A stretch of DNA of 64,000 nucleotides, taken from the NCBI RefSeq assembly GCF_000269605.1, contig NZ_AKCI01000001.1, positions 868,001-932,000 of the forward strand, given 5' to 3'. The position numbers were made by a program, and so were the translations under genes. Source of the stretch: Scardovia wiggsiae F0424. GTDB lineage: Bacteria > Actinomycetota > Actinomycetes > Actinomycetales > Bifidobacteriaceae. How positions within the stretch are numbered: position 1 is the stretch's first letter; each line of letters opens with the position of its first letter. This document shows positions 1 to 64,000 of the stretch, piece by piece. Below the pieces are notes generated by a model that ran no database searches, was not told the DNA's origin, and was given only the letters and a program-made list of their open reading frames with translations.

Positions 1-353
1 CACAGCACCACAAAACCTATAAGCACAACGCCTGCGGCTGCACCACGCCTCCACCCATGCCTGATAAGCCGCAGGATCAGAGGCTCCAGTGCCAGCGCAA
101 TAAAAAGCGCTACGATAACGTAAAAAACGACATTTTCGATTTTGGGCCATGAATTCCACACAAAGATAGCAAGATAAACTGCGATCACTGCATACAGCAA
201 TGCGCGCCCCAGCCACTCAGGAGGCCTGCGCGGATCGCCCTTCGACGGGAAGATCGTAGCAAGGTCAATGCGCCGGATGGCGCTTGTATCAGAAATATTT
301 ACTGTCCTGCTGCCATCATTACTGTTATTGTTCCCCGGCTGATCACTGCTCAT
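1..353 (-). CDS. AI-2E family transporter, N-terminal part (cut by window edge)
   Basis: Reading the minus strand from an ATG at 353 gives about 117 residues that run off the window. The first ~30 residues are polar and Asn/Ser-rich. Then come RRPPEWLGRALLYAVIA and a hydrophobic stretch, followed by EPLILRLIRHGWRRG and another hydrophobic segment. This arrangement (cytosolic tail, paired helices, a basic HGWRRG-like loop) is what I know from AI-2E/PerM-family permeases of actinobacteria, which export small solutes or act as Na+/H+ antiporters; the substrate here cannot be told. A purine-rich AAAGG lies 6-8 nt before the ATG. The neighbouring glycosyltransferase is divergent. Only the first two or three of the usual ~8 helices are visible. 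Confidence 0.75.
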   Translation of the reverse strand, partial: MSSDQPGNNNSNDGSRTVNISDTSAIRRIDLATIFPSKGDPRRPPEWLGRALLYAVIAVYLAIFVWNSWPKIENVVFYVIVALFIALALEPLILRLIRHGWRRGAAAGVVLIGFVVL

Positions 354-532
354 ATCTGTACCTTTTGCCAGCTCCTGTCCAATGTGCGTGCTTTTATAAC
401 TGCCCCTATTATCGCACAGGCGATAGAACGATACTGCATAATCGTACAGAGTATATCCGGGATACAGAACACTTGGGGATAAAACGGCAGACGGGATCAT
501 CCCATGGCATATATCTGCTTATAATGGAATCC

Positions 533-1432
533 ATGACCTCAGTTTCAATAATTATTCCTGCATGGAACGAATCTGACCGTATTGCGCAGTGCCTGCTCAA
601 TGCTACGGCGCAGACGGTCCCTGCCCATGAAGTTATTGTTGTTGACAATAAGTCAACCGACGGTACCGGCCAGATTGTTGAACAGTTCATAAAAGACAAC
701 CCTCACAGCAATGTGGTCCTGCTCCATCAGGATGAAGAGCAGGGGCTGATACCGACCCGCAACGCCGGTTTCACTTATGCAACGGGGGATGTGCTCGGAC
801 GTTTTGATGCCGACTGCATGATAAAGCCTGACTGGGTAGAAGTGGTCAGCAAGCTCTTTGAAGAGAACCCTGAGGCCATGGGCGCCACGGGTCCCTGCAC
901 TTATTATGATATGCCGGGGAAAAATATCAGCCTTGCCGGGGATAATTCCATCCGTAAGCGCATCTATATCGCCGACGGCAAACGACAACTGCTGTACGGC
1001 TCAAATATGGCCATCCGCAGGTCGGCATGGGAAGCGATAAAAGGCGAAGTATGCCGAGATAAGGAAGATATCATGCATGAAGATATCGATATTTCCCTGC
1101 ACATGTTCGACCATGATTTCGAGACTGTATACAGCCCCAGTATGATCGTAGCCTGCAGCGCGCGCCGTATGGATACCGAGCTGTCATCGTTCCTCGCTTA
1201 TATGAAGCGCTTCAAGAATACTTTCGCGGCGCATCCCCGGCACTGGCGCGAAAAACGGCCCGAATACACGCTGACTGCGCTGTATCCGGCGATCCGTGCC
1301 TTCTACTCCACCTATCAGAAGCATCTGGAACGGCATGATATTGACCCTGCGGAAGAAATGTGGATCAAAGAATGGATCGAACTTGCCGAAAAAGACAAGA
1401 TGGAATTCCCCGGGCAGGTGCTCAACCCTTAG
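533..1432 (+). CDS. Family 2 glycosyltransferase
   Basis: The 299-residue protein has the GT-A fold signature of family 2 glycosyltransferases: SVSIIIPAWNESDRI near the N terminus, VVDNKSTDGT for nucleotide-sugar binding, and the metal-binding DxD as GRFDADCM at about residue 86. A C-terminal acidic region (MHEDIDISLHMF) fits the catalytic base area. No membrane segment is seen, so it is probably cytosolic or peripheral and acts on cell-envelope glycans; the acceptor is unknown. I start at 533 because a TATAAT at 520-525 lies exactly 7 nt upstream, which suggests a leaderless mRNA. An ATG at 524 is in frame but would lie within this -10 box, and longer upstream translation is Cys/His-rich and not protein-like. 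It is divergent from the AI-2E transporter and convergent with the TetR gene. Confidence 0.85.
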   Translation: MTSVSIIIPAWNESDRIAQCLLNATAQTVPAHEVIVVDNKSTDGTGQIVEQFIKDNPHSNVVLLHQDEEQGLIPTRNAGFTYATGDVLGRFDADCMIKPDWVEVVSKLFEENPEAMGATGPCTYYDMPGKNISLAGDNSIRKRIYIADGKRQLLYGSNMAIRRSAWEAIKGEVCRDKEDIMHEDIDISLHMFDHDFETVYSPSMIVACSARRMDTELSSFLAYMKRFKNTFAAHPRHWREKRPEYTLTALYPAIRAFYSTYQKHLERHDIDPAEEMWIKEWIELAEKDKMEFPGQVLNP

Positions 1433-1439
1433 CCCAGGC

Positions 1440-1474
1440 CATCGGCATCACCGCCCATGCCGGGCATGCCGATG
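1440..1474. terminator. Hairpin between convergent genes
   Basis: A 9-bp perfect inverted repeat (CATCGGCAT / ATGCCGATG) with a 17-nt loop lies between the stops of the glycosyltransferase and the TetR gene. No T-run follows on either strand, so termination activity is uncertain. Confidence 0.35.
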
Positions 1475-1493
1475 TACACGCCCGCCGTACCGT

Positions 1494-2066
1494 TTATGCC
1501 TGTCGGGTTACCGGGCCCCTATCGCCAATATACTGTGTATAAAATCTCAGCTCACGCAAAATCCTGTGCGTGATATCTGAGGCTTCCAGCTTCATCCCGC
1601 CTTCCAGCCAGTAGAGGAGGACTGTCCATGTCCCGCCGATAACGATCAAGTTGACACAAGTCTCGTCTACGCCATGGATCCCATGCCAAGGAAGACTGGA
1701 ACCGGGCAGGGCCCTGAGGAATTTCTTTCTCTGTACATCGAAAACCATATCCAGAAGATGGTGCCGCTTCAGAAGGCCGATATACTTCCTCCGCTCTTTC
1801 CAGAATGTAAAATACAGTACCAGCAGGCTTTCAAAATCCATTACCCCCTGCCGCCTGACTTCAGCCAGATAACTGTCCAGCAGCCACTCCACAAAGAATT
1901 CGACCACAGAATATTTATCTGTAAAATGGCGATAGAACGTATTGCGGGATACATGGGCATGGGCTGTGATCTCAGAAACAGTCAAAGCGCTGAAATCATC
2001 ACTTTCCATTAACCGGAGGAGCGCTTCTGTTATCCGGATCTTGGACTGGTATACCCGGCTGTCCAT
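1494..2066 (-). CDS. TetR/AcrR family transcriptional regulator
   Basis: The 190-residue protein begins with a TetR-type N-terminal helix-turn-helix: RITEALLRLMES, then LTVSEITAHAHVSRNTFYRHF at about residues 28-48, where VSRNTFYRHFTDK is the classic recognition-helix region. The remaining ~140 residues are a helical ligand-binding and dimerisation domain without an identifiable ligand. It is transcribed divergently from the HXXEE membrane protein 130 bp away, with an imperfect 20-bp palindrome between them. By the usual TetR logic it probably represses that gene and itself; this is inference. Confidence 0.88.
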   Translation of the reverse strand: MDSRVYQSKIRITEALLRLMESDDFSALTVSEITAHAHVSRNTFYRHFTDKYSVVEFFVEWLLDSYLAEVRRQGVMDFESLLVLYFTFWKERRKYIGLLKRHHLLDMVFDVQRKKFLRALPGSSLPWHGIHGVDETCVNLIVIGGTWTVLLYWLEGGMKLEASDITHRILRELRFYTQYIGDRGPVTRQA

Positions 2067-2153
2067 TTTTCTCCTTATTCCGCTGACACACTATCCGCTG
2101 ATCTGTACCTTTTCCCGAAATCCGCTTGCTGCTGCATGGCCCGCTTTCTATAG

Positions 2154-2173
2154 TATAAACGAATTCCGTTATA
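2154..2173. promoter_or_regulatory. Candidate TetR operator
   Basis: TATAAACGAATTCCGTTATA matches its own reverse complement at 16 of 20 positions and sits 8 nt before the AGGAGG ribosome-binding site of the HXXEE gene, between the two divergent genes. Size and position fit a TetR-type operator overlapping a promoter. Confidence 0.5.
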
Positions 2174-2195
2174 TAAGTTCAGGAGGAAATAAATT

Positions 2196-2705
2196 ATGCT
2201 GATCCTATTCCATTATTGGAGCTTGCCTATACTGTTCCTGCTCCACGATTTTGAAGAAATGATTTTTATGCCGTTATGGAAAAAGAGGACAAAATTCATT
2301 TCCCTGAAAGAAACGAAAATCGGCAGCTTCTTTGGGAAAGTTACCGACGGCTCCGCATTCAGCGTAGGGGTACTGGAAGAGTTCACCGTACTCCTCCTAG
2401 TCTCGGCGTTCTGCGAGCTGAACCATAATAGCAGGCTTTACCTCAGCTTCTGCATCGCATACATGCTCCATTTCATTATGCATTACACGATGTGCTTACG
2501 GTTCAAAGGATATGTCCCCGGAGTTGTGACAGTTACCGTACAGCTTCCTGTTATGCTGCTTCTTATTTCCCATTACTGGACAATGGACTGGCTGACGCTG
2601 ACCTATTTTGGTGCCGCTATGCTTATTGCCTACACTAACCTGTATGTTATGCACCGCATTATGCCCCATATCCAGCGGATCCTTGCACGCTATGCGCAAG
2701 GGTGA
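2196..2705 (+). CDS. HXXEE domain membrane protein
   Basis: The 169-residue protein is very hydrophobic, with about five predicted membrane segments. Near the N terminus it has LLHDFEEMIFMP, the His-x-x-Glu-Glu motif that defines the HXXEE family, and further conserved histidines occur in AYMLHFIMHYT. The biochemical role of the family is not established; the motif suggests a metal-dependent membrane enzyme. A strong AGGAGG at 2181-2186, 9 nt before the ATG, supports the start. It is divergent from a TetR regulator that probably controls it. Confidence 0.8.
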   Translation: MLILFHYWSLPILFLLHDFEEMIFMPLWKKRTKFISLKETKIGSFFGKVTDGSAFSVGVLEEFTVLLLVSAFCELNHNSRLYLSFCIAYMLHFIMHYTMCLRFKGYVPGVVTVTVQLPVMLLLISHYWTMDWLTLTYFGAAMLIAYTNLYVMHRIMPHIQRILARYAQG

Positions 2706-2711
2706 AACCGG

Positions 2712-2783
2712 TACCCCCGAGGAGAGTCGAACTCCTGTTGTCAGATTGAAAGTCTGGTGTCCTAACCGTTAGACGACGGGGGC
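2712..2783 (-). tRNA. tRNA-Glu (TTC)
   Basis: The minus strand folds into a cloverleaf with acceptor arm GCCCCCG / CGGGGGT (one G-T pair), D-arm GTCT/GGAC, anticodon loop CTTTCAA (TTC), T-arm AGGAG / CTCCT with loop TTCGACT, and discriminator A. The outermost anticodon stem pair is a C-A mismatch. CCA is not encoded. Confidence 0.93.
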
Positions 2784-2915
2784 GCACTTGATACAGGATA
2801 TACGCAGGTGTAGATTTACGCAAATAGGGCGCGTCCCGGTATTCCGCAGCCGGCACGGCCCGGAAGCCGGGGTACGCACCCCAGCCTGGCAGCGCGCCGA
2901 CACTGCGCCGCCAGG

Positions 2916-3782
2916 CTATTCGTATCCAGATATCCCATGGCGTGCATGGAACGTAAAATCATGGATCGTCCGGCCCGCTGCGAGACCTTTCTTTTCAAAA
3001 TTTGTGAGTATCCTGCCCTCGAAACGGTGGGATTCCTGGAAATCGGCATGCTCAAGCAAGTACGCCCTGTCAGCGTTCCCCTTGCTGACATGCTCCACCG
3101 GGAGGCTGACCGTCAGGGTGCCTGTATTCGTGAAGTCATCCCTGTGATCCATAACCTCATGGATATGCAAAGCATAATCGTCAATATCCGTAGCGATCCT
3201 CCACATACAGCCGTCTTCCAGAGCAGTACCTACCGAATGCGCAAACTTCCCCTGGATAAGGCGGCGCTTATGGTGTTTTGTCTTCGGCCAGGGATCAGGG
3301 AAAAATGTCCATACTTCCCTGACTGTGCCCGGCTGCACTGCCGCAAAGAACTCGGGGGCATTGACCTGCGCAACCTTAACATTCGTCAGCCCGTTTTTCC
3401 CCCCAAGCAGCATTGTGTGGGCCACGCCAGGCTTATAGACCTCTAAGGCAAGGTAATTATTATCCGGATGGGACAGCGCGGCAGCAGTGATATTCTCGCC
3501 CTGGCCTGAGCCTACTTCTACTATGAGCGGGTTGCTGTTCTTCCAAATCCTGCTTATGGAACTGCGGGAGAATACGAATCCCCGCGGCATGCCCAAATCA
3601 TATTCTGTTTCGCCAAAATCACTAAAATCCAGAAGGAAACTGTCCGCATAATCATCCCATGCATTCTGCAGGCGCCTGTCCAGGTGTGAAGAGCGACGCA
3701 CGAAAGAAACTATCGATCTGGTATGATGCCCCTTCCCGCTGCCGCCGTCCGGCAGGCCTGCAGAGGACGTAAAATCTGTCAT
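2916..3782 (-). CDS. trmB: tRNA (guanine-N7)-methyltransferase
   Basis: This SAM-dependent enzyme makes m7G at tRNA position 46. The 288-residue protein contains the SAM-binding loop [16 protein letters not shown] and the diagnostic TrmB segment [16 protein letters not shown], which includes the catalytic/tRNA-binding DPWPK. There are about 75 extra residues before the core, longer than in proteobacterial TrmB. No Shine-Dalgarno is visible; instead TACAAT lies 7 nt before the ATG (3790-3795 on the plus strand), so the transcript is probably leaderless. A shorter start inside the N-terminal extension cannot be excluded. It sits between tRNA-Glu and the divergent galE. Confidence 0.92.
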
Positions 3783-3892
3783 AAAGGATATTGTAAGGGC
3801 GGGCGTGAATCACGCATACCCTTCCTCACCCCGAGATATGTGCTCCGAGTTATGATAGTGGCGGCAATAGAAGCTCACAGATTGGAAGAAAA

Positions 3893-4903
3893 ATGACAGT
3901 CCTTGTTACAGGCGGATGCGGATATATAGGTGCCCATGTCGTACATGCATTGCACCAGGCTAAAGATGAAGCAGTCGTTGTTGACGACCTCAGCTACGGG
4001 AAGCCCGACCGGATCGAAGGTGCACGCCTCTATGGCATGGATATTTCCGCCGCAGGGGCTGATAAACGTATGGCAGAGATCATGCGCGAGCATAATGTGG
4101 ATACGGTTATCCATTTCGCTGCCCGCAAGCAGGTGGGCGAATCCGTTGAAAAACCTCTGTGGTACTATCAGCAGAATATCAACGGGATGCTCAATGTACT
4201 CCAGGCGATGAAAGATTCCGGGGCACAGAAGCTCGTTTTCTCAAGCTCAGCGGCGACCTATGGCGTACCGCCTGTAGATGTTGTCCCTGAAGATGTTATC
4301 CCTATGATCCCTATCAACCCTTACGGGCAGACGAAGCTTTTCGGCGAGTGGATGGGGCGCGCCTGCGCCAGCGCTTTCGGCATCCGCTTCTGTGCGCTGC
4401 GCTATTTCAACGTTGCGGGATGCGGCCCTGCAGAGCTTGAGGACCCGGCGATTCTTAACCTTGTGCCTATGGTATTTGACCGTTTGAAGAAGGGGCTTGC
4501 CCCGGCGATTTTCGGGGATGATTACCCTACCCCCGACGGCACCTGTGTCCGGGACTACATACACGTGTCCGACCTGGCCGATGCCCATGTGGCGGCTATG
4601 CGCTATCTTGACCGCGACGAACGTGCGTACGACGCATTCAACGTCGGTACAGGCAAAGGCACATCTGTGCGCGAGATCGTTGATGAAGTCAAGAAAGTGA
4701 CAGGGCTGCCTTTTACCGAGACCGTCAAAGAACGCCGCGCAGGCGACCCTCCGCATCTTATCGGTTCCCCTGAGCGTATCAATACTGAAATGGGATGGTA
4801 TGCCCAGCACGATGTGCACGATATTGTAGAGTCGGCATGGCAGGCGTGGCAGGCCAACCCTGACCATCATATTGACGTTGATGCATGGAAACAGGTGGGC
4901 TGA
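3893..4903 (+). CDS. galE: UDP-glucose 4-epimerase
   Basis: The 336-residue protein has the usual GalE length. The NAD-binding motif VTGGCGYIGAH is at residues 5-15, followed by VVVDDLSYGKP. The catalytic Ser and YxxxK lie in FSSSAATYG and NPYGQTKLFGEW. RYFNVAG and the substrate-binding RDYIHVSDLADAHVAA motif are present. It interconverts UDP-glucose and UDP-galactose in the cytosol for galactose use and envelope glycans. A GGAAG precedes the ATG by 6 nt. It is a single gene followed by two tRNAs. Confidence 0.93.
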   Translation: MTVLVTGGCGYIGAHVVHALHQAKDEAVVVDDLSYGKPDRIEGARLYGMDISAAGADKRMAEIMREHNVDTVIHFAARKQVGESVEKPLWYYQQNINGMLNVLQAMKDSGAQKLVFSSSAATYGVPPVDVVPEDVIPMIPINPYGQTKLFGEWMGRACASAFGIRFCALRYFNVAGCGPAELEDPAILNLVPMVFDRLKKGLAPAIFGDDYPTPDGTCVRDYIHVSDLADAHVAAMRYLDRDERAYDAFNVGTGKGTSVREIVDEVKKVTGLPFTETVKERRAGDPPHLIGSPERINTEMGWYAQHDVHDIVESAWQAWQANPDHHIDVDAWKQVG

Positions 4904-4981
4904 AGCTCCTGCAACATGCCGATGCTTGCACTTGACCAACCGTTCATGTAATATTTCTACTCGGTTGCGAAATGCAGCTGT

Positions 4982-5055
4982 GGCTCCGTAGCTCAGTTGG
5001 TTAGAGCGCCGCCCTGTCACGGCGGAGGTCGCCGGTTCAAGTCCGGTCGGAGTCG
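4982..5055 (+). tRNA. tRNA-Asp (GTC)
   Basis: The 74-nt cloverleaf has acceptor GGCTCCG / CGGAGTC, anticodon loop CTGTCAC (GTC), T-arm GCCGG/CCGGT with loop TTCAAGT, and discriminator G. CCA is not encoded. Confidence 0.95.
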
Positions 5056-5066
5056 CTTGGAGCAGG

Positions 5067-5089
5067 ACCCGGTTTCTCCGGGTTTTTTT
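5067..5089 (+). terminator. Rho-independent terminator after tRNA-Asp
   Basis: The stem ACCCGG / CCGGGT with a 5-nt loop is followed by seven T. It separates tRNA-Asp from tRNA-Phe. Confidence 0.85.
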
Positions 5090-5099
5090 GACGCTCCAT

Positions 5100-5172
5100 G
5101 GCTCTGTAGCTCAGTTGGTAGAGCGTACGACTGAAAATCGTGAGGTCAGCGGATCGATACCGCTCGGAGCCA
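5100..5172 (+). tRNA. tRNA-Phe (GAA)
   Basis: The 73-nt cloverleaf has acceptor GGCTCTG / CGGAGCC, anticodon loop CTGAAAA (GAA) and discriminator A. CCA is not encoded. Confidence 0.95.
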
Positions 5173-5179
5173 CAGCACA

Positions 5180-5216
5180 TGAAAGGGCCCTGCGCATGCG
5201 GGGCCCTTTCATTTTT
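5180..5216 (+). terminator. Rho-independent terminator after tRNA-Phe
   Basis: The 11-bp perfect stem TGAAAGGGCCC / GGGCCCTTTCA is followed by five T. Between here and 5633 the only other structure is the 82-bp palindrome at 5326 and a weak hairpin (AAGGCTGT / ACAGCCTT) near 5456-5488; no gene is seen. Confidence 0.9.
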
Positions 5217-5325
5217 GTTTTATATCCAGCTGGTATATCCTGAGACAGCTGCTCACACAAAATCCTATATAAACACCGCTGCGGGCGCAGGCACTGTCCT
5301 TGGCACATGTCTGACAGCAACCTCA

Positions 5326-5407
5326 TGGTGGTAAAACACGCAGATACAAAAACAGGAATTGTGGAAAAATGCGGAATTGTATTTTGTATCTGCGTGTTTT
5401 ACCACCA
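5326..5407 (-). repeat. 82-bp dispersed palindrome, copy 1 (reverse orientation)
   Basis: The arms are perfect over 26 bp: they open with TGGTGGTAAAACACGCAGAT and close with its complement. The centre carries TGTGGAAAA (5360-5368), the reverse complement of TTTTCCACA. Relative to the other three copies (33552, 52549, 55696) it lies in the opposite orientation. All four are exactly 82 bp and intergenic. No flanking direct repeat was noticed. Confidence 0.9.
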
Positions 5408-5633
5408 GGGTCTGCAGACAATCATATACACTCACTATTTTTCATCATAAACAGTAAAGGCTGTCCAGCACGTCACCGAACAGCCTTACAAAATATCAAA
5501 ATACAGTACAGTATACGGTTACAGAATCTCTCTCCAGCCGGTACCTCTGCACAGATATCTGACTCCGCTCCCCGATATCCGTATTAAGAGGACACGGAGG
5601 ACCGCCGGAATATCGCCTGACGGTTGATTCATG

Positions 5634-6161
5634 TCAGTTTGTATTCGCCTGCAGCCGTCGTCTGATCCAGCCGACGATATACGGTGCAGCAGTTTCGATC
5701 TGGTCCATAGCGGTTTCAAAATCTTCAGGACCGCCGTACCATGGGTCAGCAAGGTCAATAGTCTCCTCATTCCCGGCTTCCGGCTGAGGAAGCTTCGGGT
5801 CAAAAGAACGGTACATATGGACTTTCCCCGCATCGCCAGACGGTATCTGACGCAGCAGCGACCGCATATGCGCTGCGGTCATGGGCAGGAACAGATCCGT
5901 GCTCCTAATCTCATCAGCAGTGATCCGATGAGCGTAATGGCTGCCGGGCAGGCCATACCCCCGCTCACGGAGCACACGCCGGGCACGGGGATCTATAGGG
6001 TTCCCCTGTTCCTCAGAACTGACTCCGCTGGAACGGACTTCCACGGAACCGTCCAATCCGGCATCAGCAACATATTTGCGCAGCACTATCTCTGCCATAG
6101 GAGACCGGCAGATATTCCCTGTACATACTGTCATCACTGTATATTTTCCGTCAGTCGGCAT
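5634..6161 (-). CDS. Low-molecular-weight protein tyrosine phosphatase
   Basis: The 175-residue protein carries the P-loop VCTGNICRSPMAE (CX5RS, residues 12-24) with the nucleophilic cysteine and arginine, and the general-acid aspartate in LADPWYGGPEDF at about residues 137-148. Both are diagnostic for the LMW-PTP/ArsC-like fold. Family members are cytosolic and remove phosphate from tyrosines, often controlling capsule or exopolysaccharide kinases. No kinase gene is adjacent, so the partner is unknown. The next gene upstream on this strand is folA, about 160 bp away. Confidence 0.9.
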   Translation of the reverse strand: MPTDGKYTVMTVCTGNICRSPMAEIVLRKYVADAGLDGSVEVRSSGVSSEEQGNPIDPRARRVLRERGYGLPGSHYAHRITADEIRSTDLFLPMTAAHMRSLLRQIPSGDAGKVHMYRSFDPKLPQPEAGNEETIDLADPWYGGPEDFETAMDQIETAAPYIVGWIRRRLQANTN

Positions 6162-6322
6162 ATCTTGTTTCCCCCCTTACAGGAACTCCTTTACAGGAAC
6201 CCGCAAACTGCTATTAGCAGCTCAGCCCCGCAGGGCACTGTTGCGCTGCCCTGCCCATTTACTCTGGCCTGGGCTATTTTCTATTTTATTTGGCTATTGC
6301 AACCCTGTGCCCGGCAGCACCA

Positions 6323-7027
6323 TCATTCAGCAGCATACCTGGAATCATTACGGTGCAGTGTCCGGAAACGGTACCGCGGGATATCCCCCTGCCCCGACGG
6401 GACCATCCAGCCGCTGTCAGAAACCACTTCGAATACGCCGCGCTGCAGCAGGTCGTCAATATCCGGAGCAAAAGCATCCGCTTCAACAGCAACATCAATA
6501 TCTGTTATATAGATATTATCTGCACGATAGATAAGGCCGTTGTACAGTTGTGCCCCGCCGATAGCCCAAATCTCCCCCCGCAATATGCCGTCATCCGGGA
6601 TCGCCGGCTGAGACGCCATATGCAGCGCCTCATCAATACTGTCCACTACAGACGCTCCAGGGGCCTTATATCCCATATCCCGCGAAACTACGATATTATC
6701 ACGCTGGGAAAGCGGCCTGTACTGCGGATCGATCGACTCCCACGTCCTGCGCCCCATGATGACAGGATGCAGGACAGTAAGCTCTTTGAAATGCTGGAGA
6801 TCCTCTTTCAGATGCCACGGTATAGCACCACGCGCACCAATTGCGCCGGGCTGCCCCAGCTGCGAATATGCCTGAGCCCAAATCAGATTGAGCTTCGGCA
6901 CCGTATCAATACCGCCCTCTTCGGGCTCTTCATCGTCCCATGCATCGTCAGAAAACTCTGGCCCGTCTGGCTCGGGCCTGGGTTGGTGGTAACCGCTGCG
7001 GCTACTATCATGCTCCATAATGGACAT
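6323..7027 (-). CDS. folA: Dihydrofolate reductase
   Basis: The 234-residue protein reduces dihydrofolate with NADPH. The core begins at about residue 45 (KLNLIWAQA) and has the loop GAIGARGAIPWHLKEDLQHF with the catalytic acidic residue, then PVIMGRRTWESI and IWAIGGAQLYNGL. An acidic, Pro-rich extension of ~44 residues (DDAWDDEEPEEGG) precedes the core, which is not usual for the ~160-residue family; a shorter start is possible but I see no methionine nearer the core. It follows thyA on the same strand (67 nt gap), the common folate-thymidylate pairing. Confidence 0.92.
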   Translation of the reverse strand: MSIMEHDSSRSGYHQPRPEPDGPEFSDDAWDDEEPEEGGIDTVPKLNLIWAQAYSQLGQPGAIGARGAIPWHLKEDLQHFKELTVLHPVIMGRRTWESIDPQYRPLSQRDNIVVSRDMGYKAPGASVVDSIDEALHMASQPAIPDDGILRGEIWAIGGAQLYNGLIYRADNIYITDIDVAVEADAFAPDIDDLLQRGVFEVVSDSGWMVPSGQGDIPRYRFRTLHRNDSRYAAE

Positions 7028-7093
7028 ACTCCTTTTTGCTACTCACATCATCATACACTACACGGGCTATTACAGCAGCAGTACCAGGCCCGC

Positions 7094-7969
7094 CTAAACC
7101 GCTACAGGTGCTGAGATCTTAGGATGATGCACATAATTGATAACGTGGAAATCCCCGTATGCATACTCCCCGATCGAAGGGGCTTTGTCGATCTCCAGAG
7201 TGGGATACGGATACGGTTCGCGCCCAAGCTGCTCAAGGAACTGCTCAACATGGTTGTCGTAAATATGGCAGTCCCCGCCGGTCCAGACAAATTCCCCGGG
7301 CTCCAGATCCGCCTGCTGGGCCATCATGCATGTAAGCAGAGAATAAGAAGCAATATTGAAAGGCACTCCAAGGAACATGTCTGCCGAACGCTGATAGAGC
7401 TGGCAGCTGAGTTTCCCGTCAGCAACATAGAACTGGAAAAGCGCATGGCAGGGGGGCAAAGCCATATACTCGACTTCTGCAGGGTTCCACGCCGAAACGA
7501 CCATCCGCCGGGAATCAGGATGGTCCCTGATGAGCTCAAGGACATTGGCGATCTGGTCGATAGTCCGCTTAGGGTCTTCCTGCGTCGGTGCAGGCCAGCT
7601 GCGCCACTGTACGCCGTAGACTGGCCCAAGCTCGCCGGTCTCCGGGTCTGCCCACTCATCCCAGATATGGACATTGTTCTCCTGGAGCCAGCGCACATTG
7701 CTCGACCCCCGCAGGAACCACAGCAGCTCGTACGCTACGCCTTTGAAATACACAGATTTGGTAGTTATCATGGGGAATGAATCCTGCAGATCGAAACGCA
7801 TCTGCTTCCCAAAGAGTGAGATCGTCCCCGTGCCCGTGCGGTCAGATTTCAGAGTACCGGTCATAAGTATTTCACGCGCCAAGTCTTCATACGGGGTTGG
7901 AATACTGCTTTCGGGACGAGCCGGGACACGTCTGCGGATAGCGTCAAGCTGTTCTTGGGTCAATGCCAT
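7094..7969 (-). CDS. thyA: Thymidylate synthase
   Basis: It converts dUMP and methylene-THF to dTMP and dihydrofolate, which FolA downstream recycles. The 291-residue protein has [16 protein letters not shown], the catalytic cysteine in [12 protein letters not shown], and the dUMP/folate-binding [21 protein letters not shown] start at MALTQEQL (7969): an in-frame upstream extension of 61 residues is Arg/Cys-rich and unlike the family. TAATAT lies 7 nt before this ATG, suggesting a leaderless transcript. Confidence 0.94.
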
Positions 7970-8174
7970 ACCTTTTATATTAGGAATAAGGCTTAACAAT
8001 TTTTGTGTAATGGGTCCGCGCATACTCCTGCCGCTTAGTCCGCGCCTTTTCTGACATGCATACGGTATCCTGTAGGTATTGCCCGTCGCGGCCTCCGCCT
8101 GTGTATAATTTACGCGCGGTGCGGATGCCGGAGTACGGCAGCATAATTCCATCCGCTACTGGAAATGAGGTAAA

Positions 8175-8585
8175 ATGGCTCGTTTATGGGTTGAACGCAA
8201 AGAAGACGGAACATGGGTAGGCCATAAGGATGATAAGGCGGAAATCGTTTTCGGGCATGGGGACGGGCTTTTTACACCCGGCGACCTGCTGAAAATCGCG
8301 CTGGCAGGATGCGGCGGCCTGTCCAGCCAGTTTGCCGTAGAATCCGCTCTCGGCGAGAATAAAGGCGCACGCGTGATCGTTGACGGCACGTATGATCCAG
8401 ACTCAGACGCCTATATCAATTTCAGCGAACAGTTAGTAGTCGATGCAGCAGATGCACATCTGAGCGACGAGGACGCGCAGAAGCTCAAGGAACGCATCAG
8501 GCGTCACGTAGACAAAAGCTGCACAGTTATGCACACCCTGAACGAAGCGCCCTCTACACGGCTTGACATTACTATACGCCGTTAA
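8175..8585 (+). CDS. OsmC/Ohr family protein
   Basis: The 136-residue protein matches the OsmC fold: an N-terminal strand region (LWVERKEDGTWVGH), then TPGDLLKIALAGCGGLSSQ with the first redox cysteine on the central helix, and a second cysteine in VDKSCTVMHTL. Family members reduce organic or lipid hydroperoxides with dithiol partners in the cytosol. A GAGG precedes the ATG by 6 nt. It is divergent from thyA and convergent with the Usp gene, only 20 nt apart. Confidence 0.85.
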   Translation: MARLWVERKEDGTWVGHKDDKAEIVFGHGDGLFTPGDLLKIALAGCGGLSSQFAVESALGENKGARVIVDGTYDPDSDAYINFSEQLVVDAADAHLSDEDAQKLKERIRRHVDKSCTVMHTLNEAPSTRLDITIRR

Positions 8586-8605
8586 GGCCTGAAGGCCTGG
8601 TGCCG

Positions 8606-9682
8606 TCAGGGCCTGTCCGGGGGATCAATGATATCGGACAGGCCCTTCGCAGTATTATCATCAGCCTGGGATATCGAGACTTCCTGGATGCCCTTAACGC
8701 TTTCGAGAGGGACTTCCGGCACATTTTCAGCAGTCTGCGCAATCCCCTCTTCCGATTCGGATTTAGCCGACTCAACATATTTGCGCGGGACAACATAGAC
8801 GGGCCCTACCGCATGCTGGATAAGCCCCTGGCTTACTGAGCCGAATATCAGGCCTGTAAAACCGCCTCGCCCGCGGGAACCTACCACAACGACATCATTA
8901 TCCTTGCTGGCCTGTGTCAGTGCCTCAATAGCAGAACCTTCCACTACCGATTCAGTAATGTTCAGGTTGGGGTATTTCCTGTGCAGGGGGCGTATGCTGG
9001 ACCGCAGGTCTTCAAGATACGATTCCATAACAGAATTCTGCTCCGAATTGTCGATCCCGCTGGCACCGGTGCCGGTCATACTGGTCAGGTTCGGCACAGC
9101 TGAAAGCACTGTAAGCATAGCCCCCCAGTGATCCGCAAATTCAGCAGCAGTTTCGATAGCCTTAACACCCCACCTGGATTCGTCAGCCCCAACGACAACA
9201 CGCCTGATCCTGTTATTCAGATGCATCACTTTGCCGCTGTCATCAGTGTATGGGATAACTACAACCGGGCAGTACGCAGCAGCGGGAAGGCTTGAACTCG
9301 TAGTGCCCAGCATGCGCTCGGCAAGTCCGCCCTTACCCCTGTTCCCAATAACGATCAGATTATAATTATGCGACAGCTCAACAAAAACGCTTGCCGTATC
9401 ACCCGTGACAATAAGCGTTGTTGCCTGCACACCCTGCTCATCAGCGATCGCCTTAGCCTTAGCGAGGATAGTCTGGGCATCATTATGTGCAGCTTTATCA
9501 TCACCCATTGAAGTATAGGTAACATCAAAAGATACCGCAGCATAGCTCGGCAATGAATATGCACACACGATATGAAGGGTCAGCCCTGCATGATGCGCAT
9601 AATTTGCAGCCCACCATACGGCCTTATAGCTGGCATCGGACCCATCCACCCCTACAAGGATCGCTTTATCATACTTAGCCAT
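8606..9682 (-). CDS. Tandem universal stress protein (two Usp domains)
   Basis: The 358-residue protein contains two Usp domains in tandem. The first (about 1-150) starts AILVGVDGSDASYKAVWWA and has the ATP-binding loop GNRGKGGLAERMLGTTSSSL. The second (about 160-305) has VVVGADESRWGVKAIETA and GSRGRGGFTGLIFGSVSQGL. Both keep the G-2X-G-9X-G(S/T) motif, so ATP binding is likely. A Glu/Ser-rich tail of ~55 residues follows, which is not part of the fold. Tandem Usps are common in actinobacteria and respond to hypoxia or stationary phase. Confidence 0.92.
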   Translation of the reverse strand: MAKYDKAILVGVDGSDASYKAVWWAANYAHHAGLTLHIVCAYSLPSYAAVSFDVTYTSMGDDKAAHNDAQTILAKAKAIADEQGVQATTLIVTGDTASVFVELSHNYNLIVIGNRGKGGLAERMLGTTSSSLPAAAYCPVVVIPYTDDSGKVMHLNNRIRRVVVGADESRWGVKAIETAAEFADHWGAMLTVLSAVPNLTSMTGTGASGIDNSEQNSVMESYLEDLRSSIRPLHRKYPNLNITESVVEGSAIEALTQASKDNDVVVVGSRGRGGFTGLIFGSVSQGLIQHAVGPVYVVPRKYVESAKSESEEGIAQTAENVPEVPLESVKGIQEVSISQADDNTAKGLSDIIDPPDRP

Positions 9683-9784
9683 AATTCCTCCTTTGGAACA
9701 ATTCTGATAAAGGCCATACTTCTATTGTATACTCTTTACCTTATACCTGTATGGGAATTATGCCTTTGCCCCGTACACTGCCTG

Positions 9785-10876
9785 TCAGCTGTGGATGAAC
9801 TGGAAACGCCCTGGATTCTGGAGCGTCCTGGAAGCGATGCGTCCATGGAGTTTTGCACCGCTTTCCGAAATCGTGATCGTCCCATTGGAATTCACAGACT
9901 CAACGATCCCGACATGGCCGTACCGGGAACTGGAACCTTCGTTCCCGCGGGCAAAGACTATAACATCGCCTACCTGGGGGTTATTGTCTACTGAATATCC
10001 CAGAGCCTTAGCCGATGCCGCCCACTGTGCCGCATCCCCGAAATGAGACCCGACCGGCAGGCCCAGCTGATGCCTGCGGATATAAGCCCACCATGTGCAC
10101 TGGGAGAAAGCGTAAGCATTGCCCGAGTCCCCCGTGGGATGGCTGACATGGATCGTAGAGGCAAACGGCGCGCTGGCGCTGTATAAAGTATTCGTTGTAT
10201 AGGTAGCCCATGAATCCGAACCGGAACGTGCAATGCCGGCCAGCTGGTCACGGGTCTGGGGGGTCTGATGCGTCTGTGCAACTTTAGCCTGCTGGTTATC
10301 AATACTGACTTGGTCAGTATCAACATTGAAAGCGTTAGCCTCAAGGCTCCAGTCTGATTCTTTGCTTTCGCTGACGGACTCTTCTTCGCTGTACAGCGAG
10401 GTACGTCCCGAACCGCGGCTTACAGCATTCCCGCTATTCGGATCAGCCTCATATATCTGTGAAGCCAGTGCCCTGTTCTGCAGCCCCTGGCCTGCTGCAG
10501 AAGCGTAAATAGAACCAAGGGTACCTGCAAGGAGTGTTACCGCACTGGCCATCATAAAATGTGCTTTGCGGTTGGATTGCTGTGCCATCCTGCGCATTGC
10601 CTTGCGTGTTGCAGGGGCATTATTAAGCTCCTTTATCAGTGCAGCATTAAGCTGCCTGCTTACCGTCGGCGTAAGGGCAACACTGGTGCTGCGGGAGCTC
10701 CCCGGCAGCAATGAAGGGACTACGGCATGCGCCCCACGGCCTGAACGGCCTTTTTTCTCCGGTATATGCCTGGAGTTTATATTCTGAGCTATATGCCTGC
10801 CTGCGTCACGCTTCACTACACCCTTATTACGTGCAGTTCTGCGCGACGAATGTACTGCGTGTACACCACCTGGCAT
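9785..10876 (-). CDS. CHAP-domain cell wall amidase/endopeptidase
   Basis: The 363-residue protein ends in a CHAP domain (about 240-363) with the nucleophile in AFSQCTWWAYIRR and the histidine in RYGHVGIVESV. CHAP enzymes cut peptidoglycan cross-links or stems. A single hydrophobic segment (about 107-128, MMASAVTLLAGTLGSIYASA) follows an unusually long, strongly basic N-terminal region, so the protein is probably anchored or secreted with the catalytic part outside. The ATG at 10876 has AAGGAG 7 nt upstream and is preferred over an upstream in-frame start. The linker is Ser/Gln-rich. No partner gene is adjacent. Confidence 0.87.
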   Translation of the reverse strand: MPGGVHAVHSSRRTARNKGVVKRDAGRHIAQNINSRHIPEKKGRSGRGAHAVVPSLLPGSSRSTSVALTPTVSRQLNAALIKELNNAPATRKAMRRMAQQSNRKAHFMMASAVTLLAGTLGSIYASAAGQGLQNRALASQIYEADPNSGNAVSRGSGRTSLYSEEESVSESKESDWSLEANAFNVDTDQVSIDNQQAKVAQTHQTPQTRDQLAGIARSGSDSWATYTTNTLYSASAPFASTIHVSHPTGDSGNAYAFSQCTWWAYIRRHQLGLPVGSHFGDAAQWAASAKALGYSVDNNPQVGDVIVFARGNEGSSSRYGHVGIVESVNSNGTITISESGAKLHGRIASRTLQNPGRFQFIHS

Positions 10877-10994
10877 ATATGACTCCTTAGATTTGCTAAG
10901 AATCAAGAGTAACAAATACACCAAACTTTATAGCTTGGAGTTTCTTAAAACTTGCATTAACCTGTCCTAACAGCACCGTCCACATACCGGACGG

Positions 10995-12323
10995 CTAAAC
11001 CGCCGTAGTCGCAAGGATATACGATCCCGGCTCTTCCACTGCACCGCTGACGGTAACTGAAGGCTCGCTTGCCGGTATAAAAACAGCTTCCCCCTGATGC
11101 AGGTCTATACTGTGGCTGTTGCTCCGGCACCGTACTACCCCATCCAATGCCACGATCACACGCGGCCGCCGCCGGGAGGCCACTACATGCTGCGGGCCTA
11201 CAGCCTGGGAAAATTTAGCCTGGGTGCGCCGGAGCCTGTCGCTTACTGTCCACCACCGGCCCGTCGCACCCGATTTAGGATCAACATGCCCATACGCCAC
11301 CATAAATTCATCCAGAGGCGGCCTGTACGTCACGATATCTGCCTGGAAAACAAGCTTCAGAAGGCCTGAAGCGGGGTCTATCGGAGGGGACGGGATACAG
11401 TTGAGGTTCTCCATAAAACCGCTGATATCCTTATGCTTAGGCGTCATCCCCGCACGGAGAACATTATCCGAATTTGTCATGATTTCAGCGCCTGTGCCGC
11501 GCAGATATACATGTACTGTACCGGCAGGTATAAAAACTGATCCGCCCTGCTCAAGCTCAACAGGGTTCATCATCGCGATACACAGTGTACTGGGATCATC
11601 AGGGAAAGACTGCGCTGCATCCTGCGCATGGCGGAGGGCACTGAGCACAGCAGAGCTGGGAGGCTGGCTTCGGTCTCCCTCACTGCCCTCACGGCTGAGA
11701 GCTTCTGAAATGGCAGCAGTAATGCCCGCACTCATAGTGGAAGCTGATGATACAGCCAGCCGGAATGCGGAATAGATCCTCTCCTGCCTGCTGCCGGCGC
11801 TTTCATCAGATAAAAGCGCGGCCATACTGCGGGCAAGAGGATGCCCGATAGCGCCGAGTGCTCTGATCTGCTGACGGATGGGCATAAAACCTACCGATGC
11901 ACTGAAGGGTTCCAAAGCAACAACCATCTCATGTTTGGCAACAGCATCTTTGAAGGATCTGCGCGGATCGCTGATATCGATATGACTGCTGTTCTCTTTT
12001 TTGAACCCTTCCTGCGCATTCTCCTGCGAAGGGTGGACCTGCAGCGACAGGGGCTTACGCGCAGAAATCACCTTGAACAGGAACGGGAGTTCATCGCCCC
12101 ACCGGTCCGCTATAGTACGGCTGATCATGAATTCCGGCGCGCGCCTGATAGCAGTTGCTGCATCAATAGTATCACCGTCACTGCTGAGCATGGAAGGGAA
12201 CTGGGGATGCCCGCTGAACCACAGCTCAGCGAGAGGCCCCTCATCATCAACGCCAAAAAGCGACTGCAGGCGCATATCAGATCCCCACGCATAATTACGA
12301 TGGACAGGAAATATGCGGTACAT
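10995..12323 (-). CDS. manA: Mannose-6-phosphate isomerase, class I
   Basis: It interconverts mannose-6-P and fructose-6-P with a zinc ion. The 442-residue protein begins VHRNYAWGSDMRLQSLFG, with LAELWFSGHPQFPS, the zinc-binding LSLQVHPSQENAQEGF, a later ligand in FIPAGTVHVYLRGTG, and EIMTNSDNVLRAGMTPKHKD near the active site. These are hallmarks of type I PMI. It is transcribed alone. The product feeds glycolysis or GDP-mannose and envelope glycan synthesis. Confidence 0.92.
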   Translation of the reverse strand: MYRIFPVHRNYAWGSDMRLQSLFGVDDEGPLAELWFSGHPQFPSMLSSDGDTIDAATAIRRAPEFMISRTIADRWGDELPFLFKVISARKPLSLQVHPSQENAQEGFKKENSSHIDISDPRRSFKDAVAKHEMVVALEPFSASVGFMPIRQQIRALGAIGHPLARSMAALLSDESAGSRQERIYSAFRLAVSSASTMSAGITAAISEALSREGSEGDRSQPPSSAVLSALRHAQDAAQSFPDDPSTLCIAMMNPVELEQGGSVFIPAGTVHVYLRGTGAEIMTNSDNVLRAGMTPKHKDISGFMENLNCIPSPPIDPASGLLKLVFQADIVTYRPPLDEFMVAYGHVDPKSGATGRWWTVSDRLRRTQAKFSQAVGPQHVVASRRRPRVIVALDGVVRCRSNSHSIDLHQGEAVFIPASEPSVTVSGAVEEPGSYILATTAV

Positions 12324-12449
12324 GCGCCACCCCGATCTGCTGCTGTGATCCAGCCCGAATATGTGTATATATGCGATCTGCGTATATGGCTATTATCATA
12401 ACAACAATGCCTGCCTATCGCCGTACATAGCCCGAGTAAGATAGGAAGT

Positions 12450-12716
12450 GTGAAGATTGCCCCGATTTATGACCCGGAAGTGCGCAAACCCGCGCCTCAT
12501 GCTGAGCAGGTTGATCTCCGTATACTTTTTGCGGCCGGAACTGTTTTATGGACTATTGCTGCAGTTGTTTATACTGTCCTGCTTATTGCAGGCTTCCATG
12601 TACGGCAGCCGCTGTTCGTATGCCTATGCGGCATCGGTATCGGCATCGCACTGCTGCTCTGGGAACTCGCCAACCGCAGGAATTACCGGCTTCTCGCTTT
12701 CCTCCCCCAGAGCTGA
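12450..12716 (+). CDS. DUF2530 small membrane protein
   Basis: The 88-residue protein has a polar N terminus, two hydrophobic segments (LFAAGTVLWTIAAVVYTVLL; LFVCLCGIGIGIALLLWEL) and a short basic tail. Layout and the LxxxGTVLWxxAxVV pattern match DUF2530, a small actinobacterial membrane family of unknown function. The start is a GTG; the purine-rich AGGAAG lies too close (1 nt) to act normally, so initiation may be leaderless. It is divergent from manA. Confidence 0.75.
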   Translation: MKIAPIYDPEVRKPAPHAEQVDLRILFAAGTVLWTIAAVVYTVLLIAGFHVRQPLFVCLCGIGIGIALLLWELANRRNYRLLAFLPQS

Positions 12717-12854
12717 AACCCGGGACCGGCAGACGGGATACCCGTACGCCCGCATTTATGATTTATGCCTGTCCAGATTATTCCTGTATCTGTTAGCTGA
12801 ACATTAATTAATGGATAATGCAAACATAAATAATGTTACAGATAAAGCATAAAC

Positions 12855-12888
12855 AAAAAGGCCCGTGCTGCAGCCGGCCGGGCCTTTT
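12855..12888. terminator. Bidirectional terminator
   Basis: The inverted repeat AAAAGGCCCG / CGGGCCTTTT has A- and T-runs at its ends and lies between the convergent DUF2530 and gpmA genes, so it can serve both strands. Confidence 0.85.
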
Positions 12889-13000
12889 ACTATTGCTGTA
12901 CCAATACCGTCAGGCTAACATATATCCCTGTAAAACACTGTAAATACCGTTCCAGGAATTCTCAAGGCCGGGGGCATCGCTGTCCTGGCTGCAAAACAGC

Positions 13001-13741
13001 TTATTTCTGCCCCTGTGCGGCAACTGCAGCAGCACCGGCAGCAGCAGCCTCAGGATCCAGATATTCACCGCGCGGCTTTATCGGCTTGAAGTTTTCGTCC
13101 AGTTCATACAGCAGCGGGATAGCTGTAGGGATGTTCACTTTGGATATCTCCTCTTCGCTCAGGTTGTCAAGCATTTTGACAATAGCGCGCAGGGAGTTGC
13201 CGTGGGCTGCGATAAGGACGGTCTTCCCTGATGTGAGCTCAGGGATGATATCGCTTTCCCAGTACGGGGTCACACGTGCAACAACGTTTGCCAGCGCCTC
13301 AGCCTCAGGCACTTCACTAGCACTGTACCGCGGATCATGGTTCTGGGAATACCGGTCGTCAGGATCGATATCAGGAGGCGGGGTACCGTAAGAGCGGCGC
13401 CAGATCATGAATTTCTCATCGCCGAACTCTTCACGGATCTCAGTCTTATTCTTGCCCTGCAGCGCACCATAGTGGCGCTCATTCAGACGCCAGCTGCGCT
13501 TTACAGGGATCCACAGGCGGTCAGCCTCATCAAGCGCATAATTTGCCGTGTTGATGGCGCGGCGGAGCAGAGAGGTGAAAACAATATCCGGCAGGACATT
13601 CTTCTCCTTAAGGAGCTGCCCGCCGCGCTTTGCCTCTTCAACGCCCTGCCCAGTCAGGGGGACGTCCACCCAGCCGGTGAACTGGTTCGTTTTATTCCAG
13701 GCGCTCTGACCATGTCGGAGCAATACTAATTTGTATGTCAT
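13001..13741 (-). CDS. gpmA: 2,3-bisphosphoglycerate-dependent phosphoglycerate mutase
   Basis: It interconverts 3- and 2-phosphoglycerate in glycolysis. The 246-residue protein has [18 protein letters not shown] with the phosphohistidine, [28 protein letters not shown] with the catalytic glutamate, and [12 protein letters not shown] with the second histidine. The length is typical of dPGM. An Ala-rich tail ends the protein. It lies downstream of the menA gene on the same strand, 41 nt away. Confidence 0.95.
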
Positions 13742-13782
13742 ATCTCAGATACTACTGAGTGATACAGACGAGGGCAAGGCAT

Positions 13783-14937
13783 TCAGAATACAGCAATAAA
13801 GCCTTCAGCAACCATAACGGCGACGTAGCTGTACGCCAGGGCGATGCATACACAGAAAGCCGGATAATATTTGCAGGCATAGGCAAAAATAATGATAAAA
13901 ACCGCAAATACCAGCTGCAGCACACCGATGGCTGCGACCGCCGCTGCAACAAGAGGATACATTGCGCAGCTCATACCAGCGACGTATATAACAGTGCGCG
14001 ACTGTATGCACTGGCAGACGGCCACTGCGGCAATAAGGGCAGCAAGGCTCCAGCCCCGCGAGGCTGTTGCAGAGAACGTGAGCTTTCCATGAACGCGGTC
14101 AGACTCAGCATCACGCATATTATTGAGCAGCATCAGGATGAGGGCCAGCGCTCCCGACCCTACCGGGGCAGCCAGGCTCCGGGCTCCGGAATATCTGATA
14201 TAGCCACCCATATATACGCCTAAAAGGGCCCACTCAGTACCAAAAACGGCAACAGGGCCAAAAATGGTAAAGGCTGCAGCTTCGCCGAGCCCTCTGTATC
14301 CGTAAGGCTTCTTACCGCCTGAATAAAACCATGCTGCTGCAGCGCATAAGAGCCCCACAGCAGGCAGCGCCCATAACCTGGTAATACCAGCTGCCGCTAT
14401 ACCTGCCGCAACTGCAACAGCCGTGCATATCACGCCTGCCTTGAGGACCTTCCGGGGCGGGACACCCGACGCCACGAGCCTCTGCGGCGCATTAAAACCG
14501 GGGCCGGACGCCGCCTTTATCCGGCCGGCACCCGATTCCGGCCGCTTAGCATCTTCATCCGAACGCCCTGCATCGACCCCTTTCACTCCATCCGCATAAT
14601 CATTGAAATAGTTTGCGGCAATCTGCATTGAAACAGCGACAGTCAGGCATAATACTGCAACTGCTGCAAAACGCAGGATAGCTGCGCTGTCGTTCGTCCG
14701 GGAAACCGAGGTGTATACAGCCCCTTTCCTGCTGGCATGCCCCCGCAGTACGAAAAGCCCATATCCACGCGCAAAAAGGTATGATGGGACAGCTGCCGAG
14801 AGTACTGATACCACACTTATGACAAGGGTCAGAGGGCGGGCACCCTTTATCCACATACGCACACAGCCCCAGGCTGAGCCTGCGGCGCATCCTTGGCCTA
14901 TGCGGTCCGTACCCGGGGCGGCCTGACGCTCAGGCAT
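13783..14937 (-). CDS. menA: UbiA-family prenyltransferase, MenA-like
   Basis: The protein (384 residues from the ATG at 14937) has about eight membrane segments. The prenyl-diphosphate/Mg-binding motif reads AANYFNDYADGVKGVD, the NDxxDxxxGxD form of MenA-type 1,4-dihydroxy-2-naphthoate prenyltransferases, and the second Asp-rich motif reads LLNNMRDAESDRVHGK. The first start overlaps the lysS stop by 8 nt (ATGCCTGA), suggesting coupling; alternatively MWIKGARPLTLV at 14856 gives the usual MenA N terminus. No other men gene is in the window, so the acceptor is inferred from the family. Confidence 0.8.
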   Translation of the reverse strand: MPERQAAPGTDRIGQGCAAGSAWGCVRMWIKGARPLTLVISVVSVLSAAVPSYLFARGYGLFVLRGHASRKGAVYTSVSRTNDSAAILRFAAVAVLCLTVAVSMQIAANYFNDYADGVKGVDAGRSDEDAKRPESGAGRIKAASGPGFNAPQRLVASGVPPRKVLKAGVICTAVAVAAGIAAAGITRLWALPAVGLLCAAAAWFYSGGKKPYGYRGLGEAAAFTIFGPVAVFGTEWALLGVYMGGYIRYSGARSLAAPVGSGALALILMLLNNMRDAESDRVHGKLTFSATASRGWSLAALIAAVAVCQCIQSRTVIYVAGMSCAMYPLVAAAVAAIGVLQLVFAVFIIIFAYACKYYPAFCVCIALAYSYVAVMVAEGFIAVF

Positions 14938-16720
14938 TAAGAGGCTTTACCAGCGGGAAGGTAATAGTCTCGCGTATGGTTGCACCGGTAAGGGCAATCA
15001 GCAGGCGGTCGATCCCCATCCCCATGCCGCCGGCAGGAGGCATACCTACACCAAGCGCCTCGAGGAAATCCTCATCAATATCCATCGCCTCGGCATCACC
15101 GGCAAGCGCCATTCTGGCCTGGTCAACAAAACGCTGGCGCTGGACAACAGGGTCATTGAGCTCCGAATACGCTGTAGCCAGTTCAAAACCGCGCACATAG
15201 AGATCCCACTTCTCCACCTGCCCCGCTATGGAACGGTGCGATTTCGTCAATGGGCTAGTTTCTACCGGAAAATCACGGACGAATGTCGGTTCCCATAAGG
15301 TATGGGGATCTTCCGTATAAAAATGCTCCCACAGATGCTCAACAAGCTTGCCATGGTTTTCCACTTCTTCACGCTCAACGCCAAGCTTATCTGCAATCTG
15401 GCCCAGGTGCTCCACAGACGTCTCAGGTGTGATCTCCTCGCCAAGCTTTTCTGACAGGGAGCCGTACATTGTGATGGATCTCCACTCACTGCCCACACTG
15501 TACTGCGTACCGTCCGCAAGCGTGAGTTCCGTGCTGCCAAAAGCATCAAGCGCCGCCTGCTGCACAAGCGACTGGGTGAGTTCGGCCATAGTATCGTAAG
15601 TGCCGTATGCCTCATAAGCCTCAACCATAGTAAATTCAGGGGCATGCGTGCCGTCTGCGCCTTCGTTGCGGAAATCGCGGTTGATCTCAAAGACTTTGCC
15701 GATCCCGCCCACAAGCAGGCGCTTAAGGAAAAGCTCCGGCGCAATGCGCATAAAAAGGTCAATATTAAAAGCATTCATATGGGTCTCGAACGGGCGCGCA
15801 GTAGCACCGCCATGATTTGTCTGAAGCATTGGCGTTTCAGCCTCGACGTAACCTCGCCCGTCAAAATTACGGCGAAGGGAAGAAACGACTTTGGCCCTGT
15901 TACGAACCATATCACGCATTTTGCTGTCTGCGATCATTCCCAGATAAGGCTTGCGGGTGCGCTGCTCTTCGCTCAGCCCCTTATGGAGTGCCGGAAGCGG
16001 CCGGAGCGCCTTTGCCGCAATCTTCCACGAATCCACCATAACGGACAGTTCACCGGTATTCGATACGGCCACGGAGCCGTGAAGGTACAGATGGTCGCCC
16101 AGATCTACCAGCTGCTTGTACTGTTTCAGCGACTCTTCGCCTACCGCACGCTTGGAAATCATACCCTGGATATGCGAGCCGTCCCCTGACTCCAGCTGTA
16201 CGAAACACAGCCCTCCGCTGTTGCGCATAAACATCACGCGCCCAGCGATACCGACGATGTCATCTGTCTGTACACCTTTTTCAAGCGTGAGCCCCCCGTC
16301 ATCCCCAGTATATTTATTACGGATATCATCAATAGTCGTTGTAATATCAAGCCTTACCGGATATGGATCGATACCTTCCTTGAGCATCAGTGCGCGTTTT
16401 GCCACGCGCATCTGCACCTGCTCAGGATGGGCAGAAGGTCCGAATTTCCTGTTAGAAATGTCAACCGCATCATCCAGTGCAGCGCCGCTATTGATACGGC
16501 CTGAAATCGCTTCATCCTGCTCCTGCAGCATCTGCGCATGCCTGATCGTTTCCATGGCGCGGATACCCTGATCCATACTGTCCCCGGTATCCTGAATATC
16601 TGCATTATCCCCGGTGTTACGCATCTCTTCAGCCGCCGCTTCCTTCCAAGCCATATCCCTGTCCATATCTGTCCGTGAAATCCTGTCAATACTTTTTCCC
16701 GGTTCCGCACATATAGTCAT
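14930..16720 (-). CDS. lysS: Lysyl-tRNA synthetase, class II
   Basis: It charges tRNA-Lys. The 596-residue protein has an OB-fold anticodon-binding domain (IVGIAGRVMFMRNSGGLCFV), motif 2 VFEINRDFRNEGADGTHAPE, and motif 3 GGMGMGIDRLLIALTGA. Typical bacterial LysRS is ~500 residues; here ~85 extra N-terminal residues are acidic and Gln/Asp-rich. An internal start (for example MDRDMAW) is possible, and no clear Shine-Dalgarno decides. A perfect 12-bp palindrome (AGAGCCGGCTCT, 16728-16739) sits just upstream of the ATG. The gene is divergent from the YhbY-like gene. Confidence 0.93.
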   Translation of the reverse strand: MTICAEPGKSIDRISRTDMDRDMAWKEAAAEEMRNTGDNADIQDTGDSMDQGIRAMETIRHAQMLQEQDEAISGRINSGAALDDAVDISNRKFGPSAHPEQVQMRVAKRALMLKEGIDPYPVRLDITTTIDDIRNKYTGDDGGLTLEKGVQTDDIVGIAGRVMFMRNSGGLCFVQLESGDGSHIQGMISKRAVGEESLKQYKQLVDLGDHLYLHGSVAVSNTGELSVMVDSWKIAAKALRPLPALHKGLSEEQRTRKPYLGMIADSKMRDMVRNRAKVVSSLRRNFDGRGYVEAETPMLQTNHGGATARPFETHMNAFNIDLFMRIAPELFLKRLLVGGIGKVFEINRDFRNEGADGTHAPEFTMVEAYEAYGTYDTMAELTQSLVQQAALDAFGSTELTLADGTQYSVGSEWRSITMYGSLSEKLGEEITPETSVEHLGQIADKLGVEREEVENHGKLVEHLWEHFYTEDPHTLWEPTFVRDFPVETSPLTKSHRSIAGQVEKWDLYVRGFELATAYSELNDPVVQRQRFVDQARMALAGDAEAMDIDEDFLEALGVGMPPAGGMGMGIDRLLIALTGATIRETITFPLVKPLNA

Positions 16721-16915
16721 ATATCACAGAGCCGGCTCTACCGTCATAGTGTACACATGTGCTGCTACCAGAGTGCATCCGGATTTTCCTGGCTGTGCGA
16801 TACAGTATCCCCGGCAGGCTTTCGACTGCCGCAGCTACCATACACTAGTAAAATAAAGAAGCATATACTGCCCGCTGACATACACATACATTTATATATT
16901 GTGAGGACACATAAG

Positions 16916-17281
16916 ATGGCATTTACTGAAAGAGCCGGTACCGCACCATCCGGCGCACATTCCGCAGCACCGCAGCTGGCCGTCCTGACAAAGGCACAGC
17001 TCAAAAAGCTCAGAAGCCTCTCCCACCGGATAAAGCCTTTGCTGATCATAGGCAAGAACAATATTACTGACGCTGTCCTCAGGCAGGCAGACAGTACTAT
17101 TGAACAGCGCGAACTCATCAAATGCCAGGTGCTCGGCGAATCTGAGGTTACCGCTGAAGAAGCGGCCTCTGACCTGGCAGAAAAGCTCGGTGCGGCTGTG
17201 GTCACTGTGATTGGGAACCGCGCAGTCCTGTTCCGGCGCTCACATCGTGACGATATCGAACATATCCGGCTGGATGGCTAG
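16916..17281 (+). CDS. YhbY-like CRM-domain RNA-binding protein
   Basis: The 121-residue protein consists of a ~20-residue Ala/Ser-rich leader and a CRM (CRS1-YhbY) domain: KAQLKKLRSLSHRIKPLLII, GKNNITDAVLRQAD, then TIEQRELIKCQVLG and GNRAVLFRRS. YhbY proteins associate with the pre-50S ribosomal subunit. The usual GxxG loop (GKNGLT) is GKNNIT here, a small departure. GAGGA lies 8 nt before the ATG at 16916 and decides the start over a longer frame. Confidence 0.85.
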   Translation: MAFTERAGTAPSGAHSAAPQLAVLTKAQLKKLRSLSHRIKPLLIIGKNNITDAVLRQADSTIEQRELIKCQVLGESEVTAEEAASDLAEKLGAAVVTVIGNRAVLFRRSHRDDIEHIRLDG

Positions 17282-17499
17282 GCCCTGCCTTCTTTTACCC
17301 TTTTTTACCCGGATACCGATATTGGTTATAAATACGATACAGCTTATACGTATAGGTTACGTGCAGATTAAAAAAACCTGCCTTTAGTGCTCAGACTTAA
17401 GGCTTGTATGGACTGAGGCAGTCGGGCACGAAACACGTCCATACTCCTAAGCCTCCCTGTTTATTCCACTGCTGCGTGTAGTATGTCTTTTTGTGATTA

Positions 17500-17576
<77 letters not shown>

Positions 17577-17590
17577 ATTGCATAGCACTC

Positions 17591-17628
17591 AAACCCACGT
17601 CATGGTCGTCCCATGACGTGGGTTTTTA
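17591..17628 (+). terminator. Terminator after tRNA-Pro
   Basis: The 14-bp perfect stem AACCCACGTCATGG / CCATGACGTGGGTT is followed by TTT. The IS element end abuts its T-run. Confidence 0.85.
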
Positions 17629-19010
17629 GGGTATCCGGAGGAAAGGTGTGTTTTTATTTTGGGTGTGTTTAGCCTATGTGTCTTTTTCTGGTAGAGATTC
17701 CGGGTAGGTAGTCCGTGTGGGTGAGGTTTATTCCGGTGTTAATATGTGCTGGTCCGGTTTCTGGTTCTATGGTTTCTTGTTTCTTGTGTAGTTTTAGATC
17801 TGTTTGGCAGAGGAGGCTGATTGGGTCTTGGGGATTTGGTGAGTGCAGATAGCACCACCATTCCACCGCTCGTTTCATATGATCTTCAGACAGCCCACGG
17901 TGGTATCGTACGAGATTCTTGATTTGCGCGTTGATTCCACCCTTAAGAGCATTTGTTGGTGAAGTGAGATTCTCGTGAGTTTGTGCGATGAGTTCAGGAT
18001 CGAGAAAGGTAAAGAGGGTTCCTTCCTGCGCCATGTTTTTCCAGGGTTTTATACGCTCGTCGAGTGTTGTAGTGAGTCCACCACCATTCTTGGGTGGATT
18101 TCACCCAGTGAGGAATATCACCGGGAAGAGTATTCCTGTGCCATGTTTTCTCGTTCACCCATGGAGCAAACTGTTCATAAAACTTGTGCAGAAGAGTTAA
18201 CCAGTAGGTCGATTCTTCAATCGTACGAACAGTAACAAGCTGTTTAGCTAAACCCCACAAGGCTTGTGGTGCAGGCAGTTTTGGGTGCATGCTAGCGCAG
18301 GTTCGAATGTTACGTTTGATGTGCACCAGACAGCGTTGAACACGAGTATCCGGCCAACAGTTACTGATTTCTGTTAGTGCTGCGGCATGCCCATCCGTAA
18401 CCACCATAAGAGGGTCAGCAAGCCTGGAAAAAAGAGCGTGGTACGCGTTCTTGTTTTCTTTATCACACCACTGCCACGCGATACCCTTGCCCTGGGCTAG
18501 AGCAACCAGAAGACACCAGCCATACGGTAAATAGATTCCATCAATCTGGACTTGATTATAAATTTCCCCGGTCATAGGAATACGAGGCTTCACCTGCCAG
18601 CACCAGCTTATTCGTGTTCTCAACGTCCGTTCTGTAAAAGAAGAACTACCCTGAGGTTGAAAGTTTTTCCCCCCCCCCCCCCATGAGCCAGTCAAGAAAA
18701 CTTGTGAACACGGCTTCCTGACTGATATCTGGCCTGTGACGACTACTCGATGCTGCGCACTGCGTGCACCGCCACCGGATCTTTCCCGAGGATATTACCC
18801 CCGTTCCTTTTCATCCCAGTTTGCTGACAGATAGGACACTTGCGTGTGCTTTTCTTACGACCCATACACTAAACAAACCGCAACTAACACAGTCTACCAA
18901 GAAAGCCAAGCACACCCAAGAACAAGCCTCAAAAACTTAACTACACCCAATTTCGCCCGTCATCCCAACCCAAACCCCGAAATAAAGACACACTTTCCTT
19001 CCAGATACCC
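17629..19010 (-). mobile_element. IS256-family (IS1249-type) insertion sequence, degenerate
   Basis: About 1.38 kb is bounded by imperfect inverted repeats: left GGGTATCCGGAGGAAAGGTG from 17629, right (read inward) GGGTATCTGGAAGGAAAGTG from 19010. Similarity continues over ~35 bp (both run into GTGTGT-TTTATTT-GGG). The single gene inside is a broken transposase on the minus strand. Flanking 8-9 bp do not form a target duplication, so one side has probably been rearranged since insertion. On the right the element cuts a small open frame (19011-19192). Confidence 0.75.
17669..18865 (-). pseudogene. IS1249-type transposase with frameshifts
   Basis: From the ATG at 18865 the frame starts MGRKKSTRKCPICQQTGMKR, a zinc-ribbon with CPIC and, after a one-base shift near 18795, RWRCTQC. 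It then reads FTSFLDWLMG, meets a run of 14 C (18669-18682 plus strand) that puts the rest out of frame by one base, continues with the catalytic core (VQIDGIYLPYGWCLLVA, MVVTDGHAAALTEI, TRVQRCLVHIKRNI), and shifts again near 18020 into GTLFTFLDPELIAQTH and KRAVEWWCYLHSPNPQ. The parts together equal a normal ~390-residue IS256-type transposase. Three shifts make it inactive unless they are sequencing errors. Confidence 0.8.
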
Positions 19011-19192
19011 CAGTTCTGAGCCGTCAAGACGAGCTGAGCGGGCCGTGATGTGAACTGCCTGAGGGACGATGAGGTCGGTTGTTCCGACTTCGTCGTCTCT
19101 TTCGACTTCCGTCTCTCCACCACCGCCACCTCATCTCGGCAGGCGACCGTTCCCTCAGCACCTGATACTGCGTGTCTCGTTTCCTGCTTCAT
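19011..19192 (-). pseudogene. 5' end of a small gene cut by the IS element
   Basis: A strong AAGGAGGG (plus-strand complement at about 19199-19206) lies 6 nt before an ATG at 19192. The frame (MKQETRHAVSGAEGTVACRD..., hydrophilic, Lys/Glu/Ser-rich) runs about 60 codons straight into the IS right end. The good ribosome-binding site suggests a real gene whose 3' part was lost. I do not recognise the product. It follows the membrane-protein frame ending at 19214. Confidence 0.45.
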
Positions 19193-19213
19193 AGGTGTCC
19201 CTCCTTATCTTCA

Positions 19214-19549
19214 CTAACTATCTGCATTCGGGCGAACGATCTGCTGGCATTTCACGCCATGGCATGCCATCGCCCTTATCCCATACACTCCACGAACATC
19301 CGCCTGGTACAACCCCACCAGTCTCGCCATTCCGACCGATACGACACCATGAGCCACTGCAGCCACCAGCCCAGATCCGCCCCAGGCGATGAAATGGACG
19401 CCCGGGCCAATTAATGGCAGAGAATGTTGCTGCTGTAGTTTTTGCAACAAGGCACCGTGACACGACGATTTAGGCGCCGCATCTGCCAGACTGGCTCGTC
19501 GGGTAGAACCGCATCGGCGAGAGGTTCCGCTCGCTGATGCGAGGGGCAT
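19214..19549 (-). CDS. Small hydrophobic hypothetical protein
   Basis: The frame encodes up to 111 residues. The second half contains a plausible membrane segment (GVHFIAWGGSGLVAAVAHGV) and ends GVKCQQIVRPNADS. The first ~40 residues are Ser/Arg/Ala-rich and may lie before the true start. It lies in a row of tiny minus-strand genes spaced 8-23 nt apart, before a frame with a strong ribosome-binding site, which supports an operon. The family is not recognised; in a GC-rich segment long frames also arise by chance. Confidence 0.35.
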   Translation of the reverse strand: MPLASASGTSRRCGSTRRASLADAAPKSSCHGALLQKLQQQHSLPLIGPGVHFIAWGGSGLVAAVAHGVVSVGMARLVGLYQADVRGVYGIRAMACHGVKCQQIVRPNADS

Positions 19550-19570
19550 CCGTCCGTATGGGTTGGTGTG

Positions 19571-19783
19571 TCAGCCAGGCAGCGTTGAATCGTCCGGCAG
19601 CGCACCAGGCTCGTCTGCGTCGTCACCGATCCGGTTGTCGTGGGCGGGGTCCTGCCCGTCGCTGACGCCCGTAGTGGCATCCGCGATCTGTTGGTCTCGC
19701 AGCACCTGCGCCATCGCAGCCTGCATGGTATGGCTCGCCTGCTGACGCTGCTGGCTCAGCTCACTGCCTAGGGTCTGGACCAT
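19571..19783 (-). CDS. Small coiled, acidic hypothetical protein
   Basis: The 70-residue protein begins MVQTLGSELSQQRQQASHTM with a Gln/Ala-rich helical half (likely coiled coil) and ends in an acidic, disordered tail (DDADEPGALPDDSTLPG). Its start overlaps the 3' end of the membrane frame upstream by 16 nt, as in compact operons. The function is unknown. Such rows of tiny proteins occur in integrative or conjugative elements of actinobacteria, which is only contextual evidence here. Confidence 0.45.
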   Translation of the reverse strand: MVQTLGSELSQQRQQASHTMQAAMAQVLRDQQIADATTGVSDGQDPAHDNRIGDDADEPGALPDDSTLPG

Positions 19784-19932
19784 GGCCCAGGGCGGGGCAG
19801 GGGACCGCTGCTCGTCGGTGGCGTCCGAGGCGGCTCAGCTAGGCCGTCTCGCACTCCCTGGACGACCAGCCAGGCCACGCCAACCACCACCGTCAGCCCG
19901 ATAAGCACCAGCAACCACACGATAGCCATCAT
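19768..19932 (-). CDS. Single-pass small membrane protein
   Basis: The 54-residue protein is mostly one long hydrophobic helix (MMAIVWLLVLIGLTVVVGVA) followed by a Pro/Arg-rich cytosolic tail (EPPRTPPTSSGPLPRPG). A GGAGG lies 7 nt before ATGATG, which decides this start; the same frame is open further upstream and encodes a second hydrophobic stretch, so a two-helix form from a GTG is possible. It belongs to the row of tiny minus-strand genes between 19.0 and 20.3 kb. Function unknown. Confidence 0.5.
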   Translation of the reverse strand: MMAIVWLLVLIGLTVVVGVAWLVVQGVRDGLAEPPRTPPTSSGPLPRPGPWSRP

Positions 19933-20057
19933 GATGAAACCTCCATATAGCGATACGACAATGAAAAGAAACGAAGCAGCGCCGAGGAAGAACGCGAGTC
20001 CGCTGCTCCAGTGGAGCACCCCAGCGCTGCCGCAGTGCCAGCTCACGGACAGCGGCC

Positions 20058-20340
20058 CTACAGCCGCCCGATCCGCTGACCCGCGCCCAGGGCGTGCCCC
20101 GTGATGATCGCCTCGTACAGCTGAGCCCCGTCCGACGCTATCCGGGTCTGAGCCTCGGCCCTGCGTCACCAGCGTGGCGATGTTGGTCAGCACCTGCGAA
20201 GTTAGGAAGGCCCGGGCCTGCTCGGCTTGGGCAGCGACCTGCTCGACCTGACGGCGGGTCCGTCGTGCCTGGCCAGCGCCGAGTACCGCCCCCGTGCCGG
20301 TGCGCTGGGGTGAGAAGAGACTGAGAGCGGTTGTTGACAT
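20058..20340 (-). pseudogene. Frameshifted small hypothetical protein
   Basis: From the ATG at 20340 the frame reads MSTTALSLFSPQRTGTGAV, then a Gln/Ala-rich helix (RRQVEQVAAQAEQARAFLTS) to TLVTQ. There an extra G in GCAGGGCC moves the sensible continuation (AEAQTRIASDGAQLYEAIIT, then GHALGAGQRIGRL, stop at 20058) into the next frame. The joined product would be ~93 residues and helical. I do not know the family. It heads the row of tiny genes that runs to the IS element. From 20341 to about 20650 I see no convincing gene. Confidence 0.45.
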
Positions 20341-20649
20341 AGGAAGCGTTCCTTTCGAAGAGGGGGCCGGTGGCGACGATCTGCTGGACGCCTTCTTGAT
20401 GTTCCAACGCGAACTGACCCGCTACCAGCACAGTGGTCGCACCGAGGCTGCCGGCGCCTGGGTCCTTGTCGGCCCCGGCTGACACCGTCCTTGACCGCCT
20501 CCAGCTGACCGCTGAGGCCCTGTCTCCCGATGAGGACTGGCGTGACCAACGCACCGCCCGGCGCTGGAGTGATGCTGGTATGCCGACGATCGCGCGAGAC
20601 TTGGTCTACTTCGCCCAGGTCGCCGGACGCACAGCCGCCCAACGTCCCA

Positions 20650-21062
20650 GTCCATGAGGTAGCCACAGTTCAGCATCGCCGCGACGGCGTCGACGCTCGA
20701 CCGTGCCTGACGGGCTGACTGGCCGAAACACTGGGCATGGAAGGTCATCTCCTCCCGGCAGGTCAGGCCGTACTGGAGTCCGCCCTTCTGGGACACATAT
20801 CCCAAACAGGAACGCCCTTCGGGTGATCCCCATGCGACGTCACCGAAGTCGGCGGACAAGAGACCGCTACAATCCTGACGAGAGTGGTCTTCCCGGCGCC
20901 ATTTGACCCGAACAGGCCCACCATCTCGCCGGGGTAGAGATCCAAGGAAACCCCTCGTAGTGCCGGGACCTCGTACCCGCCATGGACGACGTACTTCTTC
21001 GTGAGCTGTGCGATCGACAGTGCAGGTCTTGGTAGAACGCGCTCTGGGATGGCCGATGACAT
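20650..21062 (-). pseudogene. ABC transporter ATP-binding protein, truncated and frameshifted
   Basis: An ATG at 21062 overlaps the end of the EXLDI gene (TGACATG). The frame runs LTKKYVVHGGYEVPALRGVS, then the Walker A GLFGSNGAGKTTLVRI. One base is missing just after this (near 20875); the next frame continues LLSADFGDVAWG and the Q-loop LGYVSQKGGLQYGLT, then EEMTFHAQCFGQSARQAR. After about 20650 similarity stops: no LSGGQ signature, Walker B or permease is found. So the ATPase of an EXLDI-linked exporter has lost its second half. Confidence 0.75.
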
Positions 21063-21063
21063 G

Positions 21064-21570
21064 TCAGATGTCCAGGACTTCGAAGGGGGGAATAGCGAGA
21101 GCTGATTCGACGCGTTCAGCCAAGGCGCCATCGACCTGGCCCAAGTGCTCAATATCGGGGTACACGACCATCGTTTTGTCGCCCGCGACCCAGAAGTCAC
21201 GATCCCACGTCTCGGGGTGGGACCACAGGTTCTCCTGGCCTGCGGCCCAGTCGGGCAGCTTCCGCTGGATCCTGGTGACGACAGCCAGCTGGTTCTTGGC
21301 GGTCTGGTAGACGGTGTCGATGCGGGTCCCCTCGGGGGCTGGTTGACTGACGCGGACCAGGCGTCGCCCCATGAAGGTGACCCTGTGGTCTACGCCGTCA
21401 GTGCGCAGCGCGAGTTCGATCTCCTCGTAGCCCGCGCCCGCTCGTTGGTGCTTCTTCACGTAGTCGCGGAGCGCCTCCGCGACAGCCGCCGACAGCCCAC
21501 CAGCGATCTCGCTAGCTTCGGTGAACAGGCTCACGTCGTCTTCCGCGACATACACGTTTCTACTAGGCAT
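21064..21570 (-). CDS. EXLDI family protein
   Basis: The 168-residue protein starts PSRNVYVAEDDVSLFTEASE, resembling a short ribbon-helix-helix-like N terminus (GGLSAAVAEALRDYVKKHQ), and ends in the family-defining Glu-x-Leu-Asp-Ile (EVLDI-stop). Known members lie next to ABC transporter ATPases in actinobacteria, as here; their function is not established, though the N terminus suggests DNA binding. The ATG at 21570 has a TATAAT 7 nt upstream and a matching -35, so the mRNA is probably leaderless. The gene is intact while its ABC partner is broken. Confidence 0.8.
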   Translation of the reverse strand: MPSRNVYVAEDDVSLFTEASEIAGGLSAAVAEALRDYVKKHQRAGAGYEEIELALRTDGVDHRVTFMGRRLVRVSQPAPEGTRIDTVYQTAKNQLAVVTRIQRKLPDWAAGQENLWSHPETWDRDFWVAGDKTMVVYPDIEHLGQVDGALAERVESALAIPPFEVLDI

Positions 21571-21577
21571 GATCATA

Positions 21578-21606
21578 ATTATACGCATATTTGTGACGCT
21601 CGTCAA
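21578..21606 (-). promoter_or_regulatory. Sigma-70-type promoter for the EXLDI gene
   Basis: On the minus strand TTGACG (21606-21601), a 17-nt spacer and TATAAT (21583-21578) end 7 nt before the ATG at 21570. Spacing and both boxes are near-consensus, and transcription would start at or next to the A of the ATG. Confidence 0.75.
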
Positions 21607-21621
21607 GTCCACCCACACACT

Positions 21622-22360
21622 TGACTCGTGCCACTTTAGTGCCCTGGGAGCTGGACGGCTGTGATGATGTCGGCGGCTTCGGCGGTGATCTGGGGTTGGG
21701 CGGTGATGGTGTGCCCGGCGATGGTGACCTCCACCACGCCGCAGGGGTCGACATCATGGGCCTTCAGGAAGTCGGTGACCATGGGGATGATCGTCTTGGT
21801 TTCGGCCTTGTTGCCCTGCCAGCACCCCACCTAGGGGGAAGCCACGGCGGTCGGTGAGCATCCCAATGGTGATCTGGGGTCGACGCGCTGCTCCCTGGAG
21901 AACCCCACCTTCCTGAGACTGTCTTCCTTATCGATCTCGAAATAGAGCGTGGACACGTCATAGAGGACGAGAGAGATCTCCACTGGCCGCCGCGTGGGAG
22001 CGCAGGGCCGCCTGGATCGCCGCCCGGCCAGCGCCACCGGCCCGGCTCCGGAGGGCGAGGTCAGTCTCTCCAGGTCAAGGGCCTGCTGGCCCGGGTGCAG
22101 GCGCTGGCGGCCGATCTCCATCAGGGCCGCCAGCTCAGCCTCGTCGTGGAACGAGCCCAGGTGGGCCAGGATCGTGCGCCTCCCGCCGGACTTGTCCACG
22201 ACCTGCACGGCGGTGGCGCCCGAGGCGGTACGCACTTTGCGCAGGTAGGGGCTCACCCCCACTACCCACCGCCTTAGTGCCCCAGAGCCCCCTGCCACTC
22301 ACGCCGTTCCAACGAAAACCCCACACCGATCACCGAGAACCCGAAAAGTGGCACGAGTCA
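21622..22360 (-). mobile_element. IS1634-type element with internal deletion, intact ends
   Basis: A 739-bp segment is bounded by perfect 16-bp inverted repeats (TGACTCGTGCCACTTT at 21622-21637 and its complement at 22345-22360). It contains only the first and last parts of an IS1634/IS4-type transposase. It lies in front of the EXLDI promoter, whose -35 box is 15 bp away. No target duplication is evident. Confidence 0.7.
21636..22256 (-). pseudogene. IS1634-type transposase, internally deleted and frameshifted
   Basis: The frame opens VSPYLRKVRTASGATAVQVV, then RTILAHLGSFHDEAELAALM and LYDVSTLYFEIDKEDSLRKV, which is the N-terminal part of IS1634-type transposases. Around 21850 it shifts frame and goes on with GNKAETKTIIPMVTDFLKAH, after which it jumps to a C-terminal-like VTIAGHTITAQPQITAEAAD. 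The middle of the catalytic DDE region is missing, so no active enzyme can be made. Confidence 0.75.
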
Positions 22361-22396
22361 GGTCTGTGGGTTACCAAACAGAACGGAGCAGCGGGG

Positions 22397-22742
22397 ATGG
22401 CTGAAATTATCGATAACCTCGGCGGGTACGGACAGTTCACAAGTGCGGCAAATAGCCTGATCCGTTCCCTTGAGAAGACTGCTGTGTCGAACGCGGCACC
22501 AGGATTACGCGCGCAGGGGGGCAGTTCTTGGTGTACTTGGCACATGCGGTTTGTTGGGCGCCGTCGGCGGACTGCATCACTGGCACAATCAAAGCAAACA
22601 AGCGAAGAGCGCTACCCAAGAAACAGCTCGAAACGAACTCCGCACCGCTCTGAACGCTGAAGTCCCTCAACAGACTGACCATTACGATGAGGATGCGTTC
22701 CGCGAGGAAAGTCGCGTCGATAGCTCAACTTTACTTCGGTAG
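22397..22742 (+). pseudogene. Small membrane protein with one-base frameshift
   Basis: An ATG at 22397 opens MAEIIDNLGGYGQFTSAANS and LIRSLEKTAVSNAAPGLRAQG. At a run of six G (22515-22520 region) the hydrophobic continuation AVLGVLGTCGLLGAVGGLHH, a Lys/Gln/Glu-rich part and the end VDSSTLLR lie in another frame, stopping at 22742. Joined, it would be ~115 residues with one membrane helix. The gene is convergent with gajB, 10 nt apart. Function unknown; the frameshift may be real decay or a homopolymer error. Confidence 0.45.
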
Positions 22743-22752
22743 GGCTATCGGC

Positions 22753-24441
22753 TTACTTCGCAGCAATAGCTTGCCAATCGGCGGCAGCGAGCCAATCGCG
22801 TATCTCCTGGCGACTAGTCATCATCGTCGGCGCGACGTTTTCCAGAAAACGAGATCTTTGTTTCGGACGCTTTGGATTATAGTCATCGGGCACTACATCA
22901 CTTGAAGTCACCAGGACCCCATGGCGAGCCCTGGACAACATGACCGCAAACGTTCGTGCTTCCTCCGCGATCTCCGCATTTGATACTGCGTGATAGTTTG
23001 GAAGGCATTCTTCCTCGAGACCGACGATGATCATCCAGTCGAATTGCTGACCTTTGCCAGCATGGCCGGTGAGTAGATGCACTCCGCCCTGGGTGATGAG
23101 CGAGTCGGTATCGCCGATCTGAATGCGCTTCTCAACCTCGTCCGGCGTGACATTGTCCCGCAGGAGGTCCACACACCAGTCGATTGCGTTCGAGAGCGCC
23201 GTGCGCTCGTCAGGATCCTGCTCCTCGTCCAGGCGAGCCGCCTGACGTACGAATTCAGGCGGGTCGTCTGCGTTGCGGAACTTGTCGAGTGTAATCTCCC
23301 GTAACATACTTCGGATCTTTTGCGCAATCGACCTATCCAGCACTCCTTCGTCCCACAGGCTATACTGTAGGCCGCTATTCCGTATCGCCTGGTCTACGAA
23401 ACGGCGCCGGTACTTGGTTCGCGCTGAGATTCCGATTCGTTGACGAGGCGCTCGTTCTTGCGACAAGATACCTGCGCAGAATTGTGTGATGTAGCGAGCC
23501 TCTTCTTCCGTATCAGTAAAGTTGATACACCCTGCGAAACCGTCAGACGGCCACGAACCAGGATTAGCAGCAGTCAGCGTTTGTCCACCTGTCATATCGC
23601 TCAGTGAATTCACTGCCTTCAGCACGGCGGGTGACGAACGGAATGACTCGGCGAACTCGATAGTCTTTGAACACTCAGCTTGCAGTTGTCCCATGACCAG
23701 CTCAGGTCTGGCTCCAGCAAAGCTATAGATTCCTTGCGCCATGTCACCGGCGTAGGTGGTCCTTCCATACCCGATACGCTGCACGATTCGCAGCTGTTGT
23801 GGCGTTAGGTCTTGAAACTCGTCGACTATGACAGCCCCAAAGTGCCGTTGATATAGCCTGGTTACCTCGTCGTTGGCAAGAATCAGTTCAGCTAGTCGTG
23901 GCAAGTCATCGTAGGTCAGTCGTCGCTCAGACTGACGCTGCCGCTCAATCCCCACAGCGTATTCGTTGCCCGAACGCTCGAGTTCTGCTAGAACCTGTTC
24001 ATCGCTGAACCCGTGCCGCTTTACTGAGCTGATCTTGCTCTGTACATCAGCGCTTAAGCTTTTCAGATTCCGGGCGCGACATTGTTGAGCAACCCAGTCA
24101 CTCTGCGGCATGGTCCATAATGCCGGGTCAACGCCGACCACGTTGCCGTGCGCCTGAATAATCCGGGCAGAGAGACCGTGGAAGTTGCACACGGTGACCG
24201 CCTCACGCATCTGGTGAGGTGTCAGGTAGCGGCTCAGGCGATCGCGCATGTTGTCACGTGCTCGATTAGTAAAGGTCGTCACCAAGATGCGCTGCGGTGA
24301 CTTGACGTCCTGCCGAGACAGCAGTCCCTCTACTCGCAGCGCCAATGTTTCAGTCTTACCGCAGCCAGCTGGAGCGATGACGAGGAGCGAGAGCTCGGGA
24401 TAGTCTCGGACTTGTGTCTGTTCTGAAGTGGTATCAACCAT
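22753..24441 (-). CDS. gajB: UvrD/PcrA-like helicase of a Gabija system (GajB)
   Basis: The 562-residue superfamily 1 helicase has Walker A VIAPAGCGKTETLALR (about 21-36), TTFTNRARDNMRDRL (Ia), Walker B VIVDEFQDLTPQQLRIV (about 205-220), motif III TYAGDMAQGIYSFAGA, TGHAGKGQQFDWMIIVG (V) and MLSRARHGVLVTSSD (VI). It starts one base after the gajA stop (TGAGATG), so the two are translated together. In Gabija the helicase partner senses or generates DNA/nucleotide signals and works with the GajA nuclease to stop phage. It is somewhat longer than the ~490-residue Bacillus GajB. Unlike its neighbours it has no frameshift. Confidence 0.88.
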   Translation of the reverse strand: MVDTTSEQTQVRDYPELSLLVIAPAGCGKTETLALRVEGLLSRQDVKSPQRILVTTFTNRARDNMRDRLSRYLTPHQMREAVTVCNFHGLSARIIQAHGNVVGVDPALWTMPQSDWVAQQCRARNLKSLSADVQSKISSVKRHGFSDEQVLAELERSGNEYAVGIERQRQSERRLTYDDLPRLAELILANDEVTRLYQRHFGAVIVDEFQDLTPQQLRIVQRIGYGRTTYAGDMAQGIYSFAGARPELVMGQLQAECSKTIEFAESFRSSPAVLKAVNSLSDMTGGQTLTAANPGSWPSDGFAGCINFTDTEEEARYITQFCAGILSQERAPRQRIGISARTKYRRRFVDQAIRNSGLQYSLWDEGVLDRSIAQKIRSMLREITLDKFRNADDPPEFVRQAARLDEEQDPDERTALSNAIDWCVDLLRDNVTPDEVEKRIQIGDTDSLITQGGVHLLTGHAGKGQQFDWMIIVGLEEECLPNYHAVSNAEIAEEARTFAVMLSRARHGVLVTSSDVVPDDYNPKRPKQRSRFLENVAPTMMTSRQEIRDWLAAADWQAIAAK

Positions 24442-24442
24442 C

Positions 24443-26047
24443 TCAAGCGCTCTCGATATCGTCGAGCAGGTTCATGATGCTTGTGATTCTCGAAGCAGTT
24501 GTTTTATCAAGAATATTCGCCACCATGATCGCCCCTTGAGTCTTGTACTTGCTCTTGCTTCGGAGGAAGTTGGCGAGGTCAGCCCCGGTTGGCGAGGCGT
24601 TCGCGCCCGTACGCTTGACGTTGCTCAACTCGTTTTTGCTGAATGCGCCGCTATGCTGCATCGCGTCCCACAGATGCTCAGCATCGAACGCTTTAGAGTA
24701 TTCTTCTTCAAGATCTCTCTCAGAGACCCAAATCGAGCGCTTTTTGAAATCACGCTCTTCAACGCCGATGCTCTTGGAAGTTTTCTCAACGGCATCGCGG
24801 TCGATCAACACAGAGAGCTGTGCATTGAAACCATCCTCACCGAACAATTTCCAGATGACGCCCATGTCGCCAGCACCTTCAGCCTCAATCACACTAACCC
24901 CTAGACGATCTAGATCACGTCCGGTGAGTTCGGCGACTCGCTCGAGGATGATTCGATCTGCTATTCCCTCGACGGCGACGACATGACGGGCGGTTAACGG
25001 CTCCAGTTTGTTTCGTACCCACCATCGAAGCACGGCGCGTTGATCATCATCAAGAAGTCTACTTGTTGGTTGAATGACTCTACCGCGGTCTCGTACCGAC
25101 ACGATCAGTTCGGGATCAAACGCGCTCACAATATCAGACGAGTGAGTGGCGATGATCTTCTGGTTATCGCCATCCTTCAGCAGTCGAGCCAGGCTTCGCT
25201 GACTGCTGGGGTGCAGATGAATCTCCGGCTCATCAATAGCGACGATGTTCGCTCCATTCGAGACGAGGTCGTACAGCGCGATGGCATAGAGCGCCCGTTT
25301 TCCATCCGACTGGTCACCAATAGACTTTCCGTGGACTTGAAGTCGTACGCCGTTCAGAACGTCATCGTTCGCAATGGCTCCCGGGATGAACGTTAAGTCG
25401 TCTCTATCGATCCGCTCGGGAAGCGCGGTACTGAGCTGACTGGACATTTGTCCGCGAAGGTCAGATAGAACATTCGAGTTTTGGAGCTGTTCGCCGATCG
25501 CACCTAGTAGGTTGTCGAACCTATCCTGTTCGTCGCCCAGTTCCACGCCTGCAAGCACTTCATCGAGAAGAGTACGGCGATCATCGTCAAGGGTACGAGC
25601 GCGATCATTGGCATTCAACAGCGTCCAGCCGATAGCCCGCAGCTGCTCGCGCGAGATCTGTCGGCCTATATTCTTATTGGGCACAGTGCGATTGATCGAC
25701 AATGTCTCATTGTCATCGAAGGTAGCTTCGAGACGTACGGTCAGTGTCAGTTCGGCTTCGCCTGTCGGGTCAACGGTGATCTCATCCGCAAACAGTGCCT
25801 TCTCGTCGTCTGAGAACCCACAAAGGTCAGCCTCGACAGAAAGAGGCAGACCGGGATCCCGAAGATCGTCAAGCGTGATCTGATTGTACAGCTGGGCCGT
25901 GCTTGCGCCGAGCAATAGGTTGAGACAACGCAACAACGACGATTTACCCACGTCATTCGGCCCAATGAGCACCATATGGCGTCTCACTTCCAGTTCCAAG
26001 TCCTGCAGACGGCTGTGGTTTTCTACTTTGACTCGCGCGAGATGCAT
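24443..26047 (-). CDS. gajA: OLD-family ATPase/TOPRIM nuclease of a Gabija system (GajA)
   Basis: The 534-residue protein has an ABC-type ATPase half, with Walker A VLIGPNDVGKSSLLR (26-40), signature GDQSDGKRALYAI (244-256), Walker B NIVAIDEPEIHLHP (267-280) and the switch histidine in IIATHSSDIV. A TOPRIM nuclease half follows: HVVAVEGIADRIIL with Glu360 and LSVLIDRDAVEK with the DxD at 416-418. This order with a UvrD-like helicase directly downstream is the class 2 OLD, i.e. Gabija, architecture. GajA nicks DNA and is held back by nucleotides until phage replication depletes them. The fused TOPRIM separates it from PARIS, where TOPRIM is a second protein. Confidence 0.9.
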   Translation of the reverse strand: MHLARVKVENHSRLQDLELEVRRHMVLIGPNDVGKSSLLRCLNLLLGASTAQLYNQITLDDLRDPGLPLSVEADLCGFSDDEKALFADEITVDPTGEAELTLTVRLEATFDDNETLSINRTVPNKNIGRQISREQLRAIGWTLLNANDRARTLDDDRRTLLDEVLAGVELGDEQDRFDNLLGAIGEQLQNSNVLSDLRGQMSSQLSTALPERIDRDDLTFIPGAIANDDVLNGVRLQVHGKSIGDQSDGKRALYAIALYDLVSNGANIVAIDEPEIHLHPSSQRSLARLLKDGDNQKIIATHSSDIVSAFDPELIVSVRDRGRVIQPTSRLLDDDQRAVLRWWVRNKLEPLTARHVVAVEGIADRIILERVAELTGRDLDRLGVSVIEAEGAGDMGVIWKLFGEDGFNAQLSVLIDRDAVEKTSKSIGVEERDFKKRSIWVSERDLEEEYSKAFDAEHLWDAMQHSGAFSKNELSNVKRTGANASPTGADLANFLRSKSKYKTQGAIMVANILDKTTASRITSIMNLLDDIESA

Positions 26048-27232
26048 AGTATGTCCTTTACATATCCCAGCTCAGATCAGCAGCCTGGGCTTGTGGTCAC
26101 CGTCACGACTCTACACTCTTTCTTCGACCTAATAGTTCGCTGGGAGTACACGGTGGCGCCGAAGCACCGCTTCCGCAAGTTTGTCGTGGTCAGTAACCGC
26201 CAGCGCTACGAGGAGCTGGTAGCTCAGCGCGGCGAGACCAGTGTCTGGTACCGCCGCCCCATACCGGGCTTCGACGTGAGTGACCCCGAGGTGTTCTCGC
26301 TGGAGCAGTTCACCATCGATGGTGTCGATGTCGCCTTCCAGCGCCACGCTGACAGCACCTCACAGGTCTATGTGGTCGATCTGGGCGACGAGATCATCCG
26401 GGCAGGCAAGCCGGTGGTCGTGGCTTTCCGGTTCCGTACCAGGACCCGCCAGCAGGGGCATGTCGTCCACATCGACATTGACCGGCCGACCAGAGGACTG
26501 GACATCGAGTTTCACTATGGCGATGCGGCTGTCGCCGAAGCCAGGATGCTTGACTTCGCCTCGATCGGTGAGGGAGGACGTGTCGAAGACGATCGCGGTA
26601 CTCAGACGCTGCGCTACCGCTACGACGGCTGGCTGTTCCCCAGAGCCGGCCTGGTCTTCTTCTGGAGCCTTCCAGAGGCCGGCGCCCCAGCGAGGACGAG
26701 ACTCAGCTACCCCATCATGGCACCACAGACGCCAGCGACACGCATCCCGTCCATGACTACTGGCGTACCAGCAAGCGACAGCGACCCTCAGCACAAGACA
26801 CCCGTTCAACCAAGGCGGCCTGAGCGGGCATGCTCGTGCCGGACCGGTGGGATGACCCACCTCACGGTTCAGTCGCCGCCCATAGCGCTCACCTCCTTGA
26901 TCGGCCGGATCGGGCAGCAGCAGGATACATCGTCTTTAGACTCATCGTCTCTGGATCGAAAGTCATGGGGCCTATGGGATGTGGTGGTGCCCAGCCTCAG
27001 CCCCAAGTCGCCGCTCTCCGCCATCACTGGCGAGTTCGGTAGGCGGGTGCGCCTGCGCCGCGAGGAGCTGGAGCTGTCCCAGGAGAAGCTGGCTGAGCGC
27101 TGCGAACTGCACTGGACCTACATCGGCCAGGTCGAATGTGGTCAGCGCAACCTCAGCCTGCACAACATCGTGCGTATCGCCAAGGGCCTGGTCAGCGATC
27201 CAGGGGAGTTGGTGCGAGGGTTGGGAGCGTAG
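26043..27232 (+). CDS. Hypothetical beta-rich protein with C-terminal XRE helix-turn-helix (possibly two genes)
   Basis: One uninterrupted frame. The first ~245 residues (for example VTVTTLHSFFDLIVRWEYTV, RPTRGLDIEFHYGDAAVAEA, FPRAGLVFFWSLP) resemble the C-terminal domain that follows an HTH in some Streptomyces regulators, so the true N terminus may be missing. Then comes a Pro/Ser-rich stretch without structure. The last ~80 residues are an XRE HTH: FGRRVRLRREELELSQEKLA, LHWTYIGQVECGQRNLSLHN. A separate regulator starting at a GTG near 26981 is plausible. The 5' end overlaps the divergent gajA start, suggesting that gajA arrived beside and truncated this gene. Confidence 0.5.
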
Positions 27233-27435
27233 AGGCTCGCCACATCAGCCACGCCTTCACTGATGTCCTGGGTGTGCACCGTACCTCCATGGGTGGTGTT
27301 GAACGAGGAGAACGTAACCTCACCCTGCAGAGTTTGGAACGCATCGCTGCTACACTGCACATCGATCCGACGGAGTTGTTGCAGCGGCGAGGAGAGCAGT
27401 CCGAAGTCAAGACCCCTCGTCACCCATCTCGGTAA
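27233..27435 (+). pseudogene. 3' half of a second XRE regulator
   Basis: Directly after the stop at 27232 another frame encodes DVLGVHRTSMGGVERGERNL and SLERIAATLHIDPTELLQR, the last three helices of an XRE domain, and ends at 27435. The first helices and a start are absent. It is similar in pattern to, but not a copy of, the HTH just upstream. It is a remnant joined to the neighbouring regulator. Confidence 0.6.
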
Positions 27436-27479
27436 AAAAACTCATTTTACCCGTTCAACCCAAAAGAAAAGAGGATGTC

Positions 27480-28053
27480 ATGGATCCCGTCCTGGAAAAG
27501 CTCCTGGCAGATCTTGCTTTGATTGCCGCCAGAAATACTGCTTCAAGTATATCAACAAAAGTATCAGCCATCCGGGCCAAAAAACAGGATGCACAAGCAA
27601 TCAATGAACTGTGCGAGATAATTAACGACCTCGTTTCCGACAGAGAACAGCTTCTCGGGATCTCGCGCGGTCTTGAAGAACAATTCACTGCGCAGCACAT
27701 TAGCGACGATGAGATCCGACATCTCATCGAAACGGTCATCCCCGCCATCAAGAACTTTATATCAAAGATTGGTGACGAGTCGGCGCTTCAGGCGATAGAC
27801 CAATTCACCCCCGTTGCTCTCTACAGACATGCTGGCAGTTCTCCAGACAGTCGGATTCAACTACTGTGCAGCGATCGGAGAGCCGCTCACGGAACTTCTT
27901 CGCTCCTTTATCCTCTCCAAAACGACACCCAGCACTGAAGAAAGGCGGGAATTGGAGTTAGAATCAATCAAGCAGCAGACTGAATTGCTACGTATGGTCA
28001 ACGACCCGAAGGCTCACGCGCGGTATAGAAAACTGTCGACCGACACAATTTAA
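27480..28053 (+). pseudogene. Helical hypothetical protein, one-base frameshift (array gene 1)
   Basis: An ATG with GAGGA upstream opens MDPVLEKLLADLALIAARNT and a long helical, coiled-coil-prone protein (EIINDLVSDREQLLGISRG, DDEIRHLIETVIPAIKNFI). At FTP a run of five C (27808-27814 region) carries one base too many; with four C it would continue LLSTDMLAVLQTVGFNYCA and end KAHARYRKLSTDTI at 28053, about 190 residues. No membrane segment or known catalytic motif is seen. I have seen similar helical proteins in mobile regions but cannot name a function. It heads a same-strand array with the next two genes. Confidence 0.55.
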
Positions 28054-28106
28054 ATGCTCTTCAACAGAGTGTTCACTCTCTCGGCCGGTGGTGTACCATC
28101 TACGAT

Positions 28107-28564
28107 GTGCATCTCCCCGCCACCCTCAACGTTCCCAGTGCCGTGAAGCACCGACGGACCTACGTCGGCCTCGACCATGTGACAGGCAAGGTCGCAGGGC
28201 TCGGTGTGCCGGGCTTGGTTTTGATCATCGCGATGGGCGCGACCGGCTACACTGGCGCCGCCGTGCTAACTGCTGCCCTGGCTGCGCTTGGTCCTGGGGT
28301 ATGCTCGGCGGCATTGTGACGTTTGGATTTGGCGTACTGATTTCGGACGCTGGCGACAGGTACGGTATTTCCGCAATCGTGCTGGCCGTCGTTAAAGAAC
28401 TACACCGTCGCGGCGAAACGAAGGAAACGATTATCGACAAGGTCGAGCGGATGCCGCTGTCGCTGGGCTTGAAGGCTGCGATCACGCAGATACTCGATGA
28501 ACTCGAACCTGTTTCTGGGGAAGAGCTAACGTTAGACGACACACCTTCTACTAGCAGGGCGTGA
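28107..28564 (+). pseudogene. Small two-helix membrane protein, one-base frameshift (array gene 2)
   Basis: It starts MHLPATLNVPSAVKHRRTYV. A helix GKVAGLGVPGLVLIIAMGAT, then GAAVLTAALAALGPG; one G is missing in the GGGG near 28297, after which GMLGGIVTFGFGVLISDAGD and a charged part (VVKELHRRGETKETIIDKVE, RMPLSLGLKAAITQIL) follow in the next frame to 28564. The joined ~152-residue protein matches a widespread small membrane family with the Gly-rich GMLGGI motif and a C-terminal 'VKEL..KG.SKEEI' helix, function unknown. It ends 1 nt before the next ATG (TGACATG), so the genes are coupled. Confidence 0.55.
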
Positions 28565-28565
28565 C

Positions 28566-29435
28566 ATGACCAGACATCGAAAGTCTGATGGCCGCTATGA
28601 GCTGCTGCTGCACTTCAGGCGGTACAGTAGCAGCTCGGTGGTGGCCAGCTTGAGGCGCACGCATGAGGTGCGAACTGAACGCATCCGCCCCATCGACGAA
28701 CAGTTTCCATACTGGTTCGATGGTGTTGATGAGGTGATGGCCGGACTACAGTCTATCCGGTCGAAGACAGCCTGTAACGAGCTCAAGACGCTACTCGGTC
28801 GTGTTGAGGACGAAGTGCTTCGCAGCATCGAAGCTATCCTCAGGGATGCTGAACAGACGCTCAATGACTCTTCTCGTGTCTTGATGGAGATCGAGGTCCT
28901 CCTGATGGAGTGGGCGCTCGATCCTAGCCGCATCGAGAGGCGGGGTAAAGCTACTGAACATGAGCGACACTCGACATACGGCTTCGGCAAAGTGCTTCAG
29001 CGCGTTAAGCAAAAGCTGAAGGTTGATGATGGTCTGGATATGCCGGAACGGAAGGAATACGACATTCATTCGCAGGCGCTTCATCCGTCGCCAGGGACAG
29101 CCGACAGACTCCTGGACACATTCGAGCATCAGACATCGGAGGTGGTCGCGCATGTTGGACGTATCTTCCGTAGAACACTTGACGCTGTGCGTACCTCCGG
29201 ATCTCCGGAAGAGATCGCAGAGGAAGAGATCCTTTTCCCTGGAGAGGCATGGGAGCGTCTTTATCGGGTGTTCATTATCCAGCGAGATTACTATCTCGCA
29301 GCCATGCTGGCGTCGCGAGGAATGCGTATGATGCCTCGGCAACCGCACCCAAAAGGTACGCAGCGAGTGGTTCCAGTTGACTCAGGCTACAGCAAGGGCG
29401 CGTCATTCTTCAAGCAGATCACGGAGACCTCTTGA
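28566..29435 (+). CDS. Hypothetical helical protein (array gene 3)
   Basis: The intact 289-residue frame starts MTRHRKSDGRYELLLHFRRY and is charged and largely helical (GRVEDEVLRSIEAILRDAEQ, VLMEIEVLLMEWALDP). The C-terminal third contains LFPGEAWERLYRVFIIQRDY and ends hydrophilic. I recognise no enzyme motif and no membrane segment. Its start is coupled to the small membrane protein. It is the only unbroken gene of the three-gene array; the next gene is convergent. Confidence 0.6.
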   Translation: MTRHRKSDGRYELLLHFRRYSSSSVVASLRRTHEVRTERIRPIDEQFPYWFDGVDEVMAGLQSIRSKTACNELKTLLGRVEDEVLRSIEAILRDAEQTLNDSSRVLMEIEVLLMEWALDPSRIERRGKATEHERHSTYGFGKVLQRVKQKLKVDDGLDMPERKEYDIHSQALHPSPGTADRLLDTFEHQTSEVVAHVGRIFRRTLDAVRTSGSPEEIAEEEILFPGEAWERLYRVFIIQRDYYLAAMLASRGMRMMPRQPHPKGTQRVVPVDSGYSKGASFFKQITETS

Positions 29436-29577
29436 AGTATGTTTGGTTGTTAGCGGGGTTGCCACAACTCGACAAGACTCATGACGGATGCCCGCGAACT
29501 CCACGGACTGTTGTGGACATGGGAAGCGAGCTGTCGATGGGGGCCGAGCCGCTGCCATCGACACAATCCCTATCCGC

Positions 29578-30261
29578 CTATTCTTCAATCATACCCTTCA
29601 CGGCGCCATTGGCTATCGCCGTCGTAACGGCTACAGCCATTGGGTTAGAAGTGAAGACTGATAGCTTCTCACGAAGCTTTTGCCAGACACTCGAGGAATC
29701 TTTGCTCATCGACTGGTCTGCTGCGACAAGGAACTCCAGTTCCGTGATGGCTCTACCCAGATCGAATATCTCGACGATTTCGAAATCATCAAGACAGGAG
29801 CGGACATGCTCTAGCATTCTCAGGATGTGAACCCGGAGTCGTTCGTCCAAATCGTCATCATTTTTAAGTGCTGTGGCAACCTCAACGAGTAGTTCATTAA
29901 TGCGAGATACGTTCGGATCCAAACGGCAGTAGCCTGACATTTCGATCATTGGAATAAGGGCCTTAAGCATAGGCATACTATCCAACGTGGATGACGTGTT
30001 TTGCCAGGAGTATCCATAGTGCAGCACCGACCTCAGCCAAGCACCTCAAGCATCTTTGTACACCGTCATCTCGTGCCCGGCACCGCTTAGACTCTCCAGA
30101 ACTTCACGCAATGCCAACAGATGTCTAACTGCAGCACAGATTTCTTCGATACCCTCCGGTTCGCCCAACTTGCGTTGAGTATCAGCGCGACCAGGGCGTG
30201 ACGACCATGTTTCAAACAATGCAAGAAGCTCTTTGGCTGGATTGGTGGCAGGCATTGACAA
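29578..30261 (-). pseudogene. Helical hypothetical protein interrupted by an in-frame TGA
   Basis: From the ATG at 30261 the frame reads MSMPATNPAKELLALFETWS, then GIEEICAAVRHLLALREVLE to VYKDA and a TGA at 30046-30048. The very same frame continues without shift: GAWLRSVLHYGYSWQNTSST, LDERLRVHILRMLEHVRSCL, IFDLGRAITELEFLVAADQS to 29578. Related actinobacterial proteins, as I remember them, have an uninterrupted W/Y-rich segment here, so the TGA is most likely a nonsense mutation. The whole would be ~227 residues. A late hydrophobic stretch (SNPMAVAVTTAIANGAVKG) ends the protein. Confidence 0.6.
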
Positions 30262-30334
30262 GAGTCTCCTAAATTCTACTATGCTAAGCAGATGATTGGA
30301 ACGCAGGGCAGAAGCAAGGCGGCGTACCTTGAAG

Positions 30335-31174
30335 TTAGGCTAACTGACACCCTCTTCTATCCGCCTGCCACATTATAAGCAAAGAAATAGTGTTGCAAAC
30401 GCAGTATAATGACGCCGACAGCAATGCACCGCCGGTAACAACTACAGAAAACAGTTTTACCAAAGACATGGATGAACTAAAAGTTGCCAATACGCCACTC
30501 AGAAATACGAAAAGCGAGATGATGCCAAAAGTTAGTCTACTACGAACGCAAACAAGAGACGCGATATCATGCTGGAGATCGCGAGTGAGGAATGCCGCTC
30601 CCATTGCGAGCAGCCCCATGATACTAGTTGGGAATATTGATATTTTTTGATCGCAGAGAAGAGAAATTAGAACTTGGATGAGACATGCAATATAAGCTCC
30701 TGATAGTAGCGTTGAAGGCATAATAAATGCGGTTCGTCGCGGCATATAAATCAACTGCAGCCGAATCGCTCTTTCATCGACGCCATTCTCCGAACTCCGT
30801 ACTAACTCAATCAATTGCGGTGTGAGGACAGAGCGGATATCCTTGCTGTCGTAATGGATTTTTGGATCCCGTCGATCAATAAGACAAACTTTTGACATTT
30901 TCATGCCGGGGGGCGCTTCAACCCTAACATGTACACGTCGATCCTAGCCGTCAAATCCTGTGGCCCAGACGTCGTGCTTATAGCCAGATCTCACCGGCTT
31001 TAGAGGCCCAGGCTCGAAATCGTTTGCGTACGTGAGGCGACAGCTAATTACCTGCAAGTCGACATCTTGCTTGACGTCGACATAAACCAGAAAAATGTAA
31101 GAGTGGATGAACGCGCTTAACAGTTCCTTATCAACTCGCTCCATGAACTCACTCCAACAGGCGAAACGACGCAT
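30335..31174 (-). pseudogene. Multi-pass membrane protein interrupted by an in-frame TAG
   Basis: An ATG at 31174 opens MRRFACWSEFMERVDKELLS, leading to HDVWATGFDG and a TAG at 30944-30946. The same frame continues DRRVHVRVEAPPGMKMSKVC, then LIDRRDPKIHYDSKDIRSVL and four to five membrane segments (IACLIQVLISLLCDQ, SIMGLLAMGAAFLTR, IISLFVFLSGVLATF, LFSVVVTGGALLSASL) to 30335. Reading through gives ~279 residues: a soluble N-terminal domain and a membrane C-terminal half. The sense on both sides of the stop argues for a nonsense mutation. Function not recognised. Confidence 0.6.
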
Positions 31175-31228
31175 CTTCGCCCACTGAGATGCTGTTAGAC
31201 TACGTTCCTCGAGGTTGGCTCAAAAATC

Positions 31229-32100
31229 CTAAATTGTTCGATGAATCGTGTTGAAGCGAGTCACATCTGAGTTCGCAAGAGTCTCATACAACTCAGATGA
31301 AAGTGATTCAAACGCAGCGACATACTGTTTTAGCAGAAGAGCGAGATCAGCGCTCGCCATCAAAATATTCTGAGCGAACTGCGTATTTTCACTGCGAGTC
31401 GCTACAGGCAGGCGACCACCAGTACCGCTCTTAGCATCTACAGTGACAAAATTTCCATCCCTCGGGAGTGGCGAGCGCGGTTGAAACCATAGATAATTCC
31501 AAAATTCTATTCGAAAATGTTAGGTTGACAGGAGATACATCAGTCCTCATCAAAAATGTAAGGGAAAAAGGGTGGATTATCCACAAAAGCGGCCTTGCTT
31601 GCCCTCATCCCTTCTTCTTGGTCGCGGAGTCCCCGTGGGACTCGAGTTGCTCTGCTCGCCTGTTCCTGGAATCGAAGCAGTCGATTGTCTAAATCTGCAA
31701 TAAAGGCCTGCGGATCAGCATCGAAATCAGCAAGTTGGTCGGCAACATCTTGGGTGGCAACTGATTCAACTATGGCCTGCGCGCCCATCTCTTTACCCCG
31801 TTCTTGGTCATGAGATTTAATCTCATCAATAGCCTTTGGTCCACTGTCTTCATGACATGCGCAATCGCGTGCGCGTTGTTCGGTAACATACGTCGCCGGG
31901 TTCAGCGGTTACCTGCGACCAGCTCTCGGTCGTCGCTTCGTTTTTTGGAGTATATCCTCGTTCCATACACTCCACATATACCAAGAATGGCGCATTGAGT
32001 CAATGAGGGTGACTGCAAAATCAGTGTTGTTCTGGGTGTTGTGGGAGTAGATGGTTGGTTCGATAAACGCCATATATTTCAGTGGCGTGGTGTGAGGAAT
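31229..32100 (-). pseudogene. Heavily frameshifted hypothetical protein
   Basis: Protein-like segments succeed one another in changing frames on the minus strand: CAFIPHTTPLKYMAFIEPTI and DFAVTLIDSMRHSWYMWSVW (about 32085-31950), ELVAGNR, LNPATYVTEQRARDCACHED, MGAQAIVESVATQDVADQLA, AAFVDNPPFFPYIFDED, DVSPVNLTFSNRI, EFWNYLWFQPRSPLPRDGNF, VTVDAKSGTGGRLPVATRSE, ending FNTIHRTI at 31229. Joining needs at least four one-base shifts. The result would be a ~290-residue soluble protein that I do not recognise. No start is certain. From here to about 32350 nothing else is convincing. Confidence 0.5.
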
Positions 32101-32353
32101 AAAAGCGCACCGATTGCGTCCGAACGACCCCCCCCCGGGCTGTCGTTCGGCGTACCGAGTGTCCACTCGGTCGTTCCATCGTGCGTTCATTTCGCTCTGT
32201 CTCGCATCGTCGCTCGTTGTGTGGCGACTTGGTTGTCGTCAGTGTAAGTGCGAGGGTGACCTGCTGGATGACGCCATGCCGCGGCGATGGGCGCCCTGCC
32301 AAGTCTCCTGGCAGAGTCCAGGCCCAACCACTGAGTGCCACTCACACCTCACC

Positions 32354-32931
32354 TCACCCCCGTAGCACCTTCCGCGCCGTGTCCTTGCTGATGCCGAGCT
32401 GCTGGGCTGTGCCCTTGACGGTCCCGATCGTCTGGTAGGTCTGACGAACCCGCTGGCAGAGGGCCTCGTCCTGGAGGCTGGTCCGCAGCGTCAAGCCCGC
32501 CCGCTTCAGGTGGGTGGCCACCGTTTCGCGGTGGAAGCCGAACTGCTGGGCGATCTCCTTGACCGTACAGCCGCTGCGATGCAGCTGGACCATCTCATCG
32601 ACGACCTCAGGCCTCAGGCGGCGGTTGATGCGCCGAGGGGCGGGTCCAGAGGGCTTGTCTGCGCCGTCTGAGGATGTGGTAGCACTGGCCTCCGCCTGGC
32701 GCACCGCCTTGGCGTCACCGCGCATCGAGCGGCGAGCAGCCCCTCCAGCGGTGTCTCCCTCCGGCGGCAGTCCCCACCAGCCATGTCCTGCTGCTGCACC
32801 TGCTGGAGCTGCCGCACCACCTCTAGCACATGCTGCATCACGTAGCGCCAACACTCGTCCCAGAGGTTTGAGTGCGATAGGGCTGGGCCGACCTGCATGG
32901 GGGGTACCTTCAGTGCCTCCCTGTTTTCCAT
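32354..32931 (-). pseudogene. Helix-turn-helix protein, resolvase/invertase-like C terminus, frameshifted
   Basis: An ATG at 32931 opens MENREALKVPPMQVGPALSH, then ECWRYVMQHVLEVVRQLQQV. Around 32770 the sense moves to another frame (RSMRGDAKAVRQAEASATTS), followed by two helix-turn-helix-like parts: NRRLRPEVVDEMVQLHRSGC, TVKEIAQQFGFHRETVATHL and TVKGTAQQLGISKDTARKVL. The HTHs resemble the DNA-binding tail of serine recombinases, but no catalytic domain is present. It is the last gene of the GC-rich island; backbone-like sequence resumes at about 32940. Confidence 0.6.
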
Positions 32932-32951
32932 TTTCAGAGCCGTTTGTTTTG

Positions 32952-33422
32952 TTATTTTAGGCTTCCTGCCTTTAATCGGTAAATATCTAAAGTACTGTCC
33001 CTCCCCAAAAAAATAAAACCATTACGTTCAGCAATCCTTTTCGTTATTCCCTGCCCGGGGCTGCACTCAATAACCAGATACCCTGTCTTCTCTCCCGCAT
33101 ACGCTACCAATGCTTCAGTAAGTTCCTGGGCATATCCTTTTCCCCATTCATCTTTTCGCAGTACCCACCCTATCTCATAAGATTCCTCATCATATGGATG
33201 GAAAATGACATAACCGATAAATTTTCCACGCCAATCATCAACGGCATAGATCAGAGGCGGCCGGGAAAGCCCCGCCTGATTGAGGAGCAGCGCTGTTTTA
33301 TCTTTTGAGTAAGGCTTCTCAAGATATCTCATCACCTCCGCATCAGACAGGAGCTGATAAAGGCTTTCGGCATCATCCTGCCTGAAATCCCGGATGACCA
33401 GCCTTCTGGTTCTTATCTGCAT
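32952..33422 (-). CDS. GNAT family N-acetyltransferase (RimJ/RimL-like)
   Basis: The 156-residue protein starts MQIRTRRLVIRDFRQDDAES, the typical RimJ/RimL entry, and has YEIGWVLRKDEWGKGYAQEL with the acetyl-CoA pyrophosphate loop, then IAERNGFIFLG, the usual penultimate helix and strand. The substrate could be a protein N terminus or a small molecule. It marks the return to lower-GC sequence just outside the island. The gap from 33423 to 33769 holds palindrome copy 2 and otherwise nothing recognisable. Confidence 0.85.
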   Translation of the reverse strand: MQIRTRRLVIRDFRQDDAESLYQLLSDAEVMRYLEKPYSKDKTALLLNQAGLSRPPLIYAVDDWRGKFIGYVIFHPYDEESYEIGWVLRKDEWGKGYAQELTEALVAYAGEKTGYLVIECSPGQGITKRIAERNGFIFLGRDSTLDIYRLKAGSLK

Positions 33423-33551
33423 TCAGCGGCCTCACACATGTTTTGTTATCTGTTTATTATTTACTATTTTGTTTTTGATCCGTTTTTCATTCTAACAGCA
33501 GCCCTGCGGACATATCCCATCGATATCCCGCCGCGCCGTGTTCTCACCCTC

Positions 33552-33633
33552 TGGTGGTAAAACACGCAGATACAAAAACTATTTTGGCAGTTTTCCACAT
33601 TTTTTGTTTTCGTATCTGCGTGTTTTACCACCA
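33552..33633 (+). repeat. 82-bp dispersed palindrome, copy 2
   Basis: It has the same arms as the copy at 5326, with one change in the right arm (TTTTCGTATC). The central TTTTCCACA is at 33591-33599, 39 nt from the left end. It is intergenic, upstream of the DUF4037 gene. Confidence 0.9.
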
Positions 33634-33769
33634 GAGGCTGCATATCAGTGACAGCTTTACACTGGAAGCAGCTTCGCAACGGCAGCAGCTGCACATCATT
33701 ATTGGATAGCCGCATGCTGCCTTCCACCGCTGCGTGCTGCAATACCTGTAATCATCGTCAGGCGATACC

Positions 33770-36106
33770 ATGGCAGGTATGAGCAACACCAGTGCTGACG
33801 AATACAAAGACGAGTACGGCGGCAGCGAATGTCATGCCGGAAACATGGCTGCCCCTAAGCCTCCTGAGCCTGGACCCGGTACCTCCAGAAACCGGGACGG
33901 AAGCACCGGCGCTTACGTAAAAGGCGGGGATCTTCCCGATTTCGATCCGCAGCGTTTCCTCTCGGGGCTTGACGCTATATATTCCAGGCATGAAGGCGCT
34001 TCCAAAGCCGAACCGTACATGACTCAGGCGCTTGAGCGGGCCGCCGAAGCCGGAGATGAGCCCGGGCAGCTGACTGTGATCAACGAACTCATGGGATTTT
34101 ACCGCTCCCAGTCCAGGCATGAGGACAATATCCGCCTCGCGCATACTTCTCTTGACCTCGCGCTTCACATGGGGCTTGAAGGAACTGCCCAATGGCTTGC
34201 AGTGCTTATCAATGCCGCGACAGCGATGCGCGCTGCCGGGCATTATGATGAATCCCTTGAGCTTTATGAGCAGGCGCTTTCGGCAAGTACAACAGTTCCT
34301 GATGCAGATCCGCGCAATATTGCTGCACTGCATAACAACCTTTCTATGCTCTATTCAGAAACCGGCGATCTTGGGAACACCCTGAAGGAGCTCAGAAAAG
34401 CGCTTGATATGATAACACTGGCAAGCCCTGATCCCGCGAATGATATTGATATCGCCACTACGAAAACTAATATCGCCCTGCTGTTTCTGCAAAGGCCCGC
34501 GGAAAATGGGGGCGGCGGAAACCACCGCGAAGAGCACGGAAACCGCAGTACAGAAAACGGCGAAAGCTCCGGAAACAATGCGAAAGGCACCAGCGGCACC
34601 GACGACTGTACAGACTGCGGCTCCGCTGTTTACAGCAGGGATATCCAGGAAGCCCTGGATTATGCCCGCGAAGCCCTGGAAATATACCATCATGATCCGT
34701 CACTTAGCCTGACGGACAGCGCCCACTATGCTTCTGCCCTGGCAGGATACGCCCAGGCTTTGCTGATGTCGGGCGCTGCAGCTGAGGCACAGGAATTTTA
34801 TGATAAAGCACTGCAGCATATCTCTAAGGCCTACGGTACACAGAATGACTATTACCGTACGACCCTTGCCAATGCCCGATCTGCCAGGGAAATCGCCGAA
34901 AAACAGGGGCAGCAGGCAAATACTGCAGATCCGGTAACACCTGTACCGCGCATAACAAAAAGCATGACAGCAGATATGGCCTCAAGCCCTGTAACGGGTA
35001 TGGCAGAAAATACAGCAGCAGAGGGCACGGCAGCAGGACCTGCAGCGGGCATAGAGGAAGCCTCTGCAGAGAGCATGACGAAGAGCCCCGCAGCGAACGT
35101 TAAAAACCCCGATATCACAGGGCTTGAATTGTCACAACGATACTGGGAAAAATACGGCAGGCCTCTTCTCAGGCAGAAATACCCCCAATATGCGGGCCGT
35201 ATAGCTGCCGGGCTTGTGGGGCACGGTTCGGAATGTTACGGTTTCGACGACGGGTATTCGCGGGATCATGATTTTGGCCCGCGCTTCTGCCTGTGGCTTA
35301 CCGATGACGATTATGCTGAAATCGGCAGCCGGCTTCAGGAAGATTATGACAGCCTGCCTAAGAGGTTTATGGGATATTCACTTGAAGCTTCTGCCTCTAC
35401 CCTACGCTCGCAGGGGGAGCACAGGCGCTCGGGCGTTTTCCGGATCGGTGATTTCTTTGAATCAGTCACAGGGCTCCGGGAGGCACCCGGAGACGATGAA
35501 CCGCTGCTGTGGCTGAATATAGATGAGGCAACGCTGTCAGCAGCAACTAACGGAAAGGTATTTGCCGATCCTCTCGGAGTCTTTTCTTCGCGCAGGCAGG
35601 GCTTCAAGAATATGCCCGATGACGTGCGGCTTGCCCTGATCTCGCAGCGGGCAGGCATGATAAGCCAGTCGGGCCAGTATAATTTCCCCCGTATGTCCGC
35701 GCGCGGCGATACTGCAGCCGCTATGCTGTGTATTTCCCAATTCGCAGAGGCGGTAACCTCGCTGGTATTCCTTATCAATAATCCGCTGACTGTAGGCTAT
35801 GCACCGTATTATAAATGGCGGTTTGCCGCGCTGAGGAGCATCAGTGCCAGGCCCGCCACACGCCTGCCCCAGTCCTGCGGACAGCTTGAACAGCTTATGG
35901 GCAGCGCATCGGACGCAAGCCGCGGGCAGAGGGATAATCCGGCTTACGCGCACGCTAACGTACTGATATCGCAGATATGCAATGAAATTGTTGCAGAACT
36001 CAGGTACCAGGGGCTTACATCAGGCAGCGAAGATTTCCTCGAATGGCACAGGCCTTATATTGAAAGCCATATCTCGCAGGAATACCCATTCCTCAGGAGT
36101 TTATAA
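33770..36106 (+). CDS. TPR and DUF4037 nucleotidyltransferase-like protein
   Basis: The 778-residue protein has three parts. About residues 60-220 and 290-370 are TPR-like helical pairs (GHYDESLELYEQALSAS, NIAALHNNLSMLYSETGDLG). A low-complexity Ala/Thr/Met linker follows (about 385-440). The C-terminal ~320 residues are DUF4037, with the nucleotidyltransferase-like GHGSECYGFDDGYSRDHDFG (GS...D.SxDHD), CLWLTDDDYAEIG and TVGYAPYYKWRFAAL. The family is thought to transfer nucleotides, but no substrate is known. It is coupled to the DUF4125 gene (1 nt gap). ATGs at 33770 and 33779 are both possible starts; only a weak Shine-Dalgarno is seen. Confidence 0.82.
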   Translation: MAGMSNTSADEYKDEYGGSECHAGNMAAPKPPEPGPGTSRNRDGSTGAYVKGGDLPDFDPQRFLSGLDAIYSRHEGASKAEPYMTQALERAAEAGDEPGQLTVINELMGFYRSQSRHEDNIRLAHTSLDLALHMGLEGTAQWLAVLINAATAMRAAGHYDESLELYEQALSASTTVPDADPRNIAALHNNLSMLYSETGDLGNTLKELRKALDMITLASPDPANDIDIATTKTNIALLFLQRPAENGGGGNHREEHGNRSTENGESSGNNAKGTSGTDDCTDCGSAVYSRDIQEALDYAREALEIYHHDPSLSLTDSAHYASALAGYAQALLMSGAAAEAQEFYDKALQHISKAYGTQNDYYRTTLANARSAREIAEKQGQQANTADPVTPVPRITKSMTADMASSPVTGMAENTAAEGTAAGPAAGIEEASAESMTKSPAANVKNPDITGLELSQRYWEKYGRPLLRQKYPQYAGRIAAGLVGHGSECYGFDDGYSRDHDFGPRFCLWLTDDDYAEIGSRLQEDYDSLPKRFMGYSLEASASTLRSQGEHRRSGVFRIGDFFESVTGLREAPGDDEPLLWLNIDEATLSAATNGKVFADPLGVFSSRRQGFKNMPDDVRLALISQRAGMISQSGQYNFPRMSARGDTAAAMLCISQFAEAVTSLVFLINNPLTVGYAPYYKWRFAALRSISARPATRLPQSCGQLEQLMGSASDASRGQRDNPAYAHANVLISQICNEIVAELRYQGLTSGSEDFLEWHRPYIESHISQEYPFLRSL

Positions 36107-36107
36107 T

Positions 36108-36797
36108 ATGCATGAAACAGATGGAAGCATAAACAAGGCAGGCAGCAGTGCAGCAGGATCCGGCACTGTCCGGCTCACTGACGAAGAATTCCTTCACACT
36201 GCTGAAAGCATAGTCAGGCATGAGTGGGAGCAGTTCCAGCGTGTTGATAATAAAGGCGGCAGGGCACTCTGCCAGGGTAACTGGCCGGTATTCCATCAGA
36301 TGCGCATCAGCCAGTTCCTCACATGGGACGCTCCCTTGCTGCTAAGCTACGCGCAGGACCTCAACGATGCCGATGTTGCCGGGCGCAACCTCCTGACCGA
36401 GAAATATGCGCGGATGATGGGATCTACCGATTCTGTGTATTATCATCAATATCTCGAAACTTTTATGCCCGTCCTGAGCAGGCAGCGCATTGCACAGCAG
36501 GAGCATATTATCGTGCAGCAGCTCACATGGGCACGTGATTTTAAGGACAGATATCCCAGGCTCGGGCAGAAAATGCGCACCCTTACCACGGACGGGGATT
36601 CGCCTGAGAATACGAGCTTTGAAACATATCTGCGCGGGGAACTGGGCACATATTCTGAACGCACACTTGACCTGTATGGCATTTTTATTGAAAGCTGCAT
36701 AAAAAAGGGGATCAACCTTACTGAGCAGGCTATTGGCTGGACCGTACGCATCGCCGGATTCCCAAACCTTGCCGACGCAGAAAATGCTGAAAGCTGA
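36108..36797 (+). CDS. DUF4125 family protein
   Basis: The 229-residue protein follows the DUF4037 stop after one base and has AGGAG 8 nt before its ATG at 36108. Family features are HEWEQFQRVDNKGGRALCQ, MRISQFLTWDAPLLLSYAQD, GRNLLTEKYARMMGSTD and TSFETYLRGELGTYSERTLD. DUF4125 has no known biochemistry; it is regularly found next to DUF4037, which suggests a common complex or an enzyme-substrate pair. Soluble, no signal peptide. Confidence 0.85.
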   Translation: MHETDGSINKAGSSAAGSGTVRLTDEEFLHTAESIVRHEWEQFQRVDNKGGRALCQGNWPVFHQMRISQFLTWDAPLLLSYAQDLNDADVAGRNLLTEKYARMMGSTDSVYYHQYLETFMPVLSRQRIAQQEHIIVQQLTWARDFKDRYPRLGQKMRTLTTDGDSPENTSFETYLRGELGTYSERTLDLYGIFIESCIKKGINLTEQAIGWTVRIAGFPNLADAENAES

Positions 36798-36967
36798 AAG
36801 CTGACAGTGCAAGACCGGCAAGATACAATATGTTATATTTATTAAGCAAAGATCTGTATTCCGGTTCCGCTGCACCGTTATTTAACGCTGTCCAGAATTG
36901 CGGAATATAGCCCCACGGAGGTACCGGCGGAGAAAGTTTTAAATAACTTTATAAGAAAGAATTTATT

Positions 36968-37522
36968 ATGATTATTGATGGCCATCAGCACGTTATGCTG
37001 CCTACAACATTCCAGCTGGCCAAGATGGATGAAGCAGGAGTGGACAAAGCAGTCCTGTTCACCACTACCCCTCATGTTGAGAAGGCTGAAAAGGCTACGT
37101 TAAAAGAGATCTCCCGCGAAATGGCCGTACTGTACAACATACTTAACGGCAGCTATACCGTGGAAGAACGCTTAGCAAAAATAAAGGAAATAATTACGGA
37201 ACTGAAAACCGCGATTTCCGTAGCTCCAGACAGATTTGCCGGTTTCGGGACAACACCGCTGGGGCTTTCTGAGGAAGAAACATCACAATGGGTCGAAGAC
37301 TATGTTGTCAGTAATTCATTCAAAGGGGTGGGAGAATATACTCCCGGCTCCTGCAGCTGTAGCACTTCCCCGTATTACCTGTCGCAATGCTTATTACATT
37401 GCTTATTACAGATATCCGATCCGCCCTCTCCTATTCTCCCGTATATAAAATCCTATCAGAATTATCAGGAGATCTGCAGGGATAACCGCGGATTGAGACG
37501 GGATACGAGGATAGTCTTTTAA
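36968..37522 (+). pseudogene. Amidohydrolase-family protein, C-terminally truncated
   Basis: It starts MIIDGHQHVMLPTTFQLAKM with the HxH metal ligands of the amidohydrolase TIM barrel (GHQH), then DEAGVDKAVLFTTTPHVEKA, APDRFAGFGTTPLGLSEEET and SFKGVGEYTPGS. There the similarity stops and a Cys/Ser/Tyr-rich, non-family tail follows to 37522. About half of the barrel with the remaining metal ligands is missing, so the product is unlikely to be an enzyme. AAGAAAG before the ATG may serve as ribosome-binding site. Confidence 0.7.
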
Positions 37523-37642
37523 TACAGTTACGATAAGTTTTGTGTTGCGGCTCCGTTACGGCGGCTGCGTAACACCATTAACAGGTAACGATATTAAATA
37601 AGACGGCAGTAAGACGATACAGCCTGAAACCTAAGGAGTGCT

Positions 37643-38992
37643 ATGGCTTTTTCTGACCCATATCTTGAGCGTGTATACCAGCAGGCGGAACGCCGCGACG
37701 GCGGACAGCAGGAGTTCCTGCAGGCTGTACGGGAAGTTTTTGAGACATTGGAGCCTGTTATCAAGGCCCATCCGGAGTATGAGGCGAACGGCATCCTTGA
37801 ACGTTTCATAGAGCCGGAGCGGGAGATCAAATTCCGCGTGACATGGGTTGATGACAATGGCAGGACCCAGGTAAACCGCGGCTACCGCGTAGAATTCAAC
37901 AGCGCTATCGGGCCGTACAAAGGCGGTTTACGTTTCCACCCTACCGTTACCGAATCAGTAGTCAAGTTCCTCGGCTTTGAACAGATCCTGAAGAACTCGC
38001 TGACCGGACTGCCTATGGGCGGGGGTAAGGGCGGATCAGATTTCGATCCCCGCGGCCGCTCTGACGGCGAGGTCATGCGCTTCTGCCAGGCATTCATGAC
38101 GGAGCTCCAGAGGCATATTGGGCAGTTTACTGATGTACCGGCAGGTGATATCAATGTCGGCGCCCGCGAAGTTGGATACCTTTTCGGCCAGTACAAACGT
38201 ATCCGCAATGAATACACTGGGACACTGACCGGCAAGGGGCTTGAATTCGGCGGTTCGCTTATACGTACAGAAGCAACGGGATACGGCCTGTGCTACTACA
38301 CGAACGATGCTATGAAAGAGCTGCGCAATGATTCTTTTGAGGGCAAAACCGTAGCGGTATCAGGCTCAGGGAATGTGGCTATTTTTGCCATTGAAAAGGC
38401 ACAGCAGCTGGGAGCAGCAGCAGTCACAGCATCTGATTCTGACGGTTATGTGTATGATCCCAACGGGATTGATTTAGATGTGCTCAAAGATATCAAACTC
38501 ATTGAACGCGGGCGCATCAGCGAATATGCGCAGCGAGTTCCCGGCAGCGAATACCATGAGGGCTGCTCGGGCGTGTGGGAAGTAAAATGCGATATTGCCC
38601 TGCCCTGCGCTACACAGAATGAGATCAGCGAAGAGTCGGCAAAAAAGCTGGTTTCCAACAGATGCACAGTAGTGTGCGAAGGCGCGAATATGCCTTCTAC
38701 CCCAGCTGCCATTGCTGTATACCGCAGCAATGGTGTGCTTTATGGCCCGGCCAAAGCGGCGAATGCGGGAGGCGTGGCAGTTTCCGGGCTTGAGATGAGC
38801 CAGAATTCGCTCCGCCTCCAGTGGCCTTCTGAAGAAGTTGATCAGCGCCTGCAGGATATCATGAGGGGGATCGTCAGCGAGAGCCTTGCCGCAGCGCATG
38901 AATATGGACATGACGGAGATCTGATGCTGGGTGCGAATATCGCGGGCTTTACTAAGGTCGCCAATGCCATGGTCGCACAGGGAGTGATGTAG
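37643..38992 (+). CDS. gdhA: NADP-specific glutamate dehydrogenase
   Basis: It makes glutamate from 2-oxoglutarate and ammonia with NADPH. The 449-residue protein has the hexameric GDH length. LPMGGGKGGSDFDPRGRSD contains the catalytic lysine region, followed by DVPAGDINVGAREVGYLFGQ with the catalytic aspartate, TGYGLCYYTNDAM and the dinucleotide loop VAVSGSGNVAIFAIEKAQ. AAGGAG lies 5 nt before the ATG. It is convergent with the five-gene LXG-like operon. Confidence 0.96.
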   Translation: MAFSDPYLERVYQQAERRDGGQQEFLQAVREVFETLEPVIKAHPEYEANGILERFIEPEREIKFRVTWVDDNGRTQVNRGYRVEFNSAIGPYKGGLRFHPTVTESVVKFLGFEQILKNSLTGLPMGGGKGGSDFDPRGRSDGEVMRFCQAFMTELQRHIGQFTDVPAGDINVGAREVGYLFGQYKRIRNEYTGTLTGKGLEFGGSLIRTEATGYGLCYYTNDAMKELRNDSFEGKTVAVSGSGNVAIFAIEKAQQLGAAAVTASDSDGYVYDPNGIDLDVLKDIKLIERGRISEYAQRVPGSEYHEGCSGVWEVKCDIALPCATQNEISEESAKKLVSNRCTVVCEGANMPSTPAAIAVYRSNGVLYGPAKAANAGGVAVSGLEMSQNSLRLQWPSEEVDQRLQDIMRGIVSESLAAAHEYGHDGDLMLGANIAGFTKVANAMVAQGVM

Positions 38993-39050
38993 GCCTCCGG
39001 GCTATAAGCTGAGCAGCCAGTCGGACACGCAGGGAGATATGGAAGTTTTA

Positions 39051-39347
39051 CTATCTTCCTAATATCTGATTGGCTGTCTTTCTGTCCGCTTCAGTGAGTT
39101 TATCAACAATCACCCCAATAGCAGCATCATCGCTGATAATAGCTTTGCGATATTCTTCCAGTACGCGGTCAACCACCGGAGACATGGCGTCATGGGCTCT
39201 GGCAGCAGAGTTTGAATCGTCTGCAGCCAATTCGGTAAGCGAAAACATTGTATACCCTTCGGCACCTTTAAGGCATCCGCGGGCGGTTGAAGCCCCGTCA
39301 GCTGAGGATGCGATTACCTGCTTCGCGCCTGTAGCCAAATCACCCAT
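39051..39347 (-). CDS. Small WXG/TIGR04197-like protein (cassette gene 5)
   Basis: The 98-residue protein begins MGDLATGAKQVIASSADGAS, with FSLTELAADDSNSAARAHDA and a helical C terminus (ISDDAAIGVIVDKLTEADRK). Size and helical pattern resemble the small partner proteins (TIGR04197/DUF3130 type) encoded with LXG effectors of type VII secretion. I start at 39347 because this ATG overlaps the upstream stop by 8 nt (ATGGGTGA), as elsewhere in the operon. A longer in-frame start at 39380 exists. The assignment to the partner family is tentative. Confidence 0.55.
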   Translation of the reverse strand: MGDLATGAKQVIASSADGASTARGCLKGAEGYTMFSLTELAADDSNSAARAHDAMSPVVDRVLEEYRKAIISDDAAIGVIVDKLTEADRKTANQILGR

Positions 39348-39687
39348 GATAGGTGTTCCTCCCCTCCTGGAGCTCATCAAAGACCTGACGCCGCTCCCTT
39401 CGTATACTAAAAATAACCTGTTCGAACTCGTTGTCTGCTTTTACACGGGCTTCCTCAACTCTGCACAGGATATCACCGGTCTCATTGACCAGGCCTGTAT
39501 CCATGTTATATGCAGCCTCCATAGCAAATTCACGCACCTTGCGTAGATACTCGCGGCTGCTGTCCCATGCAGATTCCCATTCACGTTCGCTTTTTTTCAA
39601 TGCGTCATACAGCTTTTCGCGCCTGAGACGAAGCTGCCTCGCCTCATCCTCTGAAGACGATGGACCAGTCATACTATTCATCGCCAT
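39340..39687 (-). CDS. DUF3958-like coiled-coil partner protein (cassette gene 4)
   Basis: The 115-residue protein is highly charged and helical: DEARQLRLRREKLYDALKKS, EREWESAWDSSREYLRKVRE, NEFEQVIFSIRRERRQVFDE. It looks like DUF3958-type coiled-coil proteins that accompany LXG toxins and help deliver them. The ATG at 39687 overlaps the preceding gene by 10 nt (ATGGCGATGA). No membrane segment. The family assignment is by pattern only. Confidence 0.55.
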   Translation of the reverse strand: MAMNSMTGPSSSEDEARQLRLRREKLYDALKKSEREWESAWDSSREYLRKVREFAMEAAYNMDTGLVNETGDILCRVEEARVKADNEFEQVIFSIRRERRQVFDELQEGRNTYHG

Positions 39688-40334
39688 GTCTGCCCCTCTC
39701 TCCCTGAACGGTGCGCAATAAAATCCCAATTAGTGTATGTGCTATTTTCAGGCACAGGCTCACCCGCCCGATGTGAAACACTGCCATCCGGATTGATTCC
39801 CACTTCCACATACTTCAACTTCGCCGGTTCCCCGAGCCATTTTAAAAAAGCACGCATTCCAGCAGGCCACTTCAGCTTGCCGCCAGCCGCATACACATAT
39901 GGGGGATCTTCCAGAAAAGATTCCATCCGCCTCTCTGAAGGTATCTCACGGCCGGGATGCACCACTTTATACCGTGCAACCGCAAGCGGAAAAACTTTCT
40001 TCGCAGAATCAGAAAAAACATACCGCACACATTTGACCCTGGGAGATACACCATGCCCGCAAGAGGCTTGCACCAGTGTAATATCCGATAACCCCTCATC
40101 AGCTAACGGAGACCTTGATACTACGTAATCCAGCTCCACAACCTGCACGGACACTGCCGCATCAAGGTACTCCTGCGGACGATGAACCGCTTCAGCCACC
40201 TTATCCCATACCACACGTCCAACACTGAAACCAACAAACCCGGTAAAACAAACCACAGCCACCGCCATCACAGAAACAATAATATTCTCCCAGCGGATAC
40301 GCTCACCAACCTTAAAGAAACCCTTTACCGCCAT
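39678..40334 (-). CDS. Single-pass membrane protein, duplicate A (cassette gene 3)
   Basis: The 218-residue protein has a short basic cytosolic start (MAVKGFFKVGERIRW), one membrane helix (about 17-41, NIIVSVMAVAVVCFTGFVGF) and an outside domain with two cysteines (QASCGHGVSPRVKCVRYVF). It is identical to duplicate B except for its last ~25 residues, which here read PENSTYTNWDFIAHRSGREG before the common QTWR end. It overlaps both neighbours by 10 nt. Position behind a secreted-effector-like gene, the membrane anchor and the duplication suggest an immunity or accessory role; this is inference. Confidence 0.65.
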   Translation of the reverse strand: MAVKGFFKVGERIRWENIIVSVMAVAVVCFTGFVGFSVGRVVWDKVAEAVHRPQEYLDAAVSVQVVELDYVVSRSPLADEGLSDITLVQASCGHGVSPRVKCVRYVFSDSAKKVFPLAVARYKVVHPGREIPSERRMESFLEDPPYVYAAGGKLKWPAGMRAFLKWLGEPAKLKYVEVGINPDGSVSHRAGEPVPENSTYTNWDFIAHRSGREGQTWR

Positions 40335-41057
40335 GTTTGCCCCTCAAACTTTTCAGGATGCTTAATATAAAACCAATTAGTAAAATCATTATCTTCAGGC
40401 ACAGGCTCACCCGCCCGATGTGAAACACTGCCATCCGGATTGATTCCCACTTCCACATACTTCAACTTCGCCGGTTCCCCGAGCCATTTTAAAAAAGCAC
40501 GCATTCCAGCAGGCCACTTCAGCTTGCCGCCAGCCGCATACACATATGGGGGATCTTCCAGAAAAGATTCCATCCGCCTCTCTGAAGGTATCTCACGGCC
40601 GGGATGCACCACTTTATACCGTGCAACCGCAAGCGGAAAAACTTTCTTCGCAGAATCAGAAAAAACATACCGCACACATTTGACCCTGGGAGATACACCA
40701 TGCCCGCAAGAGGCTTGCACCAGTGTAATATCCGATAACCCCTCATCAGCTAACGGAGACCTTGATACTACGTAATCCAGCTCCACAACCTGCACGGACA
40801 CTGCCGCATCAAGGTACTCCTGCGGACGATGAACCGCTTCAGCCACCTTATCCCATACCACACGTCCAACACTGAAACCAACAAACCCGGTAAAACAAAC
40901 CACAGCCACCGCCATCACAGAAACAATAATATTCTCCCAGCGGATACGCTCACCAACCTTAAAGAAACCCTTTACCGCCATGTTTGCCCCTCAAACTTTT
41001 CAGGATGCTTAATATAAAACCAATTAGTAAAATCATTATCTTCAGGCACAGGCTCAC
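39747..41057 (-). repeat. Tandem duplication, two ~664-bp direct repeats
   Basis: 39747-40410 and 40394-41057 read as the same sequence by eye at an offset of 647 bp, covering one membrane gene plus the 3' end of the gene before it. A third, partial copy of the end module forms the 3' end of the 702-codon gene up to CAGGCTCACC, where it diverges. The layout fits unequal recombination between homologous gene ends. Confidence 0.9.
40325..40981 (-). CDS. Single-pass membrane protein, duplicate B (cassette gene 2)
   Basis: The 218 residues match duplicate A up to the C terminus, where it reads PEDNDFTNWFYIKHPEKFEG and QTWR, identical to the end of the 702-residue protein encoded upstream. The start-to-start distance of the duplicates is 647 bp. 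The ATG lies in ATGGCGGTAA, overlapping the stop of the large gene by 10 nt. The shared C-terminal part (about 50 residues, FLKWLGEPAKLKYVEVG onwards) may bind a common partner. Confidence 0.65.
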   Translation of the reverse strand: MAVKGFFKVGERIRWENIIVSVMAVAVVCFTGFVGFSVGRVVWDKVAEAVHRPQEYLDAAVSVQVVELDYVVSRSPLADEGLSDITLVQASCGHGVSPRVKCVRYVFSDSAKKVFPLAVARYKVVHPGREIPSERRMESFLEDPPYVYAAGGKLKWPAGMRAFLKWLGEPAKLKYVEVGINPDGSVSHRAGEPVPEDNDFTNWFYIKHPEKFEGQTWR

Positions 41058-43080
41058 CTACTTGATGCATAGTACCATCAGGATTCCTGCCAGCCGCCAC
41101 ATACTTCAACTTCGCCGGCCGCATCAGCCACTTCATAAACTCCTGTACCTGCTTTCTATTCTTCTTTAGGCTGCCCACAAGGTTATTCATAACATCATTA
41201 AAATCAACCCTGACATGTGTCCGCCGGTAATACTCTTCAATTGCAGCATTAACAAGCGAAGTATTTGTATACAGCTTATTGCACGTCTCAGCTGTAGTGT
41301 GGTTTCGGACTGTCCCCGAGCTCCATCCGTAAATGTTCAGACGCGAATCGTCGCGGATGATAGCACGCTTTGTACCATGTATATCATTAGTTTTATCGTT
41401 TATCTTCCTGGCAAACCTCTCCCATTCTTCCTTCTTAACTTGGGCATCGTGGATTCCAATTCCTGCACTGATCAATGCTGCCACGAAACCAGCCACATAG
41501 CTTACTCCAGAAGCACCGCCAAACATTTCTTTTATTACCTCGCTTCTCAGTTCCCCAATCACCCAGTCTGTCACACTGCCAAACGTCTTTTTAGCTATAC
41601 CAATATTCTCATTATTTGAACCAACTATTAAGAAATGTTCAAGGGCATATACAGACTGGGGATTGCCAACTATCCCCAGACTCACCGTACGGAAAATAGA
41701 CCCCGTATCCGAATGCCTGATCTCACTTTTTTCCCCTACGATCCCATTGAACCGGGTCATTACATATGCCGCATCATAATTGTTGTCGGCTTCATCCTTT
41801 TTATATTTTCCTGGCTGGATGCTGAACTTAAATTTAAGGTTATACCCTTCCAACGTCCAGATGCTCTTTGAAGCCATACTGTTAGCCTGCATTATCACAG
41901 AAGCCAGCCTCTCATGATCCAGTATAGTTTTCCCATACTTTTCATCTTTCAAAAACACCGCATCATTATTACACCGGGAATCCGCATATACACTTAATAA
42001 ATCGAGCAATACTGAACCCTGATATTTCCAGCAGGGCCTGTCTATACTTTTTCTTCCCGGCCCGATAGGCACCCGCGGTATCTGCAACTCCACGAACCTT
42101 GACAGCGCTGCCCAGTCTTTAGCAGCATACATACTATCAAGTGCTGCCGTAATGTTATGGACATCTGCAGCGGTAAAGAAATACCTGGGAAGGAGTGCCA
42201 GAACGGAACAATTGATACTGTTAAGCTTGCCCTTATCGTATATCTCCGGCGCGCCTACAGTATCATCAGCAAATATATCGCGCACAGCCTTTTTAAGCTT
42301 TTCACGCTGAGCAGGATCCTTCACCCTGCTATCGATTATCCTATCTGCATCTTTGATCCGCTGACGGGAAAATGCCCGGTCTATCTCATCCCGCACCCCA
42401 GCCGGGAATACCCATCCATTCCCTTCAGCTGCAGCAGCTTCGGCGGAAAGTACTTGGGAAAGCATGCCCTTCTCTGATACCATTGCTGCGGCAGAGGAAT
42501 AAATATCCCTCTGTTGTACAGTATAATCCCTATAAACAGTCCAGATCTTCTGCAGCACAGCAAGAAGGCGCTCTAAAGCTGCGCGGGAGAATCTTATATA
42601 CGAAATATCAGCATCAACAGTTTTCATATATGCTGACCCTGCACCATCAGTCGGGTCGATATACATCTTCTCCGAGCTATTTGCCATGTCCTGCCTGCTT
42701 GGTTCAACTCCTTCAGCCGTACTCGGAATTTGGGGAGGATTGCTAAGCAAAGCGGTAACACGCCGGATACGGTCATCCAGCTGCCCGTCATCTACGAAAC
42801 CGCATGCTTTATCTGACAGCAGGAGCCCCTGTGCCAGATTTACATGCCTCTGTACAGCCTCAAACAGTGCAGAAAAAAACAGATAATGGGATTTAGCTAC
42901 CAGACGCTGGCTGTCAAGGTGTTTTTGGACAGCATTATACGCTTTGCCCTGCAGCCCTTTATCGGCAAGGTCCATCGACAGCTGAGACACCTGTTTCTGT
43001 GCAAGTTCTATCTCAGTTTTAACTTTTGCAGCTTCATCTTTAAGATCACTGATAAGCCGGTCCCTGTATACTCGCGCCAT
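40972..43080 (-). CDS. Large LXG-like secreted effector candidate (cassette gene 1)
   Basis: The 702-residue protein has a helical N-terminal ~230 residues of LXG type (LKDEAAKVKTEIELAQKQVS, LADKGLQGKAYNAVQKHLDS, LFFSALFEAVQRHVNLAQGL), with the LxG as LQG. The middle part is of unknown fold (FSRQRIKDADRIIDSRVKD, WKYQGSVLLDLLSVYADS). A hydrophobic patch VSYVAGFVAALISAGIGI lies at about 545-565, and a C-terminal module is shared with the following membrane proteins. There is no signal peptide, as expected for type VII (Esx) export. No known toxin motif is visible; the hydrophobic patch might insert in membranes. GGAAG precedes the ATG. Confidence 0.6.
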   Translation of the reverse strand: MARVYRDRLISDLKDEAAKVKTEIELAQKQVSQLSMDLADKGLQGKAYNAVQKHLDSQRLVAKSHYLFFSALFEAVQRHVNLAQGLLLSDKACGFVDDGQLDDRIRRVTALLSNPPQIPSTAEGVEPSRQDMANSSEKMYIDPTDGAGSAYMKTVDADISYIRFSRAALERLLAVLQKIWTVYRDYTVQQRDIYSSAAAMVSEKGMLSQVLSAEAAAAEGNGWVFPAGVRDEIDRAFSRQRIKDADRIIDSRVKDPAQREKLKKAVRDIFADDTVGAPEIYDKGKLNSINCSVLALLPRYFFTAADVHNITAALDSMYAAKDWAALSRFVELQIPRVPIGPGRKSIDRPCWKYQGSVLLDLLSVYADSRCNNDAVFLKDEKYGKTILDHERLASVIMQANSMASKSIWTLEGYNLKFKFSIQPGKYKKDEADNNYDAAYVMTRFNGIVGEKSEIRHSDTGSIFRTVSLGIVGNPQSVYALEHFLIVGSNNENIGIAKKTFGSVTDWVIGELRSEVIKEMFGGASGVSYVAGFVAALISAGIGIHDAQVKKEEWERFARKINDKTNDIHGTKRAIIRDDSRLNIYGWSSGTVRNHTTAETCNKLYTNTSLVNAAIEEYYRRTHVRVDFNDVMNNLVGSLKKNRKQVQEFMKWLMRPAKLKYVAAGRNPDGTMHQVGEPVPEDNDFTNWFYIKHPEKFEGQTWR

Positions 43081-43153
43081 AATCTTCCTCTTAACAGCTC
43101 AGTAGCCGAATACTTACAGGCTACCACTGCGATTGGGGAGAAACGCCGTATAC

Positions 43154-44365
43154 TTATTGTCTCCCATAAATCCGTTCCTGATCCTTGACCTCTTTCAGGA
43201 TAAAAGGGTTCCGAGGATCAGCATGCTTTATGTCCGCTGTGGAGTCTTCACTGCTGTATGGGATTGGGTTTGTAAATATTTGTTCATATTCATTAATATC
43301 CAACTTATGCCGCTGGTCCAGAAGCTTTTTATTATGCCGGGCATGCAGCCTGGCCCCAAACCCCGGCTGCAGGATCCCTGTGAACAGTTCCCCGACAGCC
43401 CCGGAACCGTAGGAAAAGAAACCGATCCTGTCCCCCGGATCCAACGACTGGTCGTTATCCAGCAAAGAGAGAAGGCCCAGATAAAGCGATCCCGAATATA
43501 TATTCCCAACTCGACGCGAATATGCAATACTGCTGTGATACCTCTGCTCCAGCTGCCCGCGGGCTTCGCTGCCAACCGTACCGAGGATGGAGGAGAACGC
43601 CTTCATACCCATCTTTGTGTAGGGCAGGTGGAAGCACATAGCAGCAAAATCATCAAGCGTCAGGCCGGCTTCCGCACTGAAACGGTCCCATACCTTACGG
43701 AAAAAACCTATATACTGTTCCGTAGAATACCTGCCGCGGGCAATTGCGGAATCTGCATAGACCGGCCTCCAGAAATCGCTGATACTATGCGAATAAGCTG
43801 TAGTATACGGTTCTATAGCGAGGATATGCGGATCCTCAGAAACAACCATGGCAACCGCCCCGGCCCCCTGGGTCACCTCGCCGGGCGTACCAAGCCCATA
43901 CCGGGCGATATCCGATGCTATCACAAGCGCGCGTTTCCCCGGATGGGTACGCACATAGTCGCACGCAGACATCAGGCCTGCGGTGCCGCCAAAACAGGCT
44001 TCTTTGATCTCAATACAGCGGCACCAGGAGGACAATCCTATAAGGCCATGGATAAATAACGCTGAGGCCTTGCTCGCGTCAACGCCCGATTCCGTGCCCA
44101 CGATAACAAGCCCGATATCATCCGGCTGTGATTGCCGGGGCGGCTGTGCGGAACAGTACTGCGCAGAATAATACAGGACTTTCACAGCTGCCGCCGCACC
44201 CATCGTCACTATATCCTGATTGGAAGGCGCGACCGCCTGTTCATCCTGCCCTATCCCGATACTGTATTTATCAGGATCCACACCGCGTACCTCAGCAAGT
44301 TCTCTGAGGTCAATATAAAAACCGGGCGTATAGAACCCGATCGAATCAATGCCTACGGCTGCCAT
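43154..44365 (-). CDS. mvaS: Hydroxymethylglutaryl-CoA synthase
   Basis: It condenses acetyl-CoA and acetoacetyl-CoA to HMG-CoA, the second step of the mevalonate pathway. The 403-residue protein has GIDSIGFYTPGFYIDLRELA, the nucleophilic cysteine in IEIKEACFGGTAGLMSA, and the catalytic histidine in AMCFHLPYTKMGMKAF. NIYSGSLYLGLLSLL and GDRIGFFSYGSGAVGELF complete the family pattern. Its ATG overlaps the mvaA stop (TAATG), so translation is coupled. It is third in the operon. Confidence 0.94.
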   Translation of the reverse strand: MAAVGIDSIGFYTPGFYIDLRELAEVRGVDPDKYSIGIGQDEQAVAPSNQDIVTMGAAAAVKVLYYSAQYCSAQPPRQSQPDDIGLVIVGTESGVDASKASALFIHGLIGLSSWCRCIEIKEACFGGTAGLMSACDYVRTHPGKRALVIASDIARYGLGTPGEVTQGAGAVAMVVSEDPHILAIEPYTTAYSHSISDFWRPVYADSAIARGRYSTEQYIGFFRKVWDRFSAEAGLTLDDFAAMCFHLPYTKMGMKAFSSILGTVGSEARGQLEQRYHSSIAYSRRVGNIYSGSLYLGLLSLLDNDQSLDPGDRIGFFSYGSGAVGELFTGILQPGFGARLHARHNKKLLDQRHKLDINEYEQIFTNPIPYSSEDSTADIKHADPRNPFILKEVKDQERIYGRQ

Positions 44366-46116
44366 TAGCGGATACCGCCTTCCTCAGGTTCCTCAGATTC
44401 CTCAGGCCTTCTGCTGCCGCGGATATCTGCCAGTATTTCTACCGCAGTTTCAAGATTTTTATCACGCCCCTGAAGAATGCGGCTTACCTGTTCGATCTCA
44501 CTCCCCCGCGCGCCTGCAGCCATAGCGAGTGCATTCGCATGCAACGCCATATGGCCCTGCTGGATACCCGGCCCAGCAAGGGCACGCAAAGCCGCAAGGT
44601 TCTGCACCAGTCCCAGGGAAGCAAGGACACACTGGAACTCCTGCACGGATGGATAGCCGCCGATTTTTTTAGCCAGGCGTGCCATCGGAAGGGCGCCGGA
44701 GGCACCGCCGATGATGCCGACCTGCAGCGGGATACGGATCTCGCCGTACAAATTACCCCTGCTGTTCAGGACCCATTCGCTCAAAGGCATATAACACCCT
44801 GTCCTCGCAGCGAATGCGTGGGCGCCAGCCTCAACTGCGCGCGTATCATTACCGGAAGCAAGCACGGCGGATGAAATGCCGTTCATGATCCCCTTATTGT
44901 GGGTCACCGCACGGTCAGTGTCGATCCGGGCAAGCGCAGACAGCTCCGCAATGCGCCGGGCAATAAGCTCACCGCTGCATGACCGGGTTGCCAGCGTATG
45001 CGGCTGCACTTCTACGCGCGCAGATGCGGCCGAAGCTGCGGGCACGTTATTGCTGAGTATTGCGGTGAGTGCCCTGTATCCCGTCCAGCCTTCCGCTGCA
45101 GCGGCCACAGCTTCGCATATTGTATTCACAATATTGGCGCCCATCGCATCGCACGGGTCAATAATCAGGGAAAGCTTAACAAATCCCTCCGGTCTGCAGC
45201 TACTGCAATCATACGGCTTGCAGCTATTGCAACCACTCGGCCTGCAGCTACTGCCCGGCCTGCTGCCATTCAGGCTGCCACCCGGATCCTCTCTGCCCGC
45301 TAAGCCTTCTCTGCCGGCCGATTCCCCTTCCTTAGGCATTGGGCTGCTGTAGGCCGCCGGTACATCACCGCCAAGTATCTCAACCTTATAGCTGAGCAGG
45401 CCCCCTCCGTACCCGACTATCGAAGGGTGGGCAGCATTGGCCACAGTACGGATATCATCACTATGTGTTTCAAGTATGCGGGCGATCCGCGCAGCCTCAA
45501 TGCCGCCGCGAGCATCACCGGCAGCCCCGCAGCTATTGGCGCCGCTGCCGGCATAACCCTCACCAGCGTCAATAACGCCAGCATCACCGGAACTGCTGCC
45601 GCAGCTGAAAATTATCTCTCCTGTTACGCAATGTGAACCGGCCTGCGCCGCTACTCCCCCATTCGCACGGGCGATCCGCGCCCCGTTGCTGGCCGCAGCA
45701 ACTACGGACGGTTCCTCCGTCACTACAGGCACCTGGTATATTTTGCCGTTAACTTCAAGGTTCCGGACTATACCCATCGGAAGGGCAAACTGCCCTATCT
45801 GGTTTTCTATAAGGTTCCGGGCGGCATCAGCATCCAGCCCTGTAAATCCGGCGATCTCCTGCATATCTTCCGCAGTAATGACGCCTTCCTGCATCAGAAC
45901 CTGCAGGCGGCCCTGAGGGGATAACCGGTAGAATTTAGATCCGCGCATCTCACGCAACTCACGTACTGCGCACCCGCTGCCCGTCTCGCCATCCCCGTGC
46001 ACCTCACGTACTTCGCGCTCCTCGGATCCTCCACGAAACACTGGCTCCCTGCGCTCCCTGCGCACAGCCTGTTCCCCGTGCTGTGCCTGATTATCCGGCT
46101 GTTCCTGCCTGCACAT
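44365..46116 (-). CDS. mvaA: Hydroxymethylglutaryl-CoA reductase with low-complexity insertions
   Basis: It reduces HMG-CoA to mevalonate. Class II landmarks are FYRLSPQGRLQVLMQEGVI, TEEPSVVAAASNGARIAR (catalytic Glu), DAMGANIVNTICEAV, THNKGIMNGISSAV (Lys) with GNDTRAVEAGAHAFA (Asp), and GHMALHANALAMAAG (His). At 583 residues it is ~150 longer than usual: a Glu/Arg-rich N-terminal extension of 57 residues, a Gly/Ala/Cys-rich insertion after VTGEIIFSCGSSSG, and a Cys-rich octapeptide repeat before FVKLSLIIDP. All catalytic residues are kept. The start overlaps the thiolase stop (TGATG); MRGSKFYRL at 45945 is an alternative. Confidence 0.93.
   Translation of the reverse strand: MCRQEQPDNQAQHGEQAVRRERREPVFRGGSEEREVREVHGDGETGSGCAVRELREMRGSKFYRLSPQGRLQVLMQEGVITAEDMQEIAGFTGLDADAARNLIENQIGQFALPMGIVRNLEVNGKIYQVPVVTEEPSVVAAASNGARIARANGGVAAQAGSHCVTGEIIFSCGSSSGDAGVIDAGEGYAGSGANSCGAAGDARGGIEAARIARILETHSDDIRTVANAAHPSIVGYGGGLLSYKVEILGGDVPAAYSSPMPKEGESAGREGLAGREDPGGSLNGSRPGSSCRPSGCNSCKPYDCSSCRPEGFVKLSLIIDPCDAMGANIVNTICEAVAAAAEGWTGYRALTAILSNNVPAASAASARVEVQPHTLATRSCSGELIARRIAELSALARIDTDRAVTHNKGIMNGISSAVLASGNDTRAVEAGAHAFAARTGCYMPLSEWVLNSRGNLYGEIRIPLQVGIIGGASGALPMARLAKKIGGYPSVQEFQCVLASLGLVQNLAALRALAGPGIQQGHMALHANALAMAAGARGSEIEQVSRILQGRDKNLETAVEILADIRGSRRPEESEEPEEGGIR
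45190..45261 (-). repeat. 24-bp tandem repeat within mvaA (Cys-rich octapeptides)
   Basis: There are three units of 24 bp (45190-45213, 45214-45237, 45238-45261), each beginning CGG(T/C)(C/T)TGCAGCTA. On the coding strand they give SSCRPEG-type octapeptides with two cysteines per unit (SSCRPSGC, NSCKPYDC). They lie in an insertion outside the conserved HMG-CoA reductase core. Confidence 0.85.
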
Positions 46117-47495
46117 CAGCGGTCTGTCCCGTCAGCCATCCGGACCTGCATTGCCACACCGATACCGCCGCCGACACATAAAGCGGCAACACCTGTCGCC
46201 TTTTTACGCGCGCGCAGCGCATACAGCAGAGTCACCAGGATACGCGCCCCGGATGCGCCCAAAGGATGCCCCAGGGCAATAGCCCCTCCATTAACATTCA
46301 ACTTATTTTCAGGGATCTCCAGCTGATCCATGACTGCAATACTCTGTGACGCGAATGCTTCATTTATTTCAAACAGGTCGATATCCTCAATAGCTGAATG
46401 CGTATTACGGAGCATCCTTTCAATCACGCGCTTAGGCGCATAACCCATAAAATCAGGGTCGATACCGCCTTCCGCGTAGCCTGATATCTCAGCCAGATAA
46501 CTAATGCCGCGCTCTATGGCAAGGTCTTTGCGCATAAGCACCAGCGCAGCGGCACCGTCATTGATGCCGCTGGCATTGCCGGCAGTTACCGTACCCCGAG
46601 CCTGCACAGTATCAGCGGGACCTGCAGTATCAGTATCCTGCGCTGTACCCGCATTATCCGGAAAACCAGAATCACCACGTCCAGCCTCCCCACGTCCGGG
46701 CTCACCGCGTCCATTCTTGCCATACCCGAGTTCACCGCAGCCGGAACCGCCGGATCCTGCTGCCGCACAGCCAGGCTTCACGAAAACCGTCCGCAGGCGG
46801 CCAAGCTTCTCCATATCAGTATCGTCACGCGGGCCGTCATCCTTGTCAACAAGAATGCTGTGATCGCCGGTATGTCCGGCGGGAACAGGGACAGGGGCTA
46901 TCTCTTCATCAAAAGCGCCGCTGAGCTGGGCATTCACAGCTTTGATGTGGGACCCCAGGGCAAATTCATCCTGCTGCCGGCGTGTTATCCCGAAAGTTTT
47001 CGCCACATTCTCAGCAGTCATCCCCATAGGCTGACCTGTGAAAGCATCAGAAAGCCCGTCCCGGAATATCCCGTCAACGAACTCCACACTCCCGTATTTA
47101 TGCCCGGACCGCATATCCGGGGCATAGTAAGGGGTATTGCTCATGCTTTCCGTACCGCCGACAAGGACGGTATCGGCATCGCCCAGCAGGATCGCAGCCT
47201 GCCCCATACGCACAGCTTTAAGCCCTGATCCGCATACTTCATTCACCGTCATAGCAGTGCTGGAAGTATCCATACCTGACTGCAGCGCAATCTGCCGTGC
47301 TATATTCTGCCCATTATTCGCCTGAAGCACATTGCCGAAAATCGACTGGCCGATATCAGAGGCGCTGATCCCCGAACGCCGGATCGCTGCCTTTGCAGCT
47401 ATCGTGCCCAGTTCCACAGCCGTGACCGATGATAACGATCCGTTAAGGGTACCGATCGGCGTGCGCGCGGCACTGACAATCACAACTTCAGCCAT
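46116..47495 (-). CDS. Acetyl-CoA acetyltransferase (thiolase) with insertion
   Basis: It makes acetoacetyl-CoA from two acetyl-CoA for the mevalonate pathway. The 459-residue protein has the nucleophilic cysteine in TVNEVCGSGLKAVRMG, then NASGINDGAAALVLMRK, the histidine in NGGAIALGHPLGASGARI, and the second cysteine in AALCVGGGIGVAMQVR. Between about residues 245 and 310 an insertion of ~65 residues rich in Gly/Arg/Glu (GYGKNGRGEPGRGEAGRGDS) makes it longer than the ~393 of the family. AGGTGA lies before the ATG. It is first in the operon with mvaA and mvaS. Confidence 0.94.
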   Translation of the reverse strand: MAEVVIVSAARTPIGTLNGSLSSVTAVELGTIAAKAAIRRSGISASDIGQSIFGNVLQANNGQNIARQIALQSGMDTSSTAMTVNEVCGSGLKAVRMGQAAILLGDADTVLVGGTESMSNTPYYAPDMRSGHKYGSVEFVDGIFRDGLSDAFTGQPMGMTAENVAKTFGITRRQQDEFALGSHIKAVNAQLSGAFDEEIAPVPVPAGHTGDHSILVDKDDGPRDDTDMEKLGRLRTVFVKPGCAAAGSGGSGCGELGYGKNGRGEPGRGEAGRGDSGFPDNAGTAQDTDTAGPADTVQARGTVTAGNASGINDGAAALVLMRKDLAIERGISYLAEISGYAEGGIDPDFMGYAPKRVIERMLRNTHSAIEDIDLFEINEAFASQSIAVMDQLEIPENKLNVNGGAIALGHPLGASGARILVTLLYALRARKKATGVAALCVGGGIGVAMQVRMADGTDR

Positions 47496-47534
47496 ACTTC
47501 ACCTAAAAACTGTCACAGGTCAAAATCCATAATA

Positions 47535-47553
47535 CTTGATACGGGATATCAAG
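47535..47553. promoter_or_regulatory. Palindrome upstream of the mevalonate operon
   Basis: CTTGATA-CGGGA-TATCAAG, 7-bp perfect arms around 5 nt, lies 40 bp before the thiolase start in the divergent gap to the aldo/keto reductase. It shares the TGATA...TATCA core with the palindrome at 47656 and could be an operator for the same dimeric regulator. Confidence 0.5.
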
Positions 47554-47655
47554 TTTATCTGGATTTATATAATACTCTCAGCCATTTAATTTTTCAGCAC
47601 AATAGTTTTACGCTGCAGGCAGGCACATCCTTACGGCAGTATAATAAGGACATAT

Positions 47656-47676
47656 CTGATACCAGGACGGTATCAG
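47656..47676. promoter_or_regulatory. Palindrome upstream of the aldo/keto reductase
   Basis: CTGATACC-AGGAC-GGTATCAG, 8-bp perfect arms around 5 nt, sits 10 nt downstream of a TATAAT (47640-47645) and just before the AAAGGAG ribosome-binding site. Position suits a repressor operator. Confidence 0.55.
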
Positions 47677-47703
47677 CACCGGCAGCCATCTAAAGGAGCA
47701 CAC

Positions 47704-48756
47704 ATGGACCTGACCCCACGCTATAACGCAGACGATAACCGCTATGATGGCCGCATGCCTTACTCCCGCTGCGGGAAGACCGGGCTGAAAATGCCGCAGG
47801 TCTCTCTTGGTTTATGGCATAATTTCGGTGATATCTCTGATTTTGCTGTTATGCGTCAGATGTGCCGGACGGCATTTGATGCAGGGATCACCCAGTTTGA
47901 CCTTGCCAATAATTACGGTCCGGAGTACGGGGCGGCCGAACGCAATTTCGGGAAGATCATGGCAATGGACCTTAAACCTTACCGTGACGAGATGCTGGTC
48001 ACTACAAAGGCCGGTTTTGATATGTGGCCGGGACCGTATGGCGACTGCGGGTCACGCAAATACCTGCTGGCGAGCCTTGACCAGTCCCTCGGCCGTTTAG
48101 GACTGGACTACGTTGATATCTTTTACAGTCACCGCATGGATCCCGATACTCCCCTTGAGGAAACAATGGGCGCACTCGCGCAGGCTGTCAGCTCAGGCAA
48201 AGCACTATATGCAGGAATATCCAATTACGATGCTGCACATACCAGGGAGGCAGCAGCACTGCTGAAGAGGCTGCACACGCCGTTCGTCATCAACCAGGTG
48301 AGGTATAACATTTTCGACAGGCATATTGAGAATGACGGCACTGAAGAAGATATCCGCCGGGGCGGGCTCAAAGCGGCGGCACAGGAAGCAGGGATCAGCC
48401 TGGCTGTGTATTCCCCGCTGGCGCAGGGGCTTCTTACCGACCGCTATCTGGATGGTATACCTGCTGACAGCCGGGCAGGCCATGATCCGAGGTTCCTGCA
48501 TGAAAGCGATATCCGGCTGCGCCATAACCAGATACTCCAGCTCAATGATATAGCGCGCAGCCGCGGGCAAAGCCTGGCGCAGATGGCATTATCATGGGTG
48601 CTGCGAGATGGACCGGAGGGCCCCGTGAGCACGGTGATCATTGGCGCATCCAGGCCTTCACAGATACTCGACTGCGCTAAAGCAGTTTCACAGACGGCTT
48701 TCAGCGATGATGAACTGGCAGCAATAGACAGAATAGCGCCAAAATCTGCCAGTTAG
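47704..48756 (+). CDS. Aldo/keto reductase (YghZ/MgrA-like)
   Basis: The 350-residue protein is an NADPH-dependent reductase of the AKR fold: MPYSRCGKTGLKMPQVSLGL, then FDLANNYGPEYGAAERNFG with the catalytic Asp and Tyr, VTTKAGFDMWPGPYGDCGSR with the Lys, and VDIFYSHRMDPDTPLEET with the His. The GPYGDxGSRKYL motif points to the L-glyceraldehyde-3-phosphate reductase/YghZ branch. AAAGGAG lies 6 nt before the ATG. It is divergent from the mevalonate operon with palindromes between; substrate unknown. Confidence 0.9.
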   Translation: MDLTPRYNADDNRYDGRMPYSRCGKTGLKMPQVSLGLWHNFGDISDFAVMRQMCRTAFDAGITQFDLANNYGPEYGAAERNFGKIMAMDLKPYRDEMLVTTKAGFDMWPGPYGDCGSRKYLLASLDQSLGRLGLDYVDIFYSHRMDPDTPLEETMGALAQAVSSGKALYAGISNYDAAHTREAAALLKRLHTPFVINQVRYNIFDRHIENDGTEEDIRRGGLKAAAQEAGISLAVYSPLAQGLLTDRYLDGIPADSRAGHDPRFLHESDIRLRHNQILQLNDIARSRGQSLAQMALSWVLRDGPEGPVSTVIIGASRPSQILDCAKAVSQTAFSDDELAAIDRIAPKSAS

Positions 48757-48775
48757 GCATCAGTCTGGATATTTA

Positions 48776-50086
48776 TCAGCTGACAGATGCGCTGCTTCCC
48801 GCATCAGCACTGCCGTCGGCACCGCTGATAACGCCGCTTCCAGTTTCGCTGCCAGCAGCAGAAGATGCATCAGATACAGAAGCCGATGATACCGCTTCTG
48901 CGCCGCTATCCTGTGTACCGGAACCGCTTACAGAAGCACTTGACGCAGCATCAGCTTTACCGGCGTTTCCATCCGGGACCAGCTTCTGCCCTGTCCTCTT
49001 TATATATGCTTCGACAACAGGCCACACATCAAGCACCCACTCGTTGACACCGCGGTAACGCCCGTCAGCATCACGCATCGCCTTATAATAATGCATTATA
49101 TACTTAGAATTTACTTTATTCCCAGGCACAGGCATCGACACCAGGTCTGTTTTGCCTGTACGGAGCGCATGGATCACACGTTTGACTCCGGGGATAGCAC
49201 GCTCCGGATGCACAACAGACATAGGGTCGCCCGTCTGCTCCTGTTCACGCGGGGCAAGCATTTTATCCGACGGCAGGTTATGGTTGTAGTAGATGAACTG
49301 ATTATTGTCATCAGCGTACGTCAGCTCCATCGGCATAGTGTTGAGGAACCAGTTAAGCTGATCAACAGTAAGGATACCTCTGTCAAGAACAACATAATCA
49401 CTGCCACGCGCAGCACCGGTCTTCTCAGCTGCCTGTTCCACCCAGTCATCAGCAGTCATATCGACATCTTCAACTGTCGTATCAATAACTGAGCTTGCAG
49501 TAAGGTCCTCATCGTCAACCTCACTGCGTGCATCACCGCTCATAGCCCTCATGACCTTCACCCAGGTAACAAATTTCTGCATAACGCTTGTCAGGAATGC
49601 GACGGTGCCTTCATCTTTCAGATTGCCGTTCTCATTAAAAGCAGTAAGGGCATTGCCAAGCAGGAATTCATCGCTGGGCATTACAACAGCATTCACCCCG
49701 GGGGATTCGAGTATCTGGCGGACATCCAGCTGCGCACGCGAAGACCCCTGGTCCGTCCACGAAGCACCAACAAGAAGGACCGGCTTGCCCTCAAACGGAT
49801 GTATCTTATATGACATCCATTCAATAATGCTTTTAAGCGCAGCAGTTGTAGTGTGGTCATGCTCGGGGGTCGCGATAATAACGCCGTCGGAATTGCTGAT
49901 CTTTGCTGCCAGATACTGGATTATCTCGCTGTCCGTCTGGTCATCGGACTCATTGAACATGGGTACCTGCGAAATATCAAGGATATCAATGTCAGCCATG
50001 TTCCTGAACCTGTTCGCCATGAACATCAGCAGTTTCGTATTATACGAACCCTTATCTATAGATCCGCTGATCGCCGCAAATTTCAT
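48776..50086 (-). CDS. NADPH-dependent FMN reductase fused to a PAS-like domain
   Basis: The 436-residue protein has three parts. Residues 1-170 are a flavodoxin-like FMN reductase ([59 protein letters not shown]). After an acidic linker, about 230-365 form a PAS_10/DUF438-type sensor-like domain ([40 protein letters not shown]). The last ~65 residues are a Ser/Ala/Gly repeat tail (SSASVS three times). AAGGAG precedes the ATG. Together with the next FMN reductase and ApbE it forms a flavin-handling cluster, as known beside fumarate reductases in lactobacilli; no such reductase is here. Confidence 0.85.
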
Positions 50087-50191
50087 ATAAACTCCTTATG
50101 TGTATAGATATCCTGGGATATCTGCTTTCCCTTATTTTTCCGTTATTTCCAAACTTATTACGCCGGGTACACGACACTTCGCATATGGACC

Positions 50192-50857
50192 CTATGCTGC
50201 ATCCTCCGCAGAAGATCCGCGTGCAGAACGCCATTCATCATAGACCGGTGAATCCGGGGATGAAACATACGCATACCGTTTCATATCTTCCTGCTCATAC
50301 TGCCGCGGCGAAACGCTGCCTGCAGCAGAAGCAAGCTCTATAAAAGAATCAACCATAGAATCCAGCTTGGCTGTCAGTTTTCCATCCTTAAGCTGGCCGT
50401 TATCATCAAAAGCCTGCAGCGAATGGTCAACCAGGAATTCCGAACTTGGCAGGACAAAAGCATGAAGCTCAGGGGCATCCAGCATACGGCGCAGATGCAG
50501 CTGCGCGCGCGAAGTCCCAAGGGTGCCGAAAGAAGCCCCCACTATAAGGACCGGCTTGTTATAAAACGGATGGATGCCGTAAGACAGCCATTCCAGCGCA
50601 TTCATAAGCACAGCAGGGACTGAATGGTCATACTCCGGCGTTGAAATAATAACGCCGTCACTGCTGGAGATCGCCTGCGCCAGATCCAGGACACACTGAG
50701 GGACCTCCGGTTCCGGCACCTTTGAATACACAGGGAGCCCTGATATATCAAGTACCTCTATATCAGCTTTATACGAGTACCGGCTCCGGATAAACTCAAT
50801 TAACATGCGGTTCGTAGAGCCGATCTTATTCGTTCCCGCAATCGCAACAAACTTCAA
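50192..50857 (-). CDS. NADPH-dependent FMN reductase
   Basis: The 221-residue flavodoxin-like reductase starts at TTG (LKFVAIAGTNKIGSTNRMLI in sense) with GGAGG 8 nt upstream. It has SDGVIISTPEYDHSVPAVLM and VLIVGASFGTLGTSRAQLHL, the flavin and nicotinamide loops. It is paralogous to the N-terminal half of the next gene (48776-50086) and lies between it and ApbE on the same strand. It probably reduces FMN or a flavoprotein with NADPH in the cytosol. Confidence 0.88.
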   Translation of the reverse strand: MKFVAIAGTNKIGSTNRMLIEFIRSRYSYKADIEVLDISGLPVYSKVPEPEVPQCVLDLAQAISSSDGVIISTPEYDHSVPAVLMNALEWLSYGIHPFYNKPVLIVGASFGTLGTSRAQLHLRRMLDAPELHAFVLPSSEFLVDHSLQAFDDNGQLKDGKLTAKLDSMVDSFIELASAAGSVSPRQYEQEDMKRYAYVSSPDSPVYDEWRSARGSSAEDAA

Positions 50858-50959
50858 ACTATACCTCCGTAAACGCCGTTGTATAGTACCGCACCAGGGT
50901 ACTGTACACTGATATCACACTGCGATTCTACTAAAGACCTCTGGAAATGCGGGCGGCTG

Positions 50960-51979
50960 TTATCGCTGCCCATATCTTTTGACCGTGCCATACCGGTCAA
51001 CGGTAATAACTGAGATCCCGCTCAGCTCATCGGCAATACGCCTTATCACGCTCGCGGAAGCACCGAAAAGGACGGTAGTCCACAGTTCGCAGGTCACAGA
51101 GCGCCCGGCCAGCACGGTTATTGACGCCATATCGGACGTGACGGGATATCCCGTAACAGGGCTGATAATATGATGATACGTTCTGCCTCCCGCTGTGAGT
51201 TTCCTCTGGTAAATGCCCGAAGTCACTGCAGACCCGTCCGCAACGTGTACAATACGGCAATAATTGCCGAGGCTTCCGGCCGGATCCTGGATGCCGATAT
51301 TCCATGCCCTGCCTTCCGGGTTCTTCCCGACTGTAATAATATTCCCGCCAAAATCCAGCAATGCAGACGATACGCCGCATTCCCTTAACCGGTCAGCAAT
51401 AATATCCCCTATATACCCTTTTGCCAGCGACCCCAGGTCAATCTCCATGCCTTCATGCGCAAGGAAAACAGTATGCCGGGCATCATCCAGGATTATATCG
51501 GAAGGATCCGTGAGGCTCAGGCGTTCCCTGACAGCACGGCCATCCGGCACGGCTGCATCGGAGAACCCGATATGCCATAGCTTCACTACCGGCCCTATTG
51601 CAATATTGAGATTGCTCCCGGGGATCCTGCTATACGTTTTTCCCAGGGAGATAAGGCTGTAAAGTTCAGGCTGCACTTCAACAGCTGCGCGGCCGGCATT
51701 CTTATTGACGCGCATAAGGTCTGAGCTGCCGCTGTTTGCGCTGAACATGTGCTCATAGTGGCGGACCAGCCGCTCAGAATCATCAAGGAGCCCATCTGCG
51801 CGATCCTGCGTTTCAGCCGCTATCTGTATACGGACCGTTGTCCCCATTGCGCGGAAAGCCCGGGACCGGACAGACGCGAGCCCAGCGGGGCCAGAGGATC
51901 CCGCTGGATCCGTTGCATCCGATAACCGGACTGGATGCGACGTCCCTATACCCATAACCGTTAACTGTACTATATGCAC
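50960..51979 (-). CDS. apbE: FAD:protein FMN transferase
   Basis: It covalently attaches FMN to Thr/Ser of target flavoproteins. The 339-residue protein contains RAFRAMGTTVRIQIAAETQD, DLGSLAKGYIGDIIADRL, ALLDFGGNIITVGKNPEG and TYHHIISPVTGYPVTSD, the known ApbE landmarks. No signal peptide or lipobox is seen, unlike many ApbE proteins, so it may act in the cytosol. The start is a GTG at 51979, 6 nt after a short frame; a methionine further in (MGTTVR) is an alternative. No obvious target with a flavinylation motif is nearby. Confidence 0.9.
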   Translation of the reverse strand: MHIVQLTVMGIGTSHPVRLSDATDPAGSSGPAGLASVRSRAFRAMGTTVRIQIAAETQDRADGLLDDSERLVRHYEHMFSANSGSSDLMRVNKNAGRAAVEVQPELYSLISLGKTYSRIPGSNLNIAIGPVVKLWHIGFSDAAVPDGRAVRERLSLTDPSDIILDDARHTVFLAHEGMEIDLGSLAKGYIGDIIADRLRECGVSSALLDFGGNIITVGKNPEGRAWNIGIQDPAGSLGNYCRIVHVADGSAVTSGIYQRKLTAGGRTYHHIISPVTGYPVTSDMASITVLAGRSVTCELWTTVLFGASASVIRRIADELSGISVITVDRYGTVKRYGQR

Positions 51980-51985
51980 TAAAAG

Positions 51986-52165
51986 TCACCCGAATTCCGC
52001 ATAAATACCGGGGCCCTGCTCCTTCACACCGCTGCAGGAAGAGCCGATCACAATAGCCGGATTCTCCTGCCTATCCATACCCGTAAGCGTATACAGGCCG
52101 GCCGCAATAGTTATGCCAAAACAGTTCTTATAGAAAACGCGATCCCTTTCCACATCGCTGCTCAA
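51986..52165 (-). CDS. Short frame upstream of apbE, possible gene remnant
   Basis: A TTG at 52165 opens a 59-residue frame containing FYKNCFGITIAAGLYTLTGM, DRQENPAIVIGSSCSGVKEQ and GPGIYAEFG, ending 6 nt before the apbE start. The composition is protein-like. It could be the C-terminal remnant of a larger flavoprotein that once preceded apbE, or a small gene of its own; no ribosome-binding site is seen. The rest of the gap (52166-52548) holds nothing I recognise. Confidence 0.35.
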   Translation of the reverse strand: MSSDVERDRVFYKNCFGITIAAGLYTLTGMDRQENPAIVIGSSCSGVKEQGPGIYAEFG

Positions 52166-52548
52166 ATTATATATTGCTCATTCGCCATATACTGTCCTTT
52201 GATCAGTAATGTACACTTCTTTTATTTAATCTATATTTATCGGTCGCCTGCAAAACCTTTCGGAATGAACCCTCAACAGACAGTAATACCCATTAGAATC
52301 CCTATCCAGAGCTCCCAATGGGTACCACTAATAGTAGTATAAACAACCCTGCTGACTGAACGGGCATTCCAGGGGAATAAACGAATCGTTTCTGTAAAAA
52401 CATAAATAAGCGCTTACAGAAAACCACCCTTCGGTCAGGACGGCCCAATATCTGACATGGATATCATAGGCCCGTAAGAGAAAACAAAGGCTGATCCTGT
52501 ACACAGATAGCTATCTTTCACGGTCATTTATCCTTAACCATCTATCTC

Positions 52549-52630
52549 TGGTGGTAAAACACGCAGATACAAAATCCATCCTGGTGGTTTTCCACATTTT
52601 TTATTTTTGTATCTGCGTGTCTTACCACCA
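52549..52630 (+). repeat. 82-bp dispersed palindrome, copy 3
   Basis: It has the same arms with one change in the right arm (GTGTCTTACC). The central TTTTCCACA is at 52588-52596, again 39 nt from the left end. It is intergenic, between the apbE region and the surface protein. Confidence 0.9.
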
Positions 52631-52671
52631 TCGTCAAGTCTTATTACGTTCTGCAGATATACAAAATATAC

Positions 52672-52709
52672 AAAAGCGCCCCATCATCCGAAGATGACAG
52701 GGCACTTTT
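52672..52709 (-). terminator. Terminator of the surface protein gene
   Basis: A 17-bp stem with three mismatches (AAAAG-GCCC--TCATC pattern) with loop CGAA is followed on the minus strand by CTTTTGTATATTTTG. It lies about 100 bp after the surface protein stop. Confidence 0.75.
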
Positions 52710-52806
52710 CATATTCTGCTAGTTTCGGCTTTCAGCGGATCGCCTGGGATTTACAGGTACAAACATGGCCGTCAAATCCCCGCTGAATCTGCCTTACCAT
52801 GGCCCC

Positions 52807-55080
52807 CTACTGCAATGTGCTGCGCTTCCTGCCGGCAAAGGTTATACCAGCACCGGCAAGCGCTGCAGCTGCAAACACAAGAACCATAACACCGGAACCT
52901 GTCTGCGCAAGCCGGCCATCCTGTTTCTTACCGGAAGGGGTTGCAGGGACATTCTTCTTAGGTTCTGGCTTAGGCTGCGTCCGCGGCTTTACCTCCGGCC
53001 TGTATTTCACCGTAAAATTGATACCTTCCGGAGCCGCTGCATCAGCCTCATCTGGCTGCTGCACACCGGTCCACTCGAATGCGAACGGGATAGTGCGTCC
53101 GGAAAGTGTAGTCCTGGCGCTGAAGACGCCTGATACAGTACCCCTGATCGTGTAATTCGTATTCGCCTTGGAACCCTTGGCGAATCTTACTCCAGGCACA
53201 TTGACGTACAGGGTATCCTGGAGCTGTTTGATGGTGTCGCTGAGCTGTCTGTAATTCACTATTTTAGATTTGAGCGAGAAGTGCACAGTTACAGTGCGCC
53301 CCTTGTAGAATGTCTGTGCAGGGTCCTGGCTGATTTCAAACCCGGGGGCACCCTCAAGAGTGATCTTGGAGATATCCGTATCACTATACTCCATGCCTTC
53401 AGGAAGGGTAAGCGTAGCGGTGAAACCATAATCTACATTGCTCAGGCCGATCTTTTCAAAACCGCCGGAAGCCTGGCCGTACTTTTCTTCGATTTCTTTC
53501 ATCTGCTTCTTCACAATATCGCGCACATGCAATGCGCCGGACATGGTCAGGACAGACTTCCTGCTGGAAGCAGTATAAACTTCATCATGTTCAGTAACAC
53601 GGGTTTTGCCGGTTTCTGCACCGAGCAGATCAGATGGGAGGTCCATAGGGACAGCCTTCACATAATTCACAGTCAGGGCAAGTGCGTTCGGCTTTACGGA
53701 ATCAGCCTCATCCGGCTTCTGCGCTGCAGTATACGAGTATGCAAACTCGTGTGTGACGCCGTTCTGCGTAGCGGAAGCGCTGAACTTGCCGCCCGCAGCA
53801 CCTTCAATAGTGTAGTCAGTATCCGGTTTTGCATCATCAGTGAAGGTGATGCCACCAACCGTAACGGACAGATCTTTATCAAGGCTATCAATAAGGCTCT
53901 TGAGCCGGGCGAAATCCGTTATGCTTTCCGGATTTTTCAAACCGATAGTGATATTTACCGTCTTGCCGTCTGCAGACACAGTACTGCTCTTTACCTCAAA
54001 CCCGGGGGCACCCTCAAGCGCGGCTGCAACGCGGGACTGGGCATCTGCCATGGTGAATTTGAGCTCTTGAGGGAGGGTGAGCTTAGCATCGAAACTGAAC
54101 TTCACCTTGCTGAGCGCAATATCCGAGAAGAGCTCAGGAGTTTCATTGTACTTTTTGATAACCTCGCCCATCTGGCCTTTAACCAGGTCATTGACGTGCA
54201 GCGTACCGGTCACTGAGAATACGGACTTCTTGCTTTGTGCTGAGAGCACGTAGTTATGTGCAGTGTCGCGGGCAGAACCGTCTACGCTGCCGAGAAGGTC
54301 GGCAGTCAGGTCTGCCGTAGTTTCGCCTTCCGGCAGCGGAGCAGGCTTCGACGGACAGCCTGCCTTGGTGAAATCAGCAGCTTCAACCTTCATAGGCGAA
54401 GATTCATCTACACCTACATGGGTCTTCACGCTGAAGAAACTCCTGCCCGTCCAGAAATCAAGCTTGCCCGAACCGGTGATATACTGCTTTTCAGATGTAG
54501 CGGAAGTAGAATGGTAGCGGATGCTGACACTTACCGTTTTCGCACCCGCGTCCTCCTTAGCCTTGTCAGCAGCATAATTGCGTTTGATAGTAGGCCAGTC
54601 TTCATTCATCTGGAGTGCAAAAGTATAAGAGTTCCCATTCTGTACAGGGGCTTTAACGTTCTTCTTGATCAGATTAGACGTGACTGACACATCCGTACTG
54701 TCAACTACTACGTTGCTGGGGAACGTAAGCGTATAGTAAATGTAAGCATCAGTAGTTTTAGTTTCGTCCCAGGGGAATCCCATCGACGGAAACTTGTCAG
54801 AAAAATCTGACATAGCAGTAGCCAGCGGGATATCAGCTTTCAATGTACCGCTGTATGGGTGCGCAGACGATTTATCCTGGCTGCACTCAGCCTTGGCATC
54901 TGTGCTGAAATACTTGGCGAGCTTAACTTCCAGTTTGCCCGTTTTCAGAGCAGCTGCCTGCCCGCCTGTTGCTGAATCTGTCGCATATGCCGCCTGCGGA
55001 GCAGCCGCCGCTGCCATACCCGCAAAAAGCATTGCAGCAATAACAAGCATGCTGCCAAATATTTTACTTTTAGTTTTCAT
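52807..55080 (-). CDS. LAxTG-anchored surface protein with two repeated domains
   Basis: The 757-residue protein has a signal peptide (KIFGSMLVIAAMLFAGMAAA, cleavage probably after AYA at about 34) and a C-terminal sorting signal LAQTG, hydrophobic stretch and RKRSTLQ. It is therefore likely to be linked to peptidoglycan by sortase. Two related domains of ~215 residues follow each other, each with DLLG, an (S/T)-R/KKSV segment (SAQSKKSVFSVTGTLHV; TASSRKSVLTMSGALHV), ALEGAPGFEV or TLEGAPGFEI, and QKPDEAD/QQPDEAD. A Pro/Lys stalk precedes LAQTG. No enzymatic motif. The ATG at 55080 is preferred over an upstream TTG because GAGAGG lies before it. Ligand unknown. Confidence 0.87.
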   Translation of the reverse strand: MKTKSKIFGSMLVIAAMLFAGMAAAAAPQAAYATDSATGGQAAALKTGKLEVKLAKYFSTDAKAECSQDKSSAHPYSGTLKADIPLATAMSDFSDKFPSMGFPWDETKTTDAYIYYTLTFPSNVVVDSTDVSVTSNLIKKNVKAPVQNGNSYTFALQMNEDWPTIKRNYAADKAKEDAGAKTVSVSIRYHSTSATSEKQYITGSGKLDFWTGRSFFSVKTHVGVDESSPMKVEAADFTKAGCPSKPAPLPEGETTADLTADLLGSVDGSARDTAHNYVLSAQSKKSVFSVTGTLHVNDLVKGQMGEVIKKYNETPELFSDIALSKVKFSFDAKLTLPQELKFTMADAQSRVAAALEGAPGFEVKSSTVSADGKTVNITIGLKNPESITDFARLKSLIDSLDKDLSVTVGGITFTDDAKPDTDYTIEGAAGGKFSASATQNGVTHEFAYSYTAAQKPDEADSVKPNALALTVNYVKAVPMDLPSDLLGAETGKTRVTEHDEVYTASSRKSVLTMSGALHVRDIVKKQMKEIEEKYGQASGGFEKIGLSNVDYGFTATLTLPEGMEYSDTDISKITLEGAPGFEISQDPAQTFYKGRTVTVHFSLKSKIVNYRQLSDTIKQLQDTLYVNVPGVRFAKGSKANTNYTIRGTVSGVFSARTTLSGRTIPFAFEWTGVQQPDEADAAAPEGINFTVKYRPEVKPRTQPKPEPKKNVPATPSGKKQDGRLAQTGSGVMVLVFAAAALAGAGITFAGRKRSTLQ

Positions 55081-55572
55081 TTTTTGTTTTCCTCTCAAAA
55101 AACAACCCTTTTCTGTTTTGCCTATAGTAAGATTACTTTTTACTATACAGCAATATATTTATTATATGCTGACTATAGGAATCCGCAGCGGTGTCGATTC
55201 CGCTGGCGTATTGCCGGGAGCCTTGTATCTGAGCGGTTTAACGCGATCCTGAGTTAAGGGAGCCCGGATCAAGGGCAGTATTTGTTTCTATTTCTAATGC
55301 TTCTATTTTTTATAGACAAAGCTGAGATCGGCCTTCAGATACTGCATCGCACGTTCTTCGCGGTTCTCTCTCCCCCCAAAAAAATAATCCAATAATAAAG
55401 ATTACGAATAAACCATGTGTCACAAGAACCTCCGCGTGTGAATAACGCTTATATGAGTTCCCGTTACACCCCTCTGATAAACGTTACTAACCAGATGCAT
55501 ATCCAAGCACCAGCTTAAGGCACTCTTAATTTGCCCATTAATACACGTTTCTGCGCTCATATGTAAAAAAGA

Positions 55573-55611
55573 GATCCGGTAAAAGTCCCCATGCGGGACG
55601 ATCACCGGATC
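55573..55611 (-). terminator. Orphan terminator-like hairpin
   Basis: Nested stems GATCCGGT/ACCGGATC and GTCCC/GGGAC are followed on the minus strand by TCTTTTTTAC. No minus-strand gene lies upstream of it before the divergent plus-strand gene at 55890, so it may end a short non-coding transcript. The remaining gap 55081-55572 shows no gene I can support. Confidence 0.5.
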
Positions 55612-55695
55612 CGATTCAACATTATAGCACACAGGGGAAAGGAAACTAACCTCTAATACATGTATATATCTTTTATATATCCTTATCTTGGCTCC

Positions 55696-55777
55696 TGGTG
55701 GCAAAACACGCAAATATAAAATTACTTTCGGCGGTTTTCCATATTTTTTGATTTTGTATCTGCGTGTTTTACCACCA
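55696..55777 (+). repeat. 82-bp dispersed palindrome, copy 4 (most diverged)
   Basis: The left arm has three changes (GGCAAAACACGCAAATATAA); the right arm keeps the consensus. The central 9-mer is TTTTCCATA (55735-55743), 39 nt from the left end. It lies upstream of the nuclease lipoprotein gene. Confidence 0.88.
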
Positions 55778-55889
55778 ACAGCTGCATAAGAGTATCCAGG
55801 ATAACCACGAATCGCCGTTGTACTTTATTTTCAGCGACAGGAACTATACTCTAAGTGTCCACTTATTGGTGAGAACAAAGGGAATCAGA

Positions 55890-57008
55890 ATGATAAATCA
55901 AACTGAAAAAAATAATAAAAAAATTAAAAACTCGCGTCCTATGGGAAAATATATCGGTATTTTTACCGCTCTGTGCTTGAGCACCGCACTTATTACGTCC
56001 GGATGCTCAGAAAGCTCATCATCATCAGCGCCTTCCGGCTCCCCGGCCAGCACTCAGTCTGCTACTGCCAGTACCCCTGAAACAACAGATGAGAACGCTA
56101 CGGATGCCCTTGCAAAGCTTGCGGTCAAAGGCCGCGCGCCCAAAACCGGATATTCACGCGACCAGTTCTCCCACGGCTGGGAGGACGTTGACCATAATGG
56201 ATGCGATACCAGAAATGATATCCTCAACAGGGATCTGACCAATAAAACTTACCGCAAAGGCACGCACGACTGTGTCGTCCTTACCGGTACGCTGAACGAC
56301 CCCTACACCGGGACAACGATAGATTTCCAGCGCGGGAACGATACAAGCACTAAAGTGCAGATCGACCATGTCGTAGCCCTTTCTGATGCCTGGCAGACCG
56401 GTGCGCAGCAGCTTACCGAAGACCAGCGCAAGAACTTCGCGAATGACCCTTACAACCTTCTGGCTGTACAGGGCGAGGCCAATACTCAGAAGTCAGACGG
56501 GGACGCTGCCACATGGCTGCCCGGCAACAAAAGCTACCGCTGCCAGTACGTGGCACGCCAGATCGGCGTAAAGTACAAGTACAATCTGTGGGTAACACAG
56601 GCTGAGAAAGATGCGATGTCACAGGTGCTGGAGACCTGCCCTGCGCAGAAGATGCCCAAGGACCCCGGTACTGTATCAGATTCCGTCCCATATACACAGC
56701 AGAGCACCCAGGAGGAAAGCACCCCATCCCAGGAGAACCCGGATACTTCCAATCCCGAAAATAATAATTCGTCTGAGGCCCCTTCCTCACCTGCAGCCCC
56801 TGCCCCGGCACCGGCACCTTCGACCCCAGCCGCACCGAGGAAGCGCACACAGCGGCGTACCGCACCTTCTGCTCCGCAGCGGTCGAACGTTTACTACAGG
56901 AACTGTGCAGCAGCAAGGGCAGCAGGGGCAGCGCCGCTATACAGAGGCCAGCCCGGATACCGTCCGCAACTTGACCGCGATGGAGACGGCATCGCGTGCG
57001 AGAAGTAA
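55890..57008 (+). CDS. Secreted HNH nuclease lipoprotein with Excalibur motif
   Basis: The 372-residue protein starts with a charged segment and a lipoprotein signal, LCLSTALITSGCSESS, with the lipid-bearing Cys at 39. A Ser/Thr-rich linker leads to a DUF1524/HNH nuclease: GWEDVDHNGCDTRNDILNRD, VQIDHVVALSDAWQTGAQ with the catalytic DH, NDPYNLLAVQGEANTQKSD with the Asn. After a Pro/Ala-rich spacer comes an Excalibur calcium-binding end, QLDRDGDGIACEK. It probably degrades extracellular DNA at the cell surface. I start at 55890 and not further up, since the upstream frame runs into the palindrome repeat. Confidence 0.88.
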   Translation: MINQTEKNNKKIKNSRPMGKYIGIFTALCLSTALITSGCSESSSSSAPSGSPASTQSATASTPETTDENATDALAKLAVKGRAPKTGYSRDQFSHGWEDVDHNGCDTRNDILNRDLTNKTYRKGTHDCVVLTGTLNDPYTGTTIDFQRGNDTSTKVQIDHVVALSDAWQTGAQQLTEDQRKNFANDPYNLLAVQGEANTQKSDGDAATWLPGNKSYRCQYVARQIGVKYKYNLWVTQAEKDAMSQVLETCPAQKMPKDPGTVSDSVPYTQQSTQEESTPSQENPDTSNPENNNSSEAPSSPAAPAPAPAPSTPAAPRKRTQRRTAPSAPQRSNVYYRNCAAARAAGAAPLYRGQPGYRPQLDRDGDGIACEK

Positions 57009-57244
57009 CCCGCTGTAGCCATCAGTCCCGCCTGTCGGCAGCAGCTGCATCCATTGGATCGTGCTGCTGCTAGCGGGATTTGGCAACCTTCCCTGTTACT
57101 GTACGCAAGCCGCGGCTGACAGATGACATTGACCTGCTCGGCGAAGCAATAGCAGTGCTCCGATGGAGCTTATCCAATATGTAGGGTTACCGGCATCATA
57201 TACGTATATATGCAGATGCGATATAAATCCTTCCGGCGCAGGAT

Positions 57245-58084
57245 TTACTTTTTTAAAAACTCCAAAATCCTGTGATTGAAATCTTTTGCCTCTATATAGG
57301 CAGCATGGCCGAAATCCCTGTACTCATAATACTCCGCATCAGCAATCCCTTCTTTCAATGCCCTGGCACCGCTGACTCCCAGCACTTTATCCCCGGCGGC
57401 GCCAATAACTAAAACAGGGCATGTGATCTGACGCAGCTTATCAGTAAAGTTAAAGTTTTCAATGGCCTTAGCCTGGATAATAAAACGCGGAAGATCAGCA
57501 TTGCGGCCAAGCATGCTCATCAGACCAGCTAACATCTTCAGCCATATTTTATGGCGGCGCACATAACGTTCGGAGTAAGCTCTGTCCAAAGAATCGTAAG
57601 CCAGCGGATACAAAGCATTGCGTTCCGCCAAACTGATCCATTTGTCCATCGTACTTTTGCTGGTCTCAGTATTCCTGCCTAAAGTCACCGCTAAAACCAG
57701 CCTGCTGACAATCTCAGGATGCCCGACAGTTAAAACCTGTGCAATCATACCGCCCTGTGAAACCCCGACTATATCTGCCTTACGGACACCTAACTGACAT
57801 AATGCCTGATAAATATCCTGAGCCATTTGTCTGATAGTATAGTTATCCGGCAGTTTTTCTTTGCGCTCAAACAGCAGCACTTTATATTCTTTTCCAAATT
57901 GCCGATAAAAATACGACATCTGCTGCGCCTTGCCTTTGATACCCTGCAAACTTAAACCGGCAATCAGCACAAGCCATCTGCCCCCCTTCCCGAATGTTAC
58001 GTAATCCATTGTACTGCCGTTGATCAGTAATTTTTTATTTTTAGCGTTATACATAGTCCCGTACCGCCCTTTCCCCATTGCCAT
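57245..58084 (-). CDS. Alpha/beta hydrolase
   Basis: The 279-residue protein has the nucleophile elbow DIVGVSQGGMIAQVLT (GxSxG), an oxyanion region LVLIAGLSLQGIKG, an acid in CPVLVIGAAGDKVLG and the catalytic His in YRDFGHAAYIEAKDFNHRI. It is soluble, without signal peptide. The codon use is AT-richer and more Lys-rich than the backbone, closer to Firmicutes, which suggests transfer. A start at MYNAKNKKLL (58054) is equally possible. Substrate unknown. Confidence 0.85.
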   Translation of the reverse strand: MAMGKGRYGTMYNAKNKKLLINGSTMDYVTFGKGGRWLVLIAGLSLQGIKGKAQQMSYFYRQFGKEYKVLLFERKEKLPDNYTIRQMAQDIYQALCQLGVRKADIVGVSQGGMIAQVLTVGHPEIVSRLVLAVTLGRNTETSKSTMDKWISLAERNALYPLAYDSLDRAYSERYVRRHKIWLKMLAGLMSMLGRNADLPRFIIQAKAIENFNFTDKLRQITCPVLVIGAAGDKVLGVSGARALKEGIADAEYYEYRDFGHAAYIEAKDFNHRILEFLKK

Positions 58085-58289
58085 TGTGCTTATTTGATAA
58101 TCTGCATCGCACAGTAACGGATCAGTAGGGATATTCTAGCACGTACAGACATCGCCTATTTAAAGAATAGAGTTCTGTTTCGAAACTTCTCAATGCAGTC
58201 TACTCTGCATAGCAGCAGCCGGCGCCGCCACCCTCCCTCGTCCGCTTTACGTCGGCTCCACGTCTGTAATAACGGCTATCCTTTAAATC

Positions 58290-59576
58290 ATGCTTGATAT
58301 TCAATTTGTCCGCGAAAACCCTGACGTGGTAAAGGAATCCCAGCGCAAGCGCGGGGAGTCCGTGGAGCTGGTCGATGACGTGCTCCGGTACGATAAGGTC
58401 CGGCGCGATTCCCTGTCTGATTATGAAAATACCCGTGCCGAACAGAAGCGCATCGGCAAAACGGTAGCTGCTGCATCCGCCGAAGAACGGCCTGCCATTA
58501 TTGCCAGGACTAAAGAGCTCGCAGGAAAAGTCTCAGAGTATAAAGAAGCTGCAGATAAGGCAACGGAAGAATACACGGCCGCTATGTGGAAACTGTCCAA
58601 TATAGTTGAGCCGGAAGCCCCTGAGGGCGGGGAAGACGATTATATAGTCGTTAAAAAGGTTGGGGAGCTGCGTGATTTCAGGGCAGAAGGCTTTGAGCCG
58701 AAAAACCATCTGGAGCTTGGCGAAGGTGTTGCCGGGATAGATATGAAACGCGGAGTGAAAGTTTCCGGGTCGCGTTTTTACTTCCTGCGCGGGGCTGTAG
58801 CCCGGCTTGAGCTCGCCATGCTGACTATGGGCGTTGACCAGGCGGAAAAGCACGGTTTCATCATGGCGACTGCCCCGACCCTCGTGCGCCCGGAGATCAT
58901 GGCCGGCACAGGCTTCCTGAACTCGCATGCCGATGAGATATACAGGCTGCGGGAACCTGATGACCAGTATCTTGTAGGCACATCGGAAGTTGCACTCGCC
59001 GGGATGCATGAAGATGAGATCCTTGATCTGAGCAATGGCCCGCTGCGGTATGCCGGCTGGTCAAGCTGCTACCGTCGCGAAGCAGGGTCGGCAGGCAAAG
59101 ACACAATGGGCATTATCCGCGTACACCAGTTCAACAAAGTAGAGATGTTCGTATACTGCAGGCAGGAAGATTCCCGTGCTGAGCACCAGCATCTGCTGGA
59201 GATGGAACAGGAGATGCTGGCGAAAGTAGAGGTCCCATACCGCATCATCGACACGGCTGCAGGCGATCTGGGAGCCTCTGCCGCCAGGAAATTCGACTGT
59301 GAGGCATGGGTGCCGACACAGGGACGCTACCGCGAGCTTACCAGCACATCAAACTGCACCGAATACCAGGCACGCCGCCTGAATATCCGCGAGCGTATGG
59401 AAGAAGGCGGCACCCGTGCCGTTGCCACGCTGAATGGGACGCTGGCAACAACACGCTGGCTGGTAGCTATCCTGGAGAACCATCAGCAGAAAGACGGCTC
59501 TGTCGAGATCCCTGAAGCCCTACGGCCATATATGGGCGGAAAAGAAGCTATTGAACCGACGGCATGGGAGTCATAA
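58290..59576 (+). CDS. serS: Seryl-tRNA synthetase
   Basis: It charges tRNA-Ser. The 428-residue protein has the N-terminal coiled-coil arm (about 30-100, [20 protein letters not shown]), the class II motif 1 region, [19 protein letters not shown], motif 2 [20 protein letters not shown], and motif 3 [26 protein letters not shown] lies 7 nt before the ATG and no Shine-Dalgarno is visible, so it is likely leaderless. tRNA-Ser follows 115 bp downstream on the same strand. Confidence 0.95.
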
Positions 59577-59690
59577 ACGGTTTCAGGCCTCCAGCGTGTT
59601 GCGCCTATTTTCTGACCAATACGTGCAGTATTATTAAAGCCTGTGCATCGGGAATGGACGAAAGAGCCTCCTGATGCACATGAAAATAGA

Positions 59691-59773
59691 GGACAGGTGT
59701 CCGAGCGGTCGAAGGAAACGGTCTTGAAAACCGTCGAACGAAAGTTCCGTGGGTTCGAATCCCACCCTGTCCG
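59691..59773 (+). tRNA. tRNA-Ser (TGA)
   Basis: The acceptor is GGACAGG / CCTGTCC, the anticodon loop CTTGAAA (TGA), a long variable arm follows as expected for serine, the T-arm is GTGGG / CCCAC with TTCGAAT, and the discriminator is G. Confidence 0.95.
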
Positions 59774-59778
59774 CCCCA

Positions 59779-59813
59779 GCCCTCACAGTACATCTGCTGT
59801 GAGGGCTTATTTT
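59779..59813 (+). terminator. Terminator after tRNA-Ser
   Basis: The 10-bp perfect stem GCCCTCACAG / CTGTGAGGGC is followed by TTATTTTA. From here to 60081 I see only an A-rich stretch without gene. Confidence 0.85.
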
Positions 59814-60081
59814 ATGTCGGAGCCGCAGGATAACGCGCATAATACCGGCCTCCATCCAAACCATGTATATAATATAAATGTGGCAGAATCAGGCACAATA
59901 AAGCAGGATTTAAACAACAAAAAACACAACAAAAACAAGCGCACAAACCGTGACGGCTTAGTTAATCACAATTAATTATTCCTCCAAGACATTCCCTGTT
60001 CCTGCCTTGCGTTCGTGCAGAATCAGGGGATTTTTCCTGCAGCACCCGCCCGCGGACAGGATTTGAGGCATACTGATAGTT

Positions 60082-61371
60082 ATGGTCCAAGGACAGATAA
60101 TAGCAGCCCTGTGTATCGCGGCAGTGCTTATTGCGGTTGCTGCAGCAGCAGGCCTTATTGTGCTGCTGCGCCGCCGCCACGAGATCACCCAGGCAGGGCA
60201 GCGCTACGGCGATAAGGTCAGCTACGCCTTTATTATCAATCCTTCAAAACCACAGGCCCGGGCAACCAGGGCATATATAGAACGGTATTGTGAAAGCCAT
60301 GGCATAACCAACGAAATTTTTATTGATACGAAACTCGATAAAGACGGCTATGTCTGTGCAAAGGAAGCCCTCGAACGCTATAATGCAGATGTTGTTATTG
60401 CATGCGGCGGCGACGGCACGGTACGCACCGCTGCAAGCGCGATGTCGGGGACAACACACGCATTCGGCATCATACCTATCGGCACCGGAAACCTTTTTGC
60501 ACGCAATATGGGGATCCCTGTAGACAATATAGAAGCTGCAATGACGATTGCCACGTCGCATGGATCACGCAGAGTCGATATGGGACGCATGGCCCTTCTG
60601 GACTCGGATGACCCTGGGCATAAACACGGCTTCCTTATTATTGCCGGCGTCGGTTTTGATGCCCAGATGATTGACGACACCGATCCGAACCTGAAAAAAT
60701 CAATCAGCTGGTTTGCTTACTTCTGGGGGGCATTCAAGCATCTGTTCGGGTCCCGGAACCGCGGGACGGTCATCCTCACGGAAGCCGACGGGACAATGCA
60801 CGAAATGCGCGGGGAAACTTTCCGCACATTCATGGCAGGAAACTGCGGGAGGATACCCGGATTTACGCTTATGCCGGACGCCCGCTACAATGACGGCATA
60901 CTGGATTTTGAAACGATCGATACTACTCACGGCTTATGGGGATGGTTCAACCTCCTCGTTGATGTTATCCATCAGACACTTACCAGACGTTCTGAGCAAA
61001 GCCCGATATCACAAAAATCAAAAGTAAGACAATATCAGGGCAGCAGTGCAGAGATCATGCTTGATAAACCTGTGCTGGCAGAAGTTGATGGGGATATCCT
61101 TGAAAAGACGCAGCATATCCGTTTTACTGTTGACCACAACTCGCTGATAGTCCGGGCACCTCAAACGGGCGGAGCTGTTGACGCAACAGGGGTCCTCTCC
61201 CCCATTACCGGCAGCACCGGGGATACTGCTGCGGCGGACGCAAACCCGGTTTCGGCGGATCCCGGGCCGGTGTCAGGGCAGCCCCAGACGGCTGCATCAG
61301 AAAACACCAGTACAGCAGTCCGTGCTGATATCCCGGAACAGCCAGGGACCGGCAGCAGCCTGCTTATGTGA
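60082..61371 (+). CDS. Diacylglycerol kinase family lipid kinase
   Basis: The 429-residue protein has an N-terminal membrane helix (IIAALCIAAVLIAVAAAAGL) and then the DAGK catalytic domain: YAFIINPSKPQARATRAYIE, the ATP-binding VVIACGGDGTVRTAAS, IIPIGTGNLFARNMG, and GFLIIAGVGFDAQMIDDTD. A Ser/Ala/Thr-rich tail of ~60 residues ends the protein. It phosphorylates a membrane lipid such as diacylglycerol or undecaprenol. CATACT lies 7 nt before the ATG, suggesting leaderless initiation. Confidence 0.9.
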   Translation: MVQGQIIAALCIAAVLIAVAAAAGLIVLLRRRHEITQAGQRYGDKVSYAFIINPSKPQARATRAYIERYCESHGITNEIFIDTKLDKDGYVCAKEALERYNADVVIACGGDGTVRTAASAMSGTTHAFGIIPIGTGNLFARNMGIPVDNIEAAMTIATSHGSRRVDMGRMALLDSDDPGHKHGFLIIAGVGFDAQMIDDTDPNLKKSISWFAYFWGAFKHLFGSRNRGTVILTEADGTMHEMRGETFRTFMAGNCGRIPGFTLMPDARYNDGILDFETIDTTHGLWGWFNLLVDVIHQTLTRRSEQSPISQKSKVRQYQGSSAEIMLDKPVLAEVDGDILEKTQHIRFTVDHNSLIVRAPQTGGAVDATGVLSPITGSTGDTAAADANPVSADPGPVSGQPQTAASENTSTAVRADIPEQPGTGSSLLM

Positions 61372-61444
61372 AATCCGTATGGACCGCTATAAAAATCCAT
61401 AATATTTTAAGGTTTGCGTCGGCTTGGCGTGGCACAATAGATAT

Positions 61445-63121
61445 ATGGTTGCGAATAATGCGGGAATGCCCGCCACCCCAGAAGATCTGATCAATGTTGA
61501 CGAGGTCCTAGGCTCATACTATGACCTTATCCCTGATGCTGCTGTACCTGAGCAGAGAGTTGCTTTCGGTACATCCGGGCATCGCGGCTCCAGTTTGAAA
61601 ACATCCTTCAATGAAGCCCATATCGTTGCGATAACCCAAGCGATTGCCGAATATCGCGCCCAGGCCCATATTGACGGCCCGCTCTATATTGGGCGGGACA
61701 CCCATGCGCTCAGCCTCCCTGCGTGGAAAACTGCAATTGAAGTACTTACCGCCAATGGTGTGCACGTGCGTATTGATTCACGCGATGACTACACCCCAAC
61801 GCCAACTGTCTCACAGGCGATTCTGACACATAACCGCGCGACGGACGGCACACAGCGTTTCAGCGGCCCTGACCTTGCTGACGGTATTGTGGTTACCCCA
61901 TCGCATAACCCGCCAACTGACGGCGGCTTCAAATACGACCCTCCAACAGGGGGCCCTGCACCTGCTGAAACAACGAATGCTATTGCGCAGCGGGCAAACG
62001 AGCTCCTCCCCGACTGGAAGAATATAGCCCGTATCCCGTTCAGCCAGGCAATCGCTTCAGACCTTATTGAGCGTTTCGATTACCGGGAACACTATGTTGA
62101 TGATCTGAAGAATGTTATTGATTTCCAGCTTATTAAAGATTCCGGGGTACGCCTGGGCATTGACCCGCTCGGCGGAGCATCGGTCAATTACTGGGACCTT
62201 ATCAACGAAAAATACGGGCTTAATATTGGCGTAGTCAACCCCAAAGTTGACCCCCAGTGGTCCTTCATGACGATTGACCATGACGGCAAGATACGCATGG
62301 ATCCAAGCTCCCCCTACGCTATGAAAGGCCTTGTAGACCGCCTTAATGCAGGGGCCTGGGACCAGTATGACCTTGTAGGCGGGACAGACCCCGACGCCGA
62401 CCGCCACGGCATCGTATGCCCCGGTACCGGTGTTATGAACCCTAACCATTACATAGCCGTATGTGTGGAATACCTGTTCGGAGGAAACCGCCCGGGATGG
62501 CCGGCAGGTGCGGGCGTAGGTAAAACACTTGTATCGTCATCGCTTATTGACCGTGTAGCTGCTTCGATCAACGCCAGGCTTGTAGAAGTCCCCGTAGGCT
62601 TCAAATGGTTCGTTGACCCGCTGTTCAACGGCGAAGTAGGTTTCGGCGGAGAGGAAAGTTCCGGCATGAGTTTCCTCCGCTTTGACGGCCATGTATGGAC
62701 TACCGATAAGGATGGCATCATCCCCGACCTCCTTGCTGCAGAGATCACTGCCAAAACAGGTAAGAACCCAGGGCAGCTCCATGAGGAACAGGTAGCGCGT
62801 TTTGGCGAAAGCTGGTACAAGCGTGTAGATACGCCCACGACCCTGGAGCAGAAGCAGAAGTTTGCCGGCCTTACGCCGCAGTCGGTAACAGATACCGTTC
62901 TCGGCGGAGAGCCTATTGAACAGAAAATGACCGAGGCTCCCGGCAATAATGCACCGATCGGCGGGATCAAGGTAACGACTAAGGATAACTGGTTCGCTGC
63001 CCGTCCATCCGGTACGGAAAATATTTATAAGGTATATGCGGAGTCCTTCGTGTCTGAAGAGGTCCTGGACACAGTGCTTGAAGAAGCCGCATCCGTAGTA
63101 GATAAAGCTCTGGAAGGCTGA
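61445..63121 (+). CDS. pgm: Phosphoglucomutase (alpha-D-glucose phosphate-specific)
   Basis: It interconverts glucose-1-P and glucose-6-P. The 558-residue protein has [20 protein letters not shown], the phosphoserine loop [16 protein letters not shown], the metal-binding [14 protein letters not shown], the sugar-specificity loop [14 protein letters not shown] and the phosphate-binding [10 protein letters not shown]. The ATG at 61445 lies 6 nt after CACAAT and is preferred to an in-frame upstream start. The neighbour upstream is the lipid kinase, on the same strand. Confidence 0.95.
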
Positions 63122-63157
63122 TCTGCTCTAAGTTTTTTCGGGCATATAACTCCATAT

Positions 63158-63193
63158 GCGGGCAGTAATGCGTAATGCACTGCCCGCTTTTTA
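63158..63193 (+). terminator. Terminator after pgm
   Basis: The 9-bp stem GCGGGCAGT / ACTGCCCGC is followed by TTTTTATT, 37 nt after the pgm stop. Confidence 0.85.
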
Positions 63194-63322
63194 TTGCCGT
63201 TTTATTTCCCGGAGATACTTTTATGGGGGTGCAGCAAATTTGGTTTCGTAGATCCCAGGATATAAAATAATCCTAGGATACTCAAATATCCTTAGATAAA
63301 GGAAAAGATGAAAGGCATAACA

Positions 63323-63892
63323 ATGACAAATATCGTACTGCTCGGAGGGAATGGATACCTTGGCAGGAATGTGACCAGGAAGTGGCTTGAAAAGGATCCT
63401 CAGGCAACTTTCTACGTAGTATCACGCTCAGGGAAGAATACGCTTGAAGACAGCAGGATTATCAATATCCAGGCAGATGTAACTGACTATGACGATGTAA
63501 TCAGCAAATTACCAGATACGATAGATCGCATAGCAGATTTCGTCGGGCGCCCTGAAAGTGATCCGGAAAAGTTCCGTAAAGTTAACGACGAGCCGGCCGA
63601 AGTCATGCTCGCCATAGCCAGGAATAAAGAAGTACCGGCAATGGGATTCATCAGTGGGGCTACGGGCCCCAAGCCTTTTGTCCGGGGCAAGGCACGCCTG
63701 GCCCGGATGCTTAAAGACAGCGGGATCCCAACAGTAGTCGTAACACCAACGATCGTTTACGGAAATGGCCGCAGTGATACTATAAGCAAATTCGTTCCCC
63801 TGCTCAAATTCTTCGGCATCTTCTCAAAAAACCTGAAGCCTGTCCATGTTGACGATGTTGCGGAACAGCTGGTCTCAGGGCTTGCCGGATAA
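63323..63892 (+). CDS. NAD(P)-binding, short-chain-dehydrogenase-like protein
   Basis: The 189-residue protein starts MTNIVLLGGNGYLGRNVTRK, a Rossmann GxxGxxG, with VVSRSGK as cofactor-selecting end of the second strand, then FISGATGPKPFVRGKARLAR and PTVVVTPTIVYGNGRSD. It looks like an atypical extended SDR (NmrA/complex I 39-kDa-like) without a clear YxxxK. AAAGG at 63311-63315, 7 nt before the ATG, decides this start over the ATG at 63308. The stop is 4 nt before the next start, so an operon is likely. Confidence 0.8.
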   Translation: MTNIVLLGGNGYLGRNVTRKWLEKDPQATFYVVSRSGKNTLEDSRIINIQADVTDYDDVISKLPDTIDRIADFVGRPESDPEKFRKVNDEPAEVMLAIARNKEVPAMGFISGATGPKPFVRGKARLARMLKDSGIPTVVVTPTIVYGNGRSDTISKFVPLLKFFGIFSKNLKPVHVDDVAEQLVSGLAG

Positions 63893-63896
63893 TGCT

Positions 63897-64000
63897 ATGG
63901 CAAAACGTGTTGAGATCAGCCTGGAGATAGCGGCTCCCAGGGACGATGTATTCGCATGGTTCTACCACTCCGAAAACTTTACGGCCTCCCCTATAGTCTT
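63897..64000 (+). CDS. SRPBCC-like protein, N-terminal part (cut by window edge)
   Basis: From the ATG at 63897 the frame reads MAKRVEISLEIAAPRDDVFA and WFYHSENFTASPIV to the window end. A first strand followed by 'ApxxxVfaWfyhsenf' is the usual entry of SRPBCC/START-type ligand-binding proteins. It is probably co-transcribed with the NAD(P)-binding gene. Confidence 0.6.
   Translation, partial: MAKRVEISLEIAAPRDDVFAWFYHSENFTASPIV

What the first reader, a model, noticed from the sequence alone, without database searches (positions are those of the whole stretch)
22753..26047. Intact Gabija anti-phage pair inside an otherwise decayed island
gajA (ATPase + TOPRIM) and gajB (UvrD-like helicase) are full-length, one base apart, and keep all visible catalytic motifs, while nearly every other island gene is broken by indels, stops or deletions. 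This contrast suggests selection for the defence function after the element died. The helicase is longer and the nuclease shorter than the Bacillus pair, so it may be an actinobacterial variant.
Basis: partly seen in the sequence, partly recalled or inferred. Interest (0 to 1): 0.7.

Follow-up and report, generated by a model that had tools for sequence, protein, structure and literature searches.

The report
Ordinary Gabija phage-defence gene pair
Two adjacent intact genes encode Gabija, a common bacterial anti-phage nuclease system, here in an actinobacterial branch already covered by public models; they sit among partly decayed mobile DNA, but nothing shows that selection preserved them.

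Summary
The pair is real. GajA (534 aa) and GajB (562 aa) are open end to end, one base apart, and match full-length PADLOC Gabija models at 809 and 834 bits; the catalytic motifs are present. The subfamily is widespread: of 52 related loci, 41 carry both complete genes and 48 have actinobacterial titles, so the 'actinobacterial variant' exists but is already modelled. 'Selection after the element died' is not established. Decay is real but overstated: an EXLDI gene is intact, one 'broken' IS is a 99.7% copy of another in the genome, and the cut gene beside gajA keeps an open frame over its surviving part. The closest relative, contig L086, shows gajAB divergent from a membrane-type gene; in the window a deletion took that gene's front half and probably gajA's original upstream DNA, so expression is uncertain. 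L086's own gajA has a nonsense codon. Synonymous sites are saturated, and the collections searched gave no second strain of this species. The genome carries a second, different Gabija. A new member of a known kind, low interest.

The parts
24443..26047 (-). gajA: ABC-type ATPase plus TOPRIM nuclease, 534 aa, ATG start, AAAGGA ribosome-site-like sequence just upstream
   Evidence: PADLOC PDLC00075 809 bits over 1-531 of the 533 residues given; Pfam AAA_15 and OLD-like_TOPRIM; motif residues K35, H302, E360, D416/D418, D445, K502; upstream letters
22753..24441 (-). gajB: UvrD/Rep-like SF1 helicase, 562 aa, starts one base after the gajA stop codon
   Evidence: PADLOC PDLC00121 834 bits over 2-561; Pfam UvrD-helicase and UvrD_C; model pLDDT 90.7, UvrD/Rep fold
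26048..26108 (.). 61 bases between the gajA start codon and the cut neighbour; the junction of the inferred deletion lies here
   Evidence: No similarity above shuffles to the DNA upstream of gajA in L086; the neighbour's DNA similarity to L079 starts at 26109
26109..26740 (+). C-terminal half of a divergent membrane-type gene; its N-terminal half is missing here, while L086 has the N-terminal part divergent from gajA
   Evidence: 65% identity to residues 181-369 of the 385-aa L079 protein; L086 carries residues 10-49, up to the contig end
26990..27232 (+). XRE-type helix-turn-helix sequence, in frame with the cut gene by read-through; a second HTH-like stretch follows in another frame to 27435 (my reading)
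   Evidence: Pfam HTH_31, HTH_3; PADLOC Control_protein; frames
21611..22371 (-). IS1634-type remnant with both 27-nt inverted ends and an internal deletion, ending 381 bases beyond gajB
   Evidence: inverted repeat I1; 74% DNA identity in three pieces to an IS1634 transposase record
21064..21618 (-). intact EXLDI protein gene
   Evidence: TIGR04342 103 bits, model positions 1-124 of 124
20422..21389 (-). pieces of a broken ABC-transporter ATPase
   Evidence: ABC_tran positions 1-39 of 137 only in one frame, no Pfam match in the next; overlapping frames
17623..19010 (-). mutator/MULE-type IS, young copy (99.7% to another copy in the genome)
17500..17576 (+). tRNA-Pro(CGG); the DNA beside it differs in each of the three genomes of the genus

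Best explanation
This is a complete Gabija operon of an actinobacterial subfamily, probably acquired horizontally with mobile DNA beside a tRNA gene. By analogy with the Bacillus system, GajA forms a tetramer whose ATPase domain senses nucleotides and whose TOPRIM domain cuts DNA, and GajB is the bound SF1 partner; together they restrict phage DNA. Identity, gene layout and motifs are shown here; complex formation, cutting and phage restriction are inferred from homologues. The surrounding element is a partly decayed mosaic. One deletion removed the front half of the divergent membrane-type gene and probably gajA's original promoter region, so whether the pair is expressed is open (about even).
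For: Full-length PADLOC matches to both partners. Adjacency conserved: in 11 of 11 loci where this gajB was found, gajA lies directly upstream with -11 to +3 bases between; 47 of 52 genome loci show at least part of gajB right behind gajA. ATPase and TOPRIM residues of the literature have counterparts in the window. Predicted fold of GajA matches solved GajA chains, Z 25.7 over 389 residues. Horizontal spread: neither of the 2 other genomes of the genus has it at E 1e-30, the best relatives lie in other families, and pairs occur on Corynebacterium, Rhodococcus and Mycolicibacterium plasmids. L086 shares the divergent gene arrangement.
Against: By structure the class 1 TsOLD scores slightly above BcGajA (VIA Z 28.1 against 25.7; also first by Foldseek E-value, though its TM-scores are lower; phmmer 38.3 against 36.9 bits). 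GajB's best solved matches are UvrD/Rep, with no solved GajB among the 50 rows shown. No sigma-70-like promoter on either strand of 22300-27300, where 1.8 are expected by chance. Of 14 other GajA-clade loci fetched from the same family, 13 have no gajB of this type in the stretch held (in one, L032, the contig ends 441 bases behind gajA). 49 genomes of the genus that holds the nearest membrane-gene homologue lack this gajA.
Confidence: 0.87

Rival explanations
1. One reading: the carrying element died long ago and gajAB alone was kept intact by selection for phage defence.
For: Both genes open and catalytic motifs kept; in a simulation, neutral drift of 1% per site left both frames open in 3% of 400 trials and 2% in none; purifying pattern against L086.
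Against: No date for the decay. The cut gene next door keeps an open frame over its surviving part, the EXLDI gene is intact and an IS there is young, all compatible with recent death. The deletion at gajA probably removed its promoter. L086's gajA has a nonsense codon.
Confidence: 0.25
2. gajAB is itself on the way out: already silent through loss of its promoter, and intact only because too little time has passed.
For: Junction within 61 bases of the start codon, no similarity to L086's upstream DNA, no sigma-70-like site. Departures from residues conserved in the close clade are the most of seven for GajA, 16 of 173, but third of seven for GajB, 15 of 143.
Against: Relative-rate test shows no clear excess over L086 (11 of 12 single-outgroup tests not significant). 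Over all 12 sequences the window departs at only 2 of 68 (GajA) and 1 of 82 (GajB) otherwise invariant columns. The consensus scan is weak evidence in this kind of bacterium. A ribosome-site-like AAAGGA is present.
Confidence: 0.35
3. The 534-aa protein is a solitary class 1 OLD nuclease and the helicase is an unrelated neighbour.
For: TsOLD is the top structural match. GajA-clade genes without gajB are common in this bacterial family.
Against: PADLOC Old scores 78.8 bits against 809 for GajA. The helicase matches a GajB model at 834 bits, and the two genes are paired in 47 of 52 loci.
Confidence: 0.03

Closest known systems
Gabija of Bacillus cereus VD045 (GajA 578 aa, GajB 493 aa)
   Same: Domain order, gene order, and active-site letters. 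By alignment K35, H320, E379 and (weakly) D511 fall on K35, H302, E360 and D445; D432/D434 and K541 are matched to D416/D418 and K502 by motif and position only.
   Different: GajA 44 residues shorter, GajB 69 longer; only a weak pairwise sequence match (36.9 bits).
PADLOC subfamily PDLC00075 / PDLC00121
   Same: Both proteins match end to end at 809 and 834 bits.
   Different: Nothing of note; this is a member.
gajAB on contig L086 (public title: Candidatus Saccharibacteria MAG S18M_Sa_002; probably misbinned, my inference)
   Same: gajA 76%, gajB 68% identical; a membrane-type gene of the same family divergent upstream of gajA.
   Different: About 240 bases upstream of gajA kept; gajA has one internal stop codon. 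An HTH gene on the contig is 88% identical to one in genome G355 of another family of the order.
Class 1 OLD nuclease of Thermus scotoductus (TsOLD)
   Same: ATPase plus TOPRIM fold, Z 28.1 over 373 residues.
   Different: Single-gene class without a helicase partner (class definition from PMC10781630, passage; that TsOLD belongs to class 1 is recalled).

Membership tests
Gabija | GajA with ABC-type ATPase and TOPRIM domains | tested here: met
   Pfam AAA_15 81 bits, OLD-like_TOPRIM 43 bits, both above cut-off; PADLOC GajA 809 bits
Gabija | TOPRIM active-site residues E, DxD, D, K | tested here: met
   E360 aligns with E379; D445 with D511 in a weak stretch (1.9 bits); D416/D418 and K502 by motif and position. 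Published residues from passages. The published invariant glycine G409 lies one place from the column of window G391. Across 12 sequences the second D of DxD is absent in L022 and L075
Gabija | GajB: SF1 helicase with Walker A and DExQD box | tested here: met
   APAGCGKT and VDEFQD in the protein; G28 K29 T30 D207 E208 D211 invariant in 24 rows; PADLOC GajB 834 bits
Gabija | gajA and gajB adjacent in one operon | tested here: met
   one base apart; conserved in relatives. Co-transcription itself not tested
Gabija | GajA-GajB 4:4 complex | not testable with these tools
   only single chains could be predicted
Gabija | anti-phage activity | not testable with these tools
   needs plaque assays
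Class 1 OLD nuclease | single gene without a helicase partner | tested here: not met
   GajB-type helicase one base away

The most novel reading that the evidence does not exclude
A defence operon kept by selection while its carrier decays, with gajA now driven by a new promoter made by the deletion that destroyed the divergent membrane-type gene: promoter capture on a dying mobile element.
Probability: 0.15. Interest if true: 0.4.

Novelty: new member of a known kind. Interest (0 to 1): 0.2.

Why it matters
It adds one well-supported Gabija locus, in a small genome that carries a second Gabija of another branch, and gives a concrete junction at which transcription can be tested. It also cautions that intact cargo among broken genes is not by itself evidence of selection.

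Tried and rejected
dN/dS with relatives: synonymous changes saturated (pS 0.77-0.79), so no ratio is given. IMG/VR scan with the GajA alignment: 9 loci, the long matches 22-24% identical, no close relative. First genome-contig scan with the single protein found none; the alignment found 123 relatives, of which the best 80 (77 loci) were kept. Shared neighbours with other loci: no tblastx match at E 1e-4 in 26 loci (24 gajA or gajAB loci and the two sister-genome sites); in 52 further loci only short weak pieces at E 1e-3, the L086 one being an HTH. Donor test: 0 of 49 genomes of genus g34, which holds the L079 homologue, has this gajA at E 1e-20 (no positive control in that set), so no donor is shown. 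Membrane-type gene as a regular third Gabija component: rejected, found beside gajAB only in L086 among the loci held. Plasmid search for the L086 HTH and for the L079 protein: no match. 'Two-TM' label for the L079 protein: dropped, a hydropathy scan shows one clear segment starting at residues 15-21. Mended on checking: the L028 kinase-like gene was read on the wrong strand and the cut-off was strict, so 'no PADLOC match' in my notebook is wrong; one search gives weak PD-T4-6 matches. Papers: abstract and outline seen for PMC12407980; passages for PMC10781630, PMC8136825, PMC10822852, PMC10681800; the rest only as search listings. I make no claim that anything is absent from print.

Full report
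What is there. gajA (24443-26047, minus, 534 aa) and gajB (22753-24441, minus, 562 aa) are open and one base apart. PADLOC matches are end to end: GajA PDLC00075 809 bits, GajB PDLC00121 834 bits; the next GajA model scores 130 and the Old model 79. Pfam agrees. PADLOC's models of this branch are 536 and 565 positions long, so the unusual lengths against Bacillus (578 and 493) are the norm of a known subfamily.

Motifs. The alignments to solved GajA place K35 on K35, H320 on H302 and E379 on E360, and, in a stretch too weak to stand alone, D511 on D445. D432/D434 and K541 have no aligned stretch there; I match them to D416/D418 and K502 by motif and position. The published residues come from passages. 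AlphaFold models (pLDDT 83.5 and 90.7) match TsOLD (Z 28.1, 373 residues) and solved GajA (Z 25.7, 389 residues) for GajA, and UvrD/Rep for GajB. The higher score of TsOLD is against a simple reading by fold; profile scores and gene pairing decide for Gabija.

Distribution. In the family sample 16 of 189 genomes hold a GajA relative at E 1e-30, the window's own included; neither of the other two genomes of the genus does. Of the other 15 I fetched 14: one (L029) has this gajB beside gajA and 13 do not, one of these (L032) running into a contig end. Eight of 396 genomes of the order, own included, hold this GajB at E 1e-40. In one search, 12 loci were tested (three plasmid records out of 191 with a match, L029, seven loci brought in by gajB, and L038, the own genome's second Gabija): gajB was found in 11, and all 11 have gajA directly upstream, -11 to +3 bases apart. 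In genome contigs, 77 loci were kept; 52 of them, L086-L137, are this subfamily and the other 25 are distant (26% identity or less, or a 43-residue match). By title 48 of the 52 are Actinomycetota; the others are titled Saccharibacteria (L086, L090), Planctomycetaceae (L102) and Sporosarcina (L123). At least part of gajB lies behind gajA in 47 of 52 at E 1e-20, 48 at E 1e-8 (L115). Of the four without, the matches of L103, L131 and L132 end within about 150 bases of a contig end and L111 is broken. Both genes are complete in 41 of 52. Lesions occur in gajA of L086, L111 and L134 and in gajB of L090 and L124; the other six of the 11 incomplete loci lie at contig ends. Plasmid homes include C. 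callunae pCC2, R. aetherivorans pN2 and M. chubuense pMYCCH.01.

Surroundings. The island lies beside tRNA-Pro (17500-17576), a site whose neighbours differ in the two sister genomes. An IS at 17623-19010 is a 99.7% copy of one at 554 kb in the genome and 94% of one in G002; the transposase is split over two frames in all three copies, so the split is not damage special to this island. An IS1634 remnant with both ends but a deleted middle lies beyond gajB. An ABC ATPase is in pieces. An EXLDI gene is complete. So decay is real but not nearly universal.

The junction at gajA. The ORF called 25976-27232 is a read-through of unrelated parts. Its part 26109-26740 is the C-terminal half of a protein whose homologue L079 has 385 residues; the window aligns to residues 181-369. 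In L086, the closest gajAB relative (76% and 68%), the N-terminal part of a protein of the same family (residues 10-49, up to the contig end) stands divergent from gajA, about 240 bases away. The window thus probably lost that front half plus gajA's own upstream DNA: 61 bases remain and show no similarity to L086's, and the consensus scan found no promoter (weak evidence). If the two neighbours are the same gene, which the two non-overlapping pieces cannot prove, gajAB and this neighbour were together before the deletion, and gajAB did not arrive after it.

Selection. Against L086 pN is 0.146 (gajA, 533 codons) and 0.181 (gajB, 562 codons), pS 0.77 and 0.79: constrained over the divergence, but saturated and not dated to after the island's decay. 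Relative-rate tests with six outgroups per gene give no significant excess except gajB with L073 (35 against 16, p 0.011, uncorrected for 12 tests); at sites fixed in all six outgroups the window has 6 against 4 (gajA) and 6 against 1 (gajB) changes, p 0.75 and 0.125. In the close clade GajA of the window departs at 16 of 173 otherwise invariant columns, the most of seven; GajB at 15 of 143, third of seven. Simulated neutral drift keeps both frames open in 69% of 400 trials at 0.1% divergence, 33% at 0.3%, 3% at 1% (transition bias and an indel share of 8% are my assumptions). Without a date the contrast is undecided; the open frame over the surviving part of the cut gene fits recent death.

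Verdict. A genuine, ordinary Gabija of a known, mainly actinobacterial branch. Function is likely if expressed, and expression is the open point. Mechanism is taken from the Bacillus and Pseudomonas work: nucleotide-regulated GajA nuclease in a complex with GajB (passages), and a proposal that Gabija acts on linear DNA ends not held by RecBCD (abstract). Whether GajB unwinds DNA is disputed (passages).

Noticed in passing
G000:C1 about 1,279,700-1,283,500; locus L038 4722-8508: A second Gabija pair of a different branch (GajA PDLC00090 759 bits, 675 aa; GajB PDLC00103 599 bits, 593 aa) in the same genome, next to an MmeI-type restriction-modification gene.
   Followed up: partly
The three kinase-like proteins (L028, L031, L027) match PADLOC PD-T4-6 models weakly and in part (39, 16.5 and 22.5 bits); one has a sub-threshold RIO hit. 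Possibly a separate nuclease-kinase defence module.
   Followed up: partly
L034-L037: GajA-like open frames extend well past the GajA part (731-955 codons stop to stop); the one read, in L034, has a long lysine- and alanine-rich C-terminal tail.
   Followed up: no
window 26109-26740; L079, L080, L081, L082, L083, L084: A family of proteins with one clear N-terminal hydrophobic segment (L079) and no Pfam or PADLOC match for L079; found in 6 of 297 genomes including the own.
   Followed up: partly
L086: Contig titled Saccharibacteria whose HTH gene is 88% identical to one in genome G355 and whose membrane-type piece is 78% identical to L079's of G342, both genomes of one genus in the window's order; probably misbinned.
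   Followed up: partly
window 33545-33645: A repeat of about 90 bases, roughly symmetric, with 20 other places in this genome and one in G002.
   Followed up: no
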